DNA of 64,000 bases from Alphaproteobacteria bacterium (GTDB lineage: Bacteria > Pseudomonadota > Alphaproteobacteria > Puniceispirillales > Puniceispirillaceae): assembly GCA_016779005.1 (NCBI GenBank), contig JADHOL010000004.1:1-64000 (forward strand). Reading direction: 5' to 3'. Within the stretch, counting starts at the first letter, position 1; every line of letters starts with the position of its first letter. A program made the position numbers and the translations under genes. The notes beneath the pieces are model-generated. The model had not been told where the DNA came from. It saw nothing but the letters and a program-made list of their open reading frames with translations, and searched no databases. Positions 1 through 64,000 of this stretch are shown one piece after another.

Positions 1-246
1 GCAATACAACAAGTCGTCTCATTTGCAGTAGCAGATAAATCTTATGGAGAAGAGATTGGTGTTGCGGTGGTACTCGATGAGGGACAATCTCTCTCAGAGA
101 GAGATTTGAAATCCTATGCAAATGAGAAGTTAGCAAAATTCAAAATTCCAAAGCATATTTGTTTTGTAGAAGAAATTCCAAAAGGGGCTACAGGTAAAAT
201 GCAGCGCATTGGTCTTGCGAAGAAACTTGGTTTAGAGGCTGATTAA
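1..246 (+). CDS. acyl-CoA synthetase (AMP-forming), C-terminal fragment
   Basis: This is the last 81 codons of a gene that begins before the window. It reads as the C-terminal lid domain of the ANL (acyl-CoA ligase) superfamily. The hinge-proximal part contains GEEIGVAVVL, and the end carries IPKGATGKMQR, which matches the A10 motif whose lysine contacts the acyl-adenylate. Members convert a carboxylic acid, ATP and CoA to acyl-CoA. The specificity-determining N-terminal domain is outside the window, so the substrate cannot be told. Its stop codon overlaps the start of the next gene (TAATG), so the two are probably co-translated. Confidence 0.88.
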   Translation, partial: AIQQVVSFAVADKSYGEEIGVAVVLDEGQSLSERDLKSYANEKLAKFKIPKHICFVEEIPKGATGKMQRIGLAKKLGLEAD

Positions 247-1238
247 TGACTTCAAAAATATGTATCTTCGGGGCGGGTGCTATTGGCGGATATTTGGCTG
301 CTTGTTTGCATGATGCTGGAGCAGATGTTTCTCTTATTGCAAGGGGGCCACATCTCAACGCTATAAAAGAAAACGGTTTGAAGCTTGAAATTAATGGGGA
401 AATGCGCTCTTTAAAGCTAAACGCAAGTGATAAACCAGCAGATTTTGGTCGACAAGATTATGTTATCATAGCCCTTAAGGCGCATGGCATCACCCATATT
501 ACTGAAACAATTCAACCTTTGCTTGACCCCGATACGGCTGTTGTATCTGCTGTAAATGGACTACCATGGTGGTATTTTTACAAAGCTAATACAGACACAG
601 AACTAGATGATAAACCTCTGATGTCTGTTGACCCAGAAGCAAGTATTTGGAATAAGATAGGTCCAGAAAGAGCAATTGGCTGTGTTGTATATCCAGCCTG
701 TGAAATCAGTAAACCTGGAACAATCACACATATTGAGGGAAATCGCATTTCACTTGGTGAGCCAAGCGGCGAAAGTACAGAAAGACTTAAAACTTTATCA
801 GATTTAATGATTAAGGGAGGTCTCAAAGCGCCGCAAAAAAAGCGGATACGAGACGAGATTTGGATAAAACTATGGGGTAATTGCTCTTTTAATCCTGTTA
901 GTGCGCTTACTGGTGCATCTCTAGATAAAATTGCAGAAGACCCAGACACACGAAAATTGGTTGCTGAAATAATGAGTGAATGCAAACAGGTGGGTGAGGC
1001 ACTATCAATACGATTTGCTGTATCAATTGAAGACAGAATTAATGGTGCAGGTAAAATTATTGGTCATAAGCCATCTACTCGGCAGGATATTGAAATGGGT
1101 CGTCCATTGGAAATAGACCCGCTTGTTACTGCGTTGATTGAAATTGCAAATCAACTTCAAATTGATACGCCAAGTCTAGCAGGTGTCACTGCACTGTTAA
1201 AATTACAGGCAAGAACATTAGGATTATATTCATCTTAA
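246..1238 (+). CDS. ketopantoate reductase-like (PanE/ApbA family) dehydrogenase
   Basis: The protein has 330 residues, about the usual family length. It opens with a Rossmann dinucleotide motif GAGAIGG at residues 9-15. A VNGLPWWYF segment lies near residue 103, and a KLWGNCSFNPVSALTGA segment near residue 210 matches the C-terminal ApbA domain that holds the catalytic lysine. The family reduces 2-dehydropantoate with NADPH, but many paralogues act on other 2-oxo or 3-oxo acids. The start overlaps the acyl-CoA ligase stop by one base, which suggests a catabolic role rather than pantothenate synthesis. A second, diverged family member lies at 58892-59914, so true panE function cannot be assigned to either from sequence alone. 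Confidence 0.82.
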   Translation: MTSKICIFGAGAIGGYLAACLHDAGADVSLIARGPHLNAIKENGLKLEINGEMRSLKLNASDKPADFGRQDYVIIALKAHGITHITETIQPLLDPDTAVVSAVNGLPWWYFYKANTDTELDDKPLMSVDPEASIWNKIGPERAIGCVVYPACEISKPGTITHIEGNRISLGEPSGESTERLKTLSDLMIKGGLKAPQKKRIRDEIWIKLWGNCSFNPVSALTGASLDKIAEDPDTRKLVAEIMSECKQVGEALSIRFAVSIEDRINGAGKIIGHKPSTRQDIEMGRPLEIDPLVTALIEIANQLQIDTPSLAGVTALLKLQARTLGLYSS

Positions 1239-1273
1239 AAGACTGAATATTGCATAGTTATTTATAATTTTCA

Positions 1274-2041
1274 TCAAGAAAATATTAGGGGTATGGCGCC
1301 AAGATAAATAAGTCTGATCGCGAGGAAAATAAGAGTTAATTTAACTAATTTAGCAATCAATTCATTTTTTAATTTATACATTATTTTTACCCCTAAATAG
1401 GTACCTAACATGCCTGCTAAAATAGCTAAGGTCATTAGCGGTAGATAATGCAAATAGTTAAAACCTAGCAGCCAAAATACAATAACTTTCAGCCCGTGCT
1501 GCACAGCTAATACTAATCCAAGGGTAGCAACAAACGCTTTTGGTTCTATTGAAAATGAGTTTAACATAGCCGCTACCATTGGCGCTGTCCCGCCAATAAT
1601 AAAACTAAGAACCATGGAAATGGTTGAGCCAATAAATAAATAGCGTTTAGACAGAGTAGGTATTTTTCCTATTACCGATATTAGAACGAAAACACCTATA
1701 CTTATTTTTAAAATAGGGGCTGGCAGATTTACAACAAATACCATGCTTATCCCTGTACCAACTAGGAAACCTAAAATAAAACTGCGTAGCACAGGTGTAT
1801 GAAAATCACGCGTTAACATAGCTCGCCATAAATTATTCCAAGTTTGCAAAAAACCATGTACTGGAATAACAGCCGTAATTGGCAGAATTGATGCATAGAA
1901 TATTAATAAAAAAAGTCCTCCACCAATGCCGACAACACCACTAAAAAAAGACGTAAAAAAAGCAATGCTTATAAGCGATGCTATTTGAAATGAACTCAAT
2001 TCAGTGGGAAATGGGATAAGAGAAAATAACGTCTGATCCAA
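1274..2041 (-). CDS. TauE/SafE family membrane permease
   Basis: A 255-residue, very hydrophobic protein with about eight predicted membrane segments. The glycine-rich GVVGIGGGLFLL in the first segment (about residues 36-47) is the hallmark of the TauE/SafE (DUF81) family, which exports or moves sulfite, sulfoacetate and other anions across the inner membrane. The start is a TTG, with AGGGA about ten bases upstream. It lies 100 bases downstream of tctB on the same strand and may be read through from that operon. The TauE label alone does not establish a sulfur substrate. The link to the HpsN-like gene at 54239 is only suggestive. Confidence 0.8.
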   Translation of the reverse strand: MDQTLFSLIPFPTELSSFQIASLISIAFFTSFFSGVVGIGGGLFLLIFYASILPITAVIPVHGFLQTWNNLWRAMLTRDFHTPVLRSFILGFLVGTGISMVFVVNLPAPILKISIGVFVLISVIGKIPTLSKRYLFIGSTISMVLSFIIGGTAPMVAAMLNSFSIEPKAFVATLGLVLAVQHGLKVIVFWLLGFNYLHYLPLMTLAILAGMLGTYLGVKIMYKLKNELIAKLVKLTLIFLAIRLIYLGAIPLIFS

Positions 2042-2141
2042 GAATTTAAATCCCTATGAGGTATCTGTTTATTTTCATTATTACAATCAAGAGCAAGAAA
2101 CGCTCTTATCATCCATATAGTTGGAATATAGTTGGTATTAC

Positions 2142-2624
2142 TTAACCAAATAAACGTGATTCTGGAAATGGAACATAGAATATGTGGGTAAATACAACAT
2201 AAGCAACTAAACAGCTGATAAGCGCCACAAGCAATGACTTAATAATTGTTTTTGGCGTTTTATCTGGATTAAAATAAGCAATAGATGTCCATAAAAGAGC
2301 TAAGCTAGCAATCCAAAATCCAAAGGCATATAAGAGTAACAGGAATATGAAAATAAATAGTGAAAAAAAGCTCACATGAATAATGGATGGCACTTGATCA
2401 GTTTCTATTTCTAAATCTGAAACTATTGTTCCAGAAACAATTTTTAGGACGGATTTAATCAGAAAAAATAATGTTATGCCAAATAAAGAAAATGTTGCCA
2501 TTAGAGGAAACACCCAATCTTTTGCATTAGCTCCGGAACCAGAATAAAAAATAAATGAGATTCCTAACAATAGAATGGTTGTTATCACATCACTATCTTT
2601 TAATATCTTGGGTATTTGAGGCAT
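2142..2624 (-). CDS. tctB: tripartite tricarboxylate transporter small membrane subunit, TctB family
   Basis: A 160-residue protein with four hydrophobic segments (about residues 14-30, 38-60, 85-118 and 131-150), matching the size and topology of TctB, the small membrane subunit of TTT-family secondary transporters. It lies 39 bases downstream of tctA. The order on this strand is tctC, tctA, tctB, whereas C-B-A is the commoner arrangement. Sequence conservation in this subunit is low, so the call leans on neighbours and topology. The start ATG is preceded by AAAGAGTGA. Confidence 0.85.
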   Translation of the reverse strand: MPQIPKILKDSDVITTILLLGISFIFYSGSGANAKDWVFPLMATFSLFGITLFFLIKSVLKIVSGTIVSDLEIETDQVPSIIHVSFFSLFIFIFLLLLYAFGFWIASLALLWTSIAYFNPDKTPKTIIKSLLVALISCLVAYVVFTHIFYVPFPESRLFG

Positions 2625-2663
2625 TGTTTGTCACTCTTTAAAAATCTTATTTATCAAAATTAC

Positions 2664-4157
2664 TTACGCTAGTTTCGCAGCTCTTCTGGCTTTGAAGCGA
2701 GATAAGGCTACCGCTGTAATAGATAGTATGGAAAGGCTTATTAGCGTAATATTAATGGTTCCGCTGAAGAATATTTTTTGAACCCCAACAGCATCAGAAA
2801 TATATAATGCCTGCACTAGCGATGGCTCGATGATTGGCCCAAGAATAAAGCCTAAGCCAATTGGACCCGGGTGAAACCCTAATCTTCGAGCAAGGAATAC
2901 AAAAATACCTATGGCTAACATTAAATAAACATCAAAGATATTATTTCGTATGGCATAGGCTCCTATAATAGCTAGAAACATGATAAGAGGAGCCAGTAGG
3001 CGAAGGGGAATTTTTATTACTTTCACAAGTAAAGGTGTTGCAAGCAAACCAACGAAAAATACAACTATCCCGGCTATAAACATGGACCATCCAAAAGAAT
3101 ATACTAGAACGCCATCCGTTGCGAATAATTCAGGGCCAGGATTTAGACCCCTTAGCATTAATGCGCCTGCTATTACTGCAGCTGGAGATGAGCCTGGTAC
3201 GCCAAGAGTAACTAGCGGTATCATAGCAGCAGGTGCAGCCGAATTATTGGCAATTTCAGATGCGGTCACACCATGTATGTTACCTTTTCCAAACTTGGTC
3301 TTATCCTTACTCCAGCGGACAGCTTCATTATAGGATACGATGGCAGCAATAGGACTTCCCGCTCCTGGAAGTATTCCGATAAAGCTTCCTATAGATGCAG
3401 AACGCAAAAAGTGAATGGGTTTTGATAACACCTTAATCATTGTTTTTAAGATGACGCCTTTTTCTGCTCGATATTCAGCAATATATTCTTGTTTTCTAAG
3501 GCCTAAAACCATAGACAAAACTTGTGGAACAGCAAAAACGCCAATTAGAGCAGCAACAAGTGATACCCCGCCCCGAAGCTCTGGAATGTTCATTGTAAAA
3601 CGATTAAGCTCGGTTGCATGGCTGATGCCGATGCAACTTATCAATAATCCGATGGCACCGCCAGCCAAGCCCTTCAAGATAGAATCACCAGCGAGACTTC
3701 CGATAATGGTAAGTGCAAAAATACCCAGCCAGAAAAACTCTGGCGGCCCAAATTTTAAGGCAATTGATATCATTGGCCAAGCAAGTAAAAGGTAACAAGC
3801 CGCGCCAAACATAGTGCCAAGAGCGGAGCTAAAGCAGGCTGCAACGATGGCTTCCTGTCCCCTTCCTTGTTTAACCATTGGGTGACCATCAAAAGCTGTG
3901 GCCATGGCAGCAGGAGTTCCTGGTGTGTTAACAAGACAAGCTGGAATTGCATCTGAAAACATTGCACAGACATAGAGTCCACCTAGCATAGCAATACCTT
4001 CCCCAGTTGGTAGGGCAAATGTAAAAGGCACCAATAGTGCCGTCCCCATAGTTGCTGTCAGTCCAGGTAACGTTCCAACGATTAGACCCAGCAAGATACC
4101 AATAGTCATATACATTAAATAAGAAGGGCTTAAAGCTATGAACAATGCTTCAATCAT
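2664..4157 (-). CDS. tctA: tripartite tricarboxylate transporter large permease, TctA family
   Basis: A 497-residue integral membrane protein with about eleven or twelve hydrophobic segments. The N-terminal GILLGLIVGTLPGLTATMG (residues 20-38) is the family signature of TctA, and a second glycine/proline-rich stretch (FIGILPGAGSP, near residue 260) is the matching motif of the second half. TctA forms the translocation channel of an ion-driven importer that receives its substrate from the periplasmic TctC protein. An upstream ACGGAGC supports the start. Substrate within the family ranges from citrate and tartrate to aromatic acids and cannot be read here. Confidence 0.93.
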   Translation of the reverse strand: MIEALFIALSPSYLMYMTIGILLGLIVGTLPGLTATMGTALLVPFTFALPTGEGIAMLGGLYVCAMFSDAIPACLVNTPGTPAAMATAFDGHPMVKQGRGQEAIVAACFSSALGTMFGAACYLLLAWPMISIALKFGPPEFFWLGIFALTIIGSLAGDSILKGLAGGAIGLLISCIGISHATELNRFTMNIPELRGGVSLVAALIGVFAVPQVLSMVLGLRKQEYIAEYRAEKGVILKTMIKVLSKPIHFLRSASIGSFIGILPGAGSPIAAIVSYNEAVRWSKDKTKFGKGNIHGVTASEIANNSAAPAAMIPLVTLGVPGSSPAAVIAGALMLRGLNPGPELFATDGVLVYSFGWSMFIAGIVVFFVGLLATPLLVKVIKIPLRLLAPLIMFLAIIGAYAIRNNIFDVYLMLAIGIFVFLARRLGFHPGPIGLGFILGPIIEPSLVQALYISDAVGVQKIFFSGTINITLISLSILSITAVALSRFKARRAAKLA

Positions 4158-4232
4158 TTTCAGAGAGCTCCGTAGGTAAAAATACTACTAGTTGATGTTT
4201 AATTTATCTTTTTAGTTAGGTGCTTTTTGTTG

Positions 4233-4265
4233 GAACACTAGCAACTTAAAAAATTGCTAGTGTTC
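4233..4265 (-). terminator. strong intercistronic hairpin between tctC and tctA
   Basis: A perfect 12-bp inverted repeat (GAACACTAGCAA and TTGCTAGTGTTC) around a nine-base A-rich loop lies between tctC (upstream on this strand) and tctA. No uninterrupted U-tract follows on the minus strand, so it fits an mRNA-stabilising 3' hairpin or partial terminator more than a full terminator. Such hairpins commonly let the binding protein be made in excess over the permease; that role here is inference. Confidence 0.6.
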
Positions 4266-4291
4266 AAAATTTTAAGAGGGCTACTTAATGC

Positions 4292-5218
4292 TTACTCATA
4301 TGCCTTAATTTGCGCATCCATAAACGCATTTACTTCATCTATGGTTTGAATAATCGTGTTGTAACCGGCTTTTCCTAATGTATCAGCAACAGATGGGTCG
4401 GAAGCTGCTTCGTTAAGAGCTGCATTTAATGTAGCAACTATATCAGCAGGTGTGCCTGGAGGGGCCATGATTCCCCATGTTGTCACATAACTCCATTCTG
4501 GCTCAAAGGGAACACCTTTTAGAGTTCCCACCTCTTGGGTGCCTGCAACTACAAGCGCATCAACAATTGAGCTATGCTTGGTTGCGTGATTTGAAGCAGT
4601 CATGCCAGCGTCAACGTGCGAGCCTGCAAGCATAGGCATCATTTTACCAACGCCGCCTGAAACAGGAACATAAGTTGTCTCAATACCAAGAATATCAGCT
4701 AATGCACCCCATCTATCAGCACCTGTTCCACCAACTCCTGCAACGGTTAGCATGCCTGGCTTTTCTTTAGCAGCTGCAACGAACGCATCTAGAGACTTAT
4801 ATGGGCTATCCTTTGGAACCATCAGGGCACCGACAGCAGACTCAGTCATTCCAATATATTCAAAATCACCAGGCTTATAGCCAACACCATCGCCTTTAGA
4901 TGAGAGTATAACGTTTGGAACAACAACGTTAGAGATTGTATAGCCATCTGGCTTAGAGCGATGCAATTCACTAAAACCAACAGCGCCGCCGCCGCCAGTT
5001 TTGTAGACGATGCGAACATTTACGCCTAATGCCTTTTCAAGTCCAGGCTGTAATCTTCTTGCCATTTGGTCAGAACCGCCACCTGGTGAATAAGGCACGA
5101 TAAAAGTGATGTCTTTTTCTGGATAATCCGCAAAAGCTATGTTTGCGGTAAAAGCCATTGACATACCTACAAAAGTAGCCAGTGCACCTTTGAAAATAGT
5201 TTCTAATTTAATTTTCAT
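4292..5218 (-). CDS. tctC: TctC/Bug family periplasmic solute-binding protein
   Basis: A 308-residue exported protein. Residues 1-30 form a signal peptide (basic start, hydrophobic core, AFA cleavage site). The mature part begins DYPEKDITFIVPYSPGGGSD, the typical first strand and ligand-loop PGGGSD of the Bug/TctC family. I place the start at 5218 because AAGGAGGAAATT precedes that ATG, while a longer in-frame reading to 5284 adds 22 residues before the signal peptide and has no such site. It binds a carboxylated ligand in the periplasm and passes it to TctAB. The ligand is unknown. A 12-bp hairpin follows the gene. Confidence 0.92.
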   Translation of the reverse strand: MKIKLETIFKGALATFVGMSMAFTANIAFADYPEKDITFIVPYSPGGGSDQMARRLQPGLEKALGVNVRIVYKTGGGGAVGFSELHRSKPDGYTISNVVVPNVILSSKGDGVGYKPGDFEYIGMTESAVGALMVPKDSPYKSLDAFVAAAKEKPGMLTVAGVGGTGADRWGALADILGIETTYVPVSGGVGKMMPMLAGSHVDAGMTASNHATKHSSIVDALVVAGTQEVGTLKGVPFEPEWSYVTTWGIMAPPGTPADIVATLNAALNEAASDPSVADTLGKAGYNTIIQTIDEVNAFMDAQIKAYE

Positions 5219-5376
5219 AATTTCCTCCTTGTGAAAAATTAATTTTTCAATGGTAATGCTAAAAAAATTTAATTGTAAAGTCATTTAAGCATTAATTTAT
5301 TTAATGCAGATTATAATTTAAATTAATGCGTTCCAAAGCTTACAACACGAATAATTATCGATAATTCAGAGAGTTA

Positions 5377-5399
5377 GAGCATAGAATCTAATTATGCTC
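5377..5399 (-). terminator. hairpin over the end of the cupin gene
   Basis: A 7-bp perfect inverted repeat (GAGCATA/TATGCTC) with a nine-base loop that contains the cupin stop codon on the minus strand. There is no poly-U run, so termination is uncertain; it may stabilise the 3' end of the short cupin transcript. Confidence 0.35.
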
Positions 5400-5783
5400 A
5401 TTCAATTTCCTAGTTATCTCATCTAAATTAGCTATAGGCTGATAATCTTCACTGAGTCCGCCAGAACCGGCAGGACTTTTACAGGTAAAAAATCTACATT
5501 TATCATTTAAAAGTCGGATACCATGTACGGTGTTTCTAGGAATATAAATTAAGTCTCCAGCAGAAGCCGTTTCCACTGCTTCCCCCATTAGCACAGCTAA
5601 ACTACCTTCGAGCAAATAAATCCATTGCTCATCATTAGGATGATAATGAGGCGGTGGAGCATCACCCTCATAATAGGTAACTAGGCCAGCTTTTATTAAT
5701 TCACCCCCATATTGTATCATACTGATGTGTGGCCTTTTTACGTCCGGTGTTTCTTTCATCTCGTTCGCTTTATAAATTGGCAT
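5388..5783 (-). CDS. cupin-domain protein
   Basis: A 131-residue single-domain cupin. Motif 1 contains His46, His48 and Glu52 (PPPHYHPNDEQWIYLLEG) and motif 2 has His87 (PRNTVHG), giving the full 3-His/1-Glu metal site. The GDLIYIPRNTVHG stretch is typical of small RmlC-like cupins that act as dioxygenases, isomerases or ligand sensors. It sits 169 bases upstream of tctC on the same strand and divergent from the LVIVD gene at 5956, so it may belong to catabolism of the TctABC substrate. No specific reaction can be assigned. Confidence 0.8.
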   Translation of the reverse strand: MPIYKANEMKETPDVKRPHISMIQYGGELIKAGLVTYYEGDAPPPHYHPNDEQWIYLLEGSLAVLMGEAVETASAGDLIYIPRNTVHGIRLLNDKCRFFTCKSPAGSGGLSEDYQPIANLDEITRKLNEHN

Positions 5784-5880
5784 GAGAGCCTCCCTGTTTT
5801 TTTAGAAGAATGTATTTTTTTATTTGAAACTAAATTGCAGAAACTTTCAATTTATAATCACTTAACTCCAATTTTATAAA

Positions 5881-5909
5881 TTGACAGTCGTAATATGCGC
5901 TGTCTAAAT
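5881..5909 (+). promoter_or_regulatory. candidate promoter with overlapping inverted repeat
   Basis: In the cupin/LVIVD divergent gap a consensus -35 TTGACA (5881-5886) is followed, after 16 bases, by TCTAAA (5903-5908; four of six matches to TATAAT), oriented toward the gene at 5956. A GACAG...CTGTC inverted repeat with a 12-base spacer (5883-5904) overlaps both elements and could be an operator. This was read by eye and is not experimentally supported. Confidence 0.4.
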
Positions 5910-5955
5910 CAAACGGTAACTAAATAATATTTTTGATGAAAATTTGGACAAAAAA

Positions 5956-7188
5956 ATGAGTAATGGCCTGATAAAAAACATGAAACTTCTCGCACATAAT
6001 ACCTTAAACGGGTTTGGCGGTGTAGGTGAGGGCATGTCAATGCAGGTTGCAAAAGATGGAAGACGTATCCTTTGGATTGCTCATGAAGGACCCCCGAAAA
6101 ACTTTTCAGGCGTAGATGTCACAGACCCAAGAAACCCCAAAGTAATATGCCAAACTGAATTAAAACACGGTAACATGAGATCTAATTCCCTGGAGGTTTG
6201 CGGAGATATTCTAGCGGTTGCCTACCAGGTTTATCAGCTAGGATTGCCTGAGGCAGGTGTGGAGCTATTTGATATCAGCCAGCCTGAATCACCGCGCTCC
6301 ATTAATTTTTATTCAACTGCTGGGCCACATTCCAGAGGCGTACATTGCTTGTGGTTTGTAGATGGGGAATATATTCATATGGCTAGTGGTGCGCCTGATT
6401 TTACACCGAAGCACCCGCGAGATGATCAGATTTATCAGATAATTGATGTCAGAAATCCGACCAAAATGACAGAGGCTGGCAGATGGTGGATGCCTGGAAC
6501 AAAAAAAGAAGATGATGAGCCAATGCCAGACAGGATTATTCCGGAACCGCTGGAAAATTTACGTGGCGGAGATGCATTTAGACTCCATAATGCTAATGTG
6601 TATCCCTCACATCCAAATAGAGCCTATCTTGGATATATTGATGGGGGCGCCTTTATTCTGGATATTGAAGATAAAAGTAACCCAAAAATTGTCTCTCACT
6701 GGTCACCTCACAATCCCTATCCTGGTTTTACCCATACCGTAATGCCGTTATTTGATAGAGGCTTAATTATAGTGAGTGATGAGTGTATCAAAGATGATGG
6801 TGCGGATTGGCCAAAGCTTACATGGATTTTGGATGCTCGCAACGAGCAGAACCTAGTGCCAATTAGCACATTACCGCTTCCACCTGTTGAAGAATATATC
6901 CAAAAAGGAGGGCGTTTTGGCTCTCATAATGTGCATGAAAACAGACCAGGCCCTTCGTTTCATAGTGAAGAGATAATAATTGGCTGTTTCTTTAATGCGG
7001 GCATTAGGGTCTATGATATTAAAAACCCATACCAACCTGAAACAATTGCTTATTTTGTTCCTGAAGGCCCAGAGAATTCAAGGGTGCCAGCAATTCAGAT
7101 GAATGAGGTATATGCAGATGAAAATGGAATTATATATGCTGGCGATAGATGGTCTGGCGGGTTGTATATACTAGAATTAGATATCTGA
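5956..7188 (+). CDS. LVIVD-repeat beta-propeller protein
   Basis: About 410 residues. Repeated blades of the type GVDVTDPRNPKVI, LFDISQPESPRSI, IIDVRNPTKMTE, ILDIEDKSNPKIV and VYDIKNPYQPETI place it with LVIVD-repeat proteins, predicted to fold as a beta-propeller. No signal peptide is visible, so it should be cytoplasmic. I prefer the ATG at 5956 over an in-frame TTG at 5944; neither has a strong ribosome-binding site. The GMC flavoenzyme gene starts 19 bases after its stop, so the two are probably one operon and the propeller may be an enzyme (lactonase-like) or a partner of the oxidoreductase. Exact function unknown. Confidence 0.75.
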   Translation: MSNGLIKNMKLLAHNTLNGFGGVGEGMSMQVAKDGRRILWIAHEGPPKNFSGVDVTDPRNPKVICQTELKHGNMRSNSLEVCGDILAVAYQVYQLGLPEAGVELFDISQPESPRSINFYSTAGPHSRGVHCLWFVDGEYIHMASGAPDFTPKHPRDDQIYQIIDVRNPTKMTEAGRWWMPGTKKEDDEPMPDRIIPEPLENLRGGDAFRLHNANVYPSHPNRAYLGYIDGGAFILDIEDKSNPKIVSHWSPHNPYPGFTHTVMPLFDRGLIIVSDECIKDDGADWPKLTWILDARNEQNLVPISTLPLPPVEEYIQKGGRFGSHNVHENRPGPSFHSEEIIIGCFFNAGIRVYDIKNPYQPETIAYFVPEGPENSRVPAIQMNEVYADENGIIYAGDRWSGGLYILELDI

Positions 7189-7207
7189 TTATTGGGAAAA
7201 TAGGGAG

Positions 7208-8833
7208 ATGGGGCAAAATATATCTCAAAATAGATCTAAGGTAGATTTTATTATTGTTGGCGGTGGTAGTGCTGGATGTGTTTTGGCGAATAGACTGACA
7301 GATGCGACTTCCCATAATGTATTACTAATAGAGGCAGGCCCGCAAGATACTAACCCTTGGATACATATTCCTATCGGATATGGGAAAAATTTTCGTAACC
7401 CAGCAATTAACTGGATGTTTCAAACAGAACCTGGCAAGAGATGGGTTAAAACACCTGTTCCAACTCCGCGTGGAAAAGTAATAGGGGGGTCAAGCTCTAT
7501 AAACGGAATGGTCTATATGCGGGGCAACCAAGATGACTTTAATCACTGGCAACAGCTCGGAAATGCAGGCTGGGGTTTTGATGATGTTCTGCCCTACTTT
7601 AAAAAATCAGAGAATCAACAAAGAGGAGAAGGGCCGTATCACGCCGTTGGCGGGCCTTTATGGGTAAGTGATCCTGCCCAAACCCATCCAATAGCACAAG
7701 CCTATATAAAGGCAGGATTGCAGGCAGGCTATGACTATAACCCTGATTTTAACGCAAATAAGCAAGAAGGGTTTGGCCCTATTCAATGGACTACTAAAAA
7801 GGGCAGGCGGTCTAGTGCTGCAACTGCCTATTTAAAACCAGCCAAAGCGCGCCGTAATTTAACCATCATATCCAATGCACAGGTTCACAAGTTAATTTTT
7901 GAAGGTAGTAGAGCTATTGGTTTGGAATATGAAACCTCTGGCAACCGCCACATAGTGTACGCCAATAATGAAATTTTAATGTCTGCTGGTGCTATTCACT
8001 CTCCTCAAATACTTCAATTATCAGGGGTTGGAGATGCAGCAGAATTGCAACAGCTTGGCATACCGGTTATCGCAGATTTGAAAGGGGTGGGTCAAAATCT
8101 ACAAGATCATGTAAATGCCCCTCTTTTGTATAAAACCAATCTGCCAGTAACGGCGAATAGCTTGTATCATAATCCGTTACGCAAAATAACCGAGGGTCTT
8201 AAATATATCTTCTCGCGCACCGGCATGCTTGCTATGGGCGCGTGTTATTCAGGTGGATATATAAAAGTTCAGCCAGAGGCCGCTAATCCAGATATCCAAG
8301 CGTTGCTGTTATTATTTAGCACTGAAGATTTGGGCGGAGTGCCACATAAATTTGATGGGGTTACGGTTAATGTAGCCTTGATGCGCCCTGAAAGCCGAGG
8401 TTATGTTAAAGCAATCGATAGCCACATTTCAACACCGCCGATAATTCAGCCAAATTATCTAGAAGCTAAATCAGATCGCGATACTCTGGTGGCAGGGATG
8501 AATGAAATTCGCAGAATAATAAAGCAACCTGCATTATCAGATAATATCCTTACAGAATATAGTCCTACAGCAGACATACAAAGCTATGATGATTGTTTGG
8601 ATTTTATTTGCAAGCGGGCAAGAACTTCTTATCATCCTGTTGGAACATGCAAAATGGGTCAGGATAATATGTCGGTTGTAGATGAGCGATTAAGAGTAAG
8701 GACGCTGTCTGGATTAAGAGTTATTGATGCATCTATAATGCCGACAATTACGTCTGGAAATACTAACGCGCCAACAATTATGATTGCTGAAAAGGCAGCA
8801 GATATGATTTTATCTGAATATGGGGCAGGCTGA
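7208..8833 (+). CDS. GMC-family FAD-dependent alcohol/choline dehydrogenase-like oxidoreductase
   Basis: A 541-residue GMC oxidoreductase of the BetA-like bacterial group. The FAD-binding GGGSAG motif is at residues 18-23, the first GMC signature ([18 protein letters not shown]) near residue 90, and the C-terminal SYHPVGTCKMG contains the catalytic histidine. These enzymes oxidise primary or secondary alcohols, passing electrons to quinone or oxygen. The protein ends with the usual IDASIMPTITSGNTNAPTIM segment, so it is full length. Its position between the LVIVD gene and an aldo/keto reductase suggests a sugar- or polyol-oxidising module. A second GMC enzyme is at 13526-15178. Confidence 0.92.
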   Translation: MGQNISQNRSKVDFIIVGGGSAGCVLANRLTDATSHNVLLIEAGPQDTNPWIHIPIGYGKNFRNPAINWMFQTEPGKRWVKTPVPTPRGKVIGGSSSINGMVYMRGNQDDFNHWQQLGNAGWGFDDVLPYFKKSENQQRGEGPYHAVGGPLWVSDPAQTHPIAQAYIKAGLQAGYDYNPDFNANKQEGFGPIQWTTKKGRRSSAATAYLKPAKARRNLTIISNAQVHKLIFEGSRAIGLEYETSGNRHIVYANNEILMSAGAIHSPQILQLSGVGDAAELQQLGIPVIADLKGVGQNLQDHVNAPLLYKTNLPVTANSLYHNPLRKITEGLKYIFSRTGMLAMGACYSGGYIKVQPEAANPDIQALLLLFSTEDLGGVPHKFDGVTVNVALMRPESRGYVKAIDSHISTPPIIQPNYLEAKSDRDTLVAGMNEIRRIIKQPALSDNILTEYSPTADIQSYDDCLDFICKRARTSYHPVGTCKMGQDNMSVVDERLRVRTLSGLRVIDASIMPTITSGNTNAPTIMIAEKAADMILSEYGAG

Positions 8834-8898
8834 AAAGCCCGCTATATGGCGCGTAAAAATATAGAAAACGTAAAAGCGAAATAAAGAAGAGGATTAGG

Positions 8899-9876
8899 AT
8901 GAAAACACGGCAGTTAGGAGCGTTAGCAGTTTCTGAAATTGGTCTTGGCTGTATGGGAATGTCAGCTGTTTACGGCGATATAGATGATAACGAATCAATA
9001 GCCACTATCCATCAAGCCATAGAAATGGGCTGTACCTTTCTTGATAGCTCTGATGCCTATGGAAATGGGCTGAATGAGGCGTTGCTGGCAAAGGCGCTAG
9101 AAGGCAAAAGAGACGCTGTAATAGTAGCAACAAAATTCGGAAATTTGGGCAAGATTAATCCTCAAAAACCTGTTGATGGACGCCCAGAATATGTAATTGA
9201 GGCATGCGAGAAAAGCCTGAGACGGCTAAACACAGACGTAATTGATTTATATTTTCAGCACCGGGTAGACCCAGATGTTCCCATAGAAGATACCTTTGGA
9301 GCAATGTCGCGTCTGGTTGAACAAGGCAAGGTTCGATATCTTGGTATATGTGAGGCAAGCCTTCACACTATAATAAAGGCTCATTCTACCCATCCCATTG
9401 CAGCTGTTCAGACAGAATATTCGCTATGGACAAGAGAGTGTGAGAGTGAGCTAATTGATGCATTGTCAAAGCTGGATATCGGATTAGTAAACTATTCTCC
9501 GATGGGAAGAGGGTTTTTAACAGGTACGATTACTTCATTTGATGATTTGACAGAAAAAGATGGCAGGCGCGGACATCCAAGATTCTCGCCTGAAAATATC
9601 GCAAAAAATGCATTGTTGCTTGAGGTGTTGGCAGATATGGCCTTGAATAAGCAATGCACAATGGCGCAAATAGCAATTGCCTGGACCATGGCAAGAGCAA
9701 ATCATATTGTACCTATTCCCGGAACAAAAAAACGCGCCTTTCTTTCTGAAAATTTAGCAGCGGCTGAACTAAATTTATCTGTTTCAGAAATAGAGTTGCT
9801 CGATGCTAACTTTCCGCTCGGAATTACTTCTGGCACGCGATATCCTGAAAAATTAATGGGGGGCTTGGGTATATAA
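8899..9876 (+). CDS. aldo/keto reductase
   Basis: A 325-residue (beta/alpha)8 aldo/keto reductase of the AKR13-like bacterial group. The catalytic tetrad is visible as Asp and Tyr in [10 protein letters not shown] (near residues 49-55), Lys in VATKFG (near 82) and His in YFQHRVDPD (near 117). The NADPH-binding end [18 protein letters not shown] lies near residue 275. Members reduce aldehydes or ketones, or run in reverse on sugars. It follows the GMC enzyme by 65 bases and is preceded by AGAAGAGGA, so it is probably in the same operon. Confidence 0.9.
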
Positions 9877-9979
9877 CTTCCATAATAACGATATCCGCTT
9901 ATAATTCAGATATGAGAATGAGTATGATTTAAGGCGCATAAGCTAGATAGAAAATAAGTGATTGAGGGAAGAGAAATTG

Positions 9980-10840
9980 ATGGAAATAAAGGGTTTTTTT
10001 GATTCGCAGACTAATACTATTAGCTATGTTGTAACAGATGGGCAGACTGCCCAATGTGCGGTTATCGATTCTGTACTTGATTTTGATTATGCGTCTGGAA
10101 AAATCGAATATAAAAATGCGGATAGCATCATCTCCTATATAACCGAAAATAAGCTAACGCTTCAATGGCTGGTAGAAACACATGTTCATGCAGACCATCT
10201 GTCAGCAGCCCCCTATATTCAAAAGCAATTAGGAGGCAAAATTGCGATTTCTAAGGAAATCATAAAGGTTCAAGACATTTTTGGGAAAATATTTAATGCT
10301 GGTACTGAGTTTGAACGCGATGGAAGCCAATTTGATTTGCTTCTTGGAGATAATGACAGCTATCAAATCGGCACAGTTCAGGCAACCGCTATCCATACCC
10401 CTGGCCATACACCAGCATGCATGGCACATATAGTTGGTGATGCTGTCTTTGTGGGTGATACGTTATTTATGCCAGATGGTGGTACCGCACGGGCAGATTT
10501 TCCAGGTGGTGATGCACACACGCTATATAAATCAATTCAGAAAATATTATCGCTTCCAGATGAAACCAGATTATTTGTTTGTCATGATTATATGCCCAAT
10601 GGCCGCGCTGTTTCCTGGCAAACAACTATTGCGGAACAAAAATTGAAAAATATTCATATTGGCGGAGATATAACAGAAGCAGAGTTTGTTAAGTTAAGAG
10701 AGGAAAGAGATAAAACATTAAGCAGTCCAACCTTAATCATGCCGTCTATTCAAGTTAATATGCGTGCAGGCAATATGCCGCCCCCTGAAGATAATGGAAG
10801 CACCTATTTAAAGCTCCCTATTTCAGGATTAAAAGGCTAG
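9980..10840 (+). CDS. MBL-fold hydrolase, ETHE1/BLH-like
   Basis: A 286-residue metallo-beta-lactamase-fold protein. It has the metal motif THVHADH (HxHxDH, near residue 57), the GHTPACMAH histidine, the GDTLF aspartate and a final CHDY histidine. The GGTARADFPGGDAHTLYKSI segment is typical of the ETHE1/BLH subgroup (persulfide dioxygenases and related glyoxalase-II-like enzymes). The start at 9980 is chosen because GAGGGAAGAG lies a few bases upstream; an in-frame TTG six codons earlier overlaps that site. Its stop overlaps the convergent SIS gene by four bases (CTAG serves both strands). A sulfur substrate is plausible, not proven. Confidence 0.82.
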   Translation: MEIKGFFDSQTNTISYVVTDGQTAQCAVIDSVLDFDYASGKIEYKNADSIISYITENKLTLQWLVETHVHADHLSAAPYIQKQLGGKIAISKEIIKVQDIFGKIFNAGTEFERDGSQFDLLLGDNDSYQIGTVQATAIHTPGHTPACMAHIVGDAVFVGDTLFMPDGGTARADFPGGDAHTLYKSIQKILSLPDETRLFVCHDYMPNGRAVSWQTTIAEQKLKNIHIGGDITEAEFVKLREERDKTLSSPTLIMPSIQVNMRAGNMPPPEDNGSTYLKLPISGLKG

Positions 10841-11421
10841 TTTTTGAATATGTGTTGCTCAACAGCACCACAAATTGCATGTCCTGCAATCAAGTGGCCT
10901 TCTTGAATATGCGGTGTATGTTTAGATGGGATCTGAATGAGATAATCACACATATCATCCATCTTCCCCTTGCTAAACCCGGTCATTCCAACAACGCATA
11001 TATTCATTTTTTTTGCGGTCTTAATAGCCTTTAGAATATTCTCCGAATTGCCAGAGGTTGAATAGCAAAACAACAAATCACCTGACGCCCCTAGAGCTTC
11101 AACCTGTCTTGAAAAAAGATTTTCAAAGCCATAATCATTTCCAATAGCTGTCAAAATGGAGCTGTCTGTTGTTAATGCAATTGCTGGCAGGCCGTCCCGG
11201 TTGAATAAAAATCGGCTTACATATTCACCTGCCATATGCTGACAATCAGCGGCGCTTCCGCCATTGCCAGCGAATAAAAGTTTTTTGCCCTTTTGAAGTC
11301 TGCTTAAACATTCATCTGCAATATTTGTAACTTCAGACATTAATTGAGTGTCAGAACTCATTTTCGATAGGCTAGCGGTGCTATCTTTTATATAGCGCTG
11401 GATAAAATCATTAGAATTCAT
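10837..11421 (-). CDS. SIS-domain isomerase, GmhA/DiaA family
   Basis: A roughly 194-residue SIS (sugar isomerase) domain protein. AGNGGSAADCQHMAGEYV near residue 45 and CYSTSGNSENILKA near residue 104 are the phosphosugar-binding loops of the GmhA/DiaA family. GmhA converts sedoheptulose 7-phosphate to D-glycero-D-manno-heptose 7-phosphate for lipopolysaccharide core; DiaA is a DnaA-binding relative. No other heptose gene (gmhB, hldE, hldD) is in the window, so the exact role is open. Either the ATG at 11421 or a GTG seven codons upstream (11442) could be the start; neither has a clear ribosome-binding site. Confidence 0.8.
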   Translation of the reverse strand: MNSNDFIQRYIKDSTASLSKMSSDTQLMSEVTNIADECLSRLQKGKKLLFAGNGGSAADCQHMAGEYVSRFLFNRDGLPAIALTTDSSILTAIGNDYGFENLFSRQVEALGASGDLLFCYSTSGNSENILKAIKTAKKMNICVVGMTGFSKGKMDDMCDYLIQIPSKHTPHIQEGHLIAGHAICGAVEQHIFKN

Positions 11422-11621
11422 AGGTCTATTGGCTTTCTTCACTATAAGTTCTGAAAAATAATGTTATAGGGTACATTGTTCCGCTATATCATTTTTTCGA
11501 TTATATTTAGGCGTATCTGGAACTTTAAACATAGCAGTTTTTATCAGATAGTTATTTCGAGGTCACTAGGATTAATTCTGATATCAAAAAACTTAGCTGC
11601 TTATAAACAAAAAGGTATAAT

Positions 11622-12686
11622 ATGCGTGACAAGCCACTAAACCTAACCCGCATTCCAGCTGAAACACTGAAAAATTTTGCAGCAGAATGTCTTCAATCCA
11701 TGAAGCTTGAAAAAGAGGATGCCATAGTAATAGCCGATAGCCTGATACAGGCTGATTTATGGGGGCATCCCTCTCATGGTATTATGCGTCTGTTCTGGTA
11801 TGGGGCGCGCATCGCATCAGGCGCAACGCAAATATCTAAAGAGCCAGAATGGGAGCTGGATGCTGGCGGCCTTGCGGTATTGAACGGACAGGATGGGATA
11901 GGGCAATCTGTGGCCAAAAAAGCAATGCATTCAGCCATAGATAGAGCAAAGCAACATGGAATATCAGCCGTTTGCGTGCGCAATTCTGGACATTTTGGAA
12001 CGGCCATGTATTACACAAAAATGGCAGCGGATGCAGGATGTATTGGTTTTATATCCTCTAATGCAAGCCCTTCAATGGCGCCATGGGGCGGTGTTGATAA
12101 GCTGGTTGGTAATAATCCATGGTCATGGTCAGCTCCTGCGGGAAGTTTCCCATGTTTCATGCTTGATATTGCTAATTCGGCTGTTGCAAGAGGAAAGCTG
12201 TATCACGCACAAGCAACTGATAAACCAATTCCAGAAGGGTGGGCATTAGATAAAGATGGGTATAGTACAGCTAATCCAGCAGATGGAATAGCAGGTCAGA
12301 TATTACCGATGGCAGGCCATAAGGGATATGCAATTTCAATGGCAATGGATGTATTGTCAGGTATTTTGTCTGCCAGCCAGTTTGGAAGCTCTATAACAGG
12401 GCCCTACCAAAAGGAAGGTAGAAGCGGGGCAGGTCATTTGGTTATTGTAATTGATATTGCTAAATGCAGGCCAATAGATGAATTTAATGCAGATATGGAA
12501 AGCTTGATAAAATCAATAAAATCATCAAAAACAGCACCGACACAAAGAGAAATATTCTATCCAGGCGAGTTAGAGGCACGCAGTCATGAACGCATCTCGC
12601 ATTCTGGAATTGAGTTAAGCGAAGATGTGCGAGCTCAATTACAAATAGGCGCAGAACAGCTAGGCATAAAAACGCCGTTCAATTAA
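11622..12686 (+). CDS. Ldh2-family malate/L-lactate/sulfolactate dehydrogenase
   Basis: A 354-residue member of the Ldh2 (malate/L-lactate dehydrogenase-like) family, which has its own non-Rossmann fold. The N-terminal DLWGHPSHGIMRL carries the catalytic histidine, and RNSGHFGTAMYYTKMA followed by GNNPWSWSAPAG lines the NAD-binding site. Family substrates are 2-hydroxy acids and their 2-oxo forms (malate, ureidoglycolate, 3-sulfolactate, 2,3-diketogulonate). It stands alone on the plus strand between the minus-strand SIS and rsmJ genes. Another member is at 48360-49409; the two are clearly diverged (HPSHG versus DGHG). Confidence 0.85.
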   Translation: MRDKPLNLTRIPAETLKNFAAECLQSMKLEKEDAIVIADSLIQADLWGHPSHGIMRLFWYGARIASGATQISKEPEWELDAGGLAVLNGQDGIGQSVAKKAMHSAIDRAKQHGISAVCVRNSGHFGTAMYYTKMAADAGCIGFISSNASPSMAPWGGVDKLVGNNPWSWSAPAGSFPCFMLDIANSAVARGKLYHAQATDKPIPEGWALDKDGYSTANPADGIAGQILPMAGHKGYAISMAMDVLSGILSASQFGSSITGPYQKEGRSGAGHLVIVIDIAKCRPIDEFNADMESLIKSIKSSKTAPTQREIFYPGELEARSHERISHSGIELSEDVRAQLQIGAEQLGIKTPFN

Positions 12687-12710
12687 ATTAGCGGGTTTAT
12701 GTGCGAAGCG

Positions 12711-13346
12711 TCAGGTTTCGCCCAAATTAGCGTTCATAAAGATATCAAATCGAACAGACTTCCCCACTAATTGATGGGAGCATTCTGGCAGACCATCTGG
12801 CAGGGGTGATTTTGCAGGCCATTTAACGGCCACCCGCCTGCAATTTACACCAAGCGCTGTTTTTATCAGCTGAGGCTGGTCTAAATCCTCACCTACGATA
12901 GCGCGAATTTGTCTCATTTCGGTTTTTACAAGAGCTGATTTCTGTCTTGGAGGATGCATCGGGTCAATATAAATCACATCTGTTGAAGTCTGCGGCAGTA
13001 TCTCAATCGCATCGCCATGAATAAGCGTCATACGGGCGATGATCTCAGATAATTTGCCGCCCTCGCGTGAAGCCTTGCTCATACCGTCTGCTAGTAAATC
13101 ATGCATTATTTGCGAACGCTCAATCAGCGTTATATGCGAGCCCATAGAAGCAAGAATAAAACTATCTCTTCCAAGTCCTGCTGTTGCATCAATAATATCG
13201 GGCCTGATGCCAGATTTAATACCCACTGCTTTGGCTAAGTTCTGTTTTATGCCGCCACCAAAATTTAGTCGGTGATTAAGAGAGCCTCCGATAAAATCAA
13301 CGATTAGCGGGCGGGCACTAGTAAAGCTGGTTGAATTTTTTCTCAT
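12711..13346 (-). CDS. rsmJ: RsmJ-like 16S rRNA (guanine1516-N2) methyltransferase
   Basis: A 211-residue class I SAM-dependent methyltransferase. VDFIGGSLNHRLNFGGG near residue 15, the SAM loop DATAGLGRDSF near residue 53, and YIDPMHPPRQKSALVKTEMR near residue 125 are the three stretches that define RsmJ (YhiQ). The family methylates N2 of G1516 in 16S rRNA. E. coli RsmJ is about 250 residues; this one lacks roughly the first 40-45, so it is a compact form. It is convergent with the Ldh2 gene and a probable housekeeping single-gene unit. Confidence 0.87.
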   Translation of the reverse strand: MRKNSTSFTSARPLIVDFIGGSLNHRLNFGGGIKQNLAKAVGIKSGIRPDIIDATAGLGRDSFILASMGSHITLIERSQIMHDLLADGMSKASREGGKLSEIIARMTLIHGDAIEILPQTSTDVIYIDPMHPPRQKSALVKTEMRQIRAIVGEDLDQPQLIKTALGVNCRRVAVKWPAKSPLPDGLPECSHQLVGKSVRFDIFMNANLGET

Positions 13347-13525
13347 AGCTCTGTTTCTGTGTATTTAAAACCTATCATTGTACTTTGACGGCATTATTTT
13401 TAAGATATTGTGTTGATGGCAAGTAGAATATAGGGATTTATTATTATTCCATATATGCAGATAAACGCAATCTGTGTCATTATTGTCTTAAATAATTCAT
13501 AAATTTACAAAAATAGGGCTAGGGG

Positions 13526-15178
13526 ATGCAGTTTGATTATATCATTATAGGCTCTGGCTCTGCTGGTTCTGCACTTGCGTATCGTCTGGGAGAACATAAA
13601 AAATACTCAATTCTGGTGCTTGAATATGGGGGAAGCGATGCTGGCCCATTCATTCAAATGCCAGCTGCTTTGTCTTATCCGATGAATATGAAACGCTATG
13701 ATTGGGGATATGTAGCAGAGCCAGAAGATACACTTGATGGGCGCGCTCTTGCGTGTCCTCGTGGCAGAGTTATTGGTGGCTCTAGTTCAATCAATGGAAT
13801 GATTTATGTTCGCGGTCATGCAAATGACTTTGATCATTGGGCAGAAATGGGCGCTACTGGTTGGCGATATGCAGATGTTCTGCCCTATTTTAAAAGGATG
13901 GAAAATGCCCATTTAGGCGAAACTGAATTGCGCGGAAATAAGGGCCCTTTGCATGTAACACGTGGCCCCCGCGATAATCCACTTCATGATGCTTTTGTAG
14001 ATGCGGCATGTCAGGCAGGATATGCCCATACAAAAGACTATAATGGATATCAACAAGAGGGGTTTGGCGCTGCTGATATGACAGTTTGGAAAGGCAGGCG
14101 TTGGTCTGCTGCAAATGCGTATTTGCGGCCGGCATTGGAGCGCGGAAACGTAAAGCTGGAAACAGGAGCATTAGTTGATAAAATAGTTTTTAAAGATAAT
14201 AAGGCCACCAGTGTTTTATTCTTCAAAGGCAGGCAAAAATTTAGCGCAACGGCACATGCTGAAATTATTCTTGCAGCAGGTGCGATAAATTCACCGCAAA
14301 TTTTACAAAGATCGTCTATTGGTGATTTTAAGCTTTTGAAATCGATAGGCATAAAGCCTTATAAAGAATTGGCTGGTGTTGGCGCTAATCTTCAAGATCA
14401 TTTGGAAGTTTATTTTCAAATAGAATGTTTGAAGAATATCACCTTAAACAGATATTTAAATCCGCTATCTAAGGCACTGATTGGAGCGCAATGGTTGCTA
14501 TTTAAGAATGGAATAGGCGCATCTAATCAATTTGAAACGCTTGGATTTATTCGCTCACAAGCAGGCATTTCCTATCCTGACATTCAGTTTCATTTCCTGC
14601 CAGCCGCGATAAGGTATGACGGAAAATCTGCATCTCCCAAAGATGGGTTCCAGTTGCATGTCGGCCCAATGCGCTCTCATTCTAGGGGGGTTGTGCATGT
14701 GACCTCTGCTGACCCAAAAATAGCCCCTCATATAAAATTTAATTATATGAGCCATGAAGATGATTGGGCACAATTTAGACAATGTATCAGGCTCAGCAGG
14801 GAAATCATAAATATGCCAGCCATGGCACCATTTAAAGGTAGGGAAATTCAACCTAGCAAGACAATTCTGAGTGACGAGCAGATAGATAGTTTTATCAGAC
14901 AAAATGTGGAAAGCGCCTATCATCCCTGTGGGACACTGCGCATGGGGCAGGCAAATGACCCAATGGCAGTTGTTGATAGTGAATGTAGGGTGCATAATGT
15001 AGATGGGTTGCGAGTGGCTGATTCATCCATTTTTCCTAGAATCACAAATGGAAATTTAAATGCACCGACGATTATGGTTGCTGAGAAAGCAGCAGATCAC
15101 ATTCTTGGAGGTGAAATGCTTGCACCCTCTAATCAAGATAATTTTATTCATCCTGATTGGAAAAATAGCCAACGTTAA
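13526..15178 (+). CDS. GMC-family FAD-dependent oxidoreductase (second copy)
   Basis: A 550-residue BetA-like GMC oxidoreductase. The FAD motif GSGSAGS lies at residues 9-15, [18 protein letters not shown] near residue 85, and [11 protein letters not shown] with the catalytic histidine near residue 472. It is similar to the product of 7208-8833 throughout but diverged, and has an extra tail of about 20 residues after the final helix. An AGGGCTAGGGG run precedes the start. The next gene on this strand is glpD after 173 bases. Likely substrate is an alcohol, choline-like compound or polyol, undetermined. Confidence 0.92.
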
Positions 15179-15351
15179 TCCTAACTTCAAATTTATAATC
15201 TAGCGCAATTAGAATAAAATGGATGCTGATAAATAAGTGTTTTGGTGAGTAGCTTGCTTATAATAGGTTTTTTTGCTTGCTATCTTTTGTTAGAATGCAC
15301 ATAGCTTAAACGCGCATTATTTGCGTGAATTCTCTCCACTCTAGAAGTTGA

Positions 15352-16950
15352 ATGAACATGTCGGTTAATCCAGAAACAGGACATATCATTACCGATCTTA
15401 TGATTATAGGGGGCGGTGTGAACGGATGCGGTATTGCACGTGATGCTGCTGGCAGAGGCCTGTCGGTAACCTTGGTTGAGATGGATGATTTGGGAGGTGC
15501 GACTTCTTCTGCGTCTACTAAATTATTCCATGGGGGCTTGCGATATCTTGAATATTTTAAATTCAGGCTTGTGCGTGAATCGTTAATCGAAAGAGAAATA
15601 TTGCTTTGCTCAATGCCACATATTAGCTGGCCTCTTCGATTTGTTCTCCCCTTTGATACATCAATGCGGTTTGATGCGTTAACACCCGCCACGAAATGGC
15701 TGAATTACATGATGCCATGGTTAAATTCGCGACGGCCATTTTGGTTAATTCGCCTTGGACTATTCTGCTATGACACGCTTGGTGGCCGAAAAATATTACC
15801 GCCAACTAAATCATTAAATTTAGAAAACTCTGAAGAGGGAGCCCCTCTTAAAGCAAAATTTAAGCGCGCATTGGAATATTCAGATTGCTGGGTGGAGGAT
15901 TCCCGGCTTGTTATTTTAAATGCCAGAGATGCCCAAAAACGAGGGGCAACCATTTTGCCAAGGGTAAAACTTATCGCTGCGGAGCGGGGGGATAAGTATT
16001 GGATATTATCATTGCAGGACCAAATCACAGGCCAGAAATGGCAACAAGATGCCCGCTATCTTGTTAATGCAGCAGGACCATGGGTTCAGGATATTTTAGG
16101 CGAAACATTAAGGCTTAATGTAGCTGATTCTGTTAGACTTGTGCGCGGAAGCCACCTTGTTGTTAAAAGGCAGTATGAGCATGATAAAGCCTATTTTTTT
16201 CAAGGCAAAGATGGCCGTATTATATTTGCTATCCCGTATGAGCAGGATTTCACCTTGATAGGGACAACAGATGTTGACCATGACGCGGTATATACAAACC
16301 CTATCTGCACAGATGAAGAGCAAGAATATTTGCTTAAATTTGCAAGTGAATATTTCAAAAACCCAATCACAAGCGATGATATTATCTGGCGATATTCTGG
16401 TGTTCGCCCGCTTTATGAAGATGGTGCAAATGCAGCCGCATCTGCAACACGCGATTATGTGTTAAGAGTAGATAGCTCATCTGCGCCTATCGTAACAATC
16501 TTTGGCGGGAAAATCACAACATATCGAAAATTAGCAGAGAGTGCATTACGCAAAATCACCCCATTTTTTGAACTGCCAGATAAGCCTTGGACGGCGCATA
16601 CAGCTCTGCCGGGCGGGGATTTTGAAGTAGCCGAATTTGCCGATTTAATAGAAAAATTAATGCAAAATTATTCTTATCTATCGTTTGAATGGGCAAGACG
16701 ACTTATCCGCTTATATGGTACTGAGGCGTGGGATATTTTAAATAATAGTAAAACGGCAAGTGATTTGGGAAAACAATTTGGCTGTTATATTACTGAACAA
16801 GAATTAAGCTGGTCAATTAGGAATGAGTGGACACAAAATGCAGATGATTTTCTATGGCGCAGAACGCGGCTTGGTCTAAAACTAAAGGATGTAGAAATAA
16901 AGCAGATAGCTCATTTTATTAAGCATTTCAAAACTCAAAAAACAGGCTGA
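15352..16950 (+). CDS. glpD: aerobic glycerol-3-phosphate dehydrogenase
   Basis: A 532-residue FAD enzyme of the GlpD/GlpA family that oxidises sn-glycerol 3-phosphate to dihydroxyacetone phosphate at the inner membrane and donates electrons to quinone. The FAD motif GGGVNGCGIARDAAGRG begins near residue 20, STKLFHGGLRYLE (family signature) near 59, and GTTDVDHD and FGGKITTYRKLAESAL follow in the second half. The DAO domain and the C-terminal helical domain are both present. No glpK or glpF adjoins it in the window. A second in-frame ATG two codons later is an alternative start. Confidence 0.93.
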   Translation: MNMSVNPETGHIITDLMIIGGGVNGCGIARDAAGRGLSVTLVEMDDLGGATSSASTKLFHGGLRYLEYFKFRLVRESLIEREILLCSMPHISWPLRFVLPFDTSMRFDALTPATKWLNYMMPWLNSRRPFWLIRLGLFCYDTLGGRKILPPTKSLNLENSEEGAPLKAKFKRALEYSDCWVEDSRLVILNARDAQKRGATILPRVKLIAAERGDKYWILSLQDQITGQKWQQDARYLVNAAGPWVQDILGETLRLNVADSVRLVRGSHLVVKRQYEHDKAYFFQGKDGRIIFAIPYEQDFTLIGTTDVDHDAVYTNPICTDEEQEYLLKFASEYFKNPITSDDIIWRYSGVRPLYEDGANAAASATRDYVLRVDSSSAPIVTIFGGKITTYRKLAESALRKITPFFELPDKPWTAHTALPGGDFEVAEFADLIEKLMQNYSYLSFEWARRLIRLYGTEAWDILNNSKTASDLGKQFGCYITEQELSWSIRNEWTQNADDFLWRRTRLGLKLKDVEIKQIAHFIKHFKTQKTG

Positions 16951-16990
16951 GAAAGCCCCCATAAATAGCCTTTAATCCCAACTAGCCTTA

Positions 16991-17437
16991 TCATTGTGTC
17001 AGGTAAGCTGGCCAATCAGAGCCTTGCTTGCTAATAATAGTGGTTAATTTATCATGACGCTCACACAAATAACGCTCATTTTGAATTTCATTTCCAATTT
17101 TTGTGCTTATGGCCAATACTGAATTCTCGAACGTTACGACATCAAACCGATTATCCCCCATATCCGTAACAGGGCTATAAAATAATCCCTTATTTTTAAA
17201 TAGGCGCTTGAAGTAGAGCTGGTCTTCATCTGTGACCAATAGGGATAAATGTGAGATAAAGTGCTTTGTTGTGGTGATTTTTTCGTGAAGCGTGGATGAG
17301 GGAAGGAGGATTTCACTATCAGTGCATAGATACACCGAAGCTTGGCTATTTTCTGATGCATGTATCAGCGACGGTAATAGGCTTAATAATACTGCTACTA
17401 TGATAAAGCTGTTACTATATTTCTGGATGATTTTCAT
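16991..17437 (-). CDS. unknown small exported protein
   Basis: A 148-residue protein I do not recognise. Residues 1-27 look like a signal peptide (basic start, hydrophobic IIVAVLLSLLPSLI, cleavage near HAS), so the mature protein of about 120 residues should be periplasmic. It has two cysteines (YLCTDSE and RYLCERH), one near each end of the mature part, that could form a disulfide. It sits 63 bases after dctM on the same strand but shows no transporter motif. It could be the last cistron of the TRAP operon or independent. Confidence 0.65.
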   Translation of the reverse strand: MKIIQKYSNSFIIVAVLLSLLPSLIHASENSQASVYLCTDSEILLPSSTLHEKITTTKHFISHLSLLVTDEDQLYFKRLFKNKGLFYSPVTDMGDNRFDVVTFENSVLAISTKIGNEIQNERYLCERHDKLTTIISKQGSDWPAYLTQ

Positions 17438-17500
17438 AAAAACCCTATTTCTGGTGGCCCTAATTTCTTGTAGTAAAGATAAACACTAAAGCAAAATCAG

Positions 17501-18859
17501 CTATCCAGACAATATAGAAGGTAGCCATAATGCTAAAACAGGTAATGAGAATAAAATAGATATTCGGATTAGTTCTGCTAGAAAGAATGGAGCAACGCCT
17601 TTGAATATTTCTGTCATATCAATATCATCTGCAAGAGAGGCAATTACAAAAACATTCATTCCAACAGGGGGTGTGATAAGCCCGACTTCAACCACAATTA
17701 GAGCAAGAATACCAAACCAGATTTTTAAATCTTGTGTAATCATTCCATAGCCTGCAGCATCTGCTGTGATATATAAACCGCCATTAAGCTCTACGAGCAC
17801 AGGCCAGAAAAAAGGGATTACCAGTAATATCATTGAAAGGCTATCCAACAAGCAGCCAAGCAGTATCATTCCTAACAGCAATACAATTAAAACAGCCATC
17901 GGCTCAAAACCGGCAGCCAATATCCATTCTGCTGTGGCTTGCGGGAGTCCAATTCGGCTCATGTAAATTTTCATTAATTCTGCACCAAACAAAATTAAAT
18001 ATATCATTCCAGAGGTGCCAGCTGTTTCTAAAAGAGCCTCTTTGATATCATTGATGGTTAGTTTTTTTTGGATAAATCCAAGTAACATAACAAGTCCCAC
18101 CCCCACCGAAGCAGCAGGAGTTGGATTGTAAAACCCGGCATATAAACCGCCTAGCACAACTATGAATACAAAAAGAATGGGCAGAACCCCGATTAACGCC
18201 TGCCTTTTCTCAACTCTGTCAGTCTTATGTGTTTGTGGGGCAGCATTAGGCCAGATAGCAACAAATATAGCTATTGTTGCCAGAAAAAGGCATATCGCTA
18301 ATATACCAGGTATCAGGGCGGCCGCGAACATGGATACGATATTTACCTCCACGATAAGGGCATAGATAATAAGCACAACAGATGGAGGTATTAAAATCCC
18401 CAGCACACCGCCAGCGGCCAGAACGCCAGTAGAAAGGGATGCGGAATAATGATTCTTGCGTAATTCAGGTAATGCAACGCGCCCCATTGTAGATGCGGTT
18501 GCGATTGAAGAGCCGCAAATAGCACCAAAACCCGCGCAAGCAGAAATCGCCGCCATCGCACTGCCGCCCCGCAGCCATCCAAGCCAAGCATTTGCGGCCC
18601 TGAATAATGCAGCGCTTAGACCTGTTCTAGAAGCCAACGCCCCCATCAGGATAAACAAAGGAACTACAGATAAATCATAAATTGAGAATTGCCCGTAGGC
18701 TAAGGTTTTGAGCTGATTAAAAACGGGACTAATGCCATTGACGCTTATAATTCCAAGACCGCCTACTAATATCATTGCATAGGCAACCGGCATTCTTAGC
18801 ATAATCAGAAGGATTAGAAACCCAAGAGAGCTTATACCCAATAGAACAGAATCAATCAT
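17501..18859 (-). CDS. dctM: TRAP transporter large permease, DctM family
   Basis: A 452-residue membrane protein with about twelve hydrophobic segments, matching DctM, the Na+-coupled translocation subunit of TRAP transporters. Recognisable stretches include SVVPLFILMGALASRTGLS, GFGAICGSSIATASTMGRVALPELRK and VGLITPPVGMNVFVI. Its first four bases overlap the end of dctQ (ATGA, 18856-18859), showing translational coupling. It completes a dctP-dctQ-dctM operon read on the minus strand. Confidence 0.95.
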   Translation of the reverse strand: MIDSVLLGISSLGFLILLIMLRMPVAYAMILVGGLGIISVNGISPVFNQLKTLAYGQFSIYDLSVVPLFILMGALASRTGLSAALFRAANAWLGWLRGGSAMAAISACAGFGAICGSSIATASTMGRVALPELRKNHYSASLSTGVLAAGGVLGILIPPSVVLIIYALIVEVNIVSMFAAALIPGILAICLFLATIAIFVAIWPNAAPQTHKTDRVEKRQALIGVLPILFVFIVVLGGLYAGFYNPTPAASVGVGLVMLLGFIQKKLTINDIKEALLETAGTSGMIYLILFGAELMKIYMSRIGLPQATAEWILAAGFEPMAVLIVLLLGMILLGCLLDSLSMILLVIPFFWPVLVELNGGLYITADAAGYGMITQDLKIWFGILALIVVEVGLITPPVGMNVFVIASLADDIDMTEIFKGVAPFFLAELIRISILFSLPVLALWLPSILSG

Positions 18860-19380
18860 GAACTATGTCCAGAATCGTTAGAAGTAACATAGTCTCTATC
18901 AGAAGATAATTCCAAAATAATTGTCATGATACTTGCCATCGCTAAAAGGCATAGCGAAATCAGAATTGGTATAAAAGCTATCCAAACAGGAAATTGTAGA
19001 ATGGCAGTGGTATAGTCATATTTTTTTTGATCCAGCATGCCATCAGTCATGCGCCATAAAAGTAAAATTGAAAATAATAAGGCAACAACGGCACCGCCAA
19101 TTCGAAGTAGTAGAACCGTTTTGTTATTTGCCCAAAAGGTGAATATATCAGCTGTCACATTATGCCTATGTAGCTGGCAGTAGGGCAGAAAACAAAAAAC
19201 AGCAACAGCCACCCCAATTTGTGTTAGCTCGAAATCGCCTGGTACATGGATTAGCACAATACCGCCTATGATAGAGCCTATATTAAGGCTAACCACGGAT
19301 AACAAAATCAAGCCACCAACAAGTGCCCAGACACTGATTAGCTTCTCCCCTAATTGAGTTAACAATCGAAAATTGGGCAT
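18856..19380 (-). CDS. dctQ: TRAP transporter small permease, DctQ family
   Basis: A 174-residue protein with four hydrophobic segments. The second hydrophobic part ends in FCFLPYCQLHRHNVTADIF, which matches the conserved DctQ stretch with Q-x-x-x-H-V. DctQ packs against DctM and helps dock the binding protein. It starts 12 bases after dctP and overlaps dctM by four bases, so the three genes form one operon. Confidence 0.92.
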   Translation of the reverse strand: MPNFRLLTQLGEKLISVWALVGGLILLSVVSLNIGSIIGGIVLIHVPGDFELTQIGVAVAVFCFLPYCQLHRHNVTADIFTFWANNKTVLLLRIGGAVVALLFSILLLWRMTDGMLDQKKYDYTTAILQFPVWIAFIPILISLCLLAMASIMTIILELSSDRDYVTSNDSGHSS

Positions 19381-19392
19381 TATTAGCCTTTA

Positions 19393-20463
19393 TTATGTGT
19401 CATTCAGATGAGATGCAATTGCTTTGCGTGCTTTGGTGACTAGCGCCTCGCCGTCAATATTTTTAGCTGCCACATTATCAATCCATCTATCAACCACGCT
19501 TGATAATATATCTGTGAAGCGCTGTGTCTCTTCTTTGCTAAGGACACTATGCGTATTGCCAGCTTCTATAGCAATTGTAATTCCTTCTTTTTCTGCTTGT
19601 AGTAGTTTTTGTCCAATTACAACTCCCCATTCAGGACCAGATGCGTCTGTGAAAGCGCGTTGTATATCTTCTGGAAGGCTGTCCCATTTAGCTTTGTTCA
19701 TGGATGTCTGGAACATAAGAGAGCCTATACGCTCTTGATTATATCCCTCTATCTGGAACTTTGTTTGATGCTGAAGCTGTAATGCTGGAATAATTTCCCA
19801 CGGCACAAAAGCACCATCAACGACCCCCTTTTGCAGGGATTGTGGTAGTGCTGGAACTGGCATTGCAACAGGTATGCCGCCCAGTGCTTCAATACTCCAC
19901 GCGCCTGTGCGTGAGGGCGTTCTTATTTTTTTTCCTATTAAATCAGATGGAGAGCGGACAGTGCTATCTCGCATATGAATAGCGTTTCCGGCATGCACGC
20001 TCAAAAATAGGACTTCTAGACCTGTGTAATCTGCTTTTAATTCTGTCTCAAAAAGGTCGTATATTGCTAGATTTACTGAAATTGGATCATTAGTAAAAAT
20101 AGTGGGAAGCTCAAATACTTCTGAGCGCGGAAACATTCCGGGGGTATATCCATTTACCGTCCAGATAATATCTACAACACCATCGCGTGCTTGCTGGACA
20201 AGTTCGGGTGGCCTGCCACCAAGTGTCATTGACGGAAAAATTTCAATTGAAACCTGTCCATTACTATTCTGTTCTACCCTATTTACCCATGGCTCTAATA
20301 TCTGCGTTTGCCAATTTGAGTTTGCACCAAGAAAATGATGAAATTTAAAATTATAATCTGCTGCTAGTGCTGATTGGGAGAATAAAAGACAAAAGCAAAG
20401 TATAAATAAGTTCCCAAAATAGTTGGTCAGAACAAGTGTTGGTTTTGTGGCCATCATTTTCAT
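19393..20463 (-). CDS. dctP: TRAP transporter periplasmic solute-binding protein, DctP family
   Basis: A 356-residue exported protein. A signal peptide covers about residues 1-34 (hydrophobic NLFILCFCLLFSQSALA). The mature part begins ADYNFKFHHFLGANSNWQTQ and contains the IRTPSRTGAWSIEALGGIPV region, where the conserved arginine binds a carboxylate. LPQSLQKGVVDGAFVPWE follows, as in the C4-dicarboxylate/mannitol-like DctP group. The ligand is most likely an organic acid. A second DctP-family gene at 52554-53477 lacks a signal peptide and a permease. Confidence 0.93.
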   Translation of the reverse strand: MKMMATKPTLVLTNYFGNLFILCFCLLFSQSALAADYNFKFHHFLGANSNWQTQILEPWVNRVEQNSNGQVSIEIFPSMTLGGRPPELVQQARDGVVDIIWTVNGYTPGMFPRSEVFELPTIFTNDPISVNLAIYDLFETELKADYTGLEVLFLSVHAGNAIHMRDSTVRSPSDLIGKKIRTPSRTGAWSIEALGGIPVAMPVPALPQSLQKGVVDGAFVPWEIIPALQLQHQTKFQIEGYNQERIGSLMFQTSMNKAKWDSLPEDIQRAFTDASGPEWGVVIGQKLLQAEKEGITIAIEAGNTHSVLSKEETQRFTDILSSVVDRWIDNVAAKNIDGEALVTKARKAIASHLNDT

Positions 20464-20741
20464 TTCACTTTTAAATAATTTCCTCTGGTTGATGATTGCG
20501 TTTGCGGTTTAGATGTTGTGCCATTCAGATTTTGGTTAGATGTATTCACAGGTATGTTAATATTTCTGGAGCGGTTTGGATTAAATAAACGGACACTTTG
20601 TTATATTTATATAGTGATTGATTGGTATGGCAAACAAGAAAGATATCCACATTAGGTTAGGTTATGATAGATTTTTAGGATGCGAGCATTTATAAAATTA
20701 CTTGGTGATGTTAATTCAATTAAATTTACAGGAAGTTGAGA

Positions 20742-22316
20742 ATGGTTACCCAAAATAATACTGGTTCATGGCGGGTCTACCTTACAGGTGTGATTTCTGG
20801 ATTATTCTTTTTTGCACTGTGCGGTGCAGTGTTGGCCCAGCAAAACAGAGGTGCAATTGTTCAAACATCACCTGTAGAGAAGATGACCTCACCTAATTTT
20901 TCTGTAATTGGTGGCTCTGTGGTTGCGGGCAATCCTATTGCCATCACCGCTAGCCTATCTGCTAAAATCGAACTTAATAATTTGCGAATTGGGGATTTGG
21001 TGAAAGCAGGGGATGTTATTGCCAAACAAGATGCGCTTGAGATTAGTCATCAGCTTCGCATTCACCGATCAGAGCTTGAAGCTACTCGGAACGAAATAGC
21101 GTCTCTCACCGCTAATCTTGAATATGAAGAATCTTTATTATTACTGGTTCAAGCGCAATTAGCATTACTGAAACAACGGGCAGAATTTGCACAAAAGCTG
21201 GCCCAGAGTAACGCAATTTCCATTGAAAATGCTGAGAATGCAGAAATTGCTCTAAATGCCGTGCGCCAGCAATTAGTATCACGCAATAAAACACTCAGTG
21301 AACTTAATTTCTCAATTAAGCTACTATCTGGAACCGAAGAGCGGCTAATGCTTCAGATTGATAAGTTAGAGCAGGATATATCAGATGCTACGCTTAAATC
21401 ACCTGTTGACGGGCAGATAATATCGCTATTCTCAGATCAATCAGGATTTGCACGCCAAGGTGATATGATAGCCAGTATCCGAACCGAAACGGGGTATGAA
21501 GTTGAATTAGATTTACCTGTTAAGTATCTGCCATTTATGAAATCAGCCAAACAAGTGAGAGCCCGCAGTCAAACAGGTGAAAGCTTTATGCTGTCATTGC
21601 GGGTAATTCTGCCAGAGGAGAATAGAAGAACCGCATCACGATTAACCAGATTGAGTTTTAAGGAGGATGTTGTTGATAGCGTTCGCTCTAACGGCGCTCA
21701 AATTGATGTTTTAGTGCCAAGCTCCAAACAGCAAGAATTACTGGTAATCTCTCAGGATGCGGTCGTACCTGTAGCCGGCGGACATGTTGTATTTGTATTT
21801 GATAAGGGTATTGCTAAACGTCAGGCAGTTCGCCTAGGCAGCGCGCTGGGCGATCGTATTATCGTTACTGCGGGGCTTCAGGCAGGAGAGCTTGTTATAA
21901 CCAGAGGTAATGAAGGGTTAGATGATGGCGCGGCTGTTAAGCAGGGCGAAATCCCAAAAAGAGAAGTGCCTAACGCGCAAGGTAGCTCAGAGCAGGCAAA
22001 TACACCGCAGCCAATCCCAACCGAGCTTGCAGATGATGCCAAAACCTGGCTTTTAAAGTGGCAAACATCGCGTGGGGAGCAATCTGCAAAATTAGAGTTA
22101 TCAAGCAAGGCAAGTCTATATAATGAGGCGCCTATATTAGTAACGCGCAAAGATGGCTTGGTTTATTTTGATACAGAACTGGTATTGCCATTTGGCATTG
22201 TCACACTCTCTTTTGCGCTTACCACGGCTGATGATACCCTTAATGGCACTGTACTATTAAGTGGATTGCCAAATGGCAGAGAAGTTGAAATGGACGTGAT
22301 CGGCACAGCTAAATAG
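20742..22316 (+). CDS. RND efflux periplasmic adaptor (HlyD/AcrA family) with C-terminal extension
   Basis: About 524 residues. Residues 10-32 are a membrane or signal segment. A biotinyl-lipoyl half (LRIGDLVKAGDVIAKQD) precedes a long alpha-helical hairpin rich in Gln, Glu and Leu (about residues 100-210), and the second lipoyl half reads LKSPVDGQIISLFSDQSGFARQGDMIA. The canonical adaptor ends near residue 405 (VITRGNEGLDDGAAVKQGE). A Pro/Gln linker and about 100 further residues with beta-rich character follow, making the protein longer than usual. The start at 20742 has GGAAG six bases upstream. It is 24 bases from the RND pump gene. Confidence 0.9.
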   Translation: MVTQNNTGSWRVYLTGVISGLFFFALCGAVLAQQNRGAIVQTSPVEKMTSPNFSVIGGSVVAGNPIAITASLSAKIELNNLRIGDLVKAGDVIAKQDALEISHQLRIHRSELEATRNEIASLTANLEYEESLLLLVQAQLALLKQRAEFAQKLAQSNAISIENAENAEIALNAVRQQLVSRNKTLSELNFSIKLLSGTEERLMLQIDKLEQDISDATLKSPVDGQIISLFSDQSGFARQGDMIASIRTETGYEVELDLPVKYLPFMKSAKQVRARSQTGESFMLSLRVILPEENRRTASRLTRLSFKEDVVDSVRSNGAQIDVLVPSSKQQELLVISQDAVVPVAGGHVVFVFDKGIAKRQAVRLGSALGDRIIVTAGLQAGELVITRGNEGLDDGAAVKQGEIPKREVPNAQGSSEQANTPQPIPTELADDAKTWLLKWQTSRGEQSAKLELSSKASLYNEAPILVTRKDGLVYFDTELVLPFGIVTLSFALTTADDTLNGTVLLSGLPNGREVEMDVIGTAK

Positions 22317-22340
22317 GCTGTAGGGAAAGAGTTAAGTTTT

Positions 22341-25300
22341 ATGAACGCTATTATTAGAAACGCAATTGAGCGTCCTGTCGCTGTTATGGCAATGATGATG
22401 CTTGTGGTGCTGTTTGGCGTGGTTGCCTTGAGAACAATTCCAATTCAACTATCTCCTGATATTGAAAAACCAATTTACCAAATCAGGGTATCTTGGCCAG
22501 GTGCAGCGCCAGAGGATGTTGATAGGGAAATCGTAAGCAGGTTAGAAACTGAACTTTCCAGTCTAAGCGGTGTTGAAGAAATTTTGTCTCGCTCCTCAAA
22601 TAGCTCTGCTAGGGTTACGCTTACTTATTCTTTGTCCACAGATATGGATAAGGCATTAACTATCTTACTCTCTAAGCTTGCGGGAATTACAGGCCTTCCA
22701 AGCGAGGCATCAGCACCGCAAGTTCAAACCTCTAATTCGGATGATAGTCCAATAGCAAGAATGGCATTGGTCGCATTGCCAGATCAAAATGTGGATTTAG
22801 AAAGCCTTGGCAGTTTTGTTGAAACTAAAGTTGTGGATTTGCTGGCAAGAACGCCTGGCGTTGCTGAGATTACCTTTAATGGTGGGGGCAAAAAACAGCT
22901 CAAGGTTATTATTGACCCAGAGAAATTAGCATCGTACCGATTATCAACAGCTATTGTTCTTGATACATTACGAACAGCAACAACGCTTCAATCAGTAGGC
23001 AGAGTGCAACAAGGCAAGCGAGTTTACACAGTTAGAACAGAAGCGATTGCTTATACACCAGAAACAGCCTTAAACACGATTTTAAGAGCGGATTTTAACG
23101 ATAAGGGTCAGATCTCCCCGGTTTTATTATCTGACGTTGCAGAAGTAGAGTTTGCTGTAGAAAAAAGAACAAGTTTCAGGCGCTTAAATGGGCAAGATGC
23201 TATTATTATAAATGCATTGCGGGAGCCTGGGGTGAATGTCGTATCTACCATGCAAACGCTCGCAAAATCACTTGAAGAATTGAACCAGAAAACCCTAAAT
23301 CCAAAGGGGCTTCAATTAAATATTATTTATGACGAGACAGCTTATATTCGCTCAGCCATCGAACTTGTGCAACAGAATATCTGGATAGGCGGTATTCTGG
23401 CACTGGGCATATTGCTTTTATTTCTGCGCTCATTATTTCCAACTTTAGTAATTTTTATAGCTATCCCAGTATCTGTTGTTGGCACGTTCGTTGCTATTTC
23501 AGGCTTTGGGTTATCGATCAATGTGATATCGCTGGCAGGCATGGCATTTGCGATTGGCATGGTGGTTGATGCATCTATTGTATCTCTTGAAAATATATTC
23601 AGATTGCGTCAGCGTGGCCTTGATGCCCCGACTGCCGCTTATCAGGGCGCGCGTCAGGTATGGGCGCCTATTCTAGGGTCTGCTCTTACAACGGTGCTGG
23701 TTTTTGTTCCCATAATCCTGTTGGATTTGCCAGTTGGACAGCTATTTCGTGATATTGGTATTGCGATATCTGTATCTGTTCTTATCTCTGTGCTTGTGTC
23801 CGTAACTGTTATTCCAGCATTAGCCTCAAAGCTGTTAGCAGGCAGGCAGGACAGATTTCAAGCAAGAAGGCCAATTCCGGGACTTGATGAGTTTGCGCGT
23901 TTTATCAGCTCGCAGATAGTAAGATTTGCGCGATATACCACCAAAAATCAGAAAGTCGCTTTAGTGACAGTAAGCAGTTTGCTTGCATCAAGTATTGCTT
24001 TGATTTTTCTGATGATGCCAAAATTAGATTATCTGCCTGATGGTAACGCTAATTTTATGCTTGGCAGAATTTTTGTGCCGCCTGGCTACTCGATTGAGGA
24101 AACCAAAAAAATAGCGAATAAAATGGAAGAATCAGCGCGGCCACTTTGGGAAAAATCAGACAAGATGGGGGATGGCCCTGGCATTGAACGGTTTTTCTTT
24201 GTCGCCTTTGATGGCGGCGGATTTGCTGGTGCAACAGCAACAAACCCTGCCCGCGTAAGCGAGCTTCGAGCTGTGTTAATGAGGCCTGTTTTTTCTGAAC
24301 CAGGCGCGCGCGCATTCGTATTTCAAGCCTCGCTTTTTGGAAGATCTGTCGGAGGCTCCCGTTCGATAAATGTAGATTTAACAGGGCCGTCACTAGCCAG
24401 TCTGGTTTCAGTGGCAAGGCAGCTAACCCAAATTCTTGATACCGCATTTCCGATTAGTGATGGAAATCAGGTGCGAATTATTCCAAGTCTTGATTCAGGC
24501 GCGCCTCAGATACGTATATCCCCAGATTCGCAGAAGCTGGCAAAAATTGGTATTACTGCGCGTGAATTTAGCTCATTGGTGGATATTCTAAATGACGGTA
24601 TTGGCATAGCAGATGTTCCTATTAATGGAGAGTTGGTAGAGTTAATCCTAACAGGGGATGATGCGGGCGAAATGGGAATGGATGATTTGTCTGCCTTGCC
24701 TGTCATCAACAGACAAGGCCTGATGGTTCGCCTAGATCAAGTAGCTGATGTAGAGATGATTAGCGCGCCGCAGACAATACGCCGTTTAAATGGCAATCAG
24801 TCTCTTACGATACAGGTTCGCCCTCAAGAAGCCATCGCCCTTGAAACAGCGATAAGCATTATTGATGCAAATATATTGCCGCAATTGACAGAAATCGCGC
24901 AAGATAATGAAGTGTCTATATCGGTAAGCGGGGCTGCAAGTGCGCTTGAGGAAACATGGCAGGCAATGCAGGCAAATGTGCTAACAGCGCTTGGTGTGAT
25001 ATTTCTTCTAATGGTGATACTCCTTAGATCCTTTATCCTGCCTATTATAATAATATTAGCTGTCCCAATAGCAGCGGCTGGCGGAATATTAGGCTTATAT
25101 ATTATTAATCTGTTTTTGCGCCAACCTCTTGATATGTTGACCATGCTTGGTTTTGTAATTCTAACAGGAATAGTGGTGAATAATGCTATTTTAATGGTTG
25201 AGCAAACCTGCCTTCAAATTCGCGAAGAAGGTATGAGTGTGGATGATAGTATTATTGAAGCGACACGAAACCGAATAAGACCTATTTTTATGTCTACCCT

Positions 25301-25502
25301 TACCTCTCTTTTTGGATTAGTACCTCTGGTTATTTTTCCAGGGGCAGGCTCTGAGCTATATCGCGGCATTGGAACTGTTGTTTTTGGCGGGTTGGCGTTA
25401 TCCACCGTTGCAACCTTATTCATCGTACCAGGGCTATTATCTCTTGCCCGTAAACAGGTGCTGGCATCAAGTCAGAAGACCAAAATAAAAGACGCGTTTT
25501 AA
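22341..25502 (+). CDS. RND family efflux pump inner-membrane permease
   Basis: A 1053-residue AcrB/MdtB-type pump with the duplicated architecture of six-plus-six membrane helices and two large periplasmic loops. The N-terminus NAIIRNAIERPVAVMAMMMLVVLFG and GAAPEDVDREIVSRLETELSSL are typical. The TM4 proton-relay region reads GMAFAIGMVVDASIVSLENI, with one aspartate in the place where many HAE1 pumps have two. The TM10-11 region reads GFVILTGIVVNNAILMVEQ. With the preceding adaptor it makes a proton-driven exporter; no TolC-like outer-membrane partner is in the window. Substrate unknown. Confidence 0.94.
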   Translation: MNAIIRNAIERPVAVMAMMMLVVLFGVVALRTIPIQLSPDIEKPIYQIRVSWPGAAPEDVDREIVSRLETELSSLSGVEEILSRSSNSSARVTLTYSLSTDMDKALTILLSKLAGITGLPSEASAPQVQTSNSDDSPIARMALVALPDQNVDLESLGSFVETKVVDLLARTPGVAEITFNGGGKKQLKVIIDPEKLASYRLSTAIVLDTLRTATTLQSVGRVQQGKRVYTVRTEAIAYTPETALNTILRADFNDKGQISPVLLSDVAEVEFAVEKRTSFRRLNGQDAIIINALREPGVNVVSTMQTLAKSLEELNQKTLNPKGLQLNIIYDETAYIRSAIELVQQNIWIGGILALGILLLFLRSLFPTLVIFIAIPVSVVGTFVAISGFGLSINVISLAGMAFAIGMVVDASIVSLENIFRLRQRGLDAPTAAYQGARQVWAPILGSALTTVLVFVPIILLDLPVGQLFRDIGIAISVSVLISVLVSVTVIPALASKLLAGRQDRFQARRPIPGLDEFARFISSQIVRFARYTTKNQKVALVTVSSLLASSIALIFLMMPKLDYLPDGNANFMLGRIFVPPGYSIEETKKIANKMEESARPLWEKSDKMGDGPGIERFFFVAFDGGGFAGATATNPARVSELRAVLMRPVFSEPGARAFVFQASLFGRSVGGSRSINVDLTGPSLASLVSVARQLTQILDTAFPISDGNQVRIIPSLDSGAPQIRISPDSQKLAKIGITAREFSSLVDILNDGIGIADVPINGELVELILTGDDAGEMGMDDLSALPVINRQGLMVRLDQVADVEMISAPQTIRRLNGNQSLTIQVRPQEAIALETAISIIDANILPQLTEIAQDNEVSISVSGAASALEETWQAMQANVLTALGVIFLLMVILLRSFILPIIIILAVPIAAAGGILGLYIINLFLRQPLDMLTMLGFVILTGIVVNNAILMVEQTCLQIREEGMSVDDSIIEATRNRIRPIFMSTLTSLFGLVPLVIFPGAGSELYRGIGTVVFGGLALSTVATLFIVPGLLSLARKQVLASSQKTKIKDAF

Positions 25503-25504
25503 AC

Positions 25505-25521
25505 ATCATAGATGCTATGAT
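25505..25521. other. hairpin after the RND pump gene
   Basis: A perfect 7-bp inverted repeat (ATCATAG, ATG loop, CTATGAT) lies two bases past the pump stop codon. It has no U-tract on either strand, so termination is doubtful. Confidence 0.3.
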
Positions 25522-25569
25522 TAGATGAGATGAGCAATTAATAGGCGCTTTAAAGACGGTGTTCTAGCA

Positions 25570-26847
25570 TTAGCTGGGATAAATCAATATAGCTCTGAAA
25601 TCATTTACGTTGGTTAATGTAGGCCCTGTTATAATTTGATTAGCGATTATTTCAAAAAAACTATGAGCGTCATTTTGAGTTAAAGATTCTTGAGGGGATA
25701 ACCCTGCTTTTTCGGCATCATCTAACGTATTGGGAGTGACAAAAGCACCTGCTATTTCGGCTGCTCCATCAACGCCGTCCGTATCTCCTGCTAAGCCAAA
25801 AATACCTGCCTGCTTATTTAAGGAAATTGCAAGAGCAAGACAAAACTCAGCATTTGGGCCGCCAACGCCATTTCCGTTTTTAGTAACGGTCAACTCCCCC
25901 CCAGAAAGCAATAAGACAGGATTATCTGTATCTGATAATTGTTTTTGGATATGAATTGCCTGTTCTGCGTGATGATGGGCAACATCTCTTGCCTCTCCTT
26001 GCAACGCATCGCCAAGATTTATGACGTCAAAGCCATAATCGCTGGTTGCCATTTTTGCTGCAGCCTCTAGGGATTGAGAAGGGGCCGCAAAAATTACATT
26101 CTGTGTTTTGCTAAGTTGGATATCTTGAGGCGCTAATACCCCTGATTGAGTGTTTAGCTGCTTAATTACAGTGGCCGGAACGGAAATAGTATAATCATTT
26201 ATGATTTGAAGTGCTTGCTGGCCTGTTGAGGTATCGCCTATTGTAGGCCCAGAGCCAATAAACTGGATATCATCTCCTGGTACATCTGATAAAATCAAGC
26301 TTAGCATTTTTGCAGGATAAGCAGCTGCCGCTAATTGACCGCCCTTTATCGCGCTTAGATGTTTTCGCACGATATTAATTTGGTCGATAGGTGCTCCGCT
26401 TGCCAAAAGGCTTTGATTTATATGCTGCTTTTCAGCCAATGTGAGCGTGCCTGATGGCGCGCATAACAAGGCAGAAGCTCCCCCAGAAATCAAGCAGAGC
26501 ACAAAATCATCCTCGCCAAGGCCATGCATTAATTCTACTATTTTTTGTGTTGCTTTAACGCCTGTCTCATCTGGAACAGGGTGGCCCGCTTCTATTATTT
26601 CTATTCCCTTACAAGGCCTTCCATAACCGTAGCGTGTTATCACGATGCCATCGCATTTGCCCCAAACACGCTCCACCGCTTCGGCCATCCGCGCACTCGC
26701 CTTTCCAGCACCGATAATAACAACTCTGCTAGAGGGTTTTTCAGGAAGATACTCAGCGATGGTTTCCATCGGGTCTGCTGTAACTATCGCATGCTCAAAC
26801 AGCCTGCGAAGAATGAGTTCAGCTTGAGAAGAATAAGAAGAGGTCAT
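25570..26847 (-). CDS. glycerate 2-kinase (MOFRL/GckA family)
   Basis: About 425 residues of the DUF4147 plus MOFRL two-domain glycerate kinase family, which phosphorylates D-glycerate to 2-phosphoglycerate. IIGAGKASARMAEAVE near residue 48, CLISGGASALLCAP near 117, NIVRKHLSAIKGGQLA near 160, and the C-terminal GLAGDTDGVDGAAEIAGAFV of MOFRL are visible. It would take glycerate formed from hydroxypyruvate, fitting the serine-glyoxylate aminotransferase at 37740. Two in-frame upstream starts (ATG at 26862, GTG at 26865) cannot be excluded. Confidence 0.9.
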   Translation of the reverse strand: MTSSYSSQAELILRRLFEHAIVTADPMETIAEYLPEKPSSRVVIIGAGKASARMAEAVERVWGKCDGIVITRYGYGRPCKGIEIIEAGHPVPDETGVKATQKIVELMHGLGEDDFVLCLISGGASALLCAPSGTLTLAEKQHINQSLLASGAPIDQINIVRKHLSAIKGGQLAAAAYPAKMLSLILSDVPGDDIQFIGSGPTIGDTSTGQQALQIINDYTISVPATVIKQLNTQSGVLAPQDIQLSKTQNVIFAAPSQSLEAAAKMATSDYGFDVINLGDALQGEARDVAHHHAEQAIHIQKQLSDTDNPVLLLSGGELTVTKNGNGVGGPNAEFCLALAISLNKQAGIFGLAGDTDGVDGAAEIAGAFVTPNTLDDAEKAGLSPQESLTQNDAHSFFEIIANQIITGPTLTNVNDFRAILIYPS

Positions 26848-27045
26848 TTCAGCTAAGAGCATCACTATCTTGGTTAAAGATTTTAAACTACCAGAAGAAT
26901 TATAACAAAACTAGAATTACATTACGTCCGCATTACGTGAATAACATAGTTTAGAAAAAAGCTTAATACAGGCAATTAATAGGAATCAACAAGAGTATCT
27001 GTCATAATAGATCCAAGAGGATTGAGCGGTTATAAAGTAGAGTTG

Positions 27046-28491
27046 ATGTATCTTGGTCTTGATATCGGCACATCGTCTGTCAAAGGATTACTGCAAAGCG
27101 AAGATGGAGAGATAGTAGCAAGCCATTCTGTTGCGCTTGCGATTAGCAGACCCTTAGAAGGCTATTCAGAGCAAAATCCGCAAGACTGGATTAATGCAAC
27201 TGATACCATAATGTCTTCGCTAAAGGATAAGGCAGGCCATCATTTAAGCCAGCTTTTGGGAATTGGGCTATCAGGGCAGATGCATGGTCTGGTTGCACTT
27301 GATAAAGCAGATAAGATATTACGCCCTGCAATTTTGTGGAATGACGCCCGCTGCGAGCGTCAAGCAAGAATGCTGGATACAGAATATCCTGAATTTCGGA
27401 AAATTGGCGGCAATGCTGTAATGGCTGGCTTTACAGCGCCAAAAGCGGTTTGGATGTCTCACTATGAGGCAGAATTATTTAATAGAATCAAAACAATTTT
27501 GCTTCCTAAAGATTATGTCAGATTCTGGCTTACAGGCGAGAAACTCTCGGATATGTCAGATGCAAGCGGTACCTTGTGGCTAGATGTTGAGAAGCGGAAA
27601 TATAGCGAGCAGTTACTTGGATATTGTGGTCTTGATATTTCTCAAATGCCGGGTTTGCGCGAAGGATCGCAGCCAGCAGGCACGCTTCGCAAAAAGCTTG
27701 CAGAAAAATGGGGCATTACCGCCCCTGTTGTAGTCAGCGGGGCAGGTGATAATGCAGCTTCGGCTTGCGGGTTAGGGGTTGTCTGCCCTGGGGATGCCTT
27801 TTTGTCTCTGGGTACTTCAGGCGTGATTTTCAGCGTTACGGATAAATTTTTACCCTCAGCTGAAAATGGCGTTCATGCATTCTGCCATGCATTTCTGGAT
27901 GTATGGCATCAAATGGGGGTGGTATTATCAGCAACTGATTCGCTTAACTGGCTATCTGAAATTACTGGACACTCCGTTGCCTCTCTTGCGACAGCCGCAT
28001 CAACCATTCAAGATAAGCATTCATCCTTAATGTTTCACCCCTATCTTTCAGGAGAGCGAACACCTCTTAATGATGCAAATGCAAGAGCAGGGTTTATTGG
28101 GCTGGCACGAAGTCACACCCATGCTGAAATGGCCTATGCAGTTCTTGAGGGTGTCTCATATGCAATGGCAGAATGCGCGGATGTGCTTGCCAAAACGGGG
28201 CAGGGGCCAAGCTCCTTACTAGCGGTTGGGGGCGGCTCCAAAAATCACCAATGGCTACAATTAATGGCAGATACCACAGGTTTGACTATCCATCTGCCAA
28301 TGGAAGGTGAGTTTGGCGGTGCATTAGGAGCCGCAAGGCTTGGCGCGATTGCTTCAGGAGCGTCGTTAACAGACATACTCACAAAACCAAATATCAAACA
28401 TATCTTTCATCCGAGAATCGATTATTGTGGATTTCACAATGAAAAGCGAAATAGATGGCGCGCTACCTATAATGCTATTAAATCAGTATAA
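27046..28491 (+). CDS. xylB: FGGY carbohydrate kinase, xylulokinase type
   Basis: About 481 residues. The ATP-loop MYLGLDIGTSSVKGLL is the N-terminus; GLSGQMHGLVALD, ILWNDARCERQ and GAGDNAASACGLG are the xylulokinase-type substrate and FGGY motifs, and AVGGGSKNHQWLQLMAD is the second FGGY signature. It phosphorylates D-xylulose or a similar ketose or polyol. I start at the ATG at 27046, which gives the family-standard N-terminus. An in-frame TTG at 27022 sits one base after AAGAGG, too close to use it. The gene heads the sugar/inositol locus; with no xylose isomerase nearby its substrate may not be xylulose. A 25-bp tandem duplication covers its stop codon. Confidence 0.88.
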   Translation: MYLGLDIGTSSVKGLLQSEDGEIVASHSVALAISRPLEGYSEQNPQDWINATDTIMSSLKDKAGHHLSQLLGIGLSGQMHGLVALDKADKILRPAILWNDARCERQARMLDTEYPEFRKIGGNAVMAGFTAPKAVWMSHYEAELFNRIKTILLPKDYVRFWLTGEKLSDMSDASGTLWLDVEKRKYSEQLLGYCGLDISQMPGLREGSQPAGTLRKKLAEKWGITAPVVVSGAGDNAASACGLGVVCPGDAFLSLGTSGVIFSVTDKFLPSAENGVHAFCHAFLDVWHQMGVVLSATDSLNWLSEITGHSVASLATAASTIQDKHSSLMFHPYLSGERTPLNDANARAGFIGLARSHTHAEMAYAVLEGVSYAMAECADVLAKTGQGPSSLLAVGGGSKNHQWLQLMADTTGLTIHLPMEGEFGGALGAARLGAIASGASLTDILTKPNIKHIFHPRIDYCGFHNEKRNRWRATYNAIKSV

Positions 28492-28530
28492 TCTTGAGAA
28501 GATTAAATCAGTATAATCTTGAGAAGATTA
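28477..28530 (+). repeat. 25-bp tandem duplication carrying twin hairpins over the xylB stop
   Basis: The unit ATTAAATCAGTATAATCTTG plus AGAAG occurs twice without interruption (28477-28501 and 28502-28526), followed by a partial third start. Each copy forms a 7-bp hairpin TAATCTT-GAG-AAGATTA (28489-28505 and 28514-28530). The xylB TAA stop lies in the first stem. The exact identity of the copies points to a recent tandem duplication. A possible role is transcript stabilisation or attenuation ahead of the binding-protein gene. Confidence 0.85.
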
Positions 28531-28792
28531 AATTAGATAAAACTTAAGTTATACTCTTTTCATATCTTGCTCAGAGAAATCCCAACGCACTAATTTTAAT
28601 AGATTATTTGCGTTACTAAATGCGGGGTATTTTGAATAAGAGCGGATCATCGCTCAAAAGTGAAAAATTTTTCTACTTTATTAACAGTTTTTTATTGATT
28701 TTAATTTTAACCTTCTCTCTCATCATGAGAAGTCTTAATTATAGGGCGTTTTCTAGAATATAAGACATTTTAAATTTGGAGAGGAAAAACTA
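28492..28792 (+). other. intergenic region before the sugar-binding protein gene
   Basis: About 300 bases with no gene. It holds the second hairpin copy, a GAGCG/CGCTC 5-bp inverted repeat (28640-28655), a 12-bp A/T palindrome GAAAAATTTTTC (28662-28673), an odd-centred palindrome at 28716-28728, and the ribosome-binding site GGAGAGG (28778-28784) for the gene at 28793. It probably contains that gene's promoter, but I cannot place -35 and -10 boxes with confidence. Confidence 0.5.
28716..28728. promoter_or_regulatory. candidate operator TCTCAT-C-ATGAGA
   Basis: A perfect inverted repeat of two 6-base arms around one central base lies 65 bases upstream of the binding-protein start. CTTCTC/GAGAAG can be paired in an alternative register. 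The size fits a dimeric repressor site, but no regulator gene is in the window to match it to. Confidence 0.35.
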
Positions 28793-29734
28793 ATGAAAAG
28801 ATTGTTATTAGCTTTCGCAGCGATTGCCGTGTCATTTGGTGGCATGTCATTTGGTATTGCAAACGCAGCAGACCACAAAGCGAATATTATTGTTGTAACA
28901 CACGGTTCTGATACAGATGCATTCTGGGGTGTCGTTCGTAATGCAGTTCAGGCCGCAAAAGAGGATACTGGCGCAGAAGTTCAATATAGAAACCCGCCAA
29001 CAGGTGACCTTAACGAGATGGCTTCATTGATTGAAGCGGCTATTGCACAAAACCCAGATGGCATTGTTGTCTCAATTCCAGATCCAGATATTCTTGGTGG
29101 GCCAATTAAAGCCGCTGTTGATGCAGGTATTCCTGTGATTTCAATGAATTCAGGCTCTGGTGTATCAAAAGAGCTTGGTGCAATCATGCATGTTGGTCAG
29201 CCTGAATATGATGCTGGCAAAGGCGGCGGTGAGCGCAGTAAGGGTCTTGGCGGATCTAAGGGCGTTTGTTTTAATCATGAGCCGTTTAATTCTGCGTTGC
29301 TTGATAGATGTCAAGGATTTGCAGATGGCATGGGTGAACAGTTAAATATGGTTGAAGTCTCACAAGACTTTGATGATATCAAAAACACAGTTATCGCATA
29401 TTTGACATCAAATCCAGATACAAACGCTGTAATGGCTGTTGGCCCAACTGGGTGCGATCCAACTATCTCAGCGATTGAGGAAATTGGCAAAGCAGGCGAC
29501 ATTGTGTTGGGTTGTTTTGATTTAGGCCCGCAGATTGTTGATGGTATCATTGGCGGTACGGTTCACTATGCAATTGACCAACAGCAGTTCTTGCAAGGCT
29601 ATATTCCTGTAGTAGTTCTGCACCTAAACCACAGAAATGGCACATTGCCAGGCAATTCAATTAACTCTGGTCCTGGATTTGTAACAACTGCAAACATTGA
29701 TCAAGTTAAAGCACTTGCGGGTGTTGAGCGCTAA
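28793..29734 (+). CDS. sugar/inositol ABC transporter periplasmic binding protein
   Basis: A 313-residue exported protein of the type 1 periplasmic binding fold (RbsB/IbpA-like, Peripla_BP_4). Residues 1-25 or 26 are a signal peptide ending IANA-A. The mature part shows IIVVTHGSDTDAFWGVVRNAVQ, MASLIEAAIAQNPDGIVVSIPD and AGIPVISMNSG, the hinge and ligand strands of pentose, hexose and inositol binders. GGAGAGG precedes the start by eight bases. It is followed by a strong intercistronic terminator and then by its permease and ATPase. The iolE, iolC and iolB genes downstream suggest an inositol-type ligand. Confidence 0.92.
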   Translation: MKRLLLAFAAIAVSFGGMSFGIANAADHKANIIVVTHGSDTDAFWGVVRNAVQAAKEDTGAEVQYRNPPTGDLNEMASLIEAAIAQNPDGIVVSIPDPDILGGPIKAAVDAGIPVISMNSGSGVSKELGAIMHVGQPEYDAGKGGGERSKGLGGSKGVCFNHEPFNSALLDRCQGFADGMGEQLNMVEVSQDFDDIKNTVIAYLTSNPDTNAVMAVGPTGCDPTISAIEEIGKAGDIVLGCFDLGPQIVDGIIGGTVHYAIDQQQFLQGYIPVVVLHLNHRNGTLPGNSINSGPGFVTTANIDQVKALAGVER

Positions 29735-29756
29735 ATTAGATTAATTTGTTACAAGC

Positions 29757-29788
29757 GGTGGGCACTCTCAAATGTGCCCACCTTTTTT
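29757..29788 (+). terminator. intrinsic (partial) terminator between binding protein and permease
   Basis: A perfect 9-bp GC-rich stem (GGTGGGCAC/GTGCCCACC) with an eight-base loop is followed directly by TTTTTT (29783-29788). It is a textbook Rho-independent terminator. Because permease and ATPase genes follow with no clear new promoter, it probably lets part of transcription through, giving an excess of binding protein. Confidence 0.88.
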
Positions 29789-29817
29789 ATTCCTAATTTT
29801 TTTCTGTTAAGGATTGA

Positions 29818-30879
29818 ATGGTTATGGAAGATGAACGTCTAAGAAAGGTCGGCGCACTTCAAACTTTTGTATCGCGCCCTGAACTTGGTTCTGTTTTTGG
29901 ATTAGCTATTATAGTTATAACCTTTATGACCCTGACAAGCATCAGTGGCACTTTCTCGGCTATGTGGACCAATCCAATTGGTATTCAGGCGTGGGTTGAA
30001 TTGGCTGCTTTTGTAGGGATACTCGGTATTGGTGCCTCATTATTGATGATTGCAGGAGAGTTTGATTTGAGTATGGGCGCTAATATTGCCCTTGCTGGTC
30101 ATTCATTTGCCCTTTTGCTTTTATTCGGAGTTCCAGTTGTCCCAGCTATTTTTCTTACATTTGTTGAGTTAGCCATATTAGGCTATATCATAGGAAGCAT
30201 CGTGGTTCGCACAGGCTTGCCCAGTTTTATTGTTACATTAGGGTTCTGGTTTGCAAGTAGAGGGTTTGCGGTATTCCTATCACAGACGCTGGTTAATCAG
30301 TCTCGTCTTTCTGTAAAAACGCAGCTAAAACCACCTGCTGGCGGCGGAGAGGACCCAACCTTAATTGATAATATTTTCGCGTTTGATAAAGCTTTTGGCC
30401 TGCCCTTTGATGCAGAGGTATATTACTTTGTCATTCTGGTGATTATTACGGCATTCATGCTACATCGCACGCGCTATGGAAATTGGATTTATGCGGCTGG
30501 CGGGGATGCACAAGCTGCAAGAGCGGTTGGTGTTCCCGTAAATCGTGTGAAAATTAGTTTATTCATGGTCTCAACCTGTCTTGCTTGTCTGCTTGGTATA
30601 TTAACCGTAATGACATCTGGTGCCTCTGATCCTAAAGCTGGCGATTTCCGCGAATTACACGCAATCGCAGCCGCTGTTATAGGGGGATGCGCTCTTATGG
30701 GGGGGTATGGTTCTGTTATTGGTGCTGTTCTGGGTGCCTTAATTTTTGCAATTGCAAGCAGAGGTATTAACTTCGTGCCATTCATTGATAATAATCTATT
30801 TAGGGTTATGCTTGGCTTCTTGGTGTTAGGAGCAGCTTTGCTTAATCAGTTCTTGCGTAACAGAGTCTTGCGAGGGTGA
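29818..30879 (+). CDS. sugar ABC transporter permease, RbsC family
   Basis: A 353-residue membrane protein with about nine or ten hydrophobic segments. IAGEFDLSMGANIALAGHSF near residue 80 is the RbsC-family permease signature (G-x-x-D-L-S-x-G), and AAAVIGGCALMGGYGSVIGAVLGALIFAI near residue 282 is the coupling region that contacts the ATPase. AAGGA (29809-29813) serves either this ATG or one two codons later. The stop is one base before the ATPase start. It forms the channel of the importer. Confidence 0.93.
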   Translation: MVMEDERLRKVGALQTFVSRPELGSVFGLAIIVITFMTLTSISGTFSAMWTNPIGIQAWVELAAFVGILGIGASLLMIAGEFDLSMGANIALAGHSFALLLLFGVPVVPAIFLTFVELAILGYIIGSIVVRTGLPSFIVTLGFWFASRGFAVFLSQTLVNQSRLSVKTQLKPPAGGGEDPTLIDNIFAFDKAFGLPFDAEVYYFVILVIITAFMLHRTRYGNWIYAAGGDAQAARAVGVPVNRVKISLFMVSTCLACLLGILTVMTSGASDPKAGDFRELHAIAAAVIGGCALMGGYGSVIGAVLGALIFAIASRGINFVPFIDNNLFRVMLGFLVLGAALLNQFLRNRVLRG

Positions 30880-30880
30880 C

Positions 30881-31642
30881 ATGACAGCAACTATCCAACT
30901 CAAAGGTGTTTCAAAATTTTTTGGTAACATCATCGCGCTAAAAGATATTTCTTTTGAGGCTCATAAGGGGGAAGTTACAGCACTGCTAGGTGATAATGGT
31001 GCTGGTAAATCAACGCTTATAAAATGTTTATCTGGAGTGCATACCCCAGATGAAGGCGAAATATTGATTGAGGGCAAGCCTGTTAAATTTGGATCCCCTC
31101 GTCAGGCAGCTGCTGCTGGCATCGGCACGGTTTATCAGGATTTGGCACTGCAACCATTAATGAGTGTTTCTCGCAATTTCTTTCTGGGCAGAGAAATAAG
31201 TAAAGGGCTATTTCTTGATCTGAATAAAATGAGCGAGGTTACACGGCAGGAGATGGCTAAACTTGGCATTGATGTTGCGGATCCAAATCAGCCAATAGGC
31301 ACATTATCAGGGGGACAGAGACAGACATTGGCGATTGCGCGTGCCATCTATTTTGGCGCAAAGGTACTTATTCTTGATGAGCCTACATCTGCACTTGGGC
31401 AAAAACAGCAACTAGAAGTCTTAAGAACCGTAAATGAGGTGCGCAATCGTAATGATATCGCAATTATTTTTATTACTCATAATGATCTTCACGCAAGGCT
31501 CATTGGTGATAGGTTCACATTTTTAAATAGAGGACGCATTCTTGCAGATGGAACCAAAAGTGAAATAGACCCGGATAATTTGCGCAACCTAATGGCAGGG
31601 GGTGCTGAATTAGCAGAATTGGAAGCTGAGCTAAAAAACTAA
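30881..31642 (+). CDS. sugar ABC transporter ATP-binding protein (single domain)
   Basis: A 253-residue ABC ATPase with Walker A GDNGAGKST near residue 37, Q-loop YQDLALQP near 88, signature LSGGQRQ near 144, Walker B VLILDEPTSALG near 162 and the switch histidine in FITHNDLHA near 197. Only one ABC domain is present, in contrast to the fused two-domain RbsA type, so it should work as a homodimer as in FrcA-like systems. It energises import with the permease one base upstream. Confidence 0.94.
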   Translation: MTATIQLKGVSKFFGNIIALKDISFEAHKGEVTALLGDNGAGKSTLIKCLSGVHTPDEGEILIEGKPVKFGSPRQAAAAGIGTVYQDLALQPLMSVSRNFFLGREISKGLFLDLNKMSEVTRQEMAKLGIDVADPNQPIGTLSGGQRQTLAIARAIYFGAKVLILDEPTSALGQKQQLEVLRTVNEVRNRNDIAIIFITHNDLHARLIGDRFTFLNRGRILADGTKSEIDPDNLRNLMAGGAELAELEAELKN

Positions 31643-31677
31643 ATTCGAAAATGTGTTTGTAAAGATAGGAGGCTATA

Positions 31678-32505
31678 ATGGCACGTATTATTTCAGCCAA
31701 AGAAATTGAGTTAGCAACTAACGCGTTAATGGATGGCCCTGGATTTTTTATGTTTGAGTCTGTTTTTGATGAGCAAGAGGTCGCACAAGCCAACAAGATT
31801 ATTAAATATCATTCAGATAATAAAATTGGCGCCACACATTTTCATGGCGCCCATTCAGATAAAATTCATCTTCAACGACGTGTCTGGAACCTGCTTAATA
31901 AGGGACAGGTTTTTGTAGATATGGTGCAACATCACGCTGTGATGGAGATTTTTTCCAAAATATTAGGCAATAATTTTATATTGGGATCTTATGCTGCTAA
32001 CAGATTACTCCCCGGTGCGCCAGGGCAGGAGCCGCACTTAGATTATCCCTATTGGGATATGTATAATAGGGACGAATTTCCGATTGGAATAAATTCAAGC
32101 TATCACATGAACTGTCAGTCTCTTATTGCATTACATGAGTTCACAGCAGAAAATGGCGCTACAGCGGTTGTTCCTAACTCCCAAAAGAGAGGGGTTTATC
32201 CAACACAGGACGCATTTGATGCAGAATTTATTCAAACCACCTGCCCGTCAGGCTCAATGTTGGTGTTTGTTGGTATGACATGGCATTGTTCAATGCCGAA
32301 TAATTCTGATGCTGAGCGAACATCCATATTAGGACAATATCTACCTAAATTTGTAAAACCAATGGAAGATTTAGGCAGAAGTGTTAATCCTGAGATTATC
32401 GCAAGCGCAACCCCAGAATTGCGACAACTTTTGGGGATTGATTTGCGTTATCCTGAATTGCTTGAAGATGCTGAAACGGGAAATGCAGAAGGCCAGCAAC
32501 GCTGA
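31678..32505 (+). CDS. phytanoyl-CoA dioxygenase (PhyH) family Fe(II)/2-oxoglutarate oxygenase
   Basis: A 275-residue PhyH-family protein. The iron facial triad is visible as HLD in QEPHLDYPYWD (near residue 120) and a distal His in MTWHCSMPN (near 202). The arginine of DAERTSILGQY is a candidate 2-oxoglutarate contact. A perfect AGGAGG lies five bases before the ATG. It sits between the ABC importer and iolE in the same direction, so it is probably part of the catabolic operon, hydroxylating or oxidatively demethylating or dephosphonylating the imported compound. Substrate unknown; no standard inositol locus needs this enzyme. Confidence 0.87.
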   Translation: MARIISAKEIELATNALMDGPGFFMFESVFDEQEVAQANKIIKYHSDNKIGATHFHGAHSDKIHLQRRVWNLLNKGQVFVDMVQHHAVMEIFSKILGNNFILGSYAANRLLPGAPGQEPHLDYPYWDMYNRDEFPIGINSSYHMNCQSLIALHEFTAENGATAVVPNSQKRGVYPTQDAFDAEFIQTTCPSGSMLVFVGMTWHCSMPNNSDAERTSILGQYLPKFVKPMEDLGRSVNPEIIASATPELRQLLGIDLRYPELLEDAETGNAEGQQR

Positions 32506-32546
32506 GCGTTTATGATTATTGATTTTTTTAAAAAGGGCTGTTGGTT

Positions 32547-33446
32547 ATGGAAATACGTCTTGGCATGTCACCCATTTCATGGAGTAATGATGATTTACCC
32601 CAGCTTGGCGGGGATACCCCTCTTGAGGTTTGCCTGCGTGAGACAAGAATGGCAGGCTTCACTGGAACAGAAACTGGAGGAAAATTTCCAAAACAGCCAG
32701 ATGCCCTAAGCGCGGTCTTAAATGAGCATGATTTATCTTTAGTCTCAGGATGGTATTCAGGCACGCTGATTCATAATGATATTGCCTCAGAAATTGAGCA
32801 AATAACCCCTCAGCTAGCCCTTTTTAAAGAGGTAGGCGCATCGGTAATAGTGTATGGGGAGACTTATAAAACCATTCAGAATCAGCAATCTCGTCCATTA
32901 TCCACCAGATTAAAGCTATCTGAATTTGATGTTGCAGAATATGGCAAAAAACTCACCCATCTGGCAGAACATTGCGCGGAACAGGGCGTTCCACTTACGT
33001 TTCATCATCATATGGGAACCGCAGTTGAAAGCGAGCATGAAATAGATAGTCTAATGTCTAATACAGGAGAGGCGGTAGGTTTATTATTGGATACAGGACA
33101 TTTGCTATTTGCTGGTGGAAATATTTCCTCTGTCATATCCAATCACGGTAGCCGAATAAACCATGTTCATACCAAAGACATACGAAGCAAGGTTATGAAT
33201 TCTATTAATAAACAAGAGAACTCATTTCTTGATTCTGTTTTACGAGGTGTTTTTACGGTACCAGGGGACGGCATGATAGATTATGACGGTGTCATGCGTG
33301 AGCTATATTCAGCTGGGTATGAAGGCTGGGTAATTATCGAGGCAGAACAAGACCCTGCAAAGGCTAATCCCCTTGAATATGCTAAAATTGGGTTTAATGC
33401 GCTGGATAGAGCAAGACGAAATGCAGGGTATCAGTTGCGAGCCTAA
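32547..33446 (+). CDS. iolE: inosose dehydratase-like protein, IolE
   Basis: About 299 residues of the xylose-isomerase-like TIM-barrel family. RLGMSPISWSNDDLPQLGG at the N-terminus and AGFTGTETGGKFP next match the IolE subgroup, which dehydrates 2-keto-myo-inositol. Metal ligands are likely Glu in VYGETY, Asp in LLLDTGH, His in HVHTKD and Glu in VIIEAEQD. AAAGGG lies nine bases before the ATG at 32547, which is preferred over a TTG two codons earlier. It is followed 19 bases on by iolC. Confidence 0.88.
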   Translation: MEIRLGMSPISWSNDDLPQLGGDTPLEVCLRETRMAGFTGTETGGKFPKQPDALSAVLNEHDLSLVSGWYSGTLIHNDIASEIEQITPQLALFKEVGASVIVYGETYKTIQNQQSRPLSTRLKLSEFDVAEYGKKLTHLAEHCAEQGVPLTFHHHMGTAVESEHEIDSLMSNTGEAVGLLLDTGHLLFAGGNISSVISNHGSRINHVHTKDIRSKVMNSINKQENSFLDSVLRGVFTVPGDGMIDYDGVMRELYSAGYEGWVIIEAEQDPAKANPLEYAKIGFNALDRARRNAGYQLRA

Positions 33447-33465
33447 GGCAGGGAAATAAACCAAG

Positions 33466-34458
33466 ATGAAGCATATACTTCCTGCATGGCTGGATTCTCT
33501 ATCAAGAGATGGCAGCTTTATCGTTGTTGGAAGAGCTGGCATGGATTTATATCCAACGCCTGCAGGCACAAAGATATCTAGTGCAACAACCTTTAGCTCA
33601 GATGTTGGGGGCTCTGCTGGTAATATTGCTGTGGCACTCGCACGTTCTGGTCAGAAAGTGGAGTTGCTTTCAAGCTTATCAAGCGATCCAATTGGAGATT
33701 TTGTAGCAGAAAACCTCAAAAATTTTGGGGTTGGATTAACCTATATAGATAGAACCACAGGGCTTCAAAGAACCTCTCTTGCAATAGCAGAAGCGCTTGC
33801 GGATGCACCAGAGGTGGTGATTTATCGCAATAATGCATCAGATCTAATCCTTAATTCGTCTTATATAACAAATCTACCTCTGGCAGTGTCTAAAGCGATT
33901 ATTTTTACAGGAACAGCCCTTTCAAGCAAGCAAGCAAACCAGCAATTAAGACAACTTGCCCAAGATGCGAACGCACATCAGTGTCCTGTAATTTTAGATA
34001 TTGATTACCGGGAAATGGCCTGGCCATCTCAAAATCAGGCAAGGGAGGTACTCTCTGAATTTTGCGATTATGTGGATTTGCTTGTTGGTAATGATGAGGA
34101 GTTTGCGATGCTTTCTGGTGGCTCGATATCAGACGGAAAATCATATGCCCTAAAATTTGCGGCAGATGATAGAGTGGCACTTTATAAAGCAGGTAGTGCT
34201 GGATGTGATATCTTTAGCCGTCATATAAGCGAGCATATATCAATTTATAAGGTAACACCACTTAAGCCATTTGGAGCAGGAGATGCCTTTTTGGGTAATG
34301 TGATGGGTCATCTTGTATATGAGCAAAACTGGGTTGAGGCGATCAAGGCAGGGGCGGCGGCGGCAGCCATGGTTGTCAGCAGACAAGGCTGTGCCTCTGC
34401 CATGCCAGATAAACAGAGTCTCATAAAATTTCAGTCAGAAACAAAATTTGGTTTGTAA
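33466..34458 (+). CDS. iolC: 5-dehydro-2-deoxygluconokinase, IolC (PfkB family)
   Basis: A 330-residue PfkB-type sugar kinase. FIVVGRAGMDLYPTPAGTKI near residue 15 is the IolC-specific opening, DVGGSAGNIAVALARSG near residue 45 is the first PfkB signature, and PLKPFGAGDAFLGNVMGHL near residue 265 is the second, containing the catalytic aspartate and the anion hole. The reaction is phosphorylation of 2-deoxy-5-keto-gluconate at C6. It belongs with iolE, iolB and the aldolase. CAGGGAAA precedes the start. Confidence 0.88.
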   Translation: MKHILPAWLDSLSRDGSFIVVGRAGMDLYPTPAGTKISSATTFSSDVGGSAGNIAVALARSGQKVELLSSLSSDPIGDFVAENLKNFGVGLTYIDRTTGLQRTSLAIAEALADAPEVVIYRNNASDLILNSSYITNLPLAVSKAIIFTGTALSSKQANQQLRQLAQDANAHQCPVILDIDYREMAWPSQNQAREVLSEFCDYVDLLVGNDEEFAMLSGGSISDGKSYALKFAADDRVALYKAGSAGCDIFSRHISEHISIYKVTPLKPFGAGDAFLGNVMGHLVYEQNWVEAIKAGAAAAAMVVSRQGCASAMPDKQSLIKFQSETKFGL

Positions 34459-34491
34459 TGGATGCTATCAAAAATTGAATGAGGATTAGTC

Positions 34492-35334
34492 ATGCATATT
34501 CCACCCCACGATAATAATAATGTGCCGATAATTGACAGGAATAATAGTCAGGTTCCGCTGACCTATTTTAATATTGTAAAATTAAAAAAATCGGAACGCT
34601 TTTCCTATTCGATTGACGGGTATGAAAGCTGTGTAGTCCCGGCAACTGGCACAATTGATCTGGTGCTAGAAAATAGAGTAATCGAGGTGCTGGGCAGGCG
34701 TAGCCTTAATGTCTGGGATGAAGAGCCAGAGGGTGTGTATGTGCCAACAGGTCAAACAGCTGAGATAATTTGTCTTTCTGATAGCTGTGAGGTTTTTATT
34801 GCAGGCGCTAAATTTGATCAGACATTAGAGCCTATCGTAATTCGCTCCACAGATATTGACCTTGTGCAATATGGCTCAGATGAGACAAAAACCCATCGCA
34901 AAATAAAACATATATTAGGTCAGAAACAAGCGGGTAGAGTCGGCAGATTGCTTGTTTCTGAATTATATACAGTAGGGCAGGGCGGCTGGTCAGGCTTTCC
35001 CCCGCACAAGCATGATACAAATAGACTGCCAGATGAGACAAGACATGATGAGGTCTATAATTTCAGGTTTAAACCAGAGAATGGCTTTGGGATGCAGTTA
35101 TTACAACCAGAAGATGGCAGTACAGGAGACGCATTTCATATTACAAATAGCTCTAGTTTTGCTATTCCTGCTGGCTATCATCCATGCGTTGTTGCACCTG
35201 GTTATGAGATGTATTATTTCACCATTTTGGGAGGGCTGTCCCAGCGCCCACTTGTGCAATATTTTCAACCAGAGCATGCTTGGCAAATTGAAACTATCCC
35301 TGGCATTAAAGACATGATTGCAAAATTCAAATGA
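34492..35334 (+). CDS. iolB: 5-deoxy-glucuronate isomerase, IolB
   Basis: A 280-residue bicupin of the KduI/IolB family. GGWSGFPPHKHDTNRLPDET followed by DEVYNFRFKPENGFGMQ contains the metal-binding histidines and glutamate, and PAGYHPCVVAPGYEMYYF is the second conserved half. IolB isomerises 5-deoxyglucuronate to 2-deoxy-5-keto-gluconate, the substrate of IolC upstream. The last four bases overlap the aldolase start (ATGA), so the two are translationally coupled. Confidence 0.9.
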   Translation: MHIPPHDNNNVPIIDRNNSQVPLTYFNIVKLKKSERFSYSIDGYESCVVPATGTIDLVLENRVIEVLGRRSLNVWDEEPEGVYVPTGQTAEIICLSDSCEVFIAGAKFDQTLEPIVIRSTDIDLVQYGSDETKTHRKIKHILGQKQAGRVGRLLVSELYTVGQGGWSGFPPHKHDTNRLPDETRHDEVYNFRFKPENGFGMQLLQPEDGSTGDAFHITNSSSFAIPAGYHPCVVAPGYEMYYFTILGGLSQRPLVQYFQPEHAWQIETIPGIKDMIAKFK

Positions 35335-36155
35335 CAATCGCCTCACTTGCAACTATTTTAAATCAGGCTCGGCAGAATAACCAAGCCATTGCTGGGCTAG
35401 TAGTGCTTGGATGGGAAGATATCACCGCTTTTATAGCGGCGGCAGAGGCAGAAAATATGCCAGTGATATTGCAGGCAGGACCTGGATGCAGGGCTCATAC
35501 CCCGCTTCCAGTGCTTGGTGCCATGTTTCGCTATGCAGCAGAGAGAGCATCTGTCCCAATTGTCTGCCATCTAGACCATGGATATGAGATACAAGAAATA
35601 GAAGAAGCTATTCAATCTGGCTTTTCATCAGTGATGATTGATGGCTCTAAAAAGCCTTTATCCCAGAATATAGAAATAACAGGACATGTGGTTTCTATTG
35701 CGCATAGGGCGGGCGTCAGCGTCGAAGGCGAGATTGGCATTGTTGGCTATACGGACGGGTTAAGCTCACAAGGCACCGAGCCAGATGAAGCTGCTAGATT
35801 AGCGCGTGAGACAGGGGTTGATGCACTTGCTATCTCTGCTGGTAATACGCATTTGCAAACACAAGCCTCTGCTATTATTGATGAGGTGTTAGTGGAGAAA
35901 ATAGCTCAACGGATTGAATGTCCGATTGTGCTTCATGGAGGCTCTGGAATACCGCACAGCGTAAGACGCAGACTTGCACGCAAGGGCTTGGTATCAAAAT
36001 TTAATATTGGCACTGAATTGAGACAGGTTTTTGGCAGTACCTTGCGAAAGACGCTCGACGAAGACCCAAACATATTTGACAGGTTAACGATATTAAAAAC
36101 CCTACAAGCCCCTTTATGTGATGCAACAAGACATATTATAGCAAATCTAAAATAG
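35331..36155 (+). CDS. class II (zinc) aldolase, IolJ/fructose-bisphosphate aldolase family
   Basis: A 274-residue class II aldolase. Zinc ligands appear in CHLDHGYE (near residue 82) and in the later VLHGGSGIP (near 203), with VSVEGEIGIVGYTDG carrying the conserved acidic stretch between them. FNIGTELR binds the phosphate of DHAP. In this operon it most likely splits 2-deoxy-5-keto-gluconate 6-phosphate to DHAP and malonic semialdehyde, the IolJ reaction. It ends the plus-strand operon just before a strong terminator. Confidence 0.88.
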   Translation: MTIASLATILNQARQNNQAIAGLVVLGWEDITAFIAAAEAENMPVILQAGPGCRAHTPLPVLGAMFRYAAERASVPIVCHLDHGYEIQEIEEAIQSGFSSVMIDGSKKPLSQNIEITGHVVSIAHRAGVSVEGEIGIVGYTDGLSSQGTEPDEAARLARETGVDALAISAGNTHLQTQASAIIDEVLVEKIAQRIECPIVLHGGSGIPHSVRRRLARKGLVSKFNIGTELRQVFGSTLRKTLDEDPNIFDRLTILKTLQAPLCDATRHIIANLK

Positions 36156-36197
36156 CCAACAAAACGCACGGTGCGTATTATCTCATAACAGAGAATA

Positions 36198-36232
36198 AAA
36201 AAAGGGATGGCACCTATAAAGCCATCCCTTTT
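36198..36232. terminator. bidirectional intrinsic terminator
   Basis: A perfect 12-bp stem (AAAAGGGATGGC/GCCATCCCTTTT) with a nine-base loop, preceded by an A-run and ending in a short T-run, lies in the convergent gap between the aldolase and the minus-strand aldehyde dehydrogenase. It can terminate both transcripts. Confidence 0.9.
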
Positions 36233-36254
36233 GCTATATGTTTCTGCTGAATTT

Positions 36255-37697
36255 CTATCCAGCAAAGCTGTAGGTTGTTTTTGTTGTGGTATAAAAATCA
36301 ATAGCAGCACGACCTTGCTCTCGTGAGCCATAAGATGAGTTTTTGCGACCGCCAAAGGGTACATGATAATCAACACCAGCAGTTGGTAAATTAACCATGG
36401 CCATTCCCGCTTCTGACTGGCGCTTAAATTCTCTTGCGTAATAAAGAGAGCTTGTGCAGATAGCAGAGGATAGCCCAAACATTGTATCATTTGCAGTAGC
36501 AACAGCTTCTTCAAAATCGCCAACTTTAATGATAGAGGCTACTGGTCCAAAAATTTCCTCGCGTGAGGTGCGCATCTGGTTTGTTGCATTCAAGAAAACA
36601 CCTGGCCGCTGGAAATATCCCGTATTACGTTCTGCTAGATGTTGACCACTTACAACTTCACATCCTTCATTTCGCGCGATCTCAACATAAGAAAGGTTTG
36701 ATTTTAATTGCGTTTCTGAGACAACAGGGCCAATTTGTGTTGCGGGATCAAGGGCAGGGCCAACAGACAAGCTCTCCATCTCAGCTACAAAACGTTCCAC
36801 AAACGCATCATAGATTTTCTCATGGACAATTACCCGTGATGAGGCTGTACATCTTTGCCCAGTTTGGAAGAAAGCACCATTAACTGTCACTGGAATGGCA
36901 ATATCCAAATCAGCATCATCCATGATGACCATTGGGTTTTTTCCGCCCATTTCCATCTGGATTTTCTTCATATGCTGAATTGCGCCTTGGGCTATTTTTC
37001 GCCCTGTTGGCACTGAGCCAGTGAATGAAATACCAGCAACGGCAGGGTGAGAGACCAGCGCCTCCCCAACATCCTCACCTTTGGCTACTAGTAAATTAAA
37101 GACACCAGCAGGCAAGCCTGCTTCTTCCATAATTTTGGTTAGATAATAGGCACTTGTTGGTGTGATTTCGGATGGCTTAAGCACGACTGTATTACCATGT
37201 GCCAGCGCAGGCGCGATTTTCCAAGCAGGAATAGCAATAGGAAAGTTCCATGGCGTAATAAGAACGGTAACGCCAATCGGCTCTCTTACGATTTCGATAT
37301 CAATGTTTGGACGTGTTGATAGATTTTGCTCGCCAGTTCGCCTTACTGCTTCTGCTGCATAAAATTGAAAAAACTGGCCAGCGCGGAATGCCTCTCCTTT
37401 TGCTTCAGCAAGTGTTTTTCCCTCTTCGCGCGCTAGAATTTCGCCAAGTTCCTCTTGCCTTGAAATAATAATACGCCCGATTTTATCCAGAATATCAAAC
37501 CGAGTTTGTGGGTTGCTATTCTTCCAGCCAGAAAGGGCTGCTTGTGCGGCATCGATTGCTTGATTTGCTTGATTTGCATCTGCAAGAGCATGATGGGCTA
37601 CCACTTCACTTATGTCGGAAGGGTTTATATTGGCAATTTCTGAAGTACCCTCTACCCAGTCTCCAGCTATGTAATTTAGGTATAAACCATCAGTCAT
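36255..37697 (-). CDS. NAD(P)-dependent aldehyde dehydrogenase (2-oxoglutarate semialdehyde type)
   Basis: A 480-residue aldehyde dehydrogenase with the catalytic cysteine in FFQTGQRCTASSR (near residue 283) and the general-base glutamate in IQMEMGGKNP (near 249). The Rossmann glycine stretch is SFTGSVPTGRK. QTGQRCTASSR, together with the end VPFGGRKNSSYGSREQG, resembles 2-oxoglutarate semialdehyde dehydrogenases (2,5-dioxovalerate to 2-oxoglutarate) from sugar-acid pathways. Succinate or malonate semialdehyde activity cannot be excluded. GGGGAGA precedes the start, 42 bases after the aminotransferase gene in the same direction. Confidence 0.87.
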   Translation of the reverse strand: MTDGLYLNYIAGDWVEGTSEIANINPSDISEVVAHHALADANQANQAIDAAQAALSGWKNSNPQTRFDILDKIGRIIISRQEELGEILAREEGKTLAEAKGEAFRAGQFFQFYAAEAVRRTGEQNLSTRPNIDIEIVREPIGVTVLITPWNFPIAIPAWKIAPALAHGNTVVLKPSEITPTSAYYLTKIMEEAGLPAGVFNLLVAKGEDVGEALVSHPAVAGISFTGSVPTGRKIAQGAIQHMKKIQMEMGGKNPMVIMDDADLDIAIPVTVNGAFFQTGQRCTASSRVIVHEKIYDAFVERFVAEMESLSVGPALDPATQIGPVVSETQLKSNLSYVEIARNEGCEVVSGQHLAERNTGYFQRPGVFLNATNQMRTSREEIFGPVASIIKVGDFEEAVATANDTMFGLSSAICTSSLYYAREFKRQSEAGMAMVNLPTAGVDYHVPFGGRKNSSYGSREQGRAAIDFYTTTKTTYSFAG

Positions 37698-37739
37698 GAT
37701 TTTGATCTCCCCATTTTGAAATATGAAATTTTATTCTTT

Positions 37740-38915
37740 TTAAGATTTTGTTAAAGTCTGCATCGCTGTCTCGACGCCGCCTCTTTGATGTGGAATACCT
37801 GCAAGAGATAGTCCCATTTCTACACCACTTAGGGTGCCAAGCAACATTAAATCATTAAAATCACCAAGATGACCTATTCGGAATACTTTGCCAGCAAGTT
37901 TTGCTAACCCATTGCCAAGGGACATATTGAAATTTTTCAGCACAATTTCTCTAAACGCATCCGCATCGTGCCCATCTGGTACTACTACTGCGGTAAGCGA
38001 GCTAGAATAATTTTCTGGGTTTTGGCACAGAACCTCAAGCCCCCATGCCTGTACTGCATTTCGTGTGGTTTGTGCGTGACGGTCATGACGCGCAAAAACG
38101 GCGTCTAAGCCTTCTTCATGCAACATTTCAATTGCGACTTCCAGACCATATAATAGATTTGTTGCAGGGGTGTATGGGAATGCGCCATTCTTGTTCGCCT
38201 GAATTTGTTCATCCCAGTCCCAATAGGAGCGCGGCATACCCCCATTCCGCGCAACTTCGAGGGCTTTTTGAGATGCCGCATTAAAGGAAAGACCAGGCGG
38301 TAATAACAGACCCTTTTGAGAGCCAGCAACCGTTACATCAACGCCCCATTCATCATGCTTGTAATCAATAGAAGCAAGGGAGGAGATAGTATCCACCATC
38401 AGCAATGCTGGATGATTAATATCATCCATAACAGCGCGGATTTTAGCAATGGGTGAGGTGCATCCAGTTGAGGTCTCATTATGTACCACACATACTGCTT
38501 TTATTTGATGAGTAGTATCTTCAGAAAGGCGTGTTGCAAGTGCCTGCGGATCTGCGCCACGGCGCCAGTCAGTTTCTAAAAACTCTGTTACAACCCCAAG
38601 CTTATTGGCCATCTTGTGCCATAGGCTTGCAAAATGCCCAGTTTCTACCATCAAGACGTGATCGCCGCTTTGCAATGTATTTACAAGTGCTGCCTCCCAC
38701 GCACCTGTTCCAGAGGCAGGGAATATAATAACATCTGACTGTGTTTTAAAAATTGTTTTTATGCCATCGAGGCATCTGCGCGCTAATGCCGCAAATTCAG
38801 GGCCTCGATGGTCGATTGTAGGTTTGTCCATTGCCCTTAACACCCTGTCAGGCACATTGGTTGGACCTGGTATTTGAAGAAAGTGACGACCTGATTGAAA
38901 TTGGTTTGCTGGCAC
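37740..38915 (-). CDS. serine-glyoxylate aminotransferase-like class V aminotransferase
   Basis: A 391-residue PLP enzyme of the AGXT/SgaA group. GRHFLQIPGPTNVPDRVLRAM opens it, VVHNETSTGC binds the substrate or cofactor, and the PLP lysine is in AGSQKGLLLPPGL (near residue 200). SgaA transfers the amino group of serine to glyoxylate, giving hydroxypyruvate and glycine, as in the serine cycle. The gene uses a GTG start with AGGAG six bases upstream (38922-38926), so the start is well supported. It is the first gene of a two-gene unit and divergent from the GlcD/GlcF-type gene. Confidence 0.9.
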   Translation of the reverse strand: MPANQFQSGRHFLQIPGPTNVPDRVLRAMDKPTIDHRGPEFAALARRCLDGIKTIFKTQSDVIIFPASGTGAWEAALVNTLQSGDHVLMVETGHFASLWHKMANKLGVVTEFLETDWRRGADPQALATRLSEDTTHQIKAVCVVHNETSTGCTSPIAKIRAVMDDINHPALLMVDTISSLASIDYKHDEWGVDVTVAGSQKGLLLPPGLSFNAASQKALEVARNGGMPRSYWDWDEQIQANKNGAFPYTPATNLLYGLEVAIEMLHEEGLDAVFARHDRHAQTTRNAVQAWGLEVLCQNPENYSSSLTAVVVPDGHDADAFREIVLKNFNMSLGNGLAKLAGKVFRIGHLGDFNDLMLLGTLSGVEMGLSLAGIPHQRGGVETAMQTLTKS

Positions 38916-39037
38916 GAAAGGCTCCTAAATTTTTGACTATCTTATAAGATGAAATAAATCGGGATTGAAAAAATCAATATGAAGAGTATCTTAGTTCTAC
39001 AATTTTGATTTGTATATCTCAAACACGGGTTTTTTAC

Positions 39038-42007
39038 ATGGCAGATGGTAGTATTCCAATTCAGCTTAATGATTTAAGCAGTATAATTGAAGGAGAATTC
39101 CTAGATAGTGAATTTGATAGAGGCAGATACGCAACGGATGCCTCCATTTATCAAATGATGCCTCATGCCGTCATACTACCAAAAACGCAGGCTGATATTG
39201 AAAATATTATTTCGTTTTGTCGTAAAACAGCAACTGCGATTCTCCCACGTGGGGGCGGGACCTCTCAGTGTGGGCAGACCGTTAATCACGCTATTGTTGT
39301 TGATAATACAAAATATCTTAATAACCTGATTTCGGTTGATTTAGAAGAGAATAGCTGTGTTGTAGAGCCTGGGATCGTTTTGGACGATCTTAATAAGCAG
39401 CTTAAGGGTTATGGATTATGGTTTCCAGTTGATGTGTCTACGTCCAGCAGAGCGACCATTGGCGGAATGACCGCAAATAATAGCTGTGGGGGTCGTTCCA
39501 TTCGCTATGGCATTATGCGAGATAATGTGTTGTCAATTGATGCAATTCTGCCAGATGGCACAAAGGTAAGGTTTGGCCCTGAAGATGAAAGCATTATGCC
39601 TGACGATATGAGAGAAACGCTCCTAGAGCTCGGCCGAAATAATATTAATCTAATAGAGGAGCGTTTCCCCAAAGTGCTTCGCAGAGTAGGCGGCTATAAT
39701 TTGGATGCTCTTATTCCAGATGCAATGTCGGCACGACCAGATGGAAAGCAAGGGGATGGAATCAATTTTGCCCATTTATTACTTGGCTCTGAGGGCACCC
39801 TTTCTTATTTTACCTCTATCAAACTAAAATTATCGCCATTGCCAGCGCAAAAACTTATGGGCATCTGTCATTTTCCAAGCTTCTATAAGGCGATGGATGC
39901 AACTCAGCATTTGATTACATTAGATCCTGTAGCTGTGGAATTAGTTGATGATACGATGTTATCTCTGGCACGCTCAATTTCGATATTCCAGCCCATTATT
40001 AAAGAAGTTGTTGTTGGTGAGCCTAAAGCTTTGCTGATAGTGGAATTTGTAGAAGATGACAGGAATGAGAATTTAAAGCGTCTTGAAAAACTCGAGAATA
40101 TGATGTCCAAGCTCGGATATGGCTGGGATAAACCTGATGAATGGCAAGGCGGCGTTGTGCGTGCTCTCGATGTACAGCAGCAAGCACGCGTATCCGAAAT
40201 GCGAAAATCCGGTCTAAATATCATGATGTCTATGAAGCAAGAAGCAAAGCCAGTCTCGTTCGTGGAGGATTGCGCTGTTGATCTGGAACATCTTGCAGAA
40301 TATACTGATAAATTAACAAAAATATTCCAGAAATACGACACGGTTGGCACATGGTACGCGCATGCCTCTGTCGGGTGTTTGCATGTCCGCCCTGTTCTTA
40401 GTATGAAAAAAACAGATGATGTTGAGGCTATGCGTGCGATTGCAGAAGAAGCATTTGAGCTTGTGAAACAATATGGCGGCTCTCATTCAGGGGAGCATGG
40501 TGATGGTATTCTGCGCTCTGAATTCAACGAGACTATGTTTGGCTCTGAAATGGTGGACTTGTTTGGGGAGGTAAAACGCCTTTTCGATCCTGCTGGTATT
40601 TTCAACCCTGGAAAGATTATTGATGCGCCAAAAATGGATGACAGATCATTATTTAGATTTGCGCCCGGATATGAAGCAAATGATTTGCAGATGAATTTTG
40701 ACTGGTCCGCATGGCCTGGTAAATCTGGCGGGCTGCAAGGCGCAATTGAAATGTGTAACAATAACGGGGCTTGCAGAAAGTTAGAAGGCGGGGTGATGTG
40801 TCCCTCTTACCGCGTTACTAAAGAAGAAAAAGATTCTACCAGAGGCAGAGCAAACAGCCTGCGTCTTGCTTTGTCTGGCCAGCTTGGCCCAGATGCGCTT
40901 ATTAGTGATGATATGCAGGATACCTTAAAATATTGTGTATCCTGCAAGGCTTGCAAGCGGGAATGCCCAACATCTGTTGATATGGCTAAAATGAAATTAG
41001 AGGTAACCTCGCTGCGTGCAGCCGCCAAGGGTGTGCCTTTTAAAGACAAGCTAATAGGATATTTGCCAGATTATGCGCCTATTGCCTCCAGATTATCATT
41101 TGTCATGAATCTTAGAAATAAATGGTCCCTGCTTGCCTATATTGTTGAGAAGGTAAGTGGTTTTACGTCCAAAAGAGATTTGCCTGTCTGGCGCCAAGAT
41201 TATTTCAAAGATAGTGAGGTTCCCCAAAATTTGCCAGAACAGAATTTACCAGAAACAGATAAGTTGAATGACACAATGCCTGTTATTTTATTTGTTGATA
41301 CGTTTAACCGCTACTTTGAGCCTGAAATCGTGCGCTCAGCAGCCAGAGTACTAAAAGTAGCAGGGTATGATGTGTTTATTCCAACCCCGTCAAATAATAA
41401 GCCATTATGCTGTGGTCGCACCTACCTCTCAGGCGGGCTGATAAAACAAGCCAAACAAAAAGCGCAAACTCTGGTTGATACATTAGCACCGTTTGCAGAG
41501 CAGGGAATACCAATCGTTGGATTGGAGCCTTCCTGCTTGCTTGCGCTAAGAGATGAAGTGCCATCCTTATTGCCAACCAAGCAGGCACAAAAGATAGCCA
41601 GCATGGCAGTAACGTTCGAGGAATTATTGGCCAAAGATAAGCCAACGTTGCCGCTTGTTAAAAATGCAAAGGCTTATTTACACGGTCATTGTCATCAAAA
41701 GGCATTTGACGCTGTAAAGCCCATAGAACAGGTTCTATCGATGATAGAGGGTCTTGAAGTTGAGATGATTGAGAGTAGTTGTTGCGGGATGGCTGGTGCA
41801 TTTGGATATGATGCATCAACCTATGATGTCTCGATGCGAATGGCAGAAGAGAAACTTCTGCCAAAGGTAAGAGATAGCAAGGATGGTGATATTATCATTG
41901 CTGATGGAACATCTTGCAGATGCCAAATCGAACATGGTACCTCACGAAAAGCACTTCATGTAGCACAACTTCTAGACCAGTCTTTATCGGCAGGTACCTC
42001 ACGATAG
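39038..42007 (+). CDS. fused FAD/FeS 2-hydroxyacid dehydrogenase (GlcD-GlcF/YdiJ type)
   Basis: About 989 residues. The N-terminal half is an FAD-binding PCMH/GlcD-type dehydrogenase (LPRGGGTSQCGQTV near residue 75, LLGSEGTLSYF near 250, HSGEHGDGILRSEF near 490). The C-terminal half holds two ferredoxin-like clusters (CNNNGACRKLEGGVMCP and CVSCKACKRECPT) and two CCG repeats (LCCGRTYLSGG and SSCCGMAGAFG) as in GlcF. Such fusions oxidise D-2-hydroxy acids (D-lactate, glycolate or 2-hydroxyglutarate) and feed the quinone pool. An in-frame TTG 11 codons upstream is an alternative start. It is divergent from the aminotransferase by about 120 bases. Confidence 0.92.
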   Translation: MADGSIPIQLNDLSSIIEGEFLDSEFDRGRYATDASIYQMMPHAVILPKTQADIENIISFCRKTATAILPRGGGTSQCGQTVNHAIVVDNTKYLNNLISVDLEENSCVVEPGIVLDDLNKQLKGYGLWFPVDVSTSSRATIGGMTANNSCGGRSIRYGIMRDNVLSIDAILPDGTKVRFGPEDESIMPDDMRETLLELGRNNINLIEERFPKVLRRVGGYNLDALIPDAMSARPDGKQGDGINFAHLLLGSEGTLSYFTSIKLKLSPLPAQKLMGICHFPSFYKAMDATQHLITLDPVAVELVDDTMLSLARSISIFQPIIKEVVVGEPKALLIVEFVEDDRNENLKRLEKLENMMSKLGYGWDKPDEWQGGVVRALDVQQQARVSEMRKSGLNIMMSMKQEAKPVSFVEDCAVDLEHLAEYTDKLTKIFQKYDTVGTWYAHASVGCLHVRPVLSMKKTDDVEAMRAIAEEAFELVKQYGGSHSGEHGDGILRSEFNETMFGSEMVDLFGEVKRLFDPAGIFNPGKIIDAPKMDDRSLFRFAPGYEANDLQMNFDWSAWPGKSGGLQGAIEMCNNNGACRKLEGGVMCPSYRVTKEEKDSTRGRANSLRLALSGQLGPDALISDDMQDTLKYCVSCKACKRECPTSVDMAKMKLEVTSLRAAAKGVPFKDKLIGYLPDYAPIASRLSFVMNLRNKWSLLAYIVEKVSGFTSKRDLPVWRQDYFKDSEVPQNLPEQNLPETDKLNDTMPVILFVDTFNRYFEPEIVRSAARVLKVAGYDVFIPTPSNNKPLCCGRTYLSGGLIKQAKQKAQTLVDTLAPFAEQGIPIVGLEPSCLLALRDEVPSLLPTKQAQKIASMAVTFEELLAKDKPTLPLVKNAKAYLHGHCHQKAFDAVKPIEQVLSMIEGLEVEMIESSCCGMAGAFGYDASTYDVSMRMAEEKLLPKVRDSKDGDIIIADGTSCRCQIEHGTSRKALHVAQLLDQSLSAGTSR

Positions 42008-42012
42008 TATTT

Positions 42013-42056
42013 GACCAGATAATAGCTGACCAAAAAATAACAGACTAGATAATAGC
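42013..42056. repeat. short direct repeat in the convergent gap
   Basis: GACCAGATAATAGC (42013-42026) and GACTAGATAATAGC (42043-42056) are 14-base copies with one mismatch, 30 bases apart, in the gap between the GlcD/F-type gene and the molybdenum hydroxylase gene. No function is evident. Confidence 0.5.
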
Positions 42057-42064
42057 ACGTCAGA

Positions 42065-44332
42065 TTAGGCGTTTTGTTTTAATGTTTTCCAAATTCTGTG
42101 CGGCGTGGCTGGCATCTCAATAGCATCTGCGCCAACAGATAACAGCGCATGTTGAATAGCGCTTAGTGTGGCAGCCAATGCACCAACAGTCCCAGACTCG
42201 CCAACTCCTTTAGCACCAAGAGGATTTATTTTGGTTTTGACAGGGTGTGTTTTAATTCTAAATTTTGGAAAGTCAGAAGCGATTGGCATCTGGTAATCCA
42301 TAAAAGACCCTGTTGAGAGTTGTCCTGTTTCGTCATAAACAAGACTTTCCCCTAAAGCCTGACTAATGCCTTGCACGATACCGCCTAGAATTTGGCCCTC
42401 TATCAATACAGGATATAAAGCTGTTCCTACATCTTCGACTGCTACATAGTCTTGGACGTAACATTTGCCTGTTGAGGTATCAATTTCAACTTCGCAAATA
42501 TGGCACCCGTTAGGATAGGTTGGCGCAGAGGGGGTGAACTCCCCCATTATATCAAGCCCATCTGGCTGATTGCTATATTGGGCAATTTCAGACCAGTCAA
42601 GCGCGGTATCAGGGTCATTCATCTGAAAGAAATTGCCGTTATTATAGTGAATGTCAGAGATATCACATTTTAGAACATCAGCCGCAATTTGATTTCCTGT
42701 TTGAATCAAAATTTCAGCCGCATTAATAACAGCAGACCCCCCGGTAATAGTTGCAGCTGAACCGCCGCTTCCTCTGCCACTTGGTAGATAATCTGTATCG
42801 CCTTGGATGTACTTAATCCTATCAGCGCTTATATTCAGCGCACCTGCAACGATATCTGGAAAACTAGTCTCCAGACCTTGACCGACAGACATACTGCCAG
42901 GAGCAATTGTCATCACACCTTGTTTGCTTACCCGTAATCTTGCCACTTCTTTTATCAGCATACCGAACGGCCCGCCAGCAACCTCAATATGAGTGGCTAT
43001 TCCAATTCCTCTGATACGCCCATTTTTTGCAGAAACAGCGCGTCTGTTTTCAAAATTGTGATAGTCAGATAATTGCAGTGCTTCCTCTAGGATTGCTGGA
43101 AAATCACCGCTATCATAATTAAACATTAATGCTGTTTGGTAGGGTAGCATATCAGGCTTGATAAAATTTCTAGCGCGTAATTCTGCTCTATCTATGCCCG
43201 TGATTCTAGCGGCTTCGTCAATTGCGCTTTCAATCATAAAGGTGGCCTCAGGCCGTCCAGCCCCGCGATAAGGCGAAATCGGCATTGTATTAGAATAGCT
43301 GAAACGCAACTCTGCTGACATCGCAGGGATTATATATTGCCCGGCAATGCCCCCTAAATTATTCAGCATGCTAAAAGAGCGCTTTGATACATATGCGCCA
43401 ATATCAATATCTAGAGAAACTGAAAAACTTGTGAATTTTCCGTCACTATCAAGTCCAAGACGTGCTTGTCCAAACATTGCGCGTGCATGCTCGTCGCTTA
43501 TAAATGCCTCACTTCGGCTAGCAGACCAGCAAAGGGCGCGCCCTATTTTACGACTTGCCCAAATAAGAGCTGCATCCTCGCGGTAAAGCGTGCCTTTCAT
43601 TCCAAATGATCCGCCAACATCTGGCGCTATCACCTGTATATTCGTCGTTTCAAGCGAAAAGGTTTTCATTATTTCTGCACGCAAGGCAAAGGGGTTTTGT
43701 GTGCTGGTCGTAAAAATTAACTTACCCTCAGGGTCAATATCGCATAAGGAGATACGAGGCTCCATCGCAACCGCTGTTATTCGCGAAATATGAATTGGCA
43801 CTGTAATTAAATGAGCGGCATTTGCTTCAGCTTCTTGAAGTTTTGTTGCATCCCCAACATGATGATAAGAGGCATAATTATCCTGCCCTTCTGGCCATAC
43901 AAGCGGGCTGTCTGTATTCTCACTGCTCAGCAATGCGCTATCGCTGTCGCTATAATCAACAAAAATTGCTTCAAGGGCGTTATCTGCTTGCTCTGATGTT
44001 TGGGCAATAATAATGGCAATAGGCTCCCCTAAATGTTTGATATCGCTACTATTTAGAATGGGCCGGCGCGGATTTATAACAGTACCGCCATCATCACGCA
44101 CAGGCTTTGCTGTATCTAGCATATGGGTTACACCATCAGCTGCCATATCTTGCGCAGTGAAAATATTAACCACACCAGGCATTGATTTTGCGTCCCTTAT
44201 ATCGATGGAGCGGATAACGCCGCACGCAATGGGTGAGCGCACAAATTTTACAACCAGCGCCTCTGTAGGCCGTATATTTGCTGTAAATCTACCTTTGCCT
44301 GTAATCAGCCGGTGATCTTCAATTCGTACCAT
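42065..44332 (-). CDS. xanthine dehydrogenase-family molybdopterin-binding large subunit
   Basis: A 755-residue protein of the CoxL/XdhB molybdenum hydroxylase family. VRIEDHRLITGKGRFTANI starts it, VGGSFGMKGTLYREDAALIW near residue 245 and SPYRGAGRPEATFMIESA near 357 are the cofactor and active-site loops, and GAKGVGESGTVGALAATLSAIQ near 715 contains the catalytic glutamate. The active-site loop reads YRGAGR, not the YRCSFR of form I CO dehydrogenase. An in-frame TAG two codons upstream fixes the start. The usual FAD and 2Fe-2S subunits are absent next to it and anywhere in the window. Substrate (aldehyde, purine or aromatic acid) unknown. Confidence 0.9.
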   Translation of the reverse strand: MVRIEDHRLITGKGRFTANIRPTEALVVKFVRSPIACGVIRSIDIRDAKSMPGVVNIFTAQDMAADGVTHMLDTAKPVRDDGGTVINPRRPILNSSDIKHLGEPIAIIIAQTSEQADNALEAIFVDYSDSDSALLSSENTDSPLVWPEGQDNYASYHHVGDATKLQEAEANAAHLITVPIHISRITAVAMEPRISLCDIDPEGKLIFTTSTQNPFALRAEIMKTFSLETTNIQVIAPDVGGSFGMKGTLYREDAALIWASRKIGRALCWSASRSEAFISDEHARAMFGQARLGLDSDGKFTSFSVSLDIDIGAYVSKRSFSMLNNLGGIAGQYIIPAMSAELRFSYSNTMPISPYRGAGRPEATFMIESAIDEAARITGIDRAELRARNFIKPDMLPYQTALMFNYDSGDFPAILEEALQLSDYHNFENRRAVSAKNGRIRGIGIATHIEVAGGPFGMLIKEVARLRVSKQGVMTIAPGSMSVGQGLETSFPDIVAGALNISADRIKYIQGDTDYLPSGRGSGGSAATITGGSAVINAAEILIQTGNQIAADVLKCDISDIHYNNGNFFQMNDPDTALDWSEIAQYSNQPDGLDIMGEFTPSAPTYPNGCHICEVEIDTSTGKCYVQDYVAVEDVGTALYPVLIEGQILGGIVQGISQALGESLVYDETGQLSTGSFMDYQMPIASDFPKFRIKTHPVKTKINPLGAKGVGESGTVGALAATLSAIQHALLSVGADAIEMPATPHRIWKTLKQNA

Positions 44333-44473
44333 ATTCTAATATCTCTTCTTTGATGTTCCATAGGGATTACGTTTTAAATAGTACTAAATTATAAACAAGC
44401 TACCAGTCTGAATTTTGCAGGTTAAAATTTTTAAGGAGATCTGTTCTAAAATCTAAACGCAGAATTTGTTGCA

Positions 44474-45742
44474 TCAGATAAAAGACCATGCATATCCAGC
44501 AAGGCTAGCCCCTAAAATAACCAGCCATACCGGAAGCCTGCTAAAAACAAGCAACAGAAACAACCCTAATATTATGATAATATCAAACCCGCTTTTTAAG
44601 CTCAGGATAAGAATTGGATTTATGAGAGCCGCCAGCAACAAGCCTACAACAACGGCATTAATACCGTATAAGCCAGCTTGTATATATGAATTGCCCCGAA
44701 TGCTATCCCAAAAAGGAATGACCGCTAGAACTAATAAAATGGCTGGCAGAAATATGATGATAAGGCAAACGATGCCAGATATCCAAGCTGGCAAACCTGT
44801 ATGCATCATAACCCCCAGATAGGCAGCAAAAGTGAAAAGTGGCCCTGGTATTGCCTGAGCCATTCCATACCCAGCCATAAAATCGGTATGACTTATTAAG
44901 CCATTTGGCACAAGCTGAGATTGAAGTAACGGCAAAACCACGTGACCACCCCCAAATACCAAAGCCCCTGATTGGAAAAATATATTGGCTATTTCTATAA
45001 TGGGGGAGGTGTAAGCTATCGCTAAGAGTGGCAGTGCAAATAATAATATACCAAAAATAATAGCGGAAACAGGACCTAATTTTTGTATAAATGAAGCGTA
45101 GGAATAGGTTTTACTTTTGCTTTCTGTCTTTTGTATTTCAGCGCTTTTATTTCCGCTTAGAAAAATACCAGCAATGATCCCAGCGCCCAATACAAATAAT
45201 TGCATCAAAGCAGTGGGATTTACCACCAGAATGATGGTTGCTGTCAGGGCTAGAATTCTGCGTGTCCAATCAGGGGTAAGCGTTTTCGCCATTGATAGAA
45301 CTGCCTGTAATATAACAGCAGCTGCCAGTAATTTTAGGACATGTAATATGGTGGTAAGGCTTGTCCCGTCAAAAGTCAGTATGCCATATCCAGCAGCAAT
45401 CATAATTAGCATAGATGGTATTGTAAAACCAAGCCAAGCGGCAAATGCGTTTGAAATGCCGCCACATTTAAGGCCGATTGACATACCAACCTGACTAGAG
45501 GTTGGGCCTGGCAGGAATTGACACAAACTTACTATTTCTGCGTATTCTTCAGCTGAGAACCATTTTTTTTGCTCAACAAATAATTTGTGGAAATACCCTA
45601 TATGCGCAATTGGGCCTCCAAAACTGGTTAAGCCTAATTTAAAAAATACCCAGAACATTTCGGTAAAACTGATTTTAGGGAATTGGTTGGTAGTTTCTAA
45701 TTGATTTTTTGGGTGAGCTGTTTGTGTTGGTTTTTGCGACAT
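44474..45742 (-). CDS. chrA: chromate transporter ChrA (CHR family, long form)
   Basis: A 422-residue membrane protein with the duplicated CHR architecture. The N-terminal half has FFKLGLTSFGGPIAHIGYF and CQFLPGPTSSQVG; the C-terminal half repeats them as FFQSGALVFGGGHVVLPLL and AQAIPGPLFTFAAYLG. About ten to twelve membrane segments are present. The family exports chromate and probably other oxyanions, acting near sulfate metabolism in some bacteria. It follows the maleylacetate reductase gene by 27 bases in the same direction; no chrB regulator is seen. Confidence 0.93.
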   Translation of the reverse strand: MSQKPTQTAHPKNQLETTNQFPKISFTEMFWVFFKLGLTSFGGPIAHIGYFHKLFVEQKKWFSAEEYAEIVSLCQFLPGPTSSQVGMSIGLKCGGISNAFAAWLGFTIPSMLIMIAAGYGILTFDGTSLTTILHVLKLLAAAVILQAVLSMAKTLTPDWTRRILALTATIILVVNPTALMQLFVLGAGIIAGIFLSGNKSAEIQKTESKSKTYSYASFIQKLGPVSAIIFGILLFALPLLAIAYTSPIIEIANIFFQSGALVFGGGHVVLPLLQSQLVPNGLISHTDFMAGYGMAQAIPGPLFTFAAYLGVMMHTGLPAWISGIVCLIIIFLPAILLVLAVIPFWDSIRGNSYIQAGLYGINAVVVGLLLAALINPILILSLKSGFDIIIILGLFLLLVFSRLPVWLVILGASLAGYAWSFI

Positions 45743-45769
45743 TAAGTGACTTTACTAATTTGAGTTCGT

Positions 45770-46837
45770 TTAAATAAGGCAGGCATCTGGCGCAATCCCT
45801 GAATACGCGTTTTGCAATAATTCACGGATGTCGTCATAGGTAGCGGAGCGCGGATTGTAATAACTATTGCTCATTGCAAGGCTTGCTGCTGTATCAAGAT
45901 CTGTTTCTTTCATGCCAATTTCCTGTAAACTAGTTGGCCCATTGCATGCGCGTATCAGCTCGAAAATCGCAAATGCAAGAGAAGAGGAATGCAACCGATT
46001 TCCTAACTGGTTTAGTTCTGGTCTTACATGTGCGTTAAATTGAATAACATGTGGCAGAACAACACAATGTGTAGCCGCATGAGGCAATCCAAAACCACCC
46101 CCTAAGCTATGGCATAATTTGTGATGAAGTGCCATGCCAACACTACCAAGGCACAACCCAGATAAGAAACAAGCATATAACGCATCTGTTCGTGCAGTGA
46201 TATCTTGCGGATTTACACAAATTTTGGGAAGTGTATTATAGAATGTTATAATGGCTTGTTCTGCATGGGCACTGATTATCGGGTTTTCATGTTCGGCATA
46301 TAATGCTTCTACTGCGTGAGCCATTGCGTTGATAGCGCTGGTAACTGATTGCATAACAGGTAGTGAAACAGTCAAATCGGTATCATAGATTACGGTTTCA
46401 GCAAGCACTTTTTTAGAGCTTTGAGTTGATTTAAGACCGTTTTCAGTCTCCCCAATAATTGGCGTTAACTCCGAGCCTGCATAAGTCGTTGGCAGAATGA
46501 TTTGCGGTAAGTCAGTGCGTAATGCTATCGCCTTTGCAAGACCAGTTGCAGAGCCTCCACCAATTGCGACAAGACAGTCTATTTTATGCTCTTTTGCAAG
46601 GCTCAATGCTTTTTGGGTTACATCAATAGGGGTGTGCATTTCTGCACCGTTAAAATGAGTGATACATAAATCACCCAGCTCCACAATAATCTGTTTTATT
46701 GTCTCACGGCTATTAGAAGAGGTTATGACCATCGCCCGGCAGGCCCCCAAAAAGGCAATCTCATCACTGAGTTGTTTGCGTGTGCCACTTCCAAATAATG
46801 CCCTTATTTCGTTAGCGGAATAGGTAAATTCATTCAT
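45770..46837 (-). CDS. maleylacetate reductase-like iron-containing alcohol dehydrogenase
   Basis: A 355-residue group III iron-type alcohol dehydrogenase. AIGGGSATGLAKAIAL near residue 92 is the dinucleotide-binding loop, ILPTTYAGSELTPIIGET near 114 fits maleylacetate reductases, and the metal region reads ALHHKLCHSLGGGFGLPHAATH near 236. The reaction is NADH-dependent reduction of maleylacetate to 3-oxoadipate in aromatic or resorcinol degradation. No intradiol dioxygenase is in the window, so the pathway is not evident. It lies head-to-head with the amidase gene across a 140-base gap. Confidence 0.88.
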   Translation of the reverse strand: MNEFTYSANEIRALFGSGTRKQLSDEIAFLGACRAMVITSSNSRETIKQIIVELGDLCITHFNGAEMHTPIDVTQKALSLAKEHKIDCLVAIGGGSATGLAKAIALRTDLPQIILPTTYAGSELTPIIGETENGLKSTQSSKKVLAETVIYDTDLTVSLPVMQSVTSAINAMAHAVEALYAEHENPIISAHAEQAIITFYNTLPKICVNPQDITARTDALYACFLSGLCLGSVGMALHHKLCHSLGGGFGLPHAATHCVVLPHVIQFNAHVRPELNQLGNRLHSSSLAFAIFELIRACNGPTSLQEIGMKETDLDTAASLAMSNSYYNPRSATYDDIRELLQNAYSGIAPDACLI

Positions 46838-46977
46838 ATCTGCCTGCTTCTTGGGGGTATTTGCTTATTAAACCGTTCCCATCTAGTATGATTTTATTTA
46901 ACAGCACTCGCAAGCAAGAATGGCTGCTAATCCAAAAAAATAGAGAATTTAGAACGTGTAAAAAAGTGAGGTTTTGT

Positions 46978-48291
46978 ATGTTTTCGGCAGTGGAAATAAT
47001 ATCTAAAATAGAATCTGGGCAATTAACCGCTTTGGAAGTAACACAAGCGTGTCTAGATGCTATAGAGGCAACTGACAGCAACATCAGGGCATGGGAATAT
47101 ATAAACCGTGAGGCAGTGATAAAGCGTGCAGTTGAGTTGGATGCACATCAATTTGCAGGCAGAAGGATTGGAAGATTACACGGGGTTCCAGTTGGTATTA
47201 AAGACATAATCGATACCGCCGATAGTCCAACTGCTTGTGGCTCGCCTATATTGAGAGATCGCATTCCTGAAAATTCAGCGCGCATTGTTCAATTATTAGA
47301 AGCAGAGGGTGCGGTGATAATGGGAAAAACAGTCACCACAGAATTTGCATTTATGAGCCCCTCAAAAACCAGAAACCCTCATAATTTGGACTATAGCCCC
47401 GGGGGATCGTCAGCTGGTTCTGCGGCTGCGATTGCAGCAGGTCATGTACCGCTTGCCATTGGTAGTCAGACCAATGGCTCGGTTATTAGACCTGCTTCTT
47501 TTTGCGGTATTTTTGGTTTGAAGCCAAGTGCTGGTATCATTCCGCGTGTGGGGGTGCTGGAAACATCAGATCTGTTAGACCAAATAGGCGCCTTTGCCAA
47601 TACTATAGATGATTTAGCGCTTATATGCGACGTGCTGGCAGATTATGATGCCCGCGATCCGCAAAGTTTTGCGATGCCTCGCCCTGATTTTCACAGAGCA
47701 ATCAATAGCTCTAATCGGGACCAGAAATCGGTTGCTTGGATAATGTTTGACTATATGGATGAGCTGGATGCAGATACCCTAGCCGGGTTTGAGCAGATTA
47801 AATCAGTTCTCAGCAGCACTGTGCAACAAATCGATGCTAGGCAAAGTACGGCCTCATTATTGGCAGCTCATAAAACCATTCACGAAACTCAACTATTTCA
47901 AAATTTGGGGTCTTATGTAAAAACTGACAGAAAACACCTAAGTGCCCCAGTTTTAGAAGCGCTTGAGCGGGCATCCAGCATAACGCGTGCAGAATATAAC
48001 GCGGCAATCAAAGTGCGAGATGAGGCAATTGAATTCTTTGAAAACCTATTTCTGGAGTTTGATGCTATTATAACGCCTGCTGCATTGGGGGAGGCTCCGC
48101 TTCTATCGGAACAGACAACAGGTAACCCTGTTTGTTGCACAATCTGGTCTCTTATAGGTGTTCCATGCATCACTTTGCCTGTCCTATCTGGCGCTCATGG
48201 GCTACCCATCGGGGTGCAGCTCGTTGGCAAATATGCAGATGATGAACATTTAATAGAAACTTCAAAGTGGTTTCTGGATATTTTGGGATAA
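46978..48291 (+). CDS. amidase signature family hydrolase
   Basis: About 437 residues of the amidase signature family. The Ser-cisSer-Lys triad lies in PVGIKDIIDTADSP (Lys), PGGSSAGSAAAIAAG (cis-Ser) and SQTNGSVIRPASFCG (catalytic Ser). The start at 46978 is chosen because AAGTGAGG lies six bases upstream and the product then begins MFSAVEIISKIESGQLTA, as in the family; a longer frame to 46861 would add 39 low-complexity residues. It hydrolyses an amide or related bond. GatA is unlikely because no gatC or gatB is adjacent. Confidence 0.88.
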   Translation: MFSAVEIISKIESGQLTALEVTQACLDAIEATDSNIRAWEYINREAVIKRAVELDAHQFAGRRIGRLHGVPVGIKDIIDTADSPTACGSPILRDRIPENSARIVQLLEAEGAVIMGKTVTTEFAFMSPSKTRNPHNLDYSPGGSSAGSAAAIAAGHVPLAIGSQTNGSVIRPASFCGIFGLKPSAGIIPRVGVLETSDLLDQIGAFANTIDDLALICDVLADYDARDPQSFAMPRPDFHRAINSSNRDQKSVAWIMFDYMDELDADTLAGFEQIKSVLSSTVQQIDARQSTASLLAAHKTIHETQLFQNLGSYVKTDRKHLSAPVLEALERASSITRAEYNAAIKVRDEAIEFFENLFLEFDAIITPAALGEAPLLSEQTTGNPVCCTIWSLIGVPCITLPVLSGAHGLPIGVQLVGKYADDEHLIETSKWFLDILG

Positions 48292-48341
48292 CCAAATCGA
48301 ATAAATCTTAGATTGTAGCGTTCCCAAAATTATTGCCAATT

Positions 48342-48372
48342 ACGTTAACTTGTTTTTGTTCAGGTTAAACGT
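48342..48372. terminator. possible hairpin in the amidase/Ldh2 convergent gap
   Basis: Two imperfect arms (ACGTTAACTTG and CAGGTTAAACGT, one bulge and one G-T pair) flank an eight-base T-rich loop between the two convergent genes; the right arm contains the Ldh2 stop. It could act as a weak bidirectional terminator. Confidence 0.35.
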
Positions 48373-49409
48373 TCTATTGAGAGATCATCTGCGATTTGCG
48401 CAAGAGAGGCAAATAATGGCTCTGGTATTTTTATTCCCGATGCCGCTCGCTCTTTAATGGTTTTAGCTAGATTCTCACCTGGAAGACGTATTTCAGATAT
48501 GCCAGGTAATTTGGCAGAAGATTTCATTTCTGCCCATATTTTATCTATCTGCGATTTAAACTGTTCGGTATCCATAAAAGCCTCAATATCCAGTGCAATT
48601 ATAAACTGGCCTGTATTTGCAACTGTTGTATTGTCAGCATTAAAATCTATCACGTCCTTGCCAAATGCCCCGCCATTTAATGTACCTGCCAGAAGTCCAA
48701 AAATAAGAGCAAGGCCATATCCTTTAGGCCCGCCAATGGGAAGCAAAAAACCATCCTTTGATTTGGCTGGGTCTGTGAGGGGATTTCCGTTTTTATCAAT
48801 CATCCATCCCTCAGGCATAGTGCCACCAGATTGAAGTAAGGTTTTAACTTTTCCATATGCTGCGACAGTGGTTGCCATATCAAGAATTATTGGCGGGTTA
48901 ATCCCAGAGGGGATAGCAACTGAAATAGGATTGGTGCTAAGCAACATGTCTGTGCCGCCCCATGGCGGCATATGATTAGCACTGCCAACGGCAACATAAA
49001 TACCTATCATTCCTTTCTCAAGAACGTATCTTGTATATAAAGAGGCAGGGCCAGCATGGTTTGACATTCTAGCCCCAACCCAAGCAACGCCGCTGGTACG
49101 CGCTTTTTCTACCGCAATATCAGCAGCATGGCGCATCACCAGATGACCAATTCCATTATCCCCATCAATAAGAGCTGTTGCGGTTCTTTGAGAGAGTATT
49201 TTGAACTCAGGTTTTGGGTTCATGCCGCCTTCCTGCAACCGTTTTATATATTGAGGAAGTCTGAAAATACCATGACCATCTTGACCAGATATGTCTGCTT
49301 GCGTCATAAGCTCAGCTGTTATTTCAGCATCTTCATTTGTAAATCCAGTTGCTATAAATGCAGATTTAATAAACTGAACAAGGCGCGGTGTTGGTATAAT
49401 ATGTGTCAT
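48360..49409 (-). CDS. Ldh2-family 2-hydroxyacid dehydrogenase (second copy)
   Basis: A 349-residue Ldh2-family NAD(P)-dependent dehydrogenase. SGQDGHGIFRLPQYI near residue 40 holds the catalytic histidine; RMSNHAGPASLYTRYV near 115, LSTNPISVAIPSG near 150 and GPKGYGLALIFGLLAGTLNG near 220 are conserved family stretches. Compared with the copy at 11622 it has DGHG in place of PSHG and so may use a different acid. One family member (ComC) acts on 3-sulfolactate, which would link it to the HpsN-like gene 5 kb away; this link is inference only. Confidence 0.86.
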   Translation of the reverse strand: MTHIIPTPRLVQFIKSAFIATGFTNEDAEITAELMTQADISGQDGHGIFRLPQYIKRLQEGGMNPKPEFKILSQRTATALIDGDNGIGHLVMRHAADIAVEKARTSGVAWVGARMSNHAGPASLYTRYVLEKGMIGIYVAVGSANHMPPWGGTDMLLSTNPISVAIPSGINPPIILDMATTVAAYGKVKTLLQSGGTMPEGWMIDKNGNPLTDPAKSKDGFLLPIGGPKGYGLALIFGLLAGTLNGGAFGKDVIDFNADNTTVANTGQFIIALDIEAFMDTEQFKSQIDKIWAEMKSSAKLPGISEIRLPGENLAKTIKERAASGIKIPEPLFASLAQIADDLSIERLT

Positions 49410-49477
49410 TTATAGTATCCCGATGATAAAGGCTTATTATACTATGTAATTTGCAGAAAATAGTAACATTTTAATCT

Positions 49478-49509
49478 TAGATGAAACGAAACAGATTTGC
49501 TTTCATCTA
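49478..49509. promoter_or_regulatory. long inverted repeat in a divergent promoter region
   Basis: A perfect 9-bp inverted repeat TAGATGAAA/TTTCATCTA with a 14-base spacer lies between the divergent Ldh2 (minus) and molybdopterin-type (plus) genes. It is placed where a repressor or activator could control both. It could equally form an RNA hairpin in a leader. Confidence 0.45.
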
Positions 49510-49610
49510 GACAGTAACTTTGAGAATGTGTCAAATATAGATAAAAGGTCATGCAGTTCTATGTGTCTAGATATAATGGGTGCATTTTTCTAATAGAGAA
49601 GAGTAAATAA

Positions 49611-51245
49611 ATGAAATTCGGGGAAAAACCGATAAGCGAATGTGTTGGAGACTTGCTCGTACATTCTATAAAAACCCCAGACGGAAAATTGTCGAAGGGA
49701 ACTAAATTATCCAAAACCCACATAGAAACACTTCGCCTTATTGGGGCCAAATTATTATTAGTTGCCAGCCTTGAGGAAGATGATGTTGAGGAGAATTTAG
49801 CAGCGTCAATGCTTTCAAACGCTTTTCTTAAAAGCGGGTTTCAGCTATCTGTTCCAGCAACTGGAAGAGTCAACTTTATTGCAGATGCGTTAAGTATTGT
49901 AAGATTAGATGTTGAAAAAATTAAAAGTCTTAATGAAATTGATGAGGCTATAACGTTTGCTACTATTATGCCTGACCAGCTGGTGACCGCAGGGCAGATG
50001 ATAGCGACCTTGAAGATTATTCCATACGCTGTCTCACAATCTTCAATTGATGCCGCATTATCTGTTATATCAAATTCAGATCTTGTGTCCTGTCATACTA
50101 TCGTCTCTCGTAAATTCAGTCTGATACAAACCAGTTTTGAAGATACCAAGCCGTCTATAATAAGGGCTACAGAGGATGTCACTAGAACAAGGCTATCACA
50201 CCTTAATTGCCCGCTTATAGATAGTCGGCTTACAGATCATACCGCAAGTAAAGTTCACAACGCGCTTATAAGAGCAAGAGCGCAAGGGGCAGAGGCGTTT
50301 TTGTTGTGCGGAGCATCTGCAATTGCGGACAGGCTAGATATTTTGCCAGAGGCTCTTAGAATGGTTGGCGGAGAAGTAATTCATCTTGGTCTTCCTGTTG
50401 ATCCTGGGAATTTATCTATGGTTGGTGAATGGGACGGCATGCTGGTGCTTGGAATGCCTGGCTGTGCACGCTCCCCTAAACTTAATGGGCTTGATTGGTT
50501 GCTTCAAAAAGCGCTTGCAGGAATAAAGCTGGATAAATCAGAATTATCTGGAATGGCTGTTGGCGGATTGCTGGCAGATATTGCATCAAGACCATTACCA
50601 CGCAAACTTATCCATAAAAACACTGCGAAGCATCAAAAAACAGCTGGAATACTCCTTGCGGCAGGAAGCTCGAGAAGAATGGGGGCTCAAAATAAGCTAT
50701 TATTACCGATTGATAATGGGCATTCGATGATAAGATGGATAGCGCAAACCTATCTTGACGCAGATATCGATACATTAATTGTCGTAACGGGTTTTCAGCA
50801 TGAAGCTATTCGCAAAGCACTTTTGGGACTGAATGTTGAATTTGTTCATAATCATGATTACCAAACCGGTCAGGCAAGTTCTGTTGCACGCGGTATTGAG
50901 AGCCTATCTGAGCAATATGATTGTGCATTAATAGGTCTTGCAGATATGCCATTTATCACCTCAGATTTGATCAACAGGCTTATTAAATCACATGACTTAT
51001 TGTCCAAGCCAGAAGTTAGAATAACAATGCCGATTATAGATGGAAGACGCGCCAATCCTGTTATCTGGGGCAGAGCGTTTTTTGATGAATTGCAGGCTAT
51101 TTCTGGCGATGAGGGCGGGCGCCAAATCCTTGCCGCTTATCTATCGGCGGTAAATGGGGTTAGCTGGGATAAAACACAGATTGCAGAGGATATAGATCTA
51201 CCAGAAGATATCCAAAAGCTGTCTGGAGTATCTCAAGATAGGTAG
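49611..51245 (+). CDS. molybdopterin-binding/MobA-like nucleotidyltransferase fusion (MocA type)
   Basis: A 544-residue two-domain protein. Residues 1-340 resemble a MoeA/MoaB-type molybdopterin-binding protein, with MPDQLVTAGQMIATLKIIPYAV and the MoCF-type ending VHLGLPVDPGNLSMVGEWDG/VLGMPGCARSP. Residues 345-540 are an NTP-transferase domain like MobA/MocA: TAGILLAAGSSRRMGAQNKL binds CTP or GTP, and LIGLADMPF carries the metal-binding aspartate. The fusion is known from cofactor maturation for xanthine dehydrogenase-family enzymes, adding CMP to molybdopterin. The orphan large subunit at 42065 is the obvious client, although it is on the other strand 5 kb away. Confidence 0.86.
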   Translation: MKFGEKPISECVGDLLVHSIKTPDGKLSKGTKLSKTHIETLRLIGAKLLLVASLEEDDVEENLAASMLSNAFLKSGFQLSVPATGRVNFIADALSIVRLDVEKIKSLNEIDEAITFATIMPDQLVTAGQMIATLKIIPYAVSQSSIDAALSVISNSDLVSCHTIVSRKFSLIQTSFEDTKPSIIRATEDVTRTRLSHLNCPLIDSRLTDHTASKVHNALIRARAQGAEAFLLCGASAIADRLDILPEALRMVGGEVIHLGLPVDPGNLSMVGEWDGMLVLGMPGCARSPKLNGLDWLLQKALAGIKLDKSELSGMAVGGLLADIASRPLPRKLIHKNTAKHQKTAGILLAAGSSRRMGAQNKLLLPIDNGHSMIRWIAQTYLDADIDTLIVVTGFQHEAIRKALLGLNVEFVHNHDYQTGQASSVARGIESLSEQYDCALIGLADMPFITSDLINRLIKSHDLLSKPEVRITMPIIDGRRANPVIWGRAFFDELQAISGDEGGRQILAAYLSAVNGVSWDKTQIAEDIDLPEDIQKLSGVSQDR

Positions 51246-51381
51246 CTGGCCATTTTTAGTTCTGCTTGCACCAATAGCGCTTTTACATGCTGGACGCTTT
51301 GCGGGATGGACCATGTTAGGTGGTTGTGCTGAGAATAACAATCTTCTAAAATAGAACAGGTCTTTGTAAAGGAAAAATTTG

Positions 51382-52527
51382 ATGGCGGTAGTAACGACAA
51401 TCGAGGAATTTCGCCAGCAGGCAAAACGGCGTGTGCCAAAAATGTTTTATGATTATGCTGATTCTGGTTCCTGGTCAGAGACAACATACCGCTCAAACGA
51501 AACCGATTTTGCACGCATAAAATTTCGCCAACGCGTTGCCATAGACATGTCGCAGAGAACGACCAGCACCATACTTGCCGGTCAGCCTGCAAGTATGCCT
51601 GTTGCCATTGCCCCAACAGGTTTAACTGGAATGCAAATCGCTGACGGTGAAATATTAGCAGCGCAGGCAGCAGCTGAATTTGGCGTGCCATTTACCCTAT
51701 CAACCATGTCTGTATGCTCAATCGAAGATGTGGCTAAACATAGCTCAGCTCCTTTTTGGTTCCAGCTATATGTGATGAAAGATCATGATTTTTCGAAAAG
51801 ACTCGTTCAACGCGCAAAGGCTGCGGAATGCTCTGCGCTTGTTGTAACGCTTGATTTGCAGCTTTTAGGGCAGCGTCATAAAGATATAAAAAATGGGTTG
51901 TCTACACCGCCAAAACTCACTTTTAAGAATATTGCTGATATGGTGACTAAGCCTAGATGGTGCCTTGGAATGCTTGGAACCAAAAGACATCATTTTGGCA
52001 ATATTGTTGGCCATGTTGATGGGGTGTCTGATCTGTCATCCTTATCATCTTGGGTGAGTGACCAATTTGACCTACAGCTAGATTGGGATGATATTGCACG
52101 AATTCGTGATTGGTGGGGAGGCACATTAATTCTGAAGGGTATTATGGATCCAGAAGATGCAAAACAGGCTGGAAAAATTGGCGCTGATGCAATTGTCGTA
52201 TCAAATCATGGCGGAAGACAGCTTGACGGGGCAGAATCCTCAATTGCGATGTTGCCAGAAGTCGTAGCTGCCGTTGGCAATGAGATAGATGTGTGGATGG
52301 ATAGCGGTGTTCGCTCTGGACAAGATGTCCTAAAAGCAATAGCCCTTGGTGCCAAAGGGGTTATGATTGGACGCGCATTTATCTACGCTCTTGGCGCAAA
52401 TGGAAAGCAAGGTGTAAGCGACGCGCTCCATATCATTCACAAAGAATTAGATTACACAATGGCCATGTGCGGGCATCGCGATATTCATAACGTCGACAGA
52501 CAGATACTTCGAAACTGCCCCTTTTAA
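51382..52527 (+). CDS. FMN-dependent L-2-hydroxyacid dehydrogenase/oxidase (LldD family)
   Basis: About 381 residues of the FMN-dependent alpha-hydroxyacid dehydrogenase family. AKRRVPKMFYDYADSGSWSE opens it (YDYADSGS binds FMN), AIAPTGLTGMQIADGE follows near 75, and the catalytic histidine is in VVSNHGGRQLDGAESSI near 275. GVRSGQDVLKAIALGAKGVMIGRAF is the phosphate-binding end. It would oxidise L-lactate or a similar acid and pass electrons to quinone. AAAGGA is eight bases before the ATG at 51382, which is preferred over a TTG one codon earlier. The gene follows the MobA-like fusion by 136 bases. Confidence 0.92.
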   Translation: MAVVTTIEEFRQQAKRRVPKMFYDYADSGSWSETTYRSNETDFARIKFRQRVAIDMSQRTTSTILAGQPASMPVAIAPTGLTGMQIADGEILAAQAAAEFGVPFTLSTMSVCSIEDVAKHSSAPFWFQLYVMKDHDFSKRLVQRAKAAECSALVVTLDLQLLGQRHKDIKNGLSTPPKLTFKNIADMVTKPRWCLGMLGTKRHHFGNIVGHVDGVSDLSSLSSWVSDQFDLQLDWDDIARIRDWWGGTLILKGIMDPEDAKQAGKIGADAIVVSNHGGRQLDGAESSIAMLPEVVAAVGNEIDVWMDSGVRSGQDVLKAIALGAKGVMIGRAFIYALGANGKQGVSDALHIIHKELDYTMAMCGHRDIHNVDRQILRNCPF

Positions 52528-52553
52528 TAAGCCTGCAACAGCCATGTTTATGG

Positions 52554-53477
52554 TTACGTATTAGATAGCAGATCAAAAGGGGTGTTCCCAAATTGATCTC
52601 GTGCATCTTTGTATAAGGGGGCGATTTTTTCTTGGAAAAGGGCGGTTTGCGCTTCTGTTAGCGAATGGATTTGCCCCCCTGCCTCAATTATTAATTTCTC
52701 TGCTATTCTCACATCTGTTTCAATTTGAGTGCGTTGCCACTGCATTGCATCGCCCGCCGCTTCTATGATGGCCTGTTTTAAGGGCTCAGGCCAGAGGTAG
52801 AATTGGCTTCGATTACACATTATCGCGCGTGAAATATAGAAGTGATTAGAGAGCGTATGATGCTTATGATAGTTATGAACGCCATAGGTGGTGGTGTTGG
52901 TATAGGGGTTTTCCTGCGCATCGAGTGCGCCTGTTTGTATGTCTGTTATGGCTTGCGTAAGATCCATCCTAATCGGATTTGCGCCAAGAAGTTCAAAAAA
53001 ACGAGAATGAATATCGCTTGGCAATACCCTTATCTTTAAATCCTTCATATCATCAGGCTGGCTGATAGCTCGAATTGAGTTAGATATCTGCCGAAACCCG
53101 TTTTCCAGATAGCCTAGTATCTTGTAGTTTTTTCTATCTTCAATTCGGTTTGTTAAATATTGCCCAAGGGCGCCATCCATTGCCCCTCTTGCATGTGCGT
53201 TATCTCTGAATAAAAAAGGTAAATCAACAAATCCAAGCTCTGGCACATCATCTGTAAGATAACTGGTCGACTGATAGGTTACGGTTAATACCCCTTGATC
53301 TGTCATCCATAAAATATCTTCAGATTTATACCCTAAATCCATGACATTATAGACATATTGTACATCTACTAAATCAGGAAATAGAGTTGAAATTTTATCT
53401 CCCATTATTTTAAGGGACTTTGAAAAAGAGGTGTTTTCAGGGCCATAGCCCGCAAAAATAATTTGAAATCGCTGCAC
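52554..53477 (-). CDS. DctP-family TRAP binding protein lacking a signal peptide
   Basis: A 307-residue DctP-family protein. IRVLPSDIHSRFFELLGANPIRM near residue 149 with the ligand-binding arginine, and DIQTGALDAQENPYTNT near 179, are clear family segments; the domain is full length. The GTG start is directly followed by QRFQIIFAGYGPENTSFS, which corresponds to the mature first strand of other DctP proteins. There is no hydrophobic leader, and an in-frame stop (53505-53507) lies nine codons upstream. No dctQ or dctM is adjacent. It is therefore a predicted cytoplasmic or misannotated-start binding protein; an undetected frameshift upstream is the main alternative. Confidence 0.82.
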   Translation of the reverse strand: MQRFQIIFAGYGPENTSFSKSLKIMGDKISTLFPDLVDVQYVYNVMDLGYKSEDILWMTDQGVLTVTYQSTSYLTDDVPELGFVDLPFLFRDNAHARGAMDGALGQYLTNRIEDRKNYKILGYLENGFRQISNSIRAISQPDDMKDLKIRVLPSDIHSRFFELLGANPIRMDLTQAITDIQTGALDAQENPYTNTTTYGVHNYHKHHTLSNHFYISRAIMCNRSQFYLWPEPLKQAIIEAAGDAMQWQRTQIETDVRIAEKLIIEAGGQIHSLTEAQTALFQEKIAPLYKDARDQFGNTPFDLLSNT

Positions 53478-53512
53478 GTTCTTAAAACCCTTATTTAAAA
53501 TATATTAGCAAG

Positions 53513-53552
53513 CCCTAGAGCGAGCTATAATACCCTAGGATGGGCTATAATA
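53513..53552. repeat. imperfect 20-bp tandem repeat upstream of the DctP-like gene
   Basis: CCCTAGAGCGAGCTATAATA (53513-53532) is followed immediately by CCCTAGGATGGGCTATAATA (53533-53552), sixteen of twenty bases identical. Each copy contains a TATAAT sequence. The pair lies 36 bases upstream of the DctP-like GTG start and could be paired promoter or regulator sites, or decay of a duplication. Confidence 0.55.
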
Positions 53553-53724
53553 ATTGTCACCCTTAAAGTAGAATTTATCTGTTTTTTACTATTTTTTATC
53601 AGTGAGATACGCTTTTATCGAGTTCCATCATATGCAATACTAGGTCAATTTATTCACGCATCATACTCATTTCATATCAAGTTCGTGCTATGATGTGAGT
53701 GATTTTAATGTAAGGAGCACATAA

Positions 53725-54174
53725 ATGCATTGGACAGTTTATCTCTCTGGCGAAATACACACAGACTGGCGCGATATAATCGAAGCGCAATCAGCTACAG
53801 CAGAACTTCCTGTTTCCTTCACCTATCCTGTAACAGATCATGCGGCATCTGATGATTGCGGTGTGGAAATTATGGGGTCTGAGGCATCTAAATTTTGGCA
53901 TGATCATAAAGGTGCTAAACTTAATGCTATTAGAACGCGCACCCATCTAGAGCAGGCAGATATTGTTGTGGTTCGATTTGGCGATAAATACAAGCAGTGG
54001 AATGCCGCTTTTGATGCTGGTTATGCAGCAGCTCTTGGCAAACCGTTAATCATAATGCATGGCTCAGACCACCAGCATGCGCTTAAAGAAATTGATGGAG
54101 CAGCATTAGCGGTTGTGGATACACCAGAGCAAATAACGCGCATTCTAACCTATGTTATCAATGGAACATTATAA
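53725..54174 (+). CDS. ytoQ: YtoQ family protein
   Basis: A 149-residue protein that matches the YtoQ family along its length: WTVYLSGEIHTDWRDIIE at the start, HGSDHQHALKEIDGAALAV near the end, and LEQADIVVVRFGDKYKQWNAAFDAGYAAALGKPLI between, a nucleoside 2-deoxyribosyltransferase-like fold with a substrate-proximal DAGYA. The biochemical role of YtoQ is not established. TAAGGAGC lies upstream of the ATG. It is followed 64 bases later by the HpsN-like gene, suggesting one operon. Confidence 0.85.
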   Translation: MHWTVYLSGEIHTDWRDIIEAQSATAELPVSFTYPVTDHAASDDCGVEIMGSEASKFWHDHKGAKLNAIRTRTHLEQADIVVVRFGDKYKQWNAAFDAGYAAALGKPLIIMHGSDHQHALKEIDGAALAVVDTPEQITRILTYVINGTL

Positions 54175-54238
54175 GACATCCTAATATCAATATTATAAAA
54201 AAAATGTGAAATTAAGAAAAGAGCTTGAAGGAGTTACG

Positions 54239-55549
54239 ATGGCAATTCGGTATTTAAAAGAGGGTAAATCAGCATTAGAGCGTTCTGAGGATGATGCTAA
54301 GGTACGTCAGATTGTTGAGACAACACTTAGTGATATTGAAGCTCGAGGGGACGCGGCGGTACGTGAGCTTGCCGAAAAGTTTGATAATTATTCGCCGCCT
54401 TCTTATCGGTTGTCAGAAAGCGAAATACAAGCCTTGATTTCGGAAGTATCACCAAGGGATATTGAGGATATAAAATTCGCACAAGCCCAAGTGCGCAAAT
54501 TCGCTGAAGCACAGCGCGCATCTATGCAAGATATTGAGGTTGAAACATTGCCTGGTGTAATTCTTGGCCATAAAAATATACCAGTTCAATCTGTTGGGTG
54601 TTATGTTCCAGCAGGCAAATTTCCAATGGTTGCATCTGCTCATATGTCAGTACTTACAGCATCTGTTGCTGGTGTGCCGCGCATTGTTGCATCCACGCCC
54701 CCATTTCAAGGCAAGCCAAATCCTGCCGTTATTGCCGCGATGCATATGGGCGGTGCAGATGAGATATATGTACTTGGCGGAATGCAGGGAATTGGTGCGA
54801 TGGCACTTGGAACCGAGACAATAGAGCCAGTTCATATGCTGGTTGGTCCAGGCAATGCGTTTGTTGCAGAAGCAAAAAGACAGCTATTTGGAAAGGTTGG
54901 TATTGATTTATTTGCAGGACCTACAGAAACAATGGTCATAGCAGATGAAACAGTAGATGCAGAAATATGTGCAACCGACTTATTAGGTCAGGCAGAGCAT
55001 GGGTATAATTCACCAGCAGTATTGCTGACAAACTCGCAAAAACTTGCAGAAGATACCTTGGCAGAAATAGATCGGCTTTTGATGATTCTGCCAACATCAG
55101 ATACAGCTTCGGTAAGCTGGCGTGATTATGGCGAGGTCATTGTCTGTGATACCTACGATGAAATGCTACAGATGGCAGATGAGATAGCATCAGAACATGT
55201 TCAGGTAATGACGGATAGAGATGATTGGTTTTTGGAAAAAATGACCTGTTATGGCGCGCTGTTTTTGGGGCCACGCACTAATGTTGCCAATGGAGATAAG
55301 GTGATAGGAACAAACCACACATTGCCTACTAAAAAAGCAGGAAGATATACTGGCGGATTATGGGTTGGTAAATTCTTAAAAACACATTCCTATCAGAAAA
55401 TCACTACTGATGAAGCCGCTGCCCAAATAGGGGCATATGGCTCTAGATTGTGCATTTTGGAGGGGTTTGTTGGACATGCAGAACAATGCAATGTTCGAGT
55501 AAGGCGATATGGGGGTCAAAATGTCGGTTATGGCGAAGCGGCAGAATAA
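54239..55549 (+). CDS. hpsN: histidinol dehydrogenase-family enzyme, probable sulfopropanediol 3-dehydrogenase (HpsN-like)
   Basis: About 436 residues. The enzyme belongs to the HisD family: [20 protein letters not shown] near residue 105, [23 protein letters not shown] near 192, and the zinc/catalytic region [16 protein letters not shown] near 245. It resembles HpsN (2,3-dihydroxypropane-1-sulfonate to 3-sulfolactate) in [15 protein letters not shown] and in [18 protein letters not shown] housekeeping hisD is less likely because no his gene adjoins it and an SDR follows 14 bases later. The start at 54239 follows AAGGAG by a few bases; a GTG 11 codons upstream is weaker. The sulfonate assignment is by resemblance only. 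Confidence 0.78.
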
Positions 55550-55563
55550 TAGGGGCTTGTAAC

Positions 55564-56334
55564 ATGGATACATCACTGCCACGCACACCCTCTTTTAAGT
55601 TAGCTGGAAAACGAGCGTTGGTTGCAGGCGCCTCATCTGGAATTGGTGTTGGGTGTGCGGTAGCATTATGCGAGGCAGGTGCCTCTGTCACGCTGGCGGC
55701 TCGCTCTAAGGATAGCCTGCTCGAATTGCAAAGCCAAATGACCTCTCTTGGCTGGGATGCAACAGCCTGTCCAATAGATGTAACCAATATTAGTGCAACA
55801 AGAGAGATGATCGAAAGCAAGCCACCATTTGATATCTTGGTAAATAGTGCTGGAATGGCACGCCACGGCGCAAGCTTGGAGACGCGCATTGAAGATTTTG
55901 ATGCTGTTTGTGACCTTAATATCAAAGCAGGCTATTTTCTAAATCAGGCTGTTGCAAAGCAGCTAATCAATGCAGGAAAGCCTGGATCAATAATGACAAT
56001 ATCATCTCAGATGGCAGTGGTAGGCGGTATTGACAGAGCCGTATATTGTGCAACCAAGCATGCCGCAGAGGGATATACAAAGTCACAGGCAATTGAATGG
56101 GGCGCGCATCAAATACGCGTTAATACAATTTGCCCTACTTTTGTTAGAACAGCGCTTAGCCAATCTACTTTTGCAAACCCTGAGCGGAAGAAATGGATTG
56201 AAAGCAAGATAAAGCTAGGCCGTGTCGCAGAAATTGAGGATATAATGGGTGCTGTCGTGTTCCTAGCCTCTGATGCCAGTGCAATGATAACAGGCACTTC
56301 CCTTTTAATTGATGGTGGTTGGACAGCAGATTGA
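55564..56334 (+). CDS. short-chain dehydrogenase/reductase
   Basis: About 256 residues, a classical SDR with the NAD motif GASSGIGVG near residue 22, the active-site motif SAGMARHG near residue 98, catalytic Ser in TISSQMA near 144 and YCATKHAAEGYTKSQAIEW carrying Tyr and Lys near 160. It ends in the family tail DASAMITGTSLLIDGGWTAD. The ATG at 55564 has AGGGG eight bases upstream; longer readings would run inside the preceding gene. It is only 14 bases from the HpsN-like gene, which suggests the pair oxidises a diol in two steps (2- and 3-position), with the exact substrate unknown. Confidence 0.9.
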   Translation: MDTSLPRTPSFKLAGKRALVAGASSGIGVGCAVALCEAGASVTLAARSKDSLLELQSQMTSLGWDATACPIDVTNISATREMIESKPPFDILVNSAGMARHGASLETRIEDFDAVCDLNIKAGYFLNQAVAKQLINAGKPGSIMTISSQMAVVGGIDRAVYCATKHAAEGYTKSQAIEWGAHQIRVNTICPTFVRTALSQSTFANPERKKWIESKIKLGRVAEIEDIMGAVVFLASDASAMITGTSLLIDGGWTAD

Positions 56335-56488
56335 TACATCTAAAATCAGTCGCTAGAGGCCTCTGGTTGGTCTGATTATTTATTGAGCTATCATTTAAAA
56401 GCGATTATGGCACGACATTTGAATGGAAATAACCTGTTTTACATAAATGTTTTTTAAACCTGCGTTATAGAAATGGTCTAGAATACCA

Positions 56489-57112
56489 ATGCTGGGAAAG
56501 ATAATCGGGAAAATAACAGGCGGTGAAAGCAAGCTGATGACCGTAGCGCTTATTATGGGGCCAATCCTTGTGGTTGCGGTTCTTTTTATCCTGACTCATT
56601 TATTATTCACCCCAAAGCAACCTACCTCTGAAGAAATCGTTGCGTCTATTGCAAATAAGGCAATGCTGGGCGGCATTGACCCGTCGATAGTGGGGGTTAC
56701 AATTCCGCTTGATGATAATCAGTCGAGCGCAGATGAGGATTCTGAAGGTTCAGATGCGTTCGAGTTTGTATCATCTGAATATATATATTATAAAATCCCA
56801 ACAACGTTTGTCACCAATCTTAAAGGGGATGTCACTACAGTTCTCCGCGCTGACATAGCCGTTTCAACCTACCTTAAAGCAACCTCCTATGATAGTTTTA
56901 ATGAAGAGATGGTTGCTGTATCGCCGATAATGGTATCTGCTATTTTGACAGCGCTTGGCAAGATAAGCCTCGCTGATTTTACGGGAGCCAAAAACCTTGA
57001 GAAAACAGCTGAATATCTAACCCAAGCTGTTAATACGGAACTTGAGAAAAAAAACACGCTCTATTCCATAGATTATGTACATTTTTTTGAACTAGCCTTT
57101 AATGAAGGCTAA
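56489..57112 (+). CDS. FliL-like flagellar basal body-associated protein, orphan
   Basis: A 207-residue single-pass membrane protein. A hydrophobic segment spans about residues 17-41, an acidic linker rich in Asp, Glu and Ser follows, and the periplasmic domain shows YYKIPTTFVTNLKGDVTTVLRADIAVSTY and a helical end with LEKTAEYLTQAVNTELEKKN. This order (TM, linker, strand N-L-x-G, helical end and final beta strand YSIDYVHFFEL) matches FliL. No flagellar gene is nearby in the window, so it is an orphan or part of a split set. Sequence identity to FliL is modest. No strong ribosome-binding site is visible. Confidence 0.6.
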   Translation: MLGKIIGKITGGESKLMTVALIMGPILVVAVLFILTHLLFTPKQPTSEEIVASIANKAMLGGIDPSIVGVTIPLDDNQSSADEDSEGSDAFEFVSSEYIYYKIPTTFVTNLKGDVTTVLRADIAVSTYLKATSYDSFNEEMVAVSPIMVSAILTALGKISLADFTGAKNLEKTAEYLTQAVNTELEKKNTLYSIDYVHFFELAFNEG

Positions 57113-57143
57113 TTCAAATTTAATGGTATCAGGCACGCTTTCC

Positions 57144-58025
57144 TTACAAATTAAGCTGATAGGTAGCAGGCGTCCATCGATAGCTATTACCTGATTGTTC
57201 AATATAACCAACAGATGGAAATGGCATGTGGAACGCAATAATCGGTGCTTTACTTGCAGCCGCCATGCCCACAATTCTTTTGCGCGACTCAACAGCCATT
57301 TCTGGGTTATCATCCATAGAGAATTGCCACTCAAGATTAGCAAGAGATACAGCATAATGAGCGATGGTATCTGATAATATCATTAGCTCCTTGCCGTCAC
57401 TCTCTACATGAAATGCCATATGACCAGCTGAATGCCCAAACGCATTTAAGGCAGTAAGTCCGTCTATTATCGAAGCATCAGGTTCAATAAATCTGCATCT
57501 ATCAGCAAGCGGTACAACGATTTCTTGAAACATTTGGCGTGTTGGCCCTCTGAAATCTGGGATGGCCGCGTTGCCAGACCAAAACTCATATTCTGTTCTG
57601 CTGATTATAATTTCAGCATGCTTAAAGGTTGGTGCGCCATCTGTGATAAGATTAGCAATATGATCTGGATGTCCATGAGAGATGACGACATGTGTTACCT
57701 CATCTGGGCTGTATCCTGTCTTTTCTAGAAGCTGGTTATAACAGCCAGCAGTGGGACCAGGTGCCCGCTTGCCAAAACCTGGGTCAAACGCAATAAGCGC
57801 ATCTGGTGTTTCAATTAGGGTTGGCACAAAATTATGCTCTAACTTAGGATAGGGAAGCAGGTGCTCTTTTGCTACAGACTCTATTTCACTTGCGCTTGCG
57901 TTCGTTGCGGTAAAAGGATGCATGTCTTCGCGATGAAAATACCCATCTAAAATGTTGGTGATTTTGAAATTCCCCAATCCAAATTGGTAAATTTCTGGTC
58001 TTACATTTTTCCGTGAATCTGTCAT
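57144..58025 (-). CDS. MBL-fold metallohydrolase (lactonase-like)
   Basis: About 293 residues. The metal motif is HVVISHGHPDHIANL (HxHxDH, near residue 110), followed by the zinc-ligand His in NAFGHSAGHMAFHVE near 190 and Asp in ILSDTIAHY near 208. The FDPGFGKRAPGPTAG loop and FHMPFPSVGYI end are typical of AHL-lactonase/GLX2-like MBL hydrolases. GGAG six bases before the ATG at 58025 favours that start; an ATG four codons upstream is the alternative. The gene is convergent with the FliL-like gene and divergent from SCO1. Substrate unknown; it is clearly different from the ETHE1-like protein at 9980. Confidence 0.86.
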   Translation of the reverse strand: MTDSRKNVRPEIYQFGLGNFKITNILDGYFHREDMHPFTATNASASEIESVAKEHLLPYPKLEHNFVPTLIETPDALIAFDPGFGKRAPGPTAGCYNQLLEKTGYSPDEVTHVVISHGHPDHIANLITDGAPTFKHAEIIISRTEYEFWSGNAAIPDFRGPTRQMFQEIVVPLADRCRFIEPDASIIDGLTALNAFGHSAGHMAFHVESDGKELMILSDTIAHYAVSLANLEWQFSMDDNPEMAVESRKRIVGMAAASKAPIIAFHMPFPSVGYIEQSGNSYRWTPATYQLNL

Positions 58026-58050
58026 CCCTTGCTCCATAATATTTTCTAAC

Positions 58051-58105
58051 GATACTTATAATTTAGCATTATTTGAGCTGAATGATACTTATTTTATCGA
58101 TAAAA
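58051..58105. promoter_or_regulatory. palindrome with paired direct repeats upstream of the MBL gene
   Basis: A perfect 14-bp palindrome TTTTATCGATAAAA (58092-58105) is preceded by two copies of GATACTTAT (58051-58059 and 58084-58092), 33 bases apart, about three helix turns. They lie between the divergent MBL and SCO1 genes, a plausible regulator-binding cluster. No regulator is identified. Confidence 0.4.
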
Positions 58106-58300
58106 GAGAAGAGCCAATTGATAAAAATTTCGTCAATTCAGAATGTTAGGCATATATTTCTATCGTGAGAATAAATTGAAATTTATGTAACTGCGTTTTT
58201 TCGGTTTTGCTAAAACGATAAAAAGAAGTATTTAACTGCCTTAGATTATGTCTATATACCGTGATATCTTGTAGTGGGGAATCAAAAAGGATAGGGAATT

Positions 58301-58891
58301 ATGATGGCGTTCTTCTGGTCTAGAAAAAAACTGCTTTTAGGTGCTGTTCTTGCAGTATCAGCGCTTATTTTTGTGGTGAGTGACCAATTAGCGCGCAAGC
58401 ACATACCGCAGCCAGGTTTTTCAATTGGCGCTCCTTTTTCACTCATTGACCATCATGGCAGGCCAATTTCTCAAACGGTATTTGAAGGCAAGCCGTCATT
58501 GCTTTTTTTTGGGTTTACCTATTGTCCAGAAGTGTGCCCAACTACGCTTGTTGATTTAACCAGATTAACCGAAGAGCTTAATCTTCAAATTCCCATTTAT
58601 TTTGTAACGCTGGATCCAGAGAGGGATACCCCCCAGCAATTAGCAGATTATCTGCCTTATTTTGGGGAGCGGATAACCGGTATAACAGGGGATATTGATG
58701 CGGTTTTATCGCTTGCGAAATCATGGGGGATATACCGAAAAAAAATACCAACCTCTGACGGGGATTACACAATTGATCACACAAGCACAGTCTTTATGCT
58801 ATCTGACACAGGCGATTTTGCAGGCACAATAGCATGGAAGGAAGATAGTGAAGTTGTGAAGCAGAAATTACTTCGATTAGCTAGCAGATGA
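58301..58891 (+). CDS. SCO1/SenC family copper chaperone
   Basis: A 196-residue membrane-anchored thioredoxin-fold protein. Residues 11-28 are the membrane anchor. The copper-binding motif CPEVC is at Cys75 and Cys79, and the conserved histidine lies in DYTIDHTSTVFM near residue 160. The SCO1 family delivers copper to the CuA centre of cytochrome c oxidase subunit II on the periplasmic face. The neighbouring genes are not oxidase genes, so the oxidase is elsewhere. Its end abuts the convergent gene at 58892 with no spacer. Confidence 0.93.
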   Translation: MMAFFWSRKKLLLGAVLAVSALIFVVSDQLARKHIPQPGFSIGAPFSLIDHHGRPISQTVFEGKPSLLFFGFTYCPEVCPTTLVDLTRLTEELNLQIPIYFVTLDPERDTPQQLADYLPYFGERITGITGDIDAVLSLAKSWGIYRKKIPTSDGDYTIDHTSTVFMLSDTGDFAGTIAWKEDSEVVKQKLLRLASR

Positions 58892-59914
58892 TTATTTGCT
58901 CATTAACGCTGCTAGATGTTCAACATTATCTAGCCCTAAATCCAGCTCTTTTTGTTTGATTTTTTGACCCATTTCAATAATCGCCTGATTATAGGGTGCC
59001 TCTATGCCAGCTTCTTTGGCTTTTTCCACAATAAATCCATTGATAGTTTCTATTTCTGTGCGCCGCCCTCTTACAAAATCCTGCAAGATGCAATCCTGTG
59101 CAGAAGGCCCGATATGCCCTGCAAGTGTATCCATAAGCAATGCTGGTAAATCATTAGCTGTATTCACCTCACGCTCGCTCAACCCCATAATGGGATAGGG
59201 GGTGAAGCCAAGCATATCACCTATCTTTTGGGTTTCCTCTCCAATTTTAAGAATGAGCTCTCTCATTCCTGTGGTGTTTAGCCCTTCTTGTACAGGCCGC
59301 CCAAGAATAGCAAATGGCCCAAGACTCATAGAATTCACAAGTAGCTTCATCCATTTTGCAGATTGAATATCATCTACTTTTACCACTGTGCCAGCATGTT
59401 TAAGCATTTCGAAAATAATGGGAAGATGACGATTATTTTTATGTTCAATTGCAAACCAAGTTTTCTTATTTGGCGTATTGCGCTTTATCTGACCGGGGGT
59501 AAATAGCTCGCATGATAATTCCACAACGCAGCTTAGAACGCGCTCCTCTGATATAATTTGGCAGATATCATCCGTGGTCATTCCATTTTGTAGGGACACT
59601 AACATACCATCTTCTGCTAAATGCGGTTTTATAAGCTCGGTAATCCATTTGGTGTCATATGATTTTGAAGCCATAAAAATAATATCAAATGGCTCTGCCC
59701 TCTCCGCTAATTCGCATAAATGATAAATGGGAAGTTCTTGAGTTTTAGTTTCATCTGGCAGTTGAATATTGAGCCCGTCTTTTTGAATGGTCTCGACATG
59801 AGAAGGCCAAGGGTCATAGCAGCTCATATCAACGCCAGCAGCTATCATGTCAGCTGCAATAGCACTTCCATTTGCACCTATACTAACAAAACAAATATTT
59901 AAAGGAGTATCCAT
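58892..59914 (-). CDS. ketopantoate reductase-like (PanE/ApbA family) dehydrogenase (second copy)
   Basis: About 340 residues. The Rossmann loop reads VSIGANGSAIAADMIAAG at the start, a variant of the family's GAGAIG. FMASKSYDTKWI, SLQNGMTTDD and KWMKLLVNSMSLGPFAILG (with the catalytic lysine) are the remaining family stretches. It is diverged from the copy at 246-1238 and lies alone, convergent with SCO1. It probably reduces a 2-oxo or branched oxo acid; panE function cannot be assigned. An ATG four codons upstream is an alternative start. Confidence 0.82.
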   Translation of the reverse strand: MDTPLNICFVSIGANGSAIAADMIAAGVDMSCYDPWPSHVETIQKDGLNIQLPDETKTQELPIYHLCELAERAEPFDIIFMASKSYDTKWITELIKPHLAEDGMLVSLQNGMTTDDICQIISEERVLSCVVELSCELFTPGQIKRNTPNKKTWFAIEHKNNRHLPIIFEMLKHAGTVVKVDDIQSAKWMKLLVNSMSLGPFAILGRPVQEGLNTTGMRELILKIGEETQKIGDMLGFTPYPIMGLSEREVNTANDLPALLMDTLAGHIGPSAQDCILQDFVRGRRTEIETINGFIVEKAKEAGIEAPYNQAIIEMGQKIKQKELDLGLDNVEHLAALMSK

Positions 59915-60184
59915 AATCATTCTCATTTTAACAGTCTTAAAGCTTGCAAAACATAGGCAGAATAAAACAAGTTGTATAGCGATTTAGCATTTTTATTGTT
60001 AGTAATGATTGTTGTACGATGTGAGTTCTAGCACTGAAAAAAATTCAATCCGTCAAGTATTGCTAGACTGAACTCTGAAAATTGGTAATCTGGAACTATG
60101 CTTTCAGATATAATAGCTTGTAATCACAGCTATGATTTAAAATAATCTTACAAAACCAAATATAGCCAGAAGAATAGGAAGAAC

Positions 60185-60805
60185 ATGTATAAATTACGAT
60201 ATAGTAAAGCCTCTCCTTACGTGCGCAAAATAATACTTTGTGTGCATCATCTAGGTTTGGAGAATAAAGTTACTATTGAAAATGCAGATACCAGCGATCC
60301 ACAAGATACGCTGTATAATCAAAACCCCACTGGCAGAATTCCTGTATTAATAAAACAAGATGGCACGTCGCTCTATGATAGCAGGGTCATTATGGATTTT
60401 CTAGAACGCCAGTCTGATAAGTTTTTATTTCCAGAGGCAGGTGATGCAAGAGATATAGCGCTTACGCAGGCCGCGCTTGGCGAGGGACTGATTGATTCAG
60501 CCATTCTTTGGGTATATGCCCAAAGATATTCAGGCGACCAGCCAGCACCAGAATTATGGCGATCGCGTCATCAGGAAAAACTAAAAAATGGATGTGATTA
60601 TCTAGAACAAAACATTTCCAATTGGCACCCTGTCGAGCCTTATGCAGGCGCCGCAATAACGCTGACAGCCTGTCTTGGTTATTTATCATTTAGAAATGTT
60701 TTTAATTGGTCTGAGGACAGGCCGGCCTTAACAAAATGGTATCAGCAGATGGCTTTGAATTTACCAGGTTTTGATATTACAGCACCAGATCACAAGGTGA
60801 ATTAG
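60185..60805 (+). CDS. glutathione S-transferase family protein
   Basis: A 206-residue two-domain GST. The thioredoxin-like N-terminal domain contains the active-site region YSKASPYVRKIILC (Ser in place of Cys in the SPY(F)xRK motif) near residue 8 and NPTGRIPVLI with the cis-proline near 48, then LYDSRVIMDFLE as the glutathione gamma-Glu binding site. The helical C-terminal domain is complete. AGGAAG precedes the start. The gene is six bases upstream of the mesaconyl-CoA hydratase-like gene, so it may act on the same CoA or maleyl-type substrate. Confidence 0.9.
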   Translation: MYKLRYSKASPYVRKIILCVHHLGLENKVTIENADTSDPQDTLYNQNPTGRIPVLIKQDGTSLYDSRVIMDFLERQSDKFLFPEAGDARDIALTQAALGEGLIDSAILWVYAQRYSGDQPAPELWRSRHQEKLKNGCDYLEQNISNWHPVEPYAGAAITLTACLGYLSFRNVFNWSEDRPALTKWYQQMALNLPGFDITAPDHKVN

Positions 60806-60811
60806 AGTTAA

Positions 60812-61657
60812 ATGACAGGCATAACTTTTGAGGGCTGGACAGCACAGATACGCGAATGCAGCGACCAAGTTGCCAGCAGACTTATAGAACAGTTTAAGGT
60901 AACCTTGGATGGCCAGCTCTATAATGACGTGCCAACGCCACTTGGTATTCATTGGTGTCTTGGCCCAGAGCTAGAGCCATCGGGAAATCTTGGGTTAGAC
61001 GGGCATGTTAAATTAGGCGGTATGCTTCCCCCCATTAGGTATCCGCGCCGGATGTGGGCAGGGGGGGCGTTACATATATCAGATATATTTCAACCAGATG
61101 ATGTGGTTGATAAAACTTCGATGGTAACAGATATACAACATAAATCAGGTTCTTCAGGCCAGCTGTGTTTTCTGACCATAACCCATGAATTTTTTGTCCA
61201 AAACAAGAAGTTTTTAACTGAAATTCAGCGTTTGGTGTTTAAAGAAGACAGCCAAATCGATCTAAATAAGATCCCAAGCAAAGGGGCGCCAGAGAAATTG
61301 CCTGAAAGCCGGGCGATAAAGGCCAGTTTTAATACCGATCCTGTGTTATTATTTCGCTATTCTGCCCTAACTTTTAATGGGCACCGAATTCATTATGACG
61401 TAACTCACGCAAAAATAGCAGAGGGGCAGCCAGCTATAGTTGTGCATGGACCGTTGCAGGCAAGTTGGTTATTAAATATGGCTGCACGTCATCTAGGAGC
61501 GGTGCCTAGCCGATTTATATATAAAAACCTCTCGCCACTTTTTGCAGGGCAGATGGCTTGTCTATCAGTTGCAGAAGAAACTGACGGCAAAAGTCTGATT
61601 GTTTATTGTTGTGATGAGAGCGGAAAAATCACAATGAAAGGAGAGGCATTCATATGA
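60812..61657 (+). CDS. mesaconyl-CoA hydratase-like MaoC/FAS1-like dehydratase
   Basis: A 281-residue double hot-dog protein. The N-terminal part (LGIHWCLGPELEPSGNLGLDGHVKLGG, PRRMWAGGALHISDI) matches the FAS1-like dehydratase domain of mesaconyl-C4-CoA hydratase and HTD2-like enzymes. The C-terminal half holds the hydratase histidine in FNGHRIHYDVTHAK near residue 190, followed by VVHGPLQASWLLN. It would add water to mesaconyl-C4-CoA, giving citramalyl-CoA, which the CitE-like enzyme downstream could split. Its last four bases overlap that gene (ATGA). Confidence 0.84.
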   Translation: MTGITFEGWTAQIRECSDQVASRLIEQFKVTLDGQLYNDVPTPLGIHWCLGPELEPSGNLGLDGHVKLGGMLPPIRYPRRMWAGGALHISDIFQPDDVVDKTSMVTDIQHKSGSSGQLCFLTITHEFFVQNKKFLTEIQRLVFKEDSQIDLNKIPSKGAPEKLPESRAIKASFNTDPVLLFRYSALTFNGHRIHYDVTHAKIAEGQPAIVVHGPLQASWLLNMAARHLGAVPSRFIYKNLSPLFAGQMACLSVAEETDGKSLIVYCCDESGKITMKGEAFI

Positions 61658-62490
61658 CTATATTCATGCCAATAACACCATTATTTGTGCCAGGTACCCG
61701 CTCTGATAGGTTTGAGCAAGCAATTCAGTCTGGCGCTGATACTATTATCATTGATTTGGAGGATTCAGTCTCTCAATCACAAAAACAGATAGCAAGAGAA
61801 AATCTGTTAGGGTTTGATAAACAGGGGTGTAATTTATTTGTTCGGGTAAATGATTTGGATAGTCCTTTTGTTCGGGATGATCTTGCCTGTCTTGAGAAAT
61901 GCACAGAGGTTGGGATTATGCTTTCCAAATCTGAGGATCCGCATGCTATTACCCAATGGCTAGAGCAGCATAGCGTTACAAGACAGATTTTATGCCTCAT
62001 TGAAACCGTAAAGGGGTTTGCTCGCACAAGTGCCTTGATGCAGCATGAAAACGTTATTGGATGCGCGTTTGGGCATTTTGATTTCTCAACGGATTTGGGT
62101 TGTGAGGCAGATATCTCGTTATTAGCGCCGTATCGTGCTGACCTTGTATTGCAAAGCAAGCTGCATGGAAAAGCGGCCCCGCTTGATTGTGTCACCGCAG
62201 ATATCTCGCAGATAAATCAGCTAAAGTTAGATTGCGTGGATGCAAAAAGACGCGGATTTGGCGGAAAGTTGCTTATTCACCCAAGTCAGGTAAAACCAGC
62301 ACAGTCAATTTTTCTGCCTAGCAAGGATGACTATGAAAAGGCTAAAGAACTGGTGGCAGTAACAGCCAGCCAAGCCGTGATACAGGTTGAAGGAAGAATG
62401 ATAGATAAACCCATTTTAAAAAAAGCAGAACAGCTTATTGAAAAATATGACAGGCTAGTGGCAAGCAAGGTGATTGATGGGCATCGGTAA
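61654..62490 (+). CDS. CitE-like acyl-CoA lyase (HpcH/HpaI family)
   Basis: A 278-residue TIM-barrel lyase of the CitE/Mcl group. LFVPGTRSDRFEQAIQSGAD starts it, IIDLEDSV near residue 34 binds Mg2+, CLIETVKGF near 112 provides the catalytic glutamate, and GHFDFSTDLG near 136 the second acidic ligand; GGKLLIHPSQVKPAQSIF ends the barrel. With the hydratase upstream, the likely reaction is citramalyl-CoA (or malyl-CoA) to pyruvate (or glyoxylate) plus acetyl-CoA. The overlap with the upstream gene shows translational coupling. Confidence 0.86.
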   Translation: MTIFMPITPLFVPGTRSDRFEQAIQSGADTIIIDLEDSVSQSQKQIARENLLGFDKQGCNLFVRVNDLDSPFVRDDLACLEKCTEVGIMLSKSEDPHAITQWLEQHSVTRQILCLIETVKGFARTSALMQHENVIGCAFGHFDFSTDLGCEADISLLAPYRADLVLQSKLHGKAAPLDCVTADISQINQLKLDCVDAKRRGFGGKLLIHPSQVKPAQSIFLPSKDDYEKAKELVAVTASQAVIQVEGRMIDKPILKKAEQLIEKYDRLVASKVIDGHR

Positions 62491-62625
62491 AGGCTTTTAT
62501 CCTTAAGGGTGGTAAAAATCCCTGAAATCATATATTTGAGTAGTTTATTTTTTGTCAAAAACAATACTTCATGGTAGCGGTATGAGATGAGTTATGTATA
62601 ACGCGCATTTTAATGGAATTCTCAG

Positions 62626-63630
62626 ATGCAACAAAACCAGCTGATAGACCCGTTTGGACGCATAGTGGATTATGTGCGCATATCGGTTACAGATAGATGT
62701 GATTTTAGATGCGTATATTGCATGGCAGAGCAAATGACATTTCTGCCAAAAAAAGAGCTGCTTACATTAGAAGAAATTGTAGATGTATGTGATAGCTTTA
62801 TTGAGCTAGGTACTAAAAAAATACGCCTTACTGGAGGAGAGCCACTGGTAAGGCGCAATATCATGCATCTAATTAATCATTTAGGGGCGCAGGTAGAAAA
62901 CCAAAATCTAGAAGAAGTTACCATTACCACAAATGGAAGCCAGCTCCATAAATATGGAGTGCCTTTATTTGATGCTGGGGTAAGGCGCATTAATGTCTCA
63001 ATAGATACATTACAGCCAGAAAAATTTACTCAGATCACACGGTGGGGAAAGCTTGATGTGGTGTTAGAGGGGCTGGTTGCAGCAAAAAAAGCAGGCTTGA
63101 AAATCAAACTCAATACAGTCGCATTAAAGGGCGTTAACGATAACGAGCTAGCTTCAATGTTAATTTGGGCAGGTGAGCAGGGCTTTGATATGACAATAAT
63201 TGAGGTCATGCCAATGGGAGATATTGGTAGTGAGAACCGGCTAGATCAATATATGTCTGTTAGTGAAGTTCAAAACAAACTCTCACAGAGGTTCAGTCTG
63301 CATGAAAGTGAACATAAATCGTCTGGGCCCGCTAGATATTTCAATGTTGGCGAGACCGGACAGCGCCTTGGTTTTATTACGCCACTGACGCATAATTTTT
63401 GCGAGAGTTGCAACCGCGTTAGAATGACATGTACGGGACAATTATATCTATGTCTTGGACAAGATGACAATGCCGATCTTGCCCTTGCGCTTCGCTCAGG
63501 CGGAAAAGAGGGGTTAAAATCTGCTATTATAGAGGCGATAAGTCGCAAGCCGTTGGGGCATGATTTTGCAATTGAGCGCGGGTTATCCAATCAAGCTGTC
63601 TCAAGACATATGAGTGTCACCGGAGGATAG
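62626..63630 (+). CDS. moaA: GTP 3',8-cyclase MoaA
   Basis: A 334-residue radical SAM enzyme for the first step of molybdenum cofactor synthesis. The SAM cluster cysteines are Cys25, Cys29 and Cys32 (TDRCDFRCVYC), RLTGGEPLVRR follows, and the C-terminal cluster has C-x2-C-x13-C (FCESCNRVRMTC...LYLC). The protein ends MSVTGG, the conserved C-terminal double glycine. It forms 3',8-cyclo-GTP from GTP, the precursor for cyclic pyranopterin monophosphate. mobB follows nine bases later. Confidence 0.96.
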   Translation: MQQNQLIDPFGRIVDYVRISVTDRCDFRCVYCMAEQMTFLPKKELLTLEEIVDVCDSFIELGTKKIRLTGGEPLVRRNIMHLINHLGAQVENQNLEEVTITTNGSQLHKYGVPLFDAGVRRINVSIDTLQPEKFTQITRWGKLDVVLEGLVAAKKAGLKIKLNTVALKGVNDNELASMLIWAGEQGFDMTIIEVMPMGDIGSENRLDQYMSVSEVQNKLSQRFSLHESEHKSSGPARYFNVGETGQRLGFITPLTHNFCESCNRVRMTCTGQLYLCLGQDDNADLALALRSGGKEGLKSAIIEAISRKPLGHDFAIERGLSNQAVSRHMSVTGG

Positions 63631-63638
63631 ATAAGAAG

Positions 63639-64000
63639 ATGAGTGCTGTTCTAGATGAAATGCGGTCTCTTTCTAGAACTACTGGACATGGCGCTATTTT
63701 TGGTGTTGCTGGTTTCTCTGGCTCGGGAAAAACAACCCTTGCAGAAAAATTAATTCGCTGTTTGTGCGAGCGAAATATTGAAATAGCTGTTGTAAAACAC
63801 GCGCATCAACATTTTGAGGCAGATCATGAAGGTAAAGATAGCTATCGCCTTCGCGAGGCAGGCTCTCGTCAGGTGATGGTGTCTTCTGTTGCTCGCTCGG
63901 CTTTGTTTACCGAACATAAACGTCAAGGAGAGCCAAGCCTTACAGAATTATTGCATCGACTTGAGCCTGCAACGCTTGTGCTTGTGGAGGGATTTAAAAA
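63639..64000 (+). CDS. mobB: MobB, molybdopterin-guanine dinucleotide accessory protein (partial)
   Basis: The first 120 codons of a gene that continues beyond the window. The P-loop GFSGSGKTTL lies at residues 25-34, and VVKHAHQHFEADHEGKDSYRL and TLVLVEGFK are the MobB motifs for GTP binding and the switch. MobB assists MobA in attaching GMP to molybdopterin. It starts nine bases after moaA and is preceded by AGAAG. The C-terminus is not seen. Confidence 0.9.
   Translation, partial: MSAVLDEMRSLSRTTGHGAIFGVAGFSGSGKTTLAEKLIRCLCERNIEIAVVKHAHQHFEADHEGKDSYRLREAGSRQVMVSSVARSALFTEHKRQGEPSLTELLHRLEPATLVLVEGFK

Follow-up and report, generated by a model that had tools for sequence, protein, structure and literature searches.

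DctP-family proteins normally capture nutrients outside the cell membrane. The window analysed here, a stretch of 64,000 nucleotides of alphaproteobacterial DNA, encodes a member of this family for which a first-pass annotation found no signal peptide, and the locus raises the question of whether a complete DctP protein is kept inside the cell and what it would do there. Three features define the gene and its start:

52554..53477, minus strand: leaderless DctP-family (PF03480) protein of 307 aa with a GTG start, member of the GYGP type of the clade described below
53488..53492, minus strand: Shine-Dalgarno-like site AAGGG, ~10 nt upstream of the DctP GTG
53505..53507, minus strand: in-frame TAA that blocks a longer DctP start in the same frame

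The protein matches PF03480 over its full length (8.3e-57; 193 bits against a cut-off of 23.4) and scores 137 bits with NCBIfam model NF037995 (cut-off 50) and 154 bits with TIGR00787, under the cut-off of 175. Its AlphaFold2 model is a complete fold with a mean pLDDT of 94.5, in which the first beta-strand is formed by residues 4-9, and its alignment to the mature forms of solved TRAP binding proteins starts at residue 1. Given the position of strand 1 and this alignment, only the leader is missing, and the Pfam match and model alignment together confirmed the earlier description of a full-length DctP beginning at the mature N-terminus. The upstream in-frame stop was likewise present, though the "nine codons" given for its distance are nine sense codons, with the stop itself as the tenth. 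That no signal peptide can be added in frame also held, and no alternative leader was found in any frame of the 247-bp divergent intergenic region. A Pfam domain search detected no fused DNA-binding or effector domain.

The missing leader is shared by close relatives. We compared nine further genomes from the genus, which is a SAR116 lineage. Eight contain an orthologue with 81-98% identity; in the remaining one, which is 73% complete, the DctP gene and the neighbouring histidinol-dehydrogenase-family (HDH) gene are both missing. All eight orthologues are leaderless and begin at the same position as the window protein, most with a Shine-Dalgarno-like AAGG or AAAGG before the start, and in three (G004, G005 and G009) the ATG is preceded, one codon away, by a TAG. 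Thus, neither a signal peptide nor a lipoprotein leader, as expected of a periplasmic TRAP receptor, is present in the window protein or any orthologue. All nine copies known from the genus are intact, and comparing the window gene with its orthologues gave a dN/dS of 0.04-0.06, indicative of purifying selection. Identical starts, the TAG codons and this low dN/dS show that the leader has long been absent and that this state has been maintained. The first-pass annotation had named a sequencing frameshift or a leader in another frame as a possible refutation; the leaderless orthologues rule out both for the stretch from 53478 to 53724.

Leaderless DctPs extend well beyond the genus. Another family of the order contains a leaderless relative with 52% identity to the window protein (G064), and two further genomes of that family carry a second leaderless group (28% identity), whose start lies 11 bp past the stop codon of an amidohydrolase gene. 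With a protein of this second group as query, 40 of 136 SAR116-order genomes were matched at E <= 1e-30, every match being an open frame of ~283-326 aa, which leaves no room for an ordinary leader. Profile searches also revealed another alphaproteobacterial family, first seen as four genomes in a class sample, in which 21 of 24 genomes encode clade DctPs in up to three copies each; three further clade loci are L034, L036 and L038. The clade comprises ~80 leaderless DctP proteins in alphaproteobacteria. When 398 genomes from the whole phylum were surveyed, no further members emerged, the next best protein scoring 210 bits compared to at least 256 bits for full-length clade members outside SAR116. 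Distant relatives outside the clade have a signal peptide wherever the N-terminus is readable. The comparison of homologues suggested by the first-pass annotation therefore gave a uniform answer: the genus orthologues, the 52%-identical protein and every other clade member whose N-terminus was read lack a leader.

Phylogenetic analysis of 83 DctPs placed the 26 leaderless representatives on one side of a single branch with 100/100 support, recovered in all 200 bootstrap trees. The tree was midpoint-rooted and some long branches were flagged, none of which splits the leaderless group. Loss of the leader is one change on this tree: leaderless DctPs are a single old clade in which the signal peptide was lost once. 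HMM scores of 383-458 bits for the clade against at most 230 bits for signal-peptide DctPs show the same separation; there is some circularity in this gap, since members of the clade went into the profile. By the loop behind strand 1, the clade divides into at least two types, GYQG and GYGP. Two broken members were also observed, at G081:C14:3354-4247 (L137) and in G108:C23 (L147), one with an internal TAA and the other without the first residues of the frame, reflecting either decay or assembly error.

Linkage to a TRAP permease is mostly lost as well. The genes nearest to the window DctP are lldD, ytoQ and HDH, with no DctQ or DctM gene linked, and no permease gene is found among the conserved neighbours in the genus. 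The genome contains seven DctP genes, of which the other six each adjoin a DctM gene and the window DctP alone does not. The earlier statement that there is no permease is accordingly correct locally, but elsewhere in the window, at 17501-20463, there is a full TRAP operon of the ordinary kind, with a leader-bearing DctP, DctQ and DctM. Among 17 representative clade loci, DctM is directly adjacent in one, a TAXI-type operon (G431) where the clade gene lies ~44 bp downstream of a TAXI binding protein and fused TRAP permease.

To describe the surroundings of the gene, the following features are needed:

53725..54174, plus strand: ytoQ (PF11071/TIGR03646), divergent neighbour whose position is kept throughout the genus
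54206..55549, plus strand: HDH, histidinol-dehydrogenase-family enzyme; real start probably 54239
55564..56334, plus strand: short-chain dehydrogenase (SDR) in the same operon as ytoQ and HDH; start probable
53623..53637, no strand: imperfect palindrome TTSCAT-N3-ATGSAA between the divergent genes, candidate shared operator
53513..53552, no strand: pair of imperfect direct repeats of 20 bp (16/20 alike), without conservation across the genus

The adjoining YtoQ-HpsN-SDR set named in the first-pass annotation is real: ytoQ-HDH-SDR is divergent from DctP, and the nearest solved relative of the HDH is the sulfopropanediol 3-dehydrogenase HpsN. Across the genus, DctP is accompanied by this divergent operon, a convergent molybdopterin/NTP-transferase gene and a variable lldD-like gene. 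The latter lies between DctP and the NTP-transferase gene (51379-52527 in the window; L073:10524-10829); some genus members have it, others do not, and the G007 copy is shortened; it represents a recent gain or loss. HDH orthologues occur across the order with 64-98% identity, along with a second paralogue at ~48%, and HDH-SDR is found across the order without DctP. We therefore dropped the HpsN-type HDH as the general partner of the clade, as the link holds only in the window genus. Outside the genus, ytoQ was not found beside HDH, which is usually accompanied there by SDR; the missing ytoQ suggests that the HDH substrate may be other than sulfopropanediol.

The palindrome lies in the longest conserved block of the genus intergenic alignment, a length of 19 columns that none of 20,000 column shuffles attained. 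This conserved block between divergent genes suggests that DctP and ytoQ-HDH-SDR are under shared control. The rest of the genome has a single exact copy of the palindrome, inside coding sequence, so a genome-wide regulon site was rejected, and no regulator gene lies beside DctP in the window. The 20-bp tandem repeats reported next to the gene do exist but have no bearing on DctP: two copies are present in the window and in the 98%-identical G006, a single one in G007 and none elsewhere in the genus, a strain-level distribution that sets them outside the phenomenon and led us to reject them as a functional part.

Across the clade the neighbourhood is catabolic. In a census of 101 ORFs around the 17 representative loci, Gfo/Idh/MocA oxidoreductases were the commonest family (12), followed by IlvD/EDD dehydratases, Amidohydro_2 proteins, 6-phosphogluconate/3-hydroxyisobutyrate-type dehydrogenases and alpha/beta hydrolases (5 each). 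Components of TctABC were found 4 times each, as close neighbours in 4 of the 17 loci. Which enzymes adjoin the gene depends on the subclade, and the clade as a whole is not tied to one pathway. Small proteins lie directly beside leaderless DctPs in several loci (L194:6905-7639, L198:8375-9115, L066:1991-2290 and 3293-3592), including DUF1330, a weak DUF4286 match and a protein with a WYxxxHL motif; they are possible functional partners.

The pocket indicates what might be bound. R129, R150 and N190, the Arg-Arg-Asn acid clamp, are invariant in the 26 clade representatives and, together with E189 and H212, are common to the clade and transport DctPs. In TRAP binding proteins the acid group is coordinated by these two arginines (PMC11668362, PMC4646407). 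With the sugar-acid binder DctPAm/CxaP of Advenella among the nearest solved structures, the clamp makes a hydroxylated organic acid the likeliest ligand. No solved structure of a clade member was found, the best scoring 194 bits, under the clade range. Clade-specific residues are N126, S72, G10-Y11, N194, G199 and T208; within the clade N126, N194 and D172 show almost no variation, whereas transport DctPs seldom have them. Clade members average 2.2 cysteines per protein compared to 0.3 in the comparison DctPs, which at first appeared to support cytoplasmic residence. Order-matched controls showed that most SAR116 signal-peptide DctPs also have two cysteines; cysteine content is thus not decisive and was dropped as proof.

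With the whole clade lacking an export tag, binding of an organic acid inside the cell, rather than feeding of a transporter, is the most likely activity. In our preferred reading, held with modest confidence, a complete DctP domain in the cytoplasm binds an acid that is a substrate or intermediate in the catabolic pathway encoded next to it and acts as a sensor, buffer or escort, so that the suggestion of a cytoplasmic sensor or metabolite carrier in the first-pass annotation stays the best one. This old DctP clade lost its signal peptide once and its TRAP permease link too, while retaining the two-arginine clamp to hold a carboxylate or similar acid group. The pathway served at the window locus would be ytoQ-HDH-SDR, which may share its divergent control region with DctP, and the protein would serve it by sensing, buffering or escorting a ligand inside the cell. 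Computation shows the full-length fold, the missing leader, its conservation, a single origin, the conserved ligand residues and the catabolic surroundings; from these features we infer that the protein stays in the cytoplasm, which class of ligand it takes and that it senses or escorts this ligand.

The main rival, which we regard as unlikely, is that the DctP fold has turned into a cytoplasmic enzyme (e.g. an isomerase, lyase or lactone-acting enzyme) for a carboxylate intermediate, with the clade-specific pocket residues being catalytic. The location of clade genes within catabolic clusters with hydrolases, dehydratases and dehydrogenases would suit an enzyme, as would the nearly invariant N126, N194 and D172 and the precedent of other SBP folds that became cytoplasmic proteins with other functions (PMC9602780). 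Yet residue conservation among the 26 representatives revealed no clear catalytic set and no lysine, histidine or cysteine that is both invariant and specific to the clade; R129, R150, H157 and H212 are also found in transport DctPs, and varying operon partners fit a binding role better than one reaction. The TctABC genes close by in 4 of 17 loci and the G431 gene behind a TAXI-TRAP permease would instead fit a cytoplasmic partner of uptake that receives or senses acid from TTT (TctABC), TAXI-TRAP or other permeases at the inner membrane face. This we consider improbable, given that the window genus has no permease among its conserved neighbours and that the permease type varies by locus.

Two further explanations were considered. 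Fold and ligand residues match those of exported DctPs, as they would if the protein were still periplasmic, exported without a classical leader or from an overlooked start; the stop directly ahead of the ATG in three orthologues, the start 11 bp past the previous gene's stop in another subclade and a first strand already at residue 4 make this very improbable. An orphan gene with no DctQM nearby could also be what is left of a TRAP operon after truncation or a frameshift, but the orthologues refute this: a gene under purifying selection, intact in nine genus members and belonging to an old monophyletic clade is no remnant, and we give the idea almost no weight. Returning to intracellular acid binding, we consider it quite probable that one DctP lineage lost export once and that two alphaproteobacterial groups use the resulting stand-alone intracellular acid receptor or enzyme for a number of catabolic pathways. 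After transport and fused sensors, this would be a third role for the DctP fold.

This reading matters for annotation. NF037995 scores the window protein far over its cut-off, so that such genes would be counted as marine uptake capacity, for example in SAR116; if they are cytoplasmic, these counts are wrong for ~80 proteins. The clade is also a test case for the passage from transport receptor to intracellular receptor or enzyme, in which a known ligand-binding rule guides ligand screens. In the literature searched, which covered few subscription papers, no description of a leaderless DctP clade was found, whereas a survey of 49 model strains reported that ~1% of SBP Pfam-profile matches are cytoplasmic single-domain proteins with other functions (PMC9602780). 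Cytoplasmic SBP-fold proteins in general are thus already known.

The closest known systems are the TRAP DctP proteins (PF03480), including Advenella DctPAm/CxaP (7bbr), Verminephrobacter 4p9k and SiaP, which in structural re-ranking were alike over the whole length of the fold (Z 34-39, 1.6-2.4 A) and have the Arg-Arg-Asn acid clamp in common with the window protein at ~20-28% identity. Unlike them, the window protein has no signal peptide and no DctQM and belongs to a separate clade, with the signature AGYQG/GYGP at strand 1, N126, N194 and S72-Y73. The cytoplasmic proteins of the 49-strain survey likewise have a leaderless SBP-type fold, the survey giving the category only and no such DctP clade. 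Orphan periplasmic binding proteins of the Bug/TctC type (PMC5812351) also lack a linked permease, yet are exported, unlike the clade. In Firmicutes, a PucR-type HTH is followed by a DctP domain in L042:10765-12672, L056:2145-4211 and also L041, near TRAP binding-protein genes. These proteins are probably cytoplasmic TRAP-ligand sensors; though not close relatives, being HTH-fused and elsewhere in the DctP tree while the window protein has no DNA-binding domain, they indicate that a DctP domain can work inside the cell.
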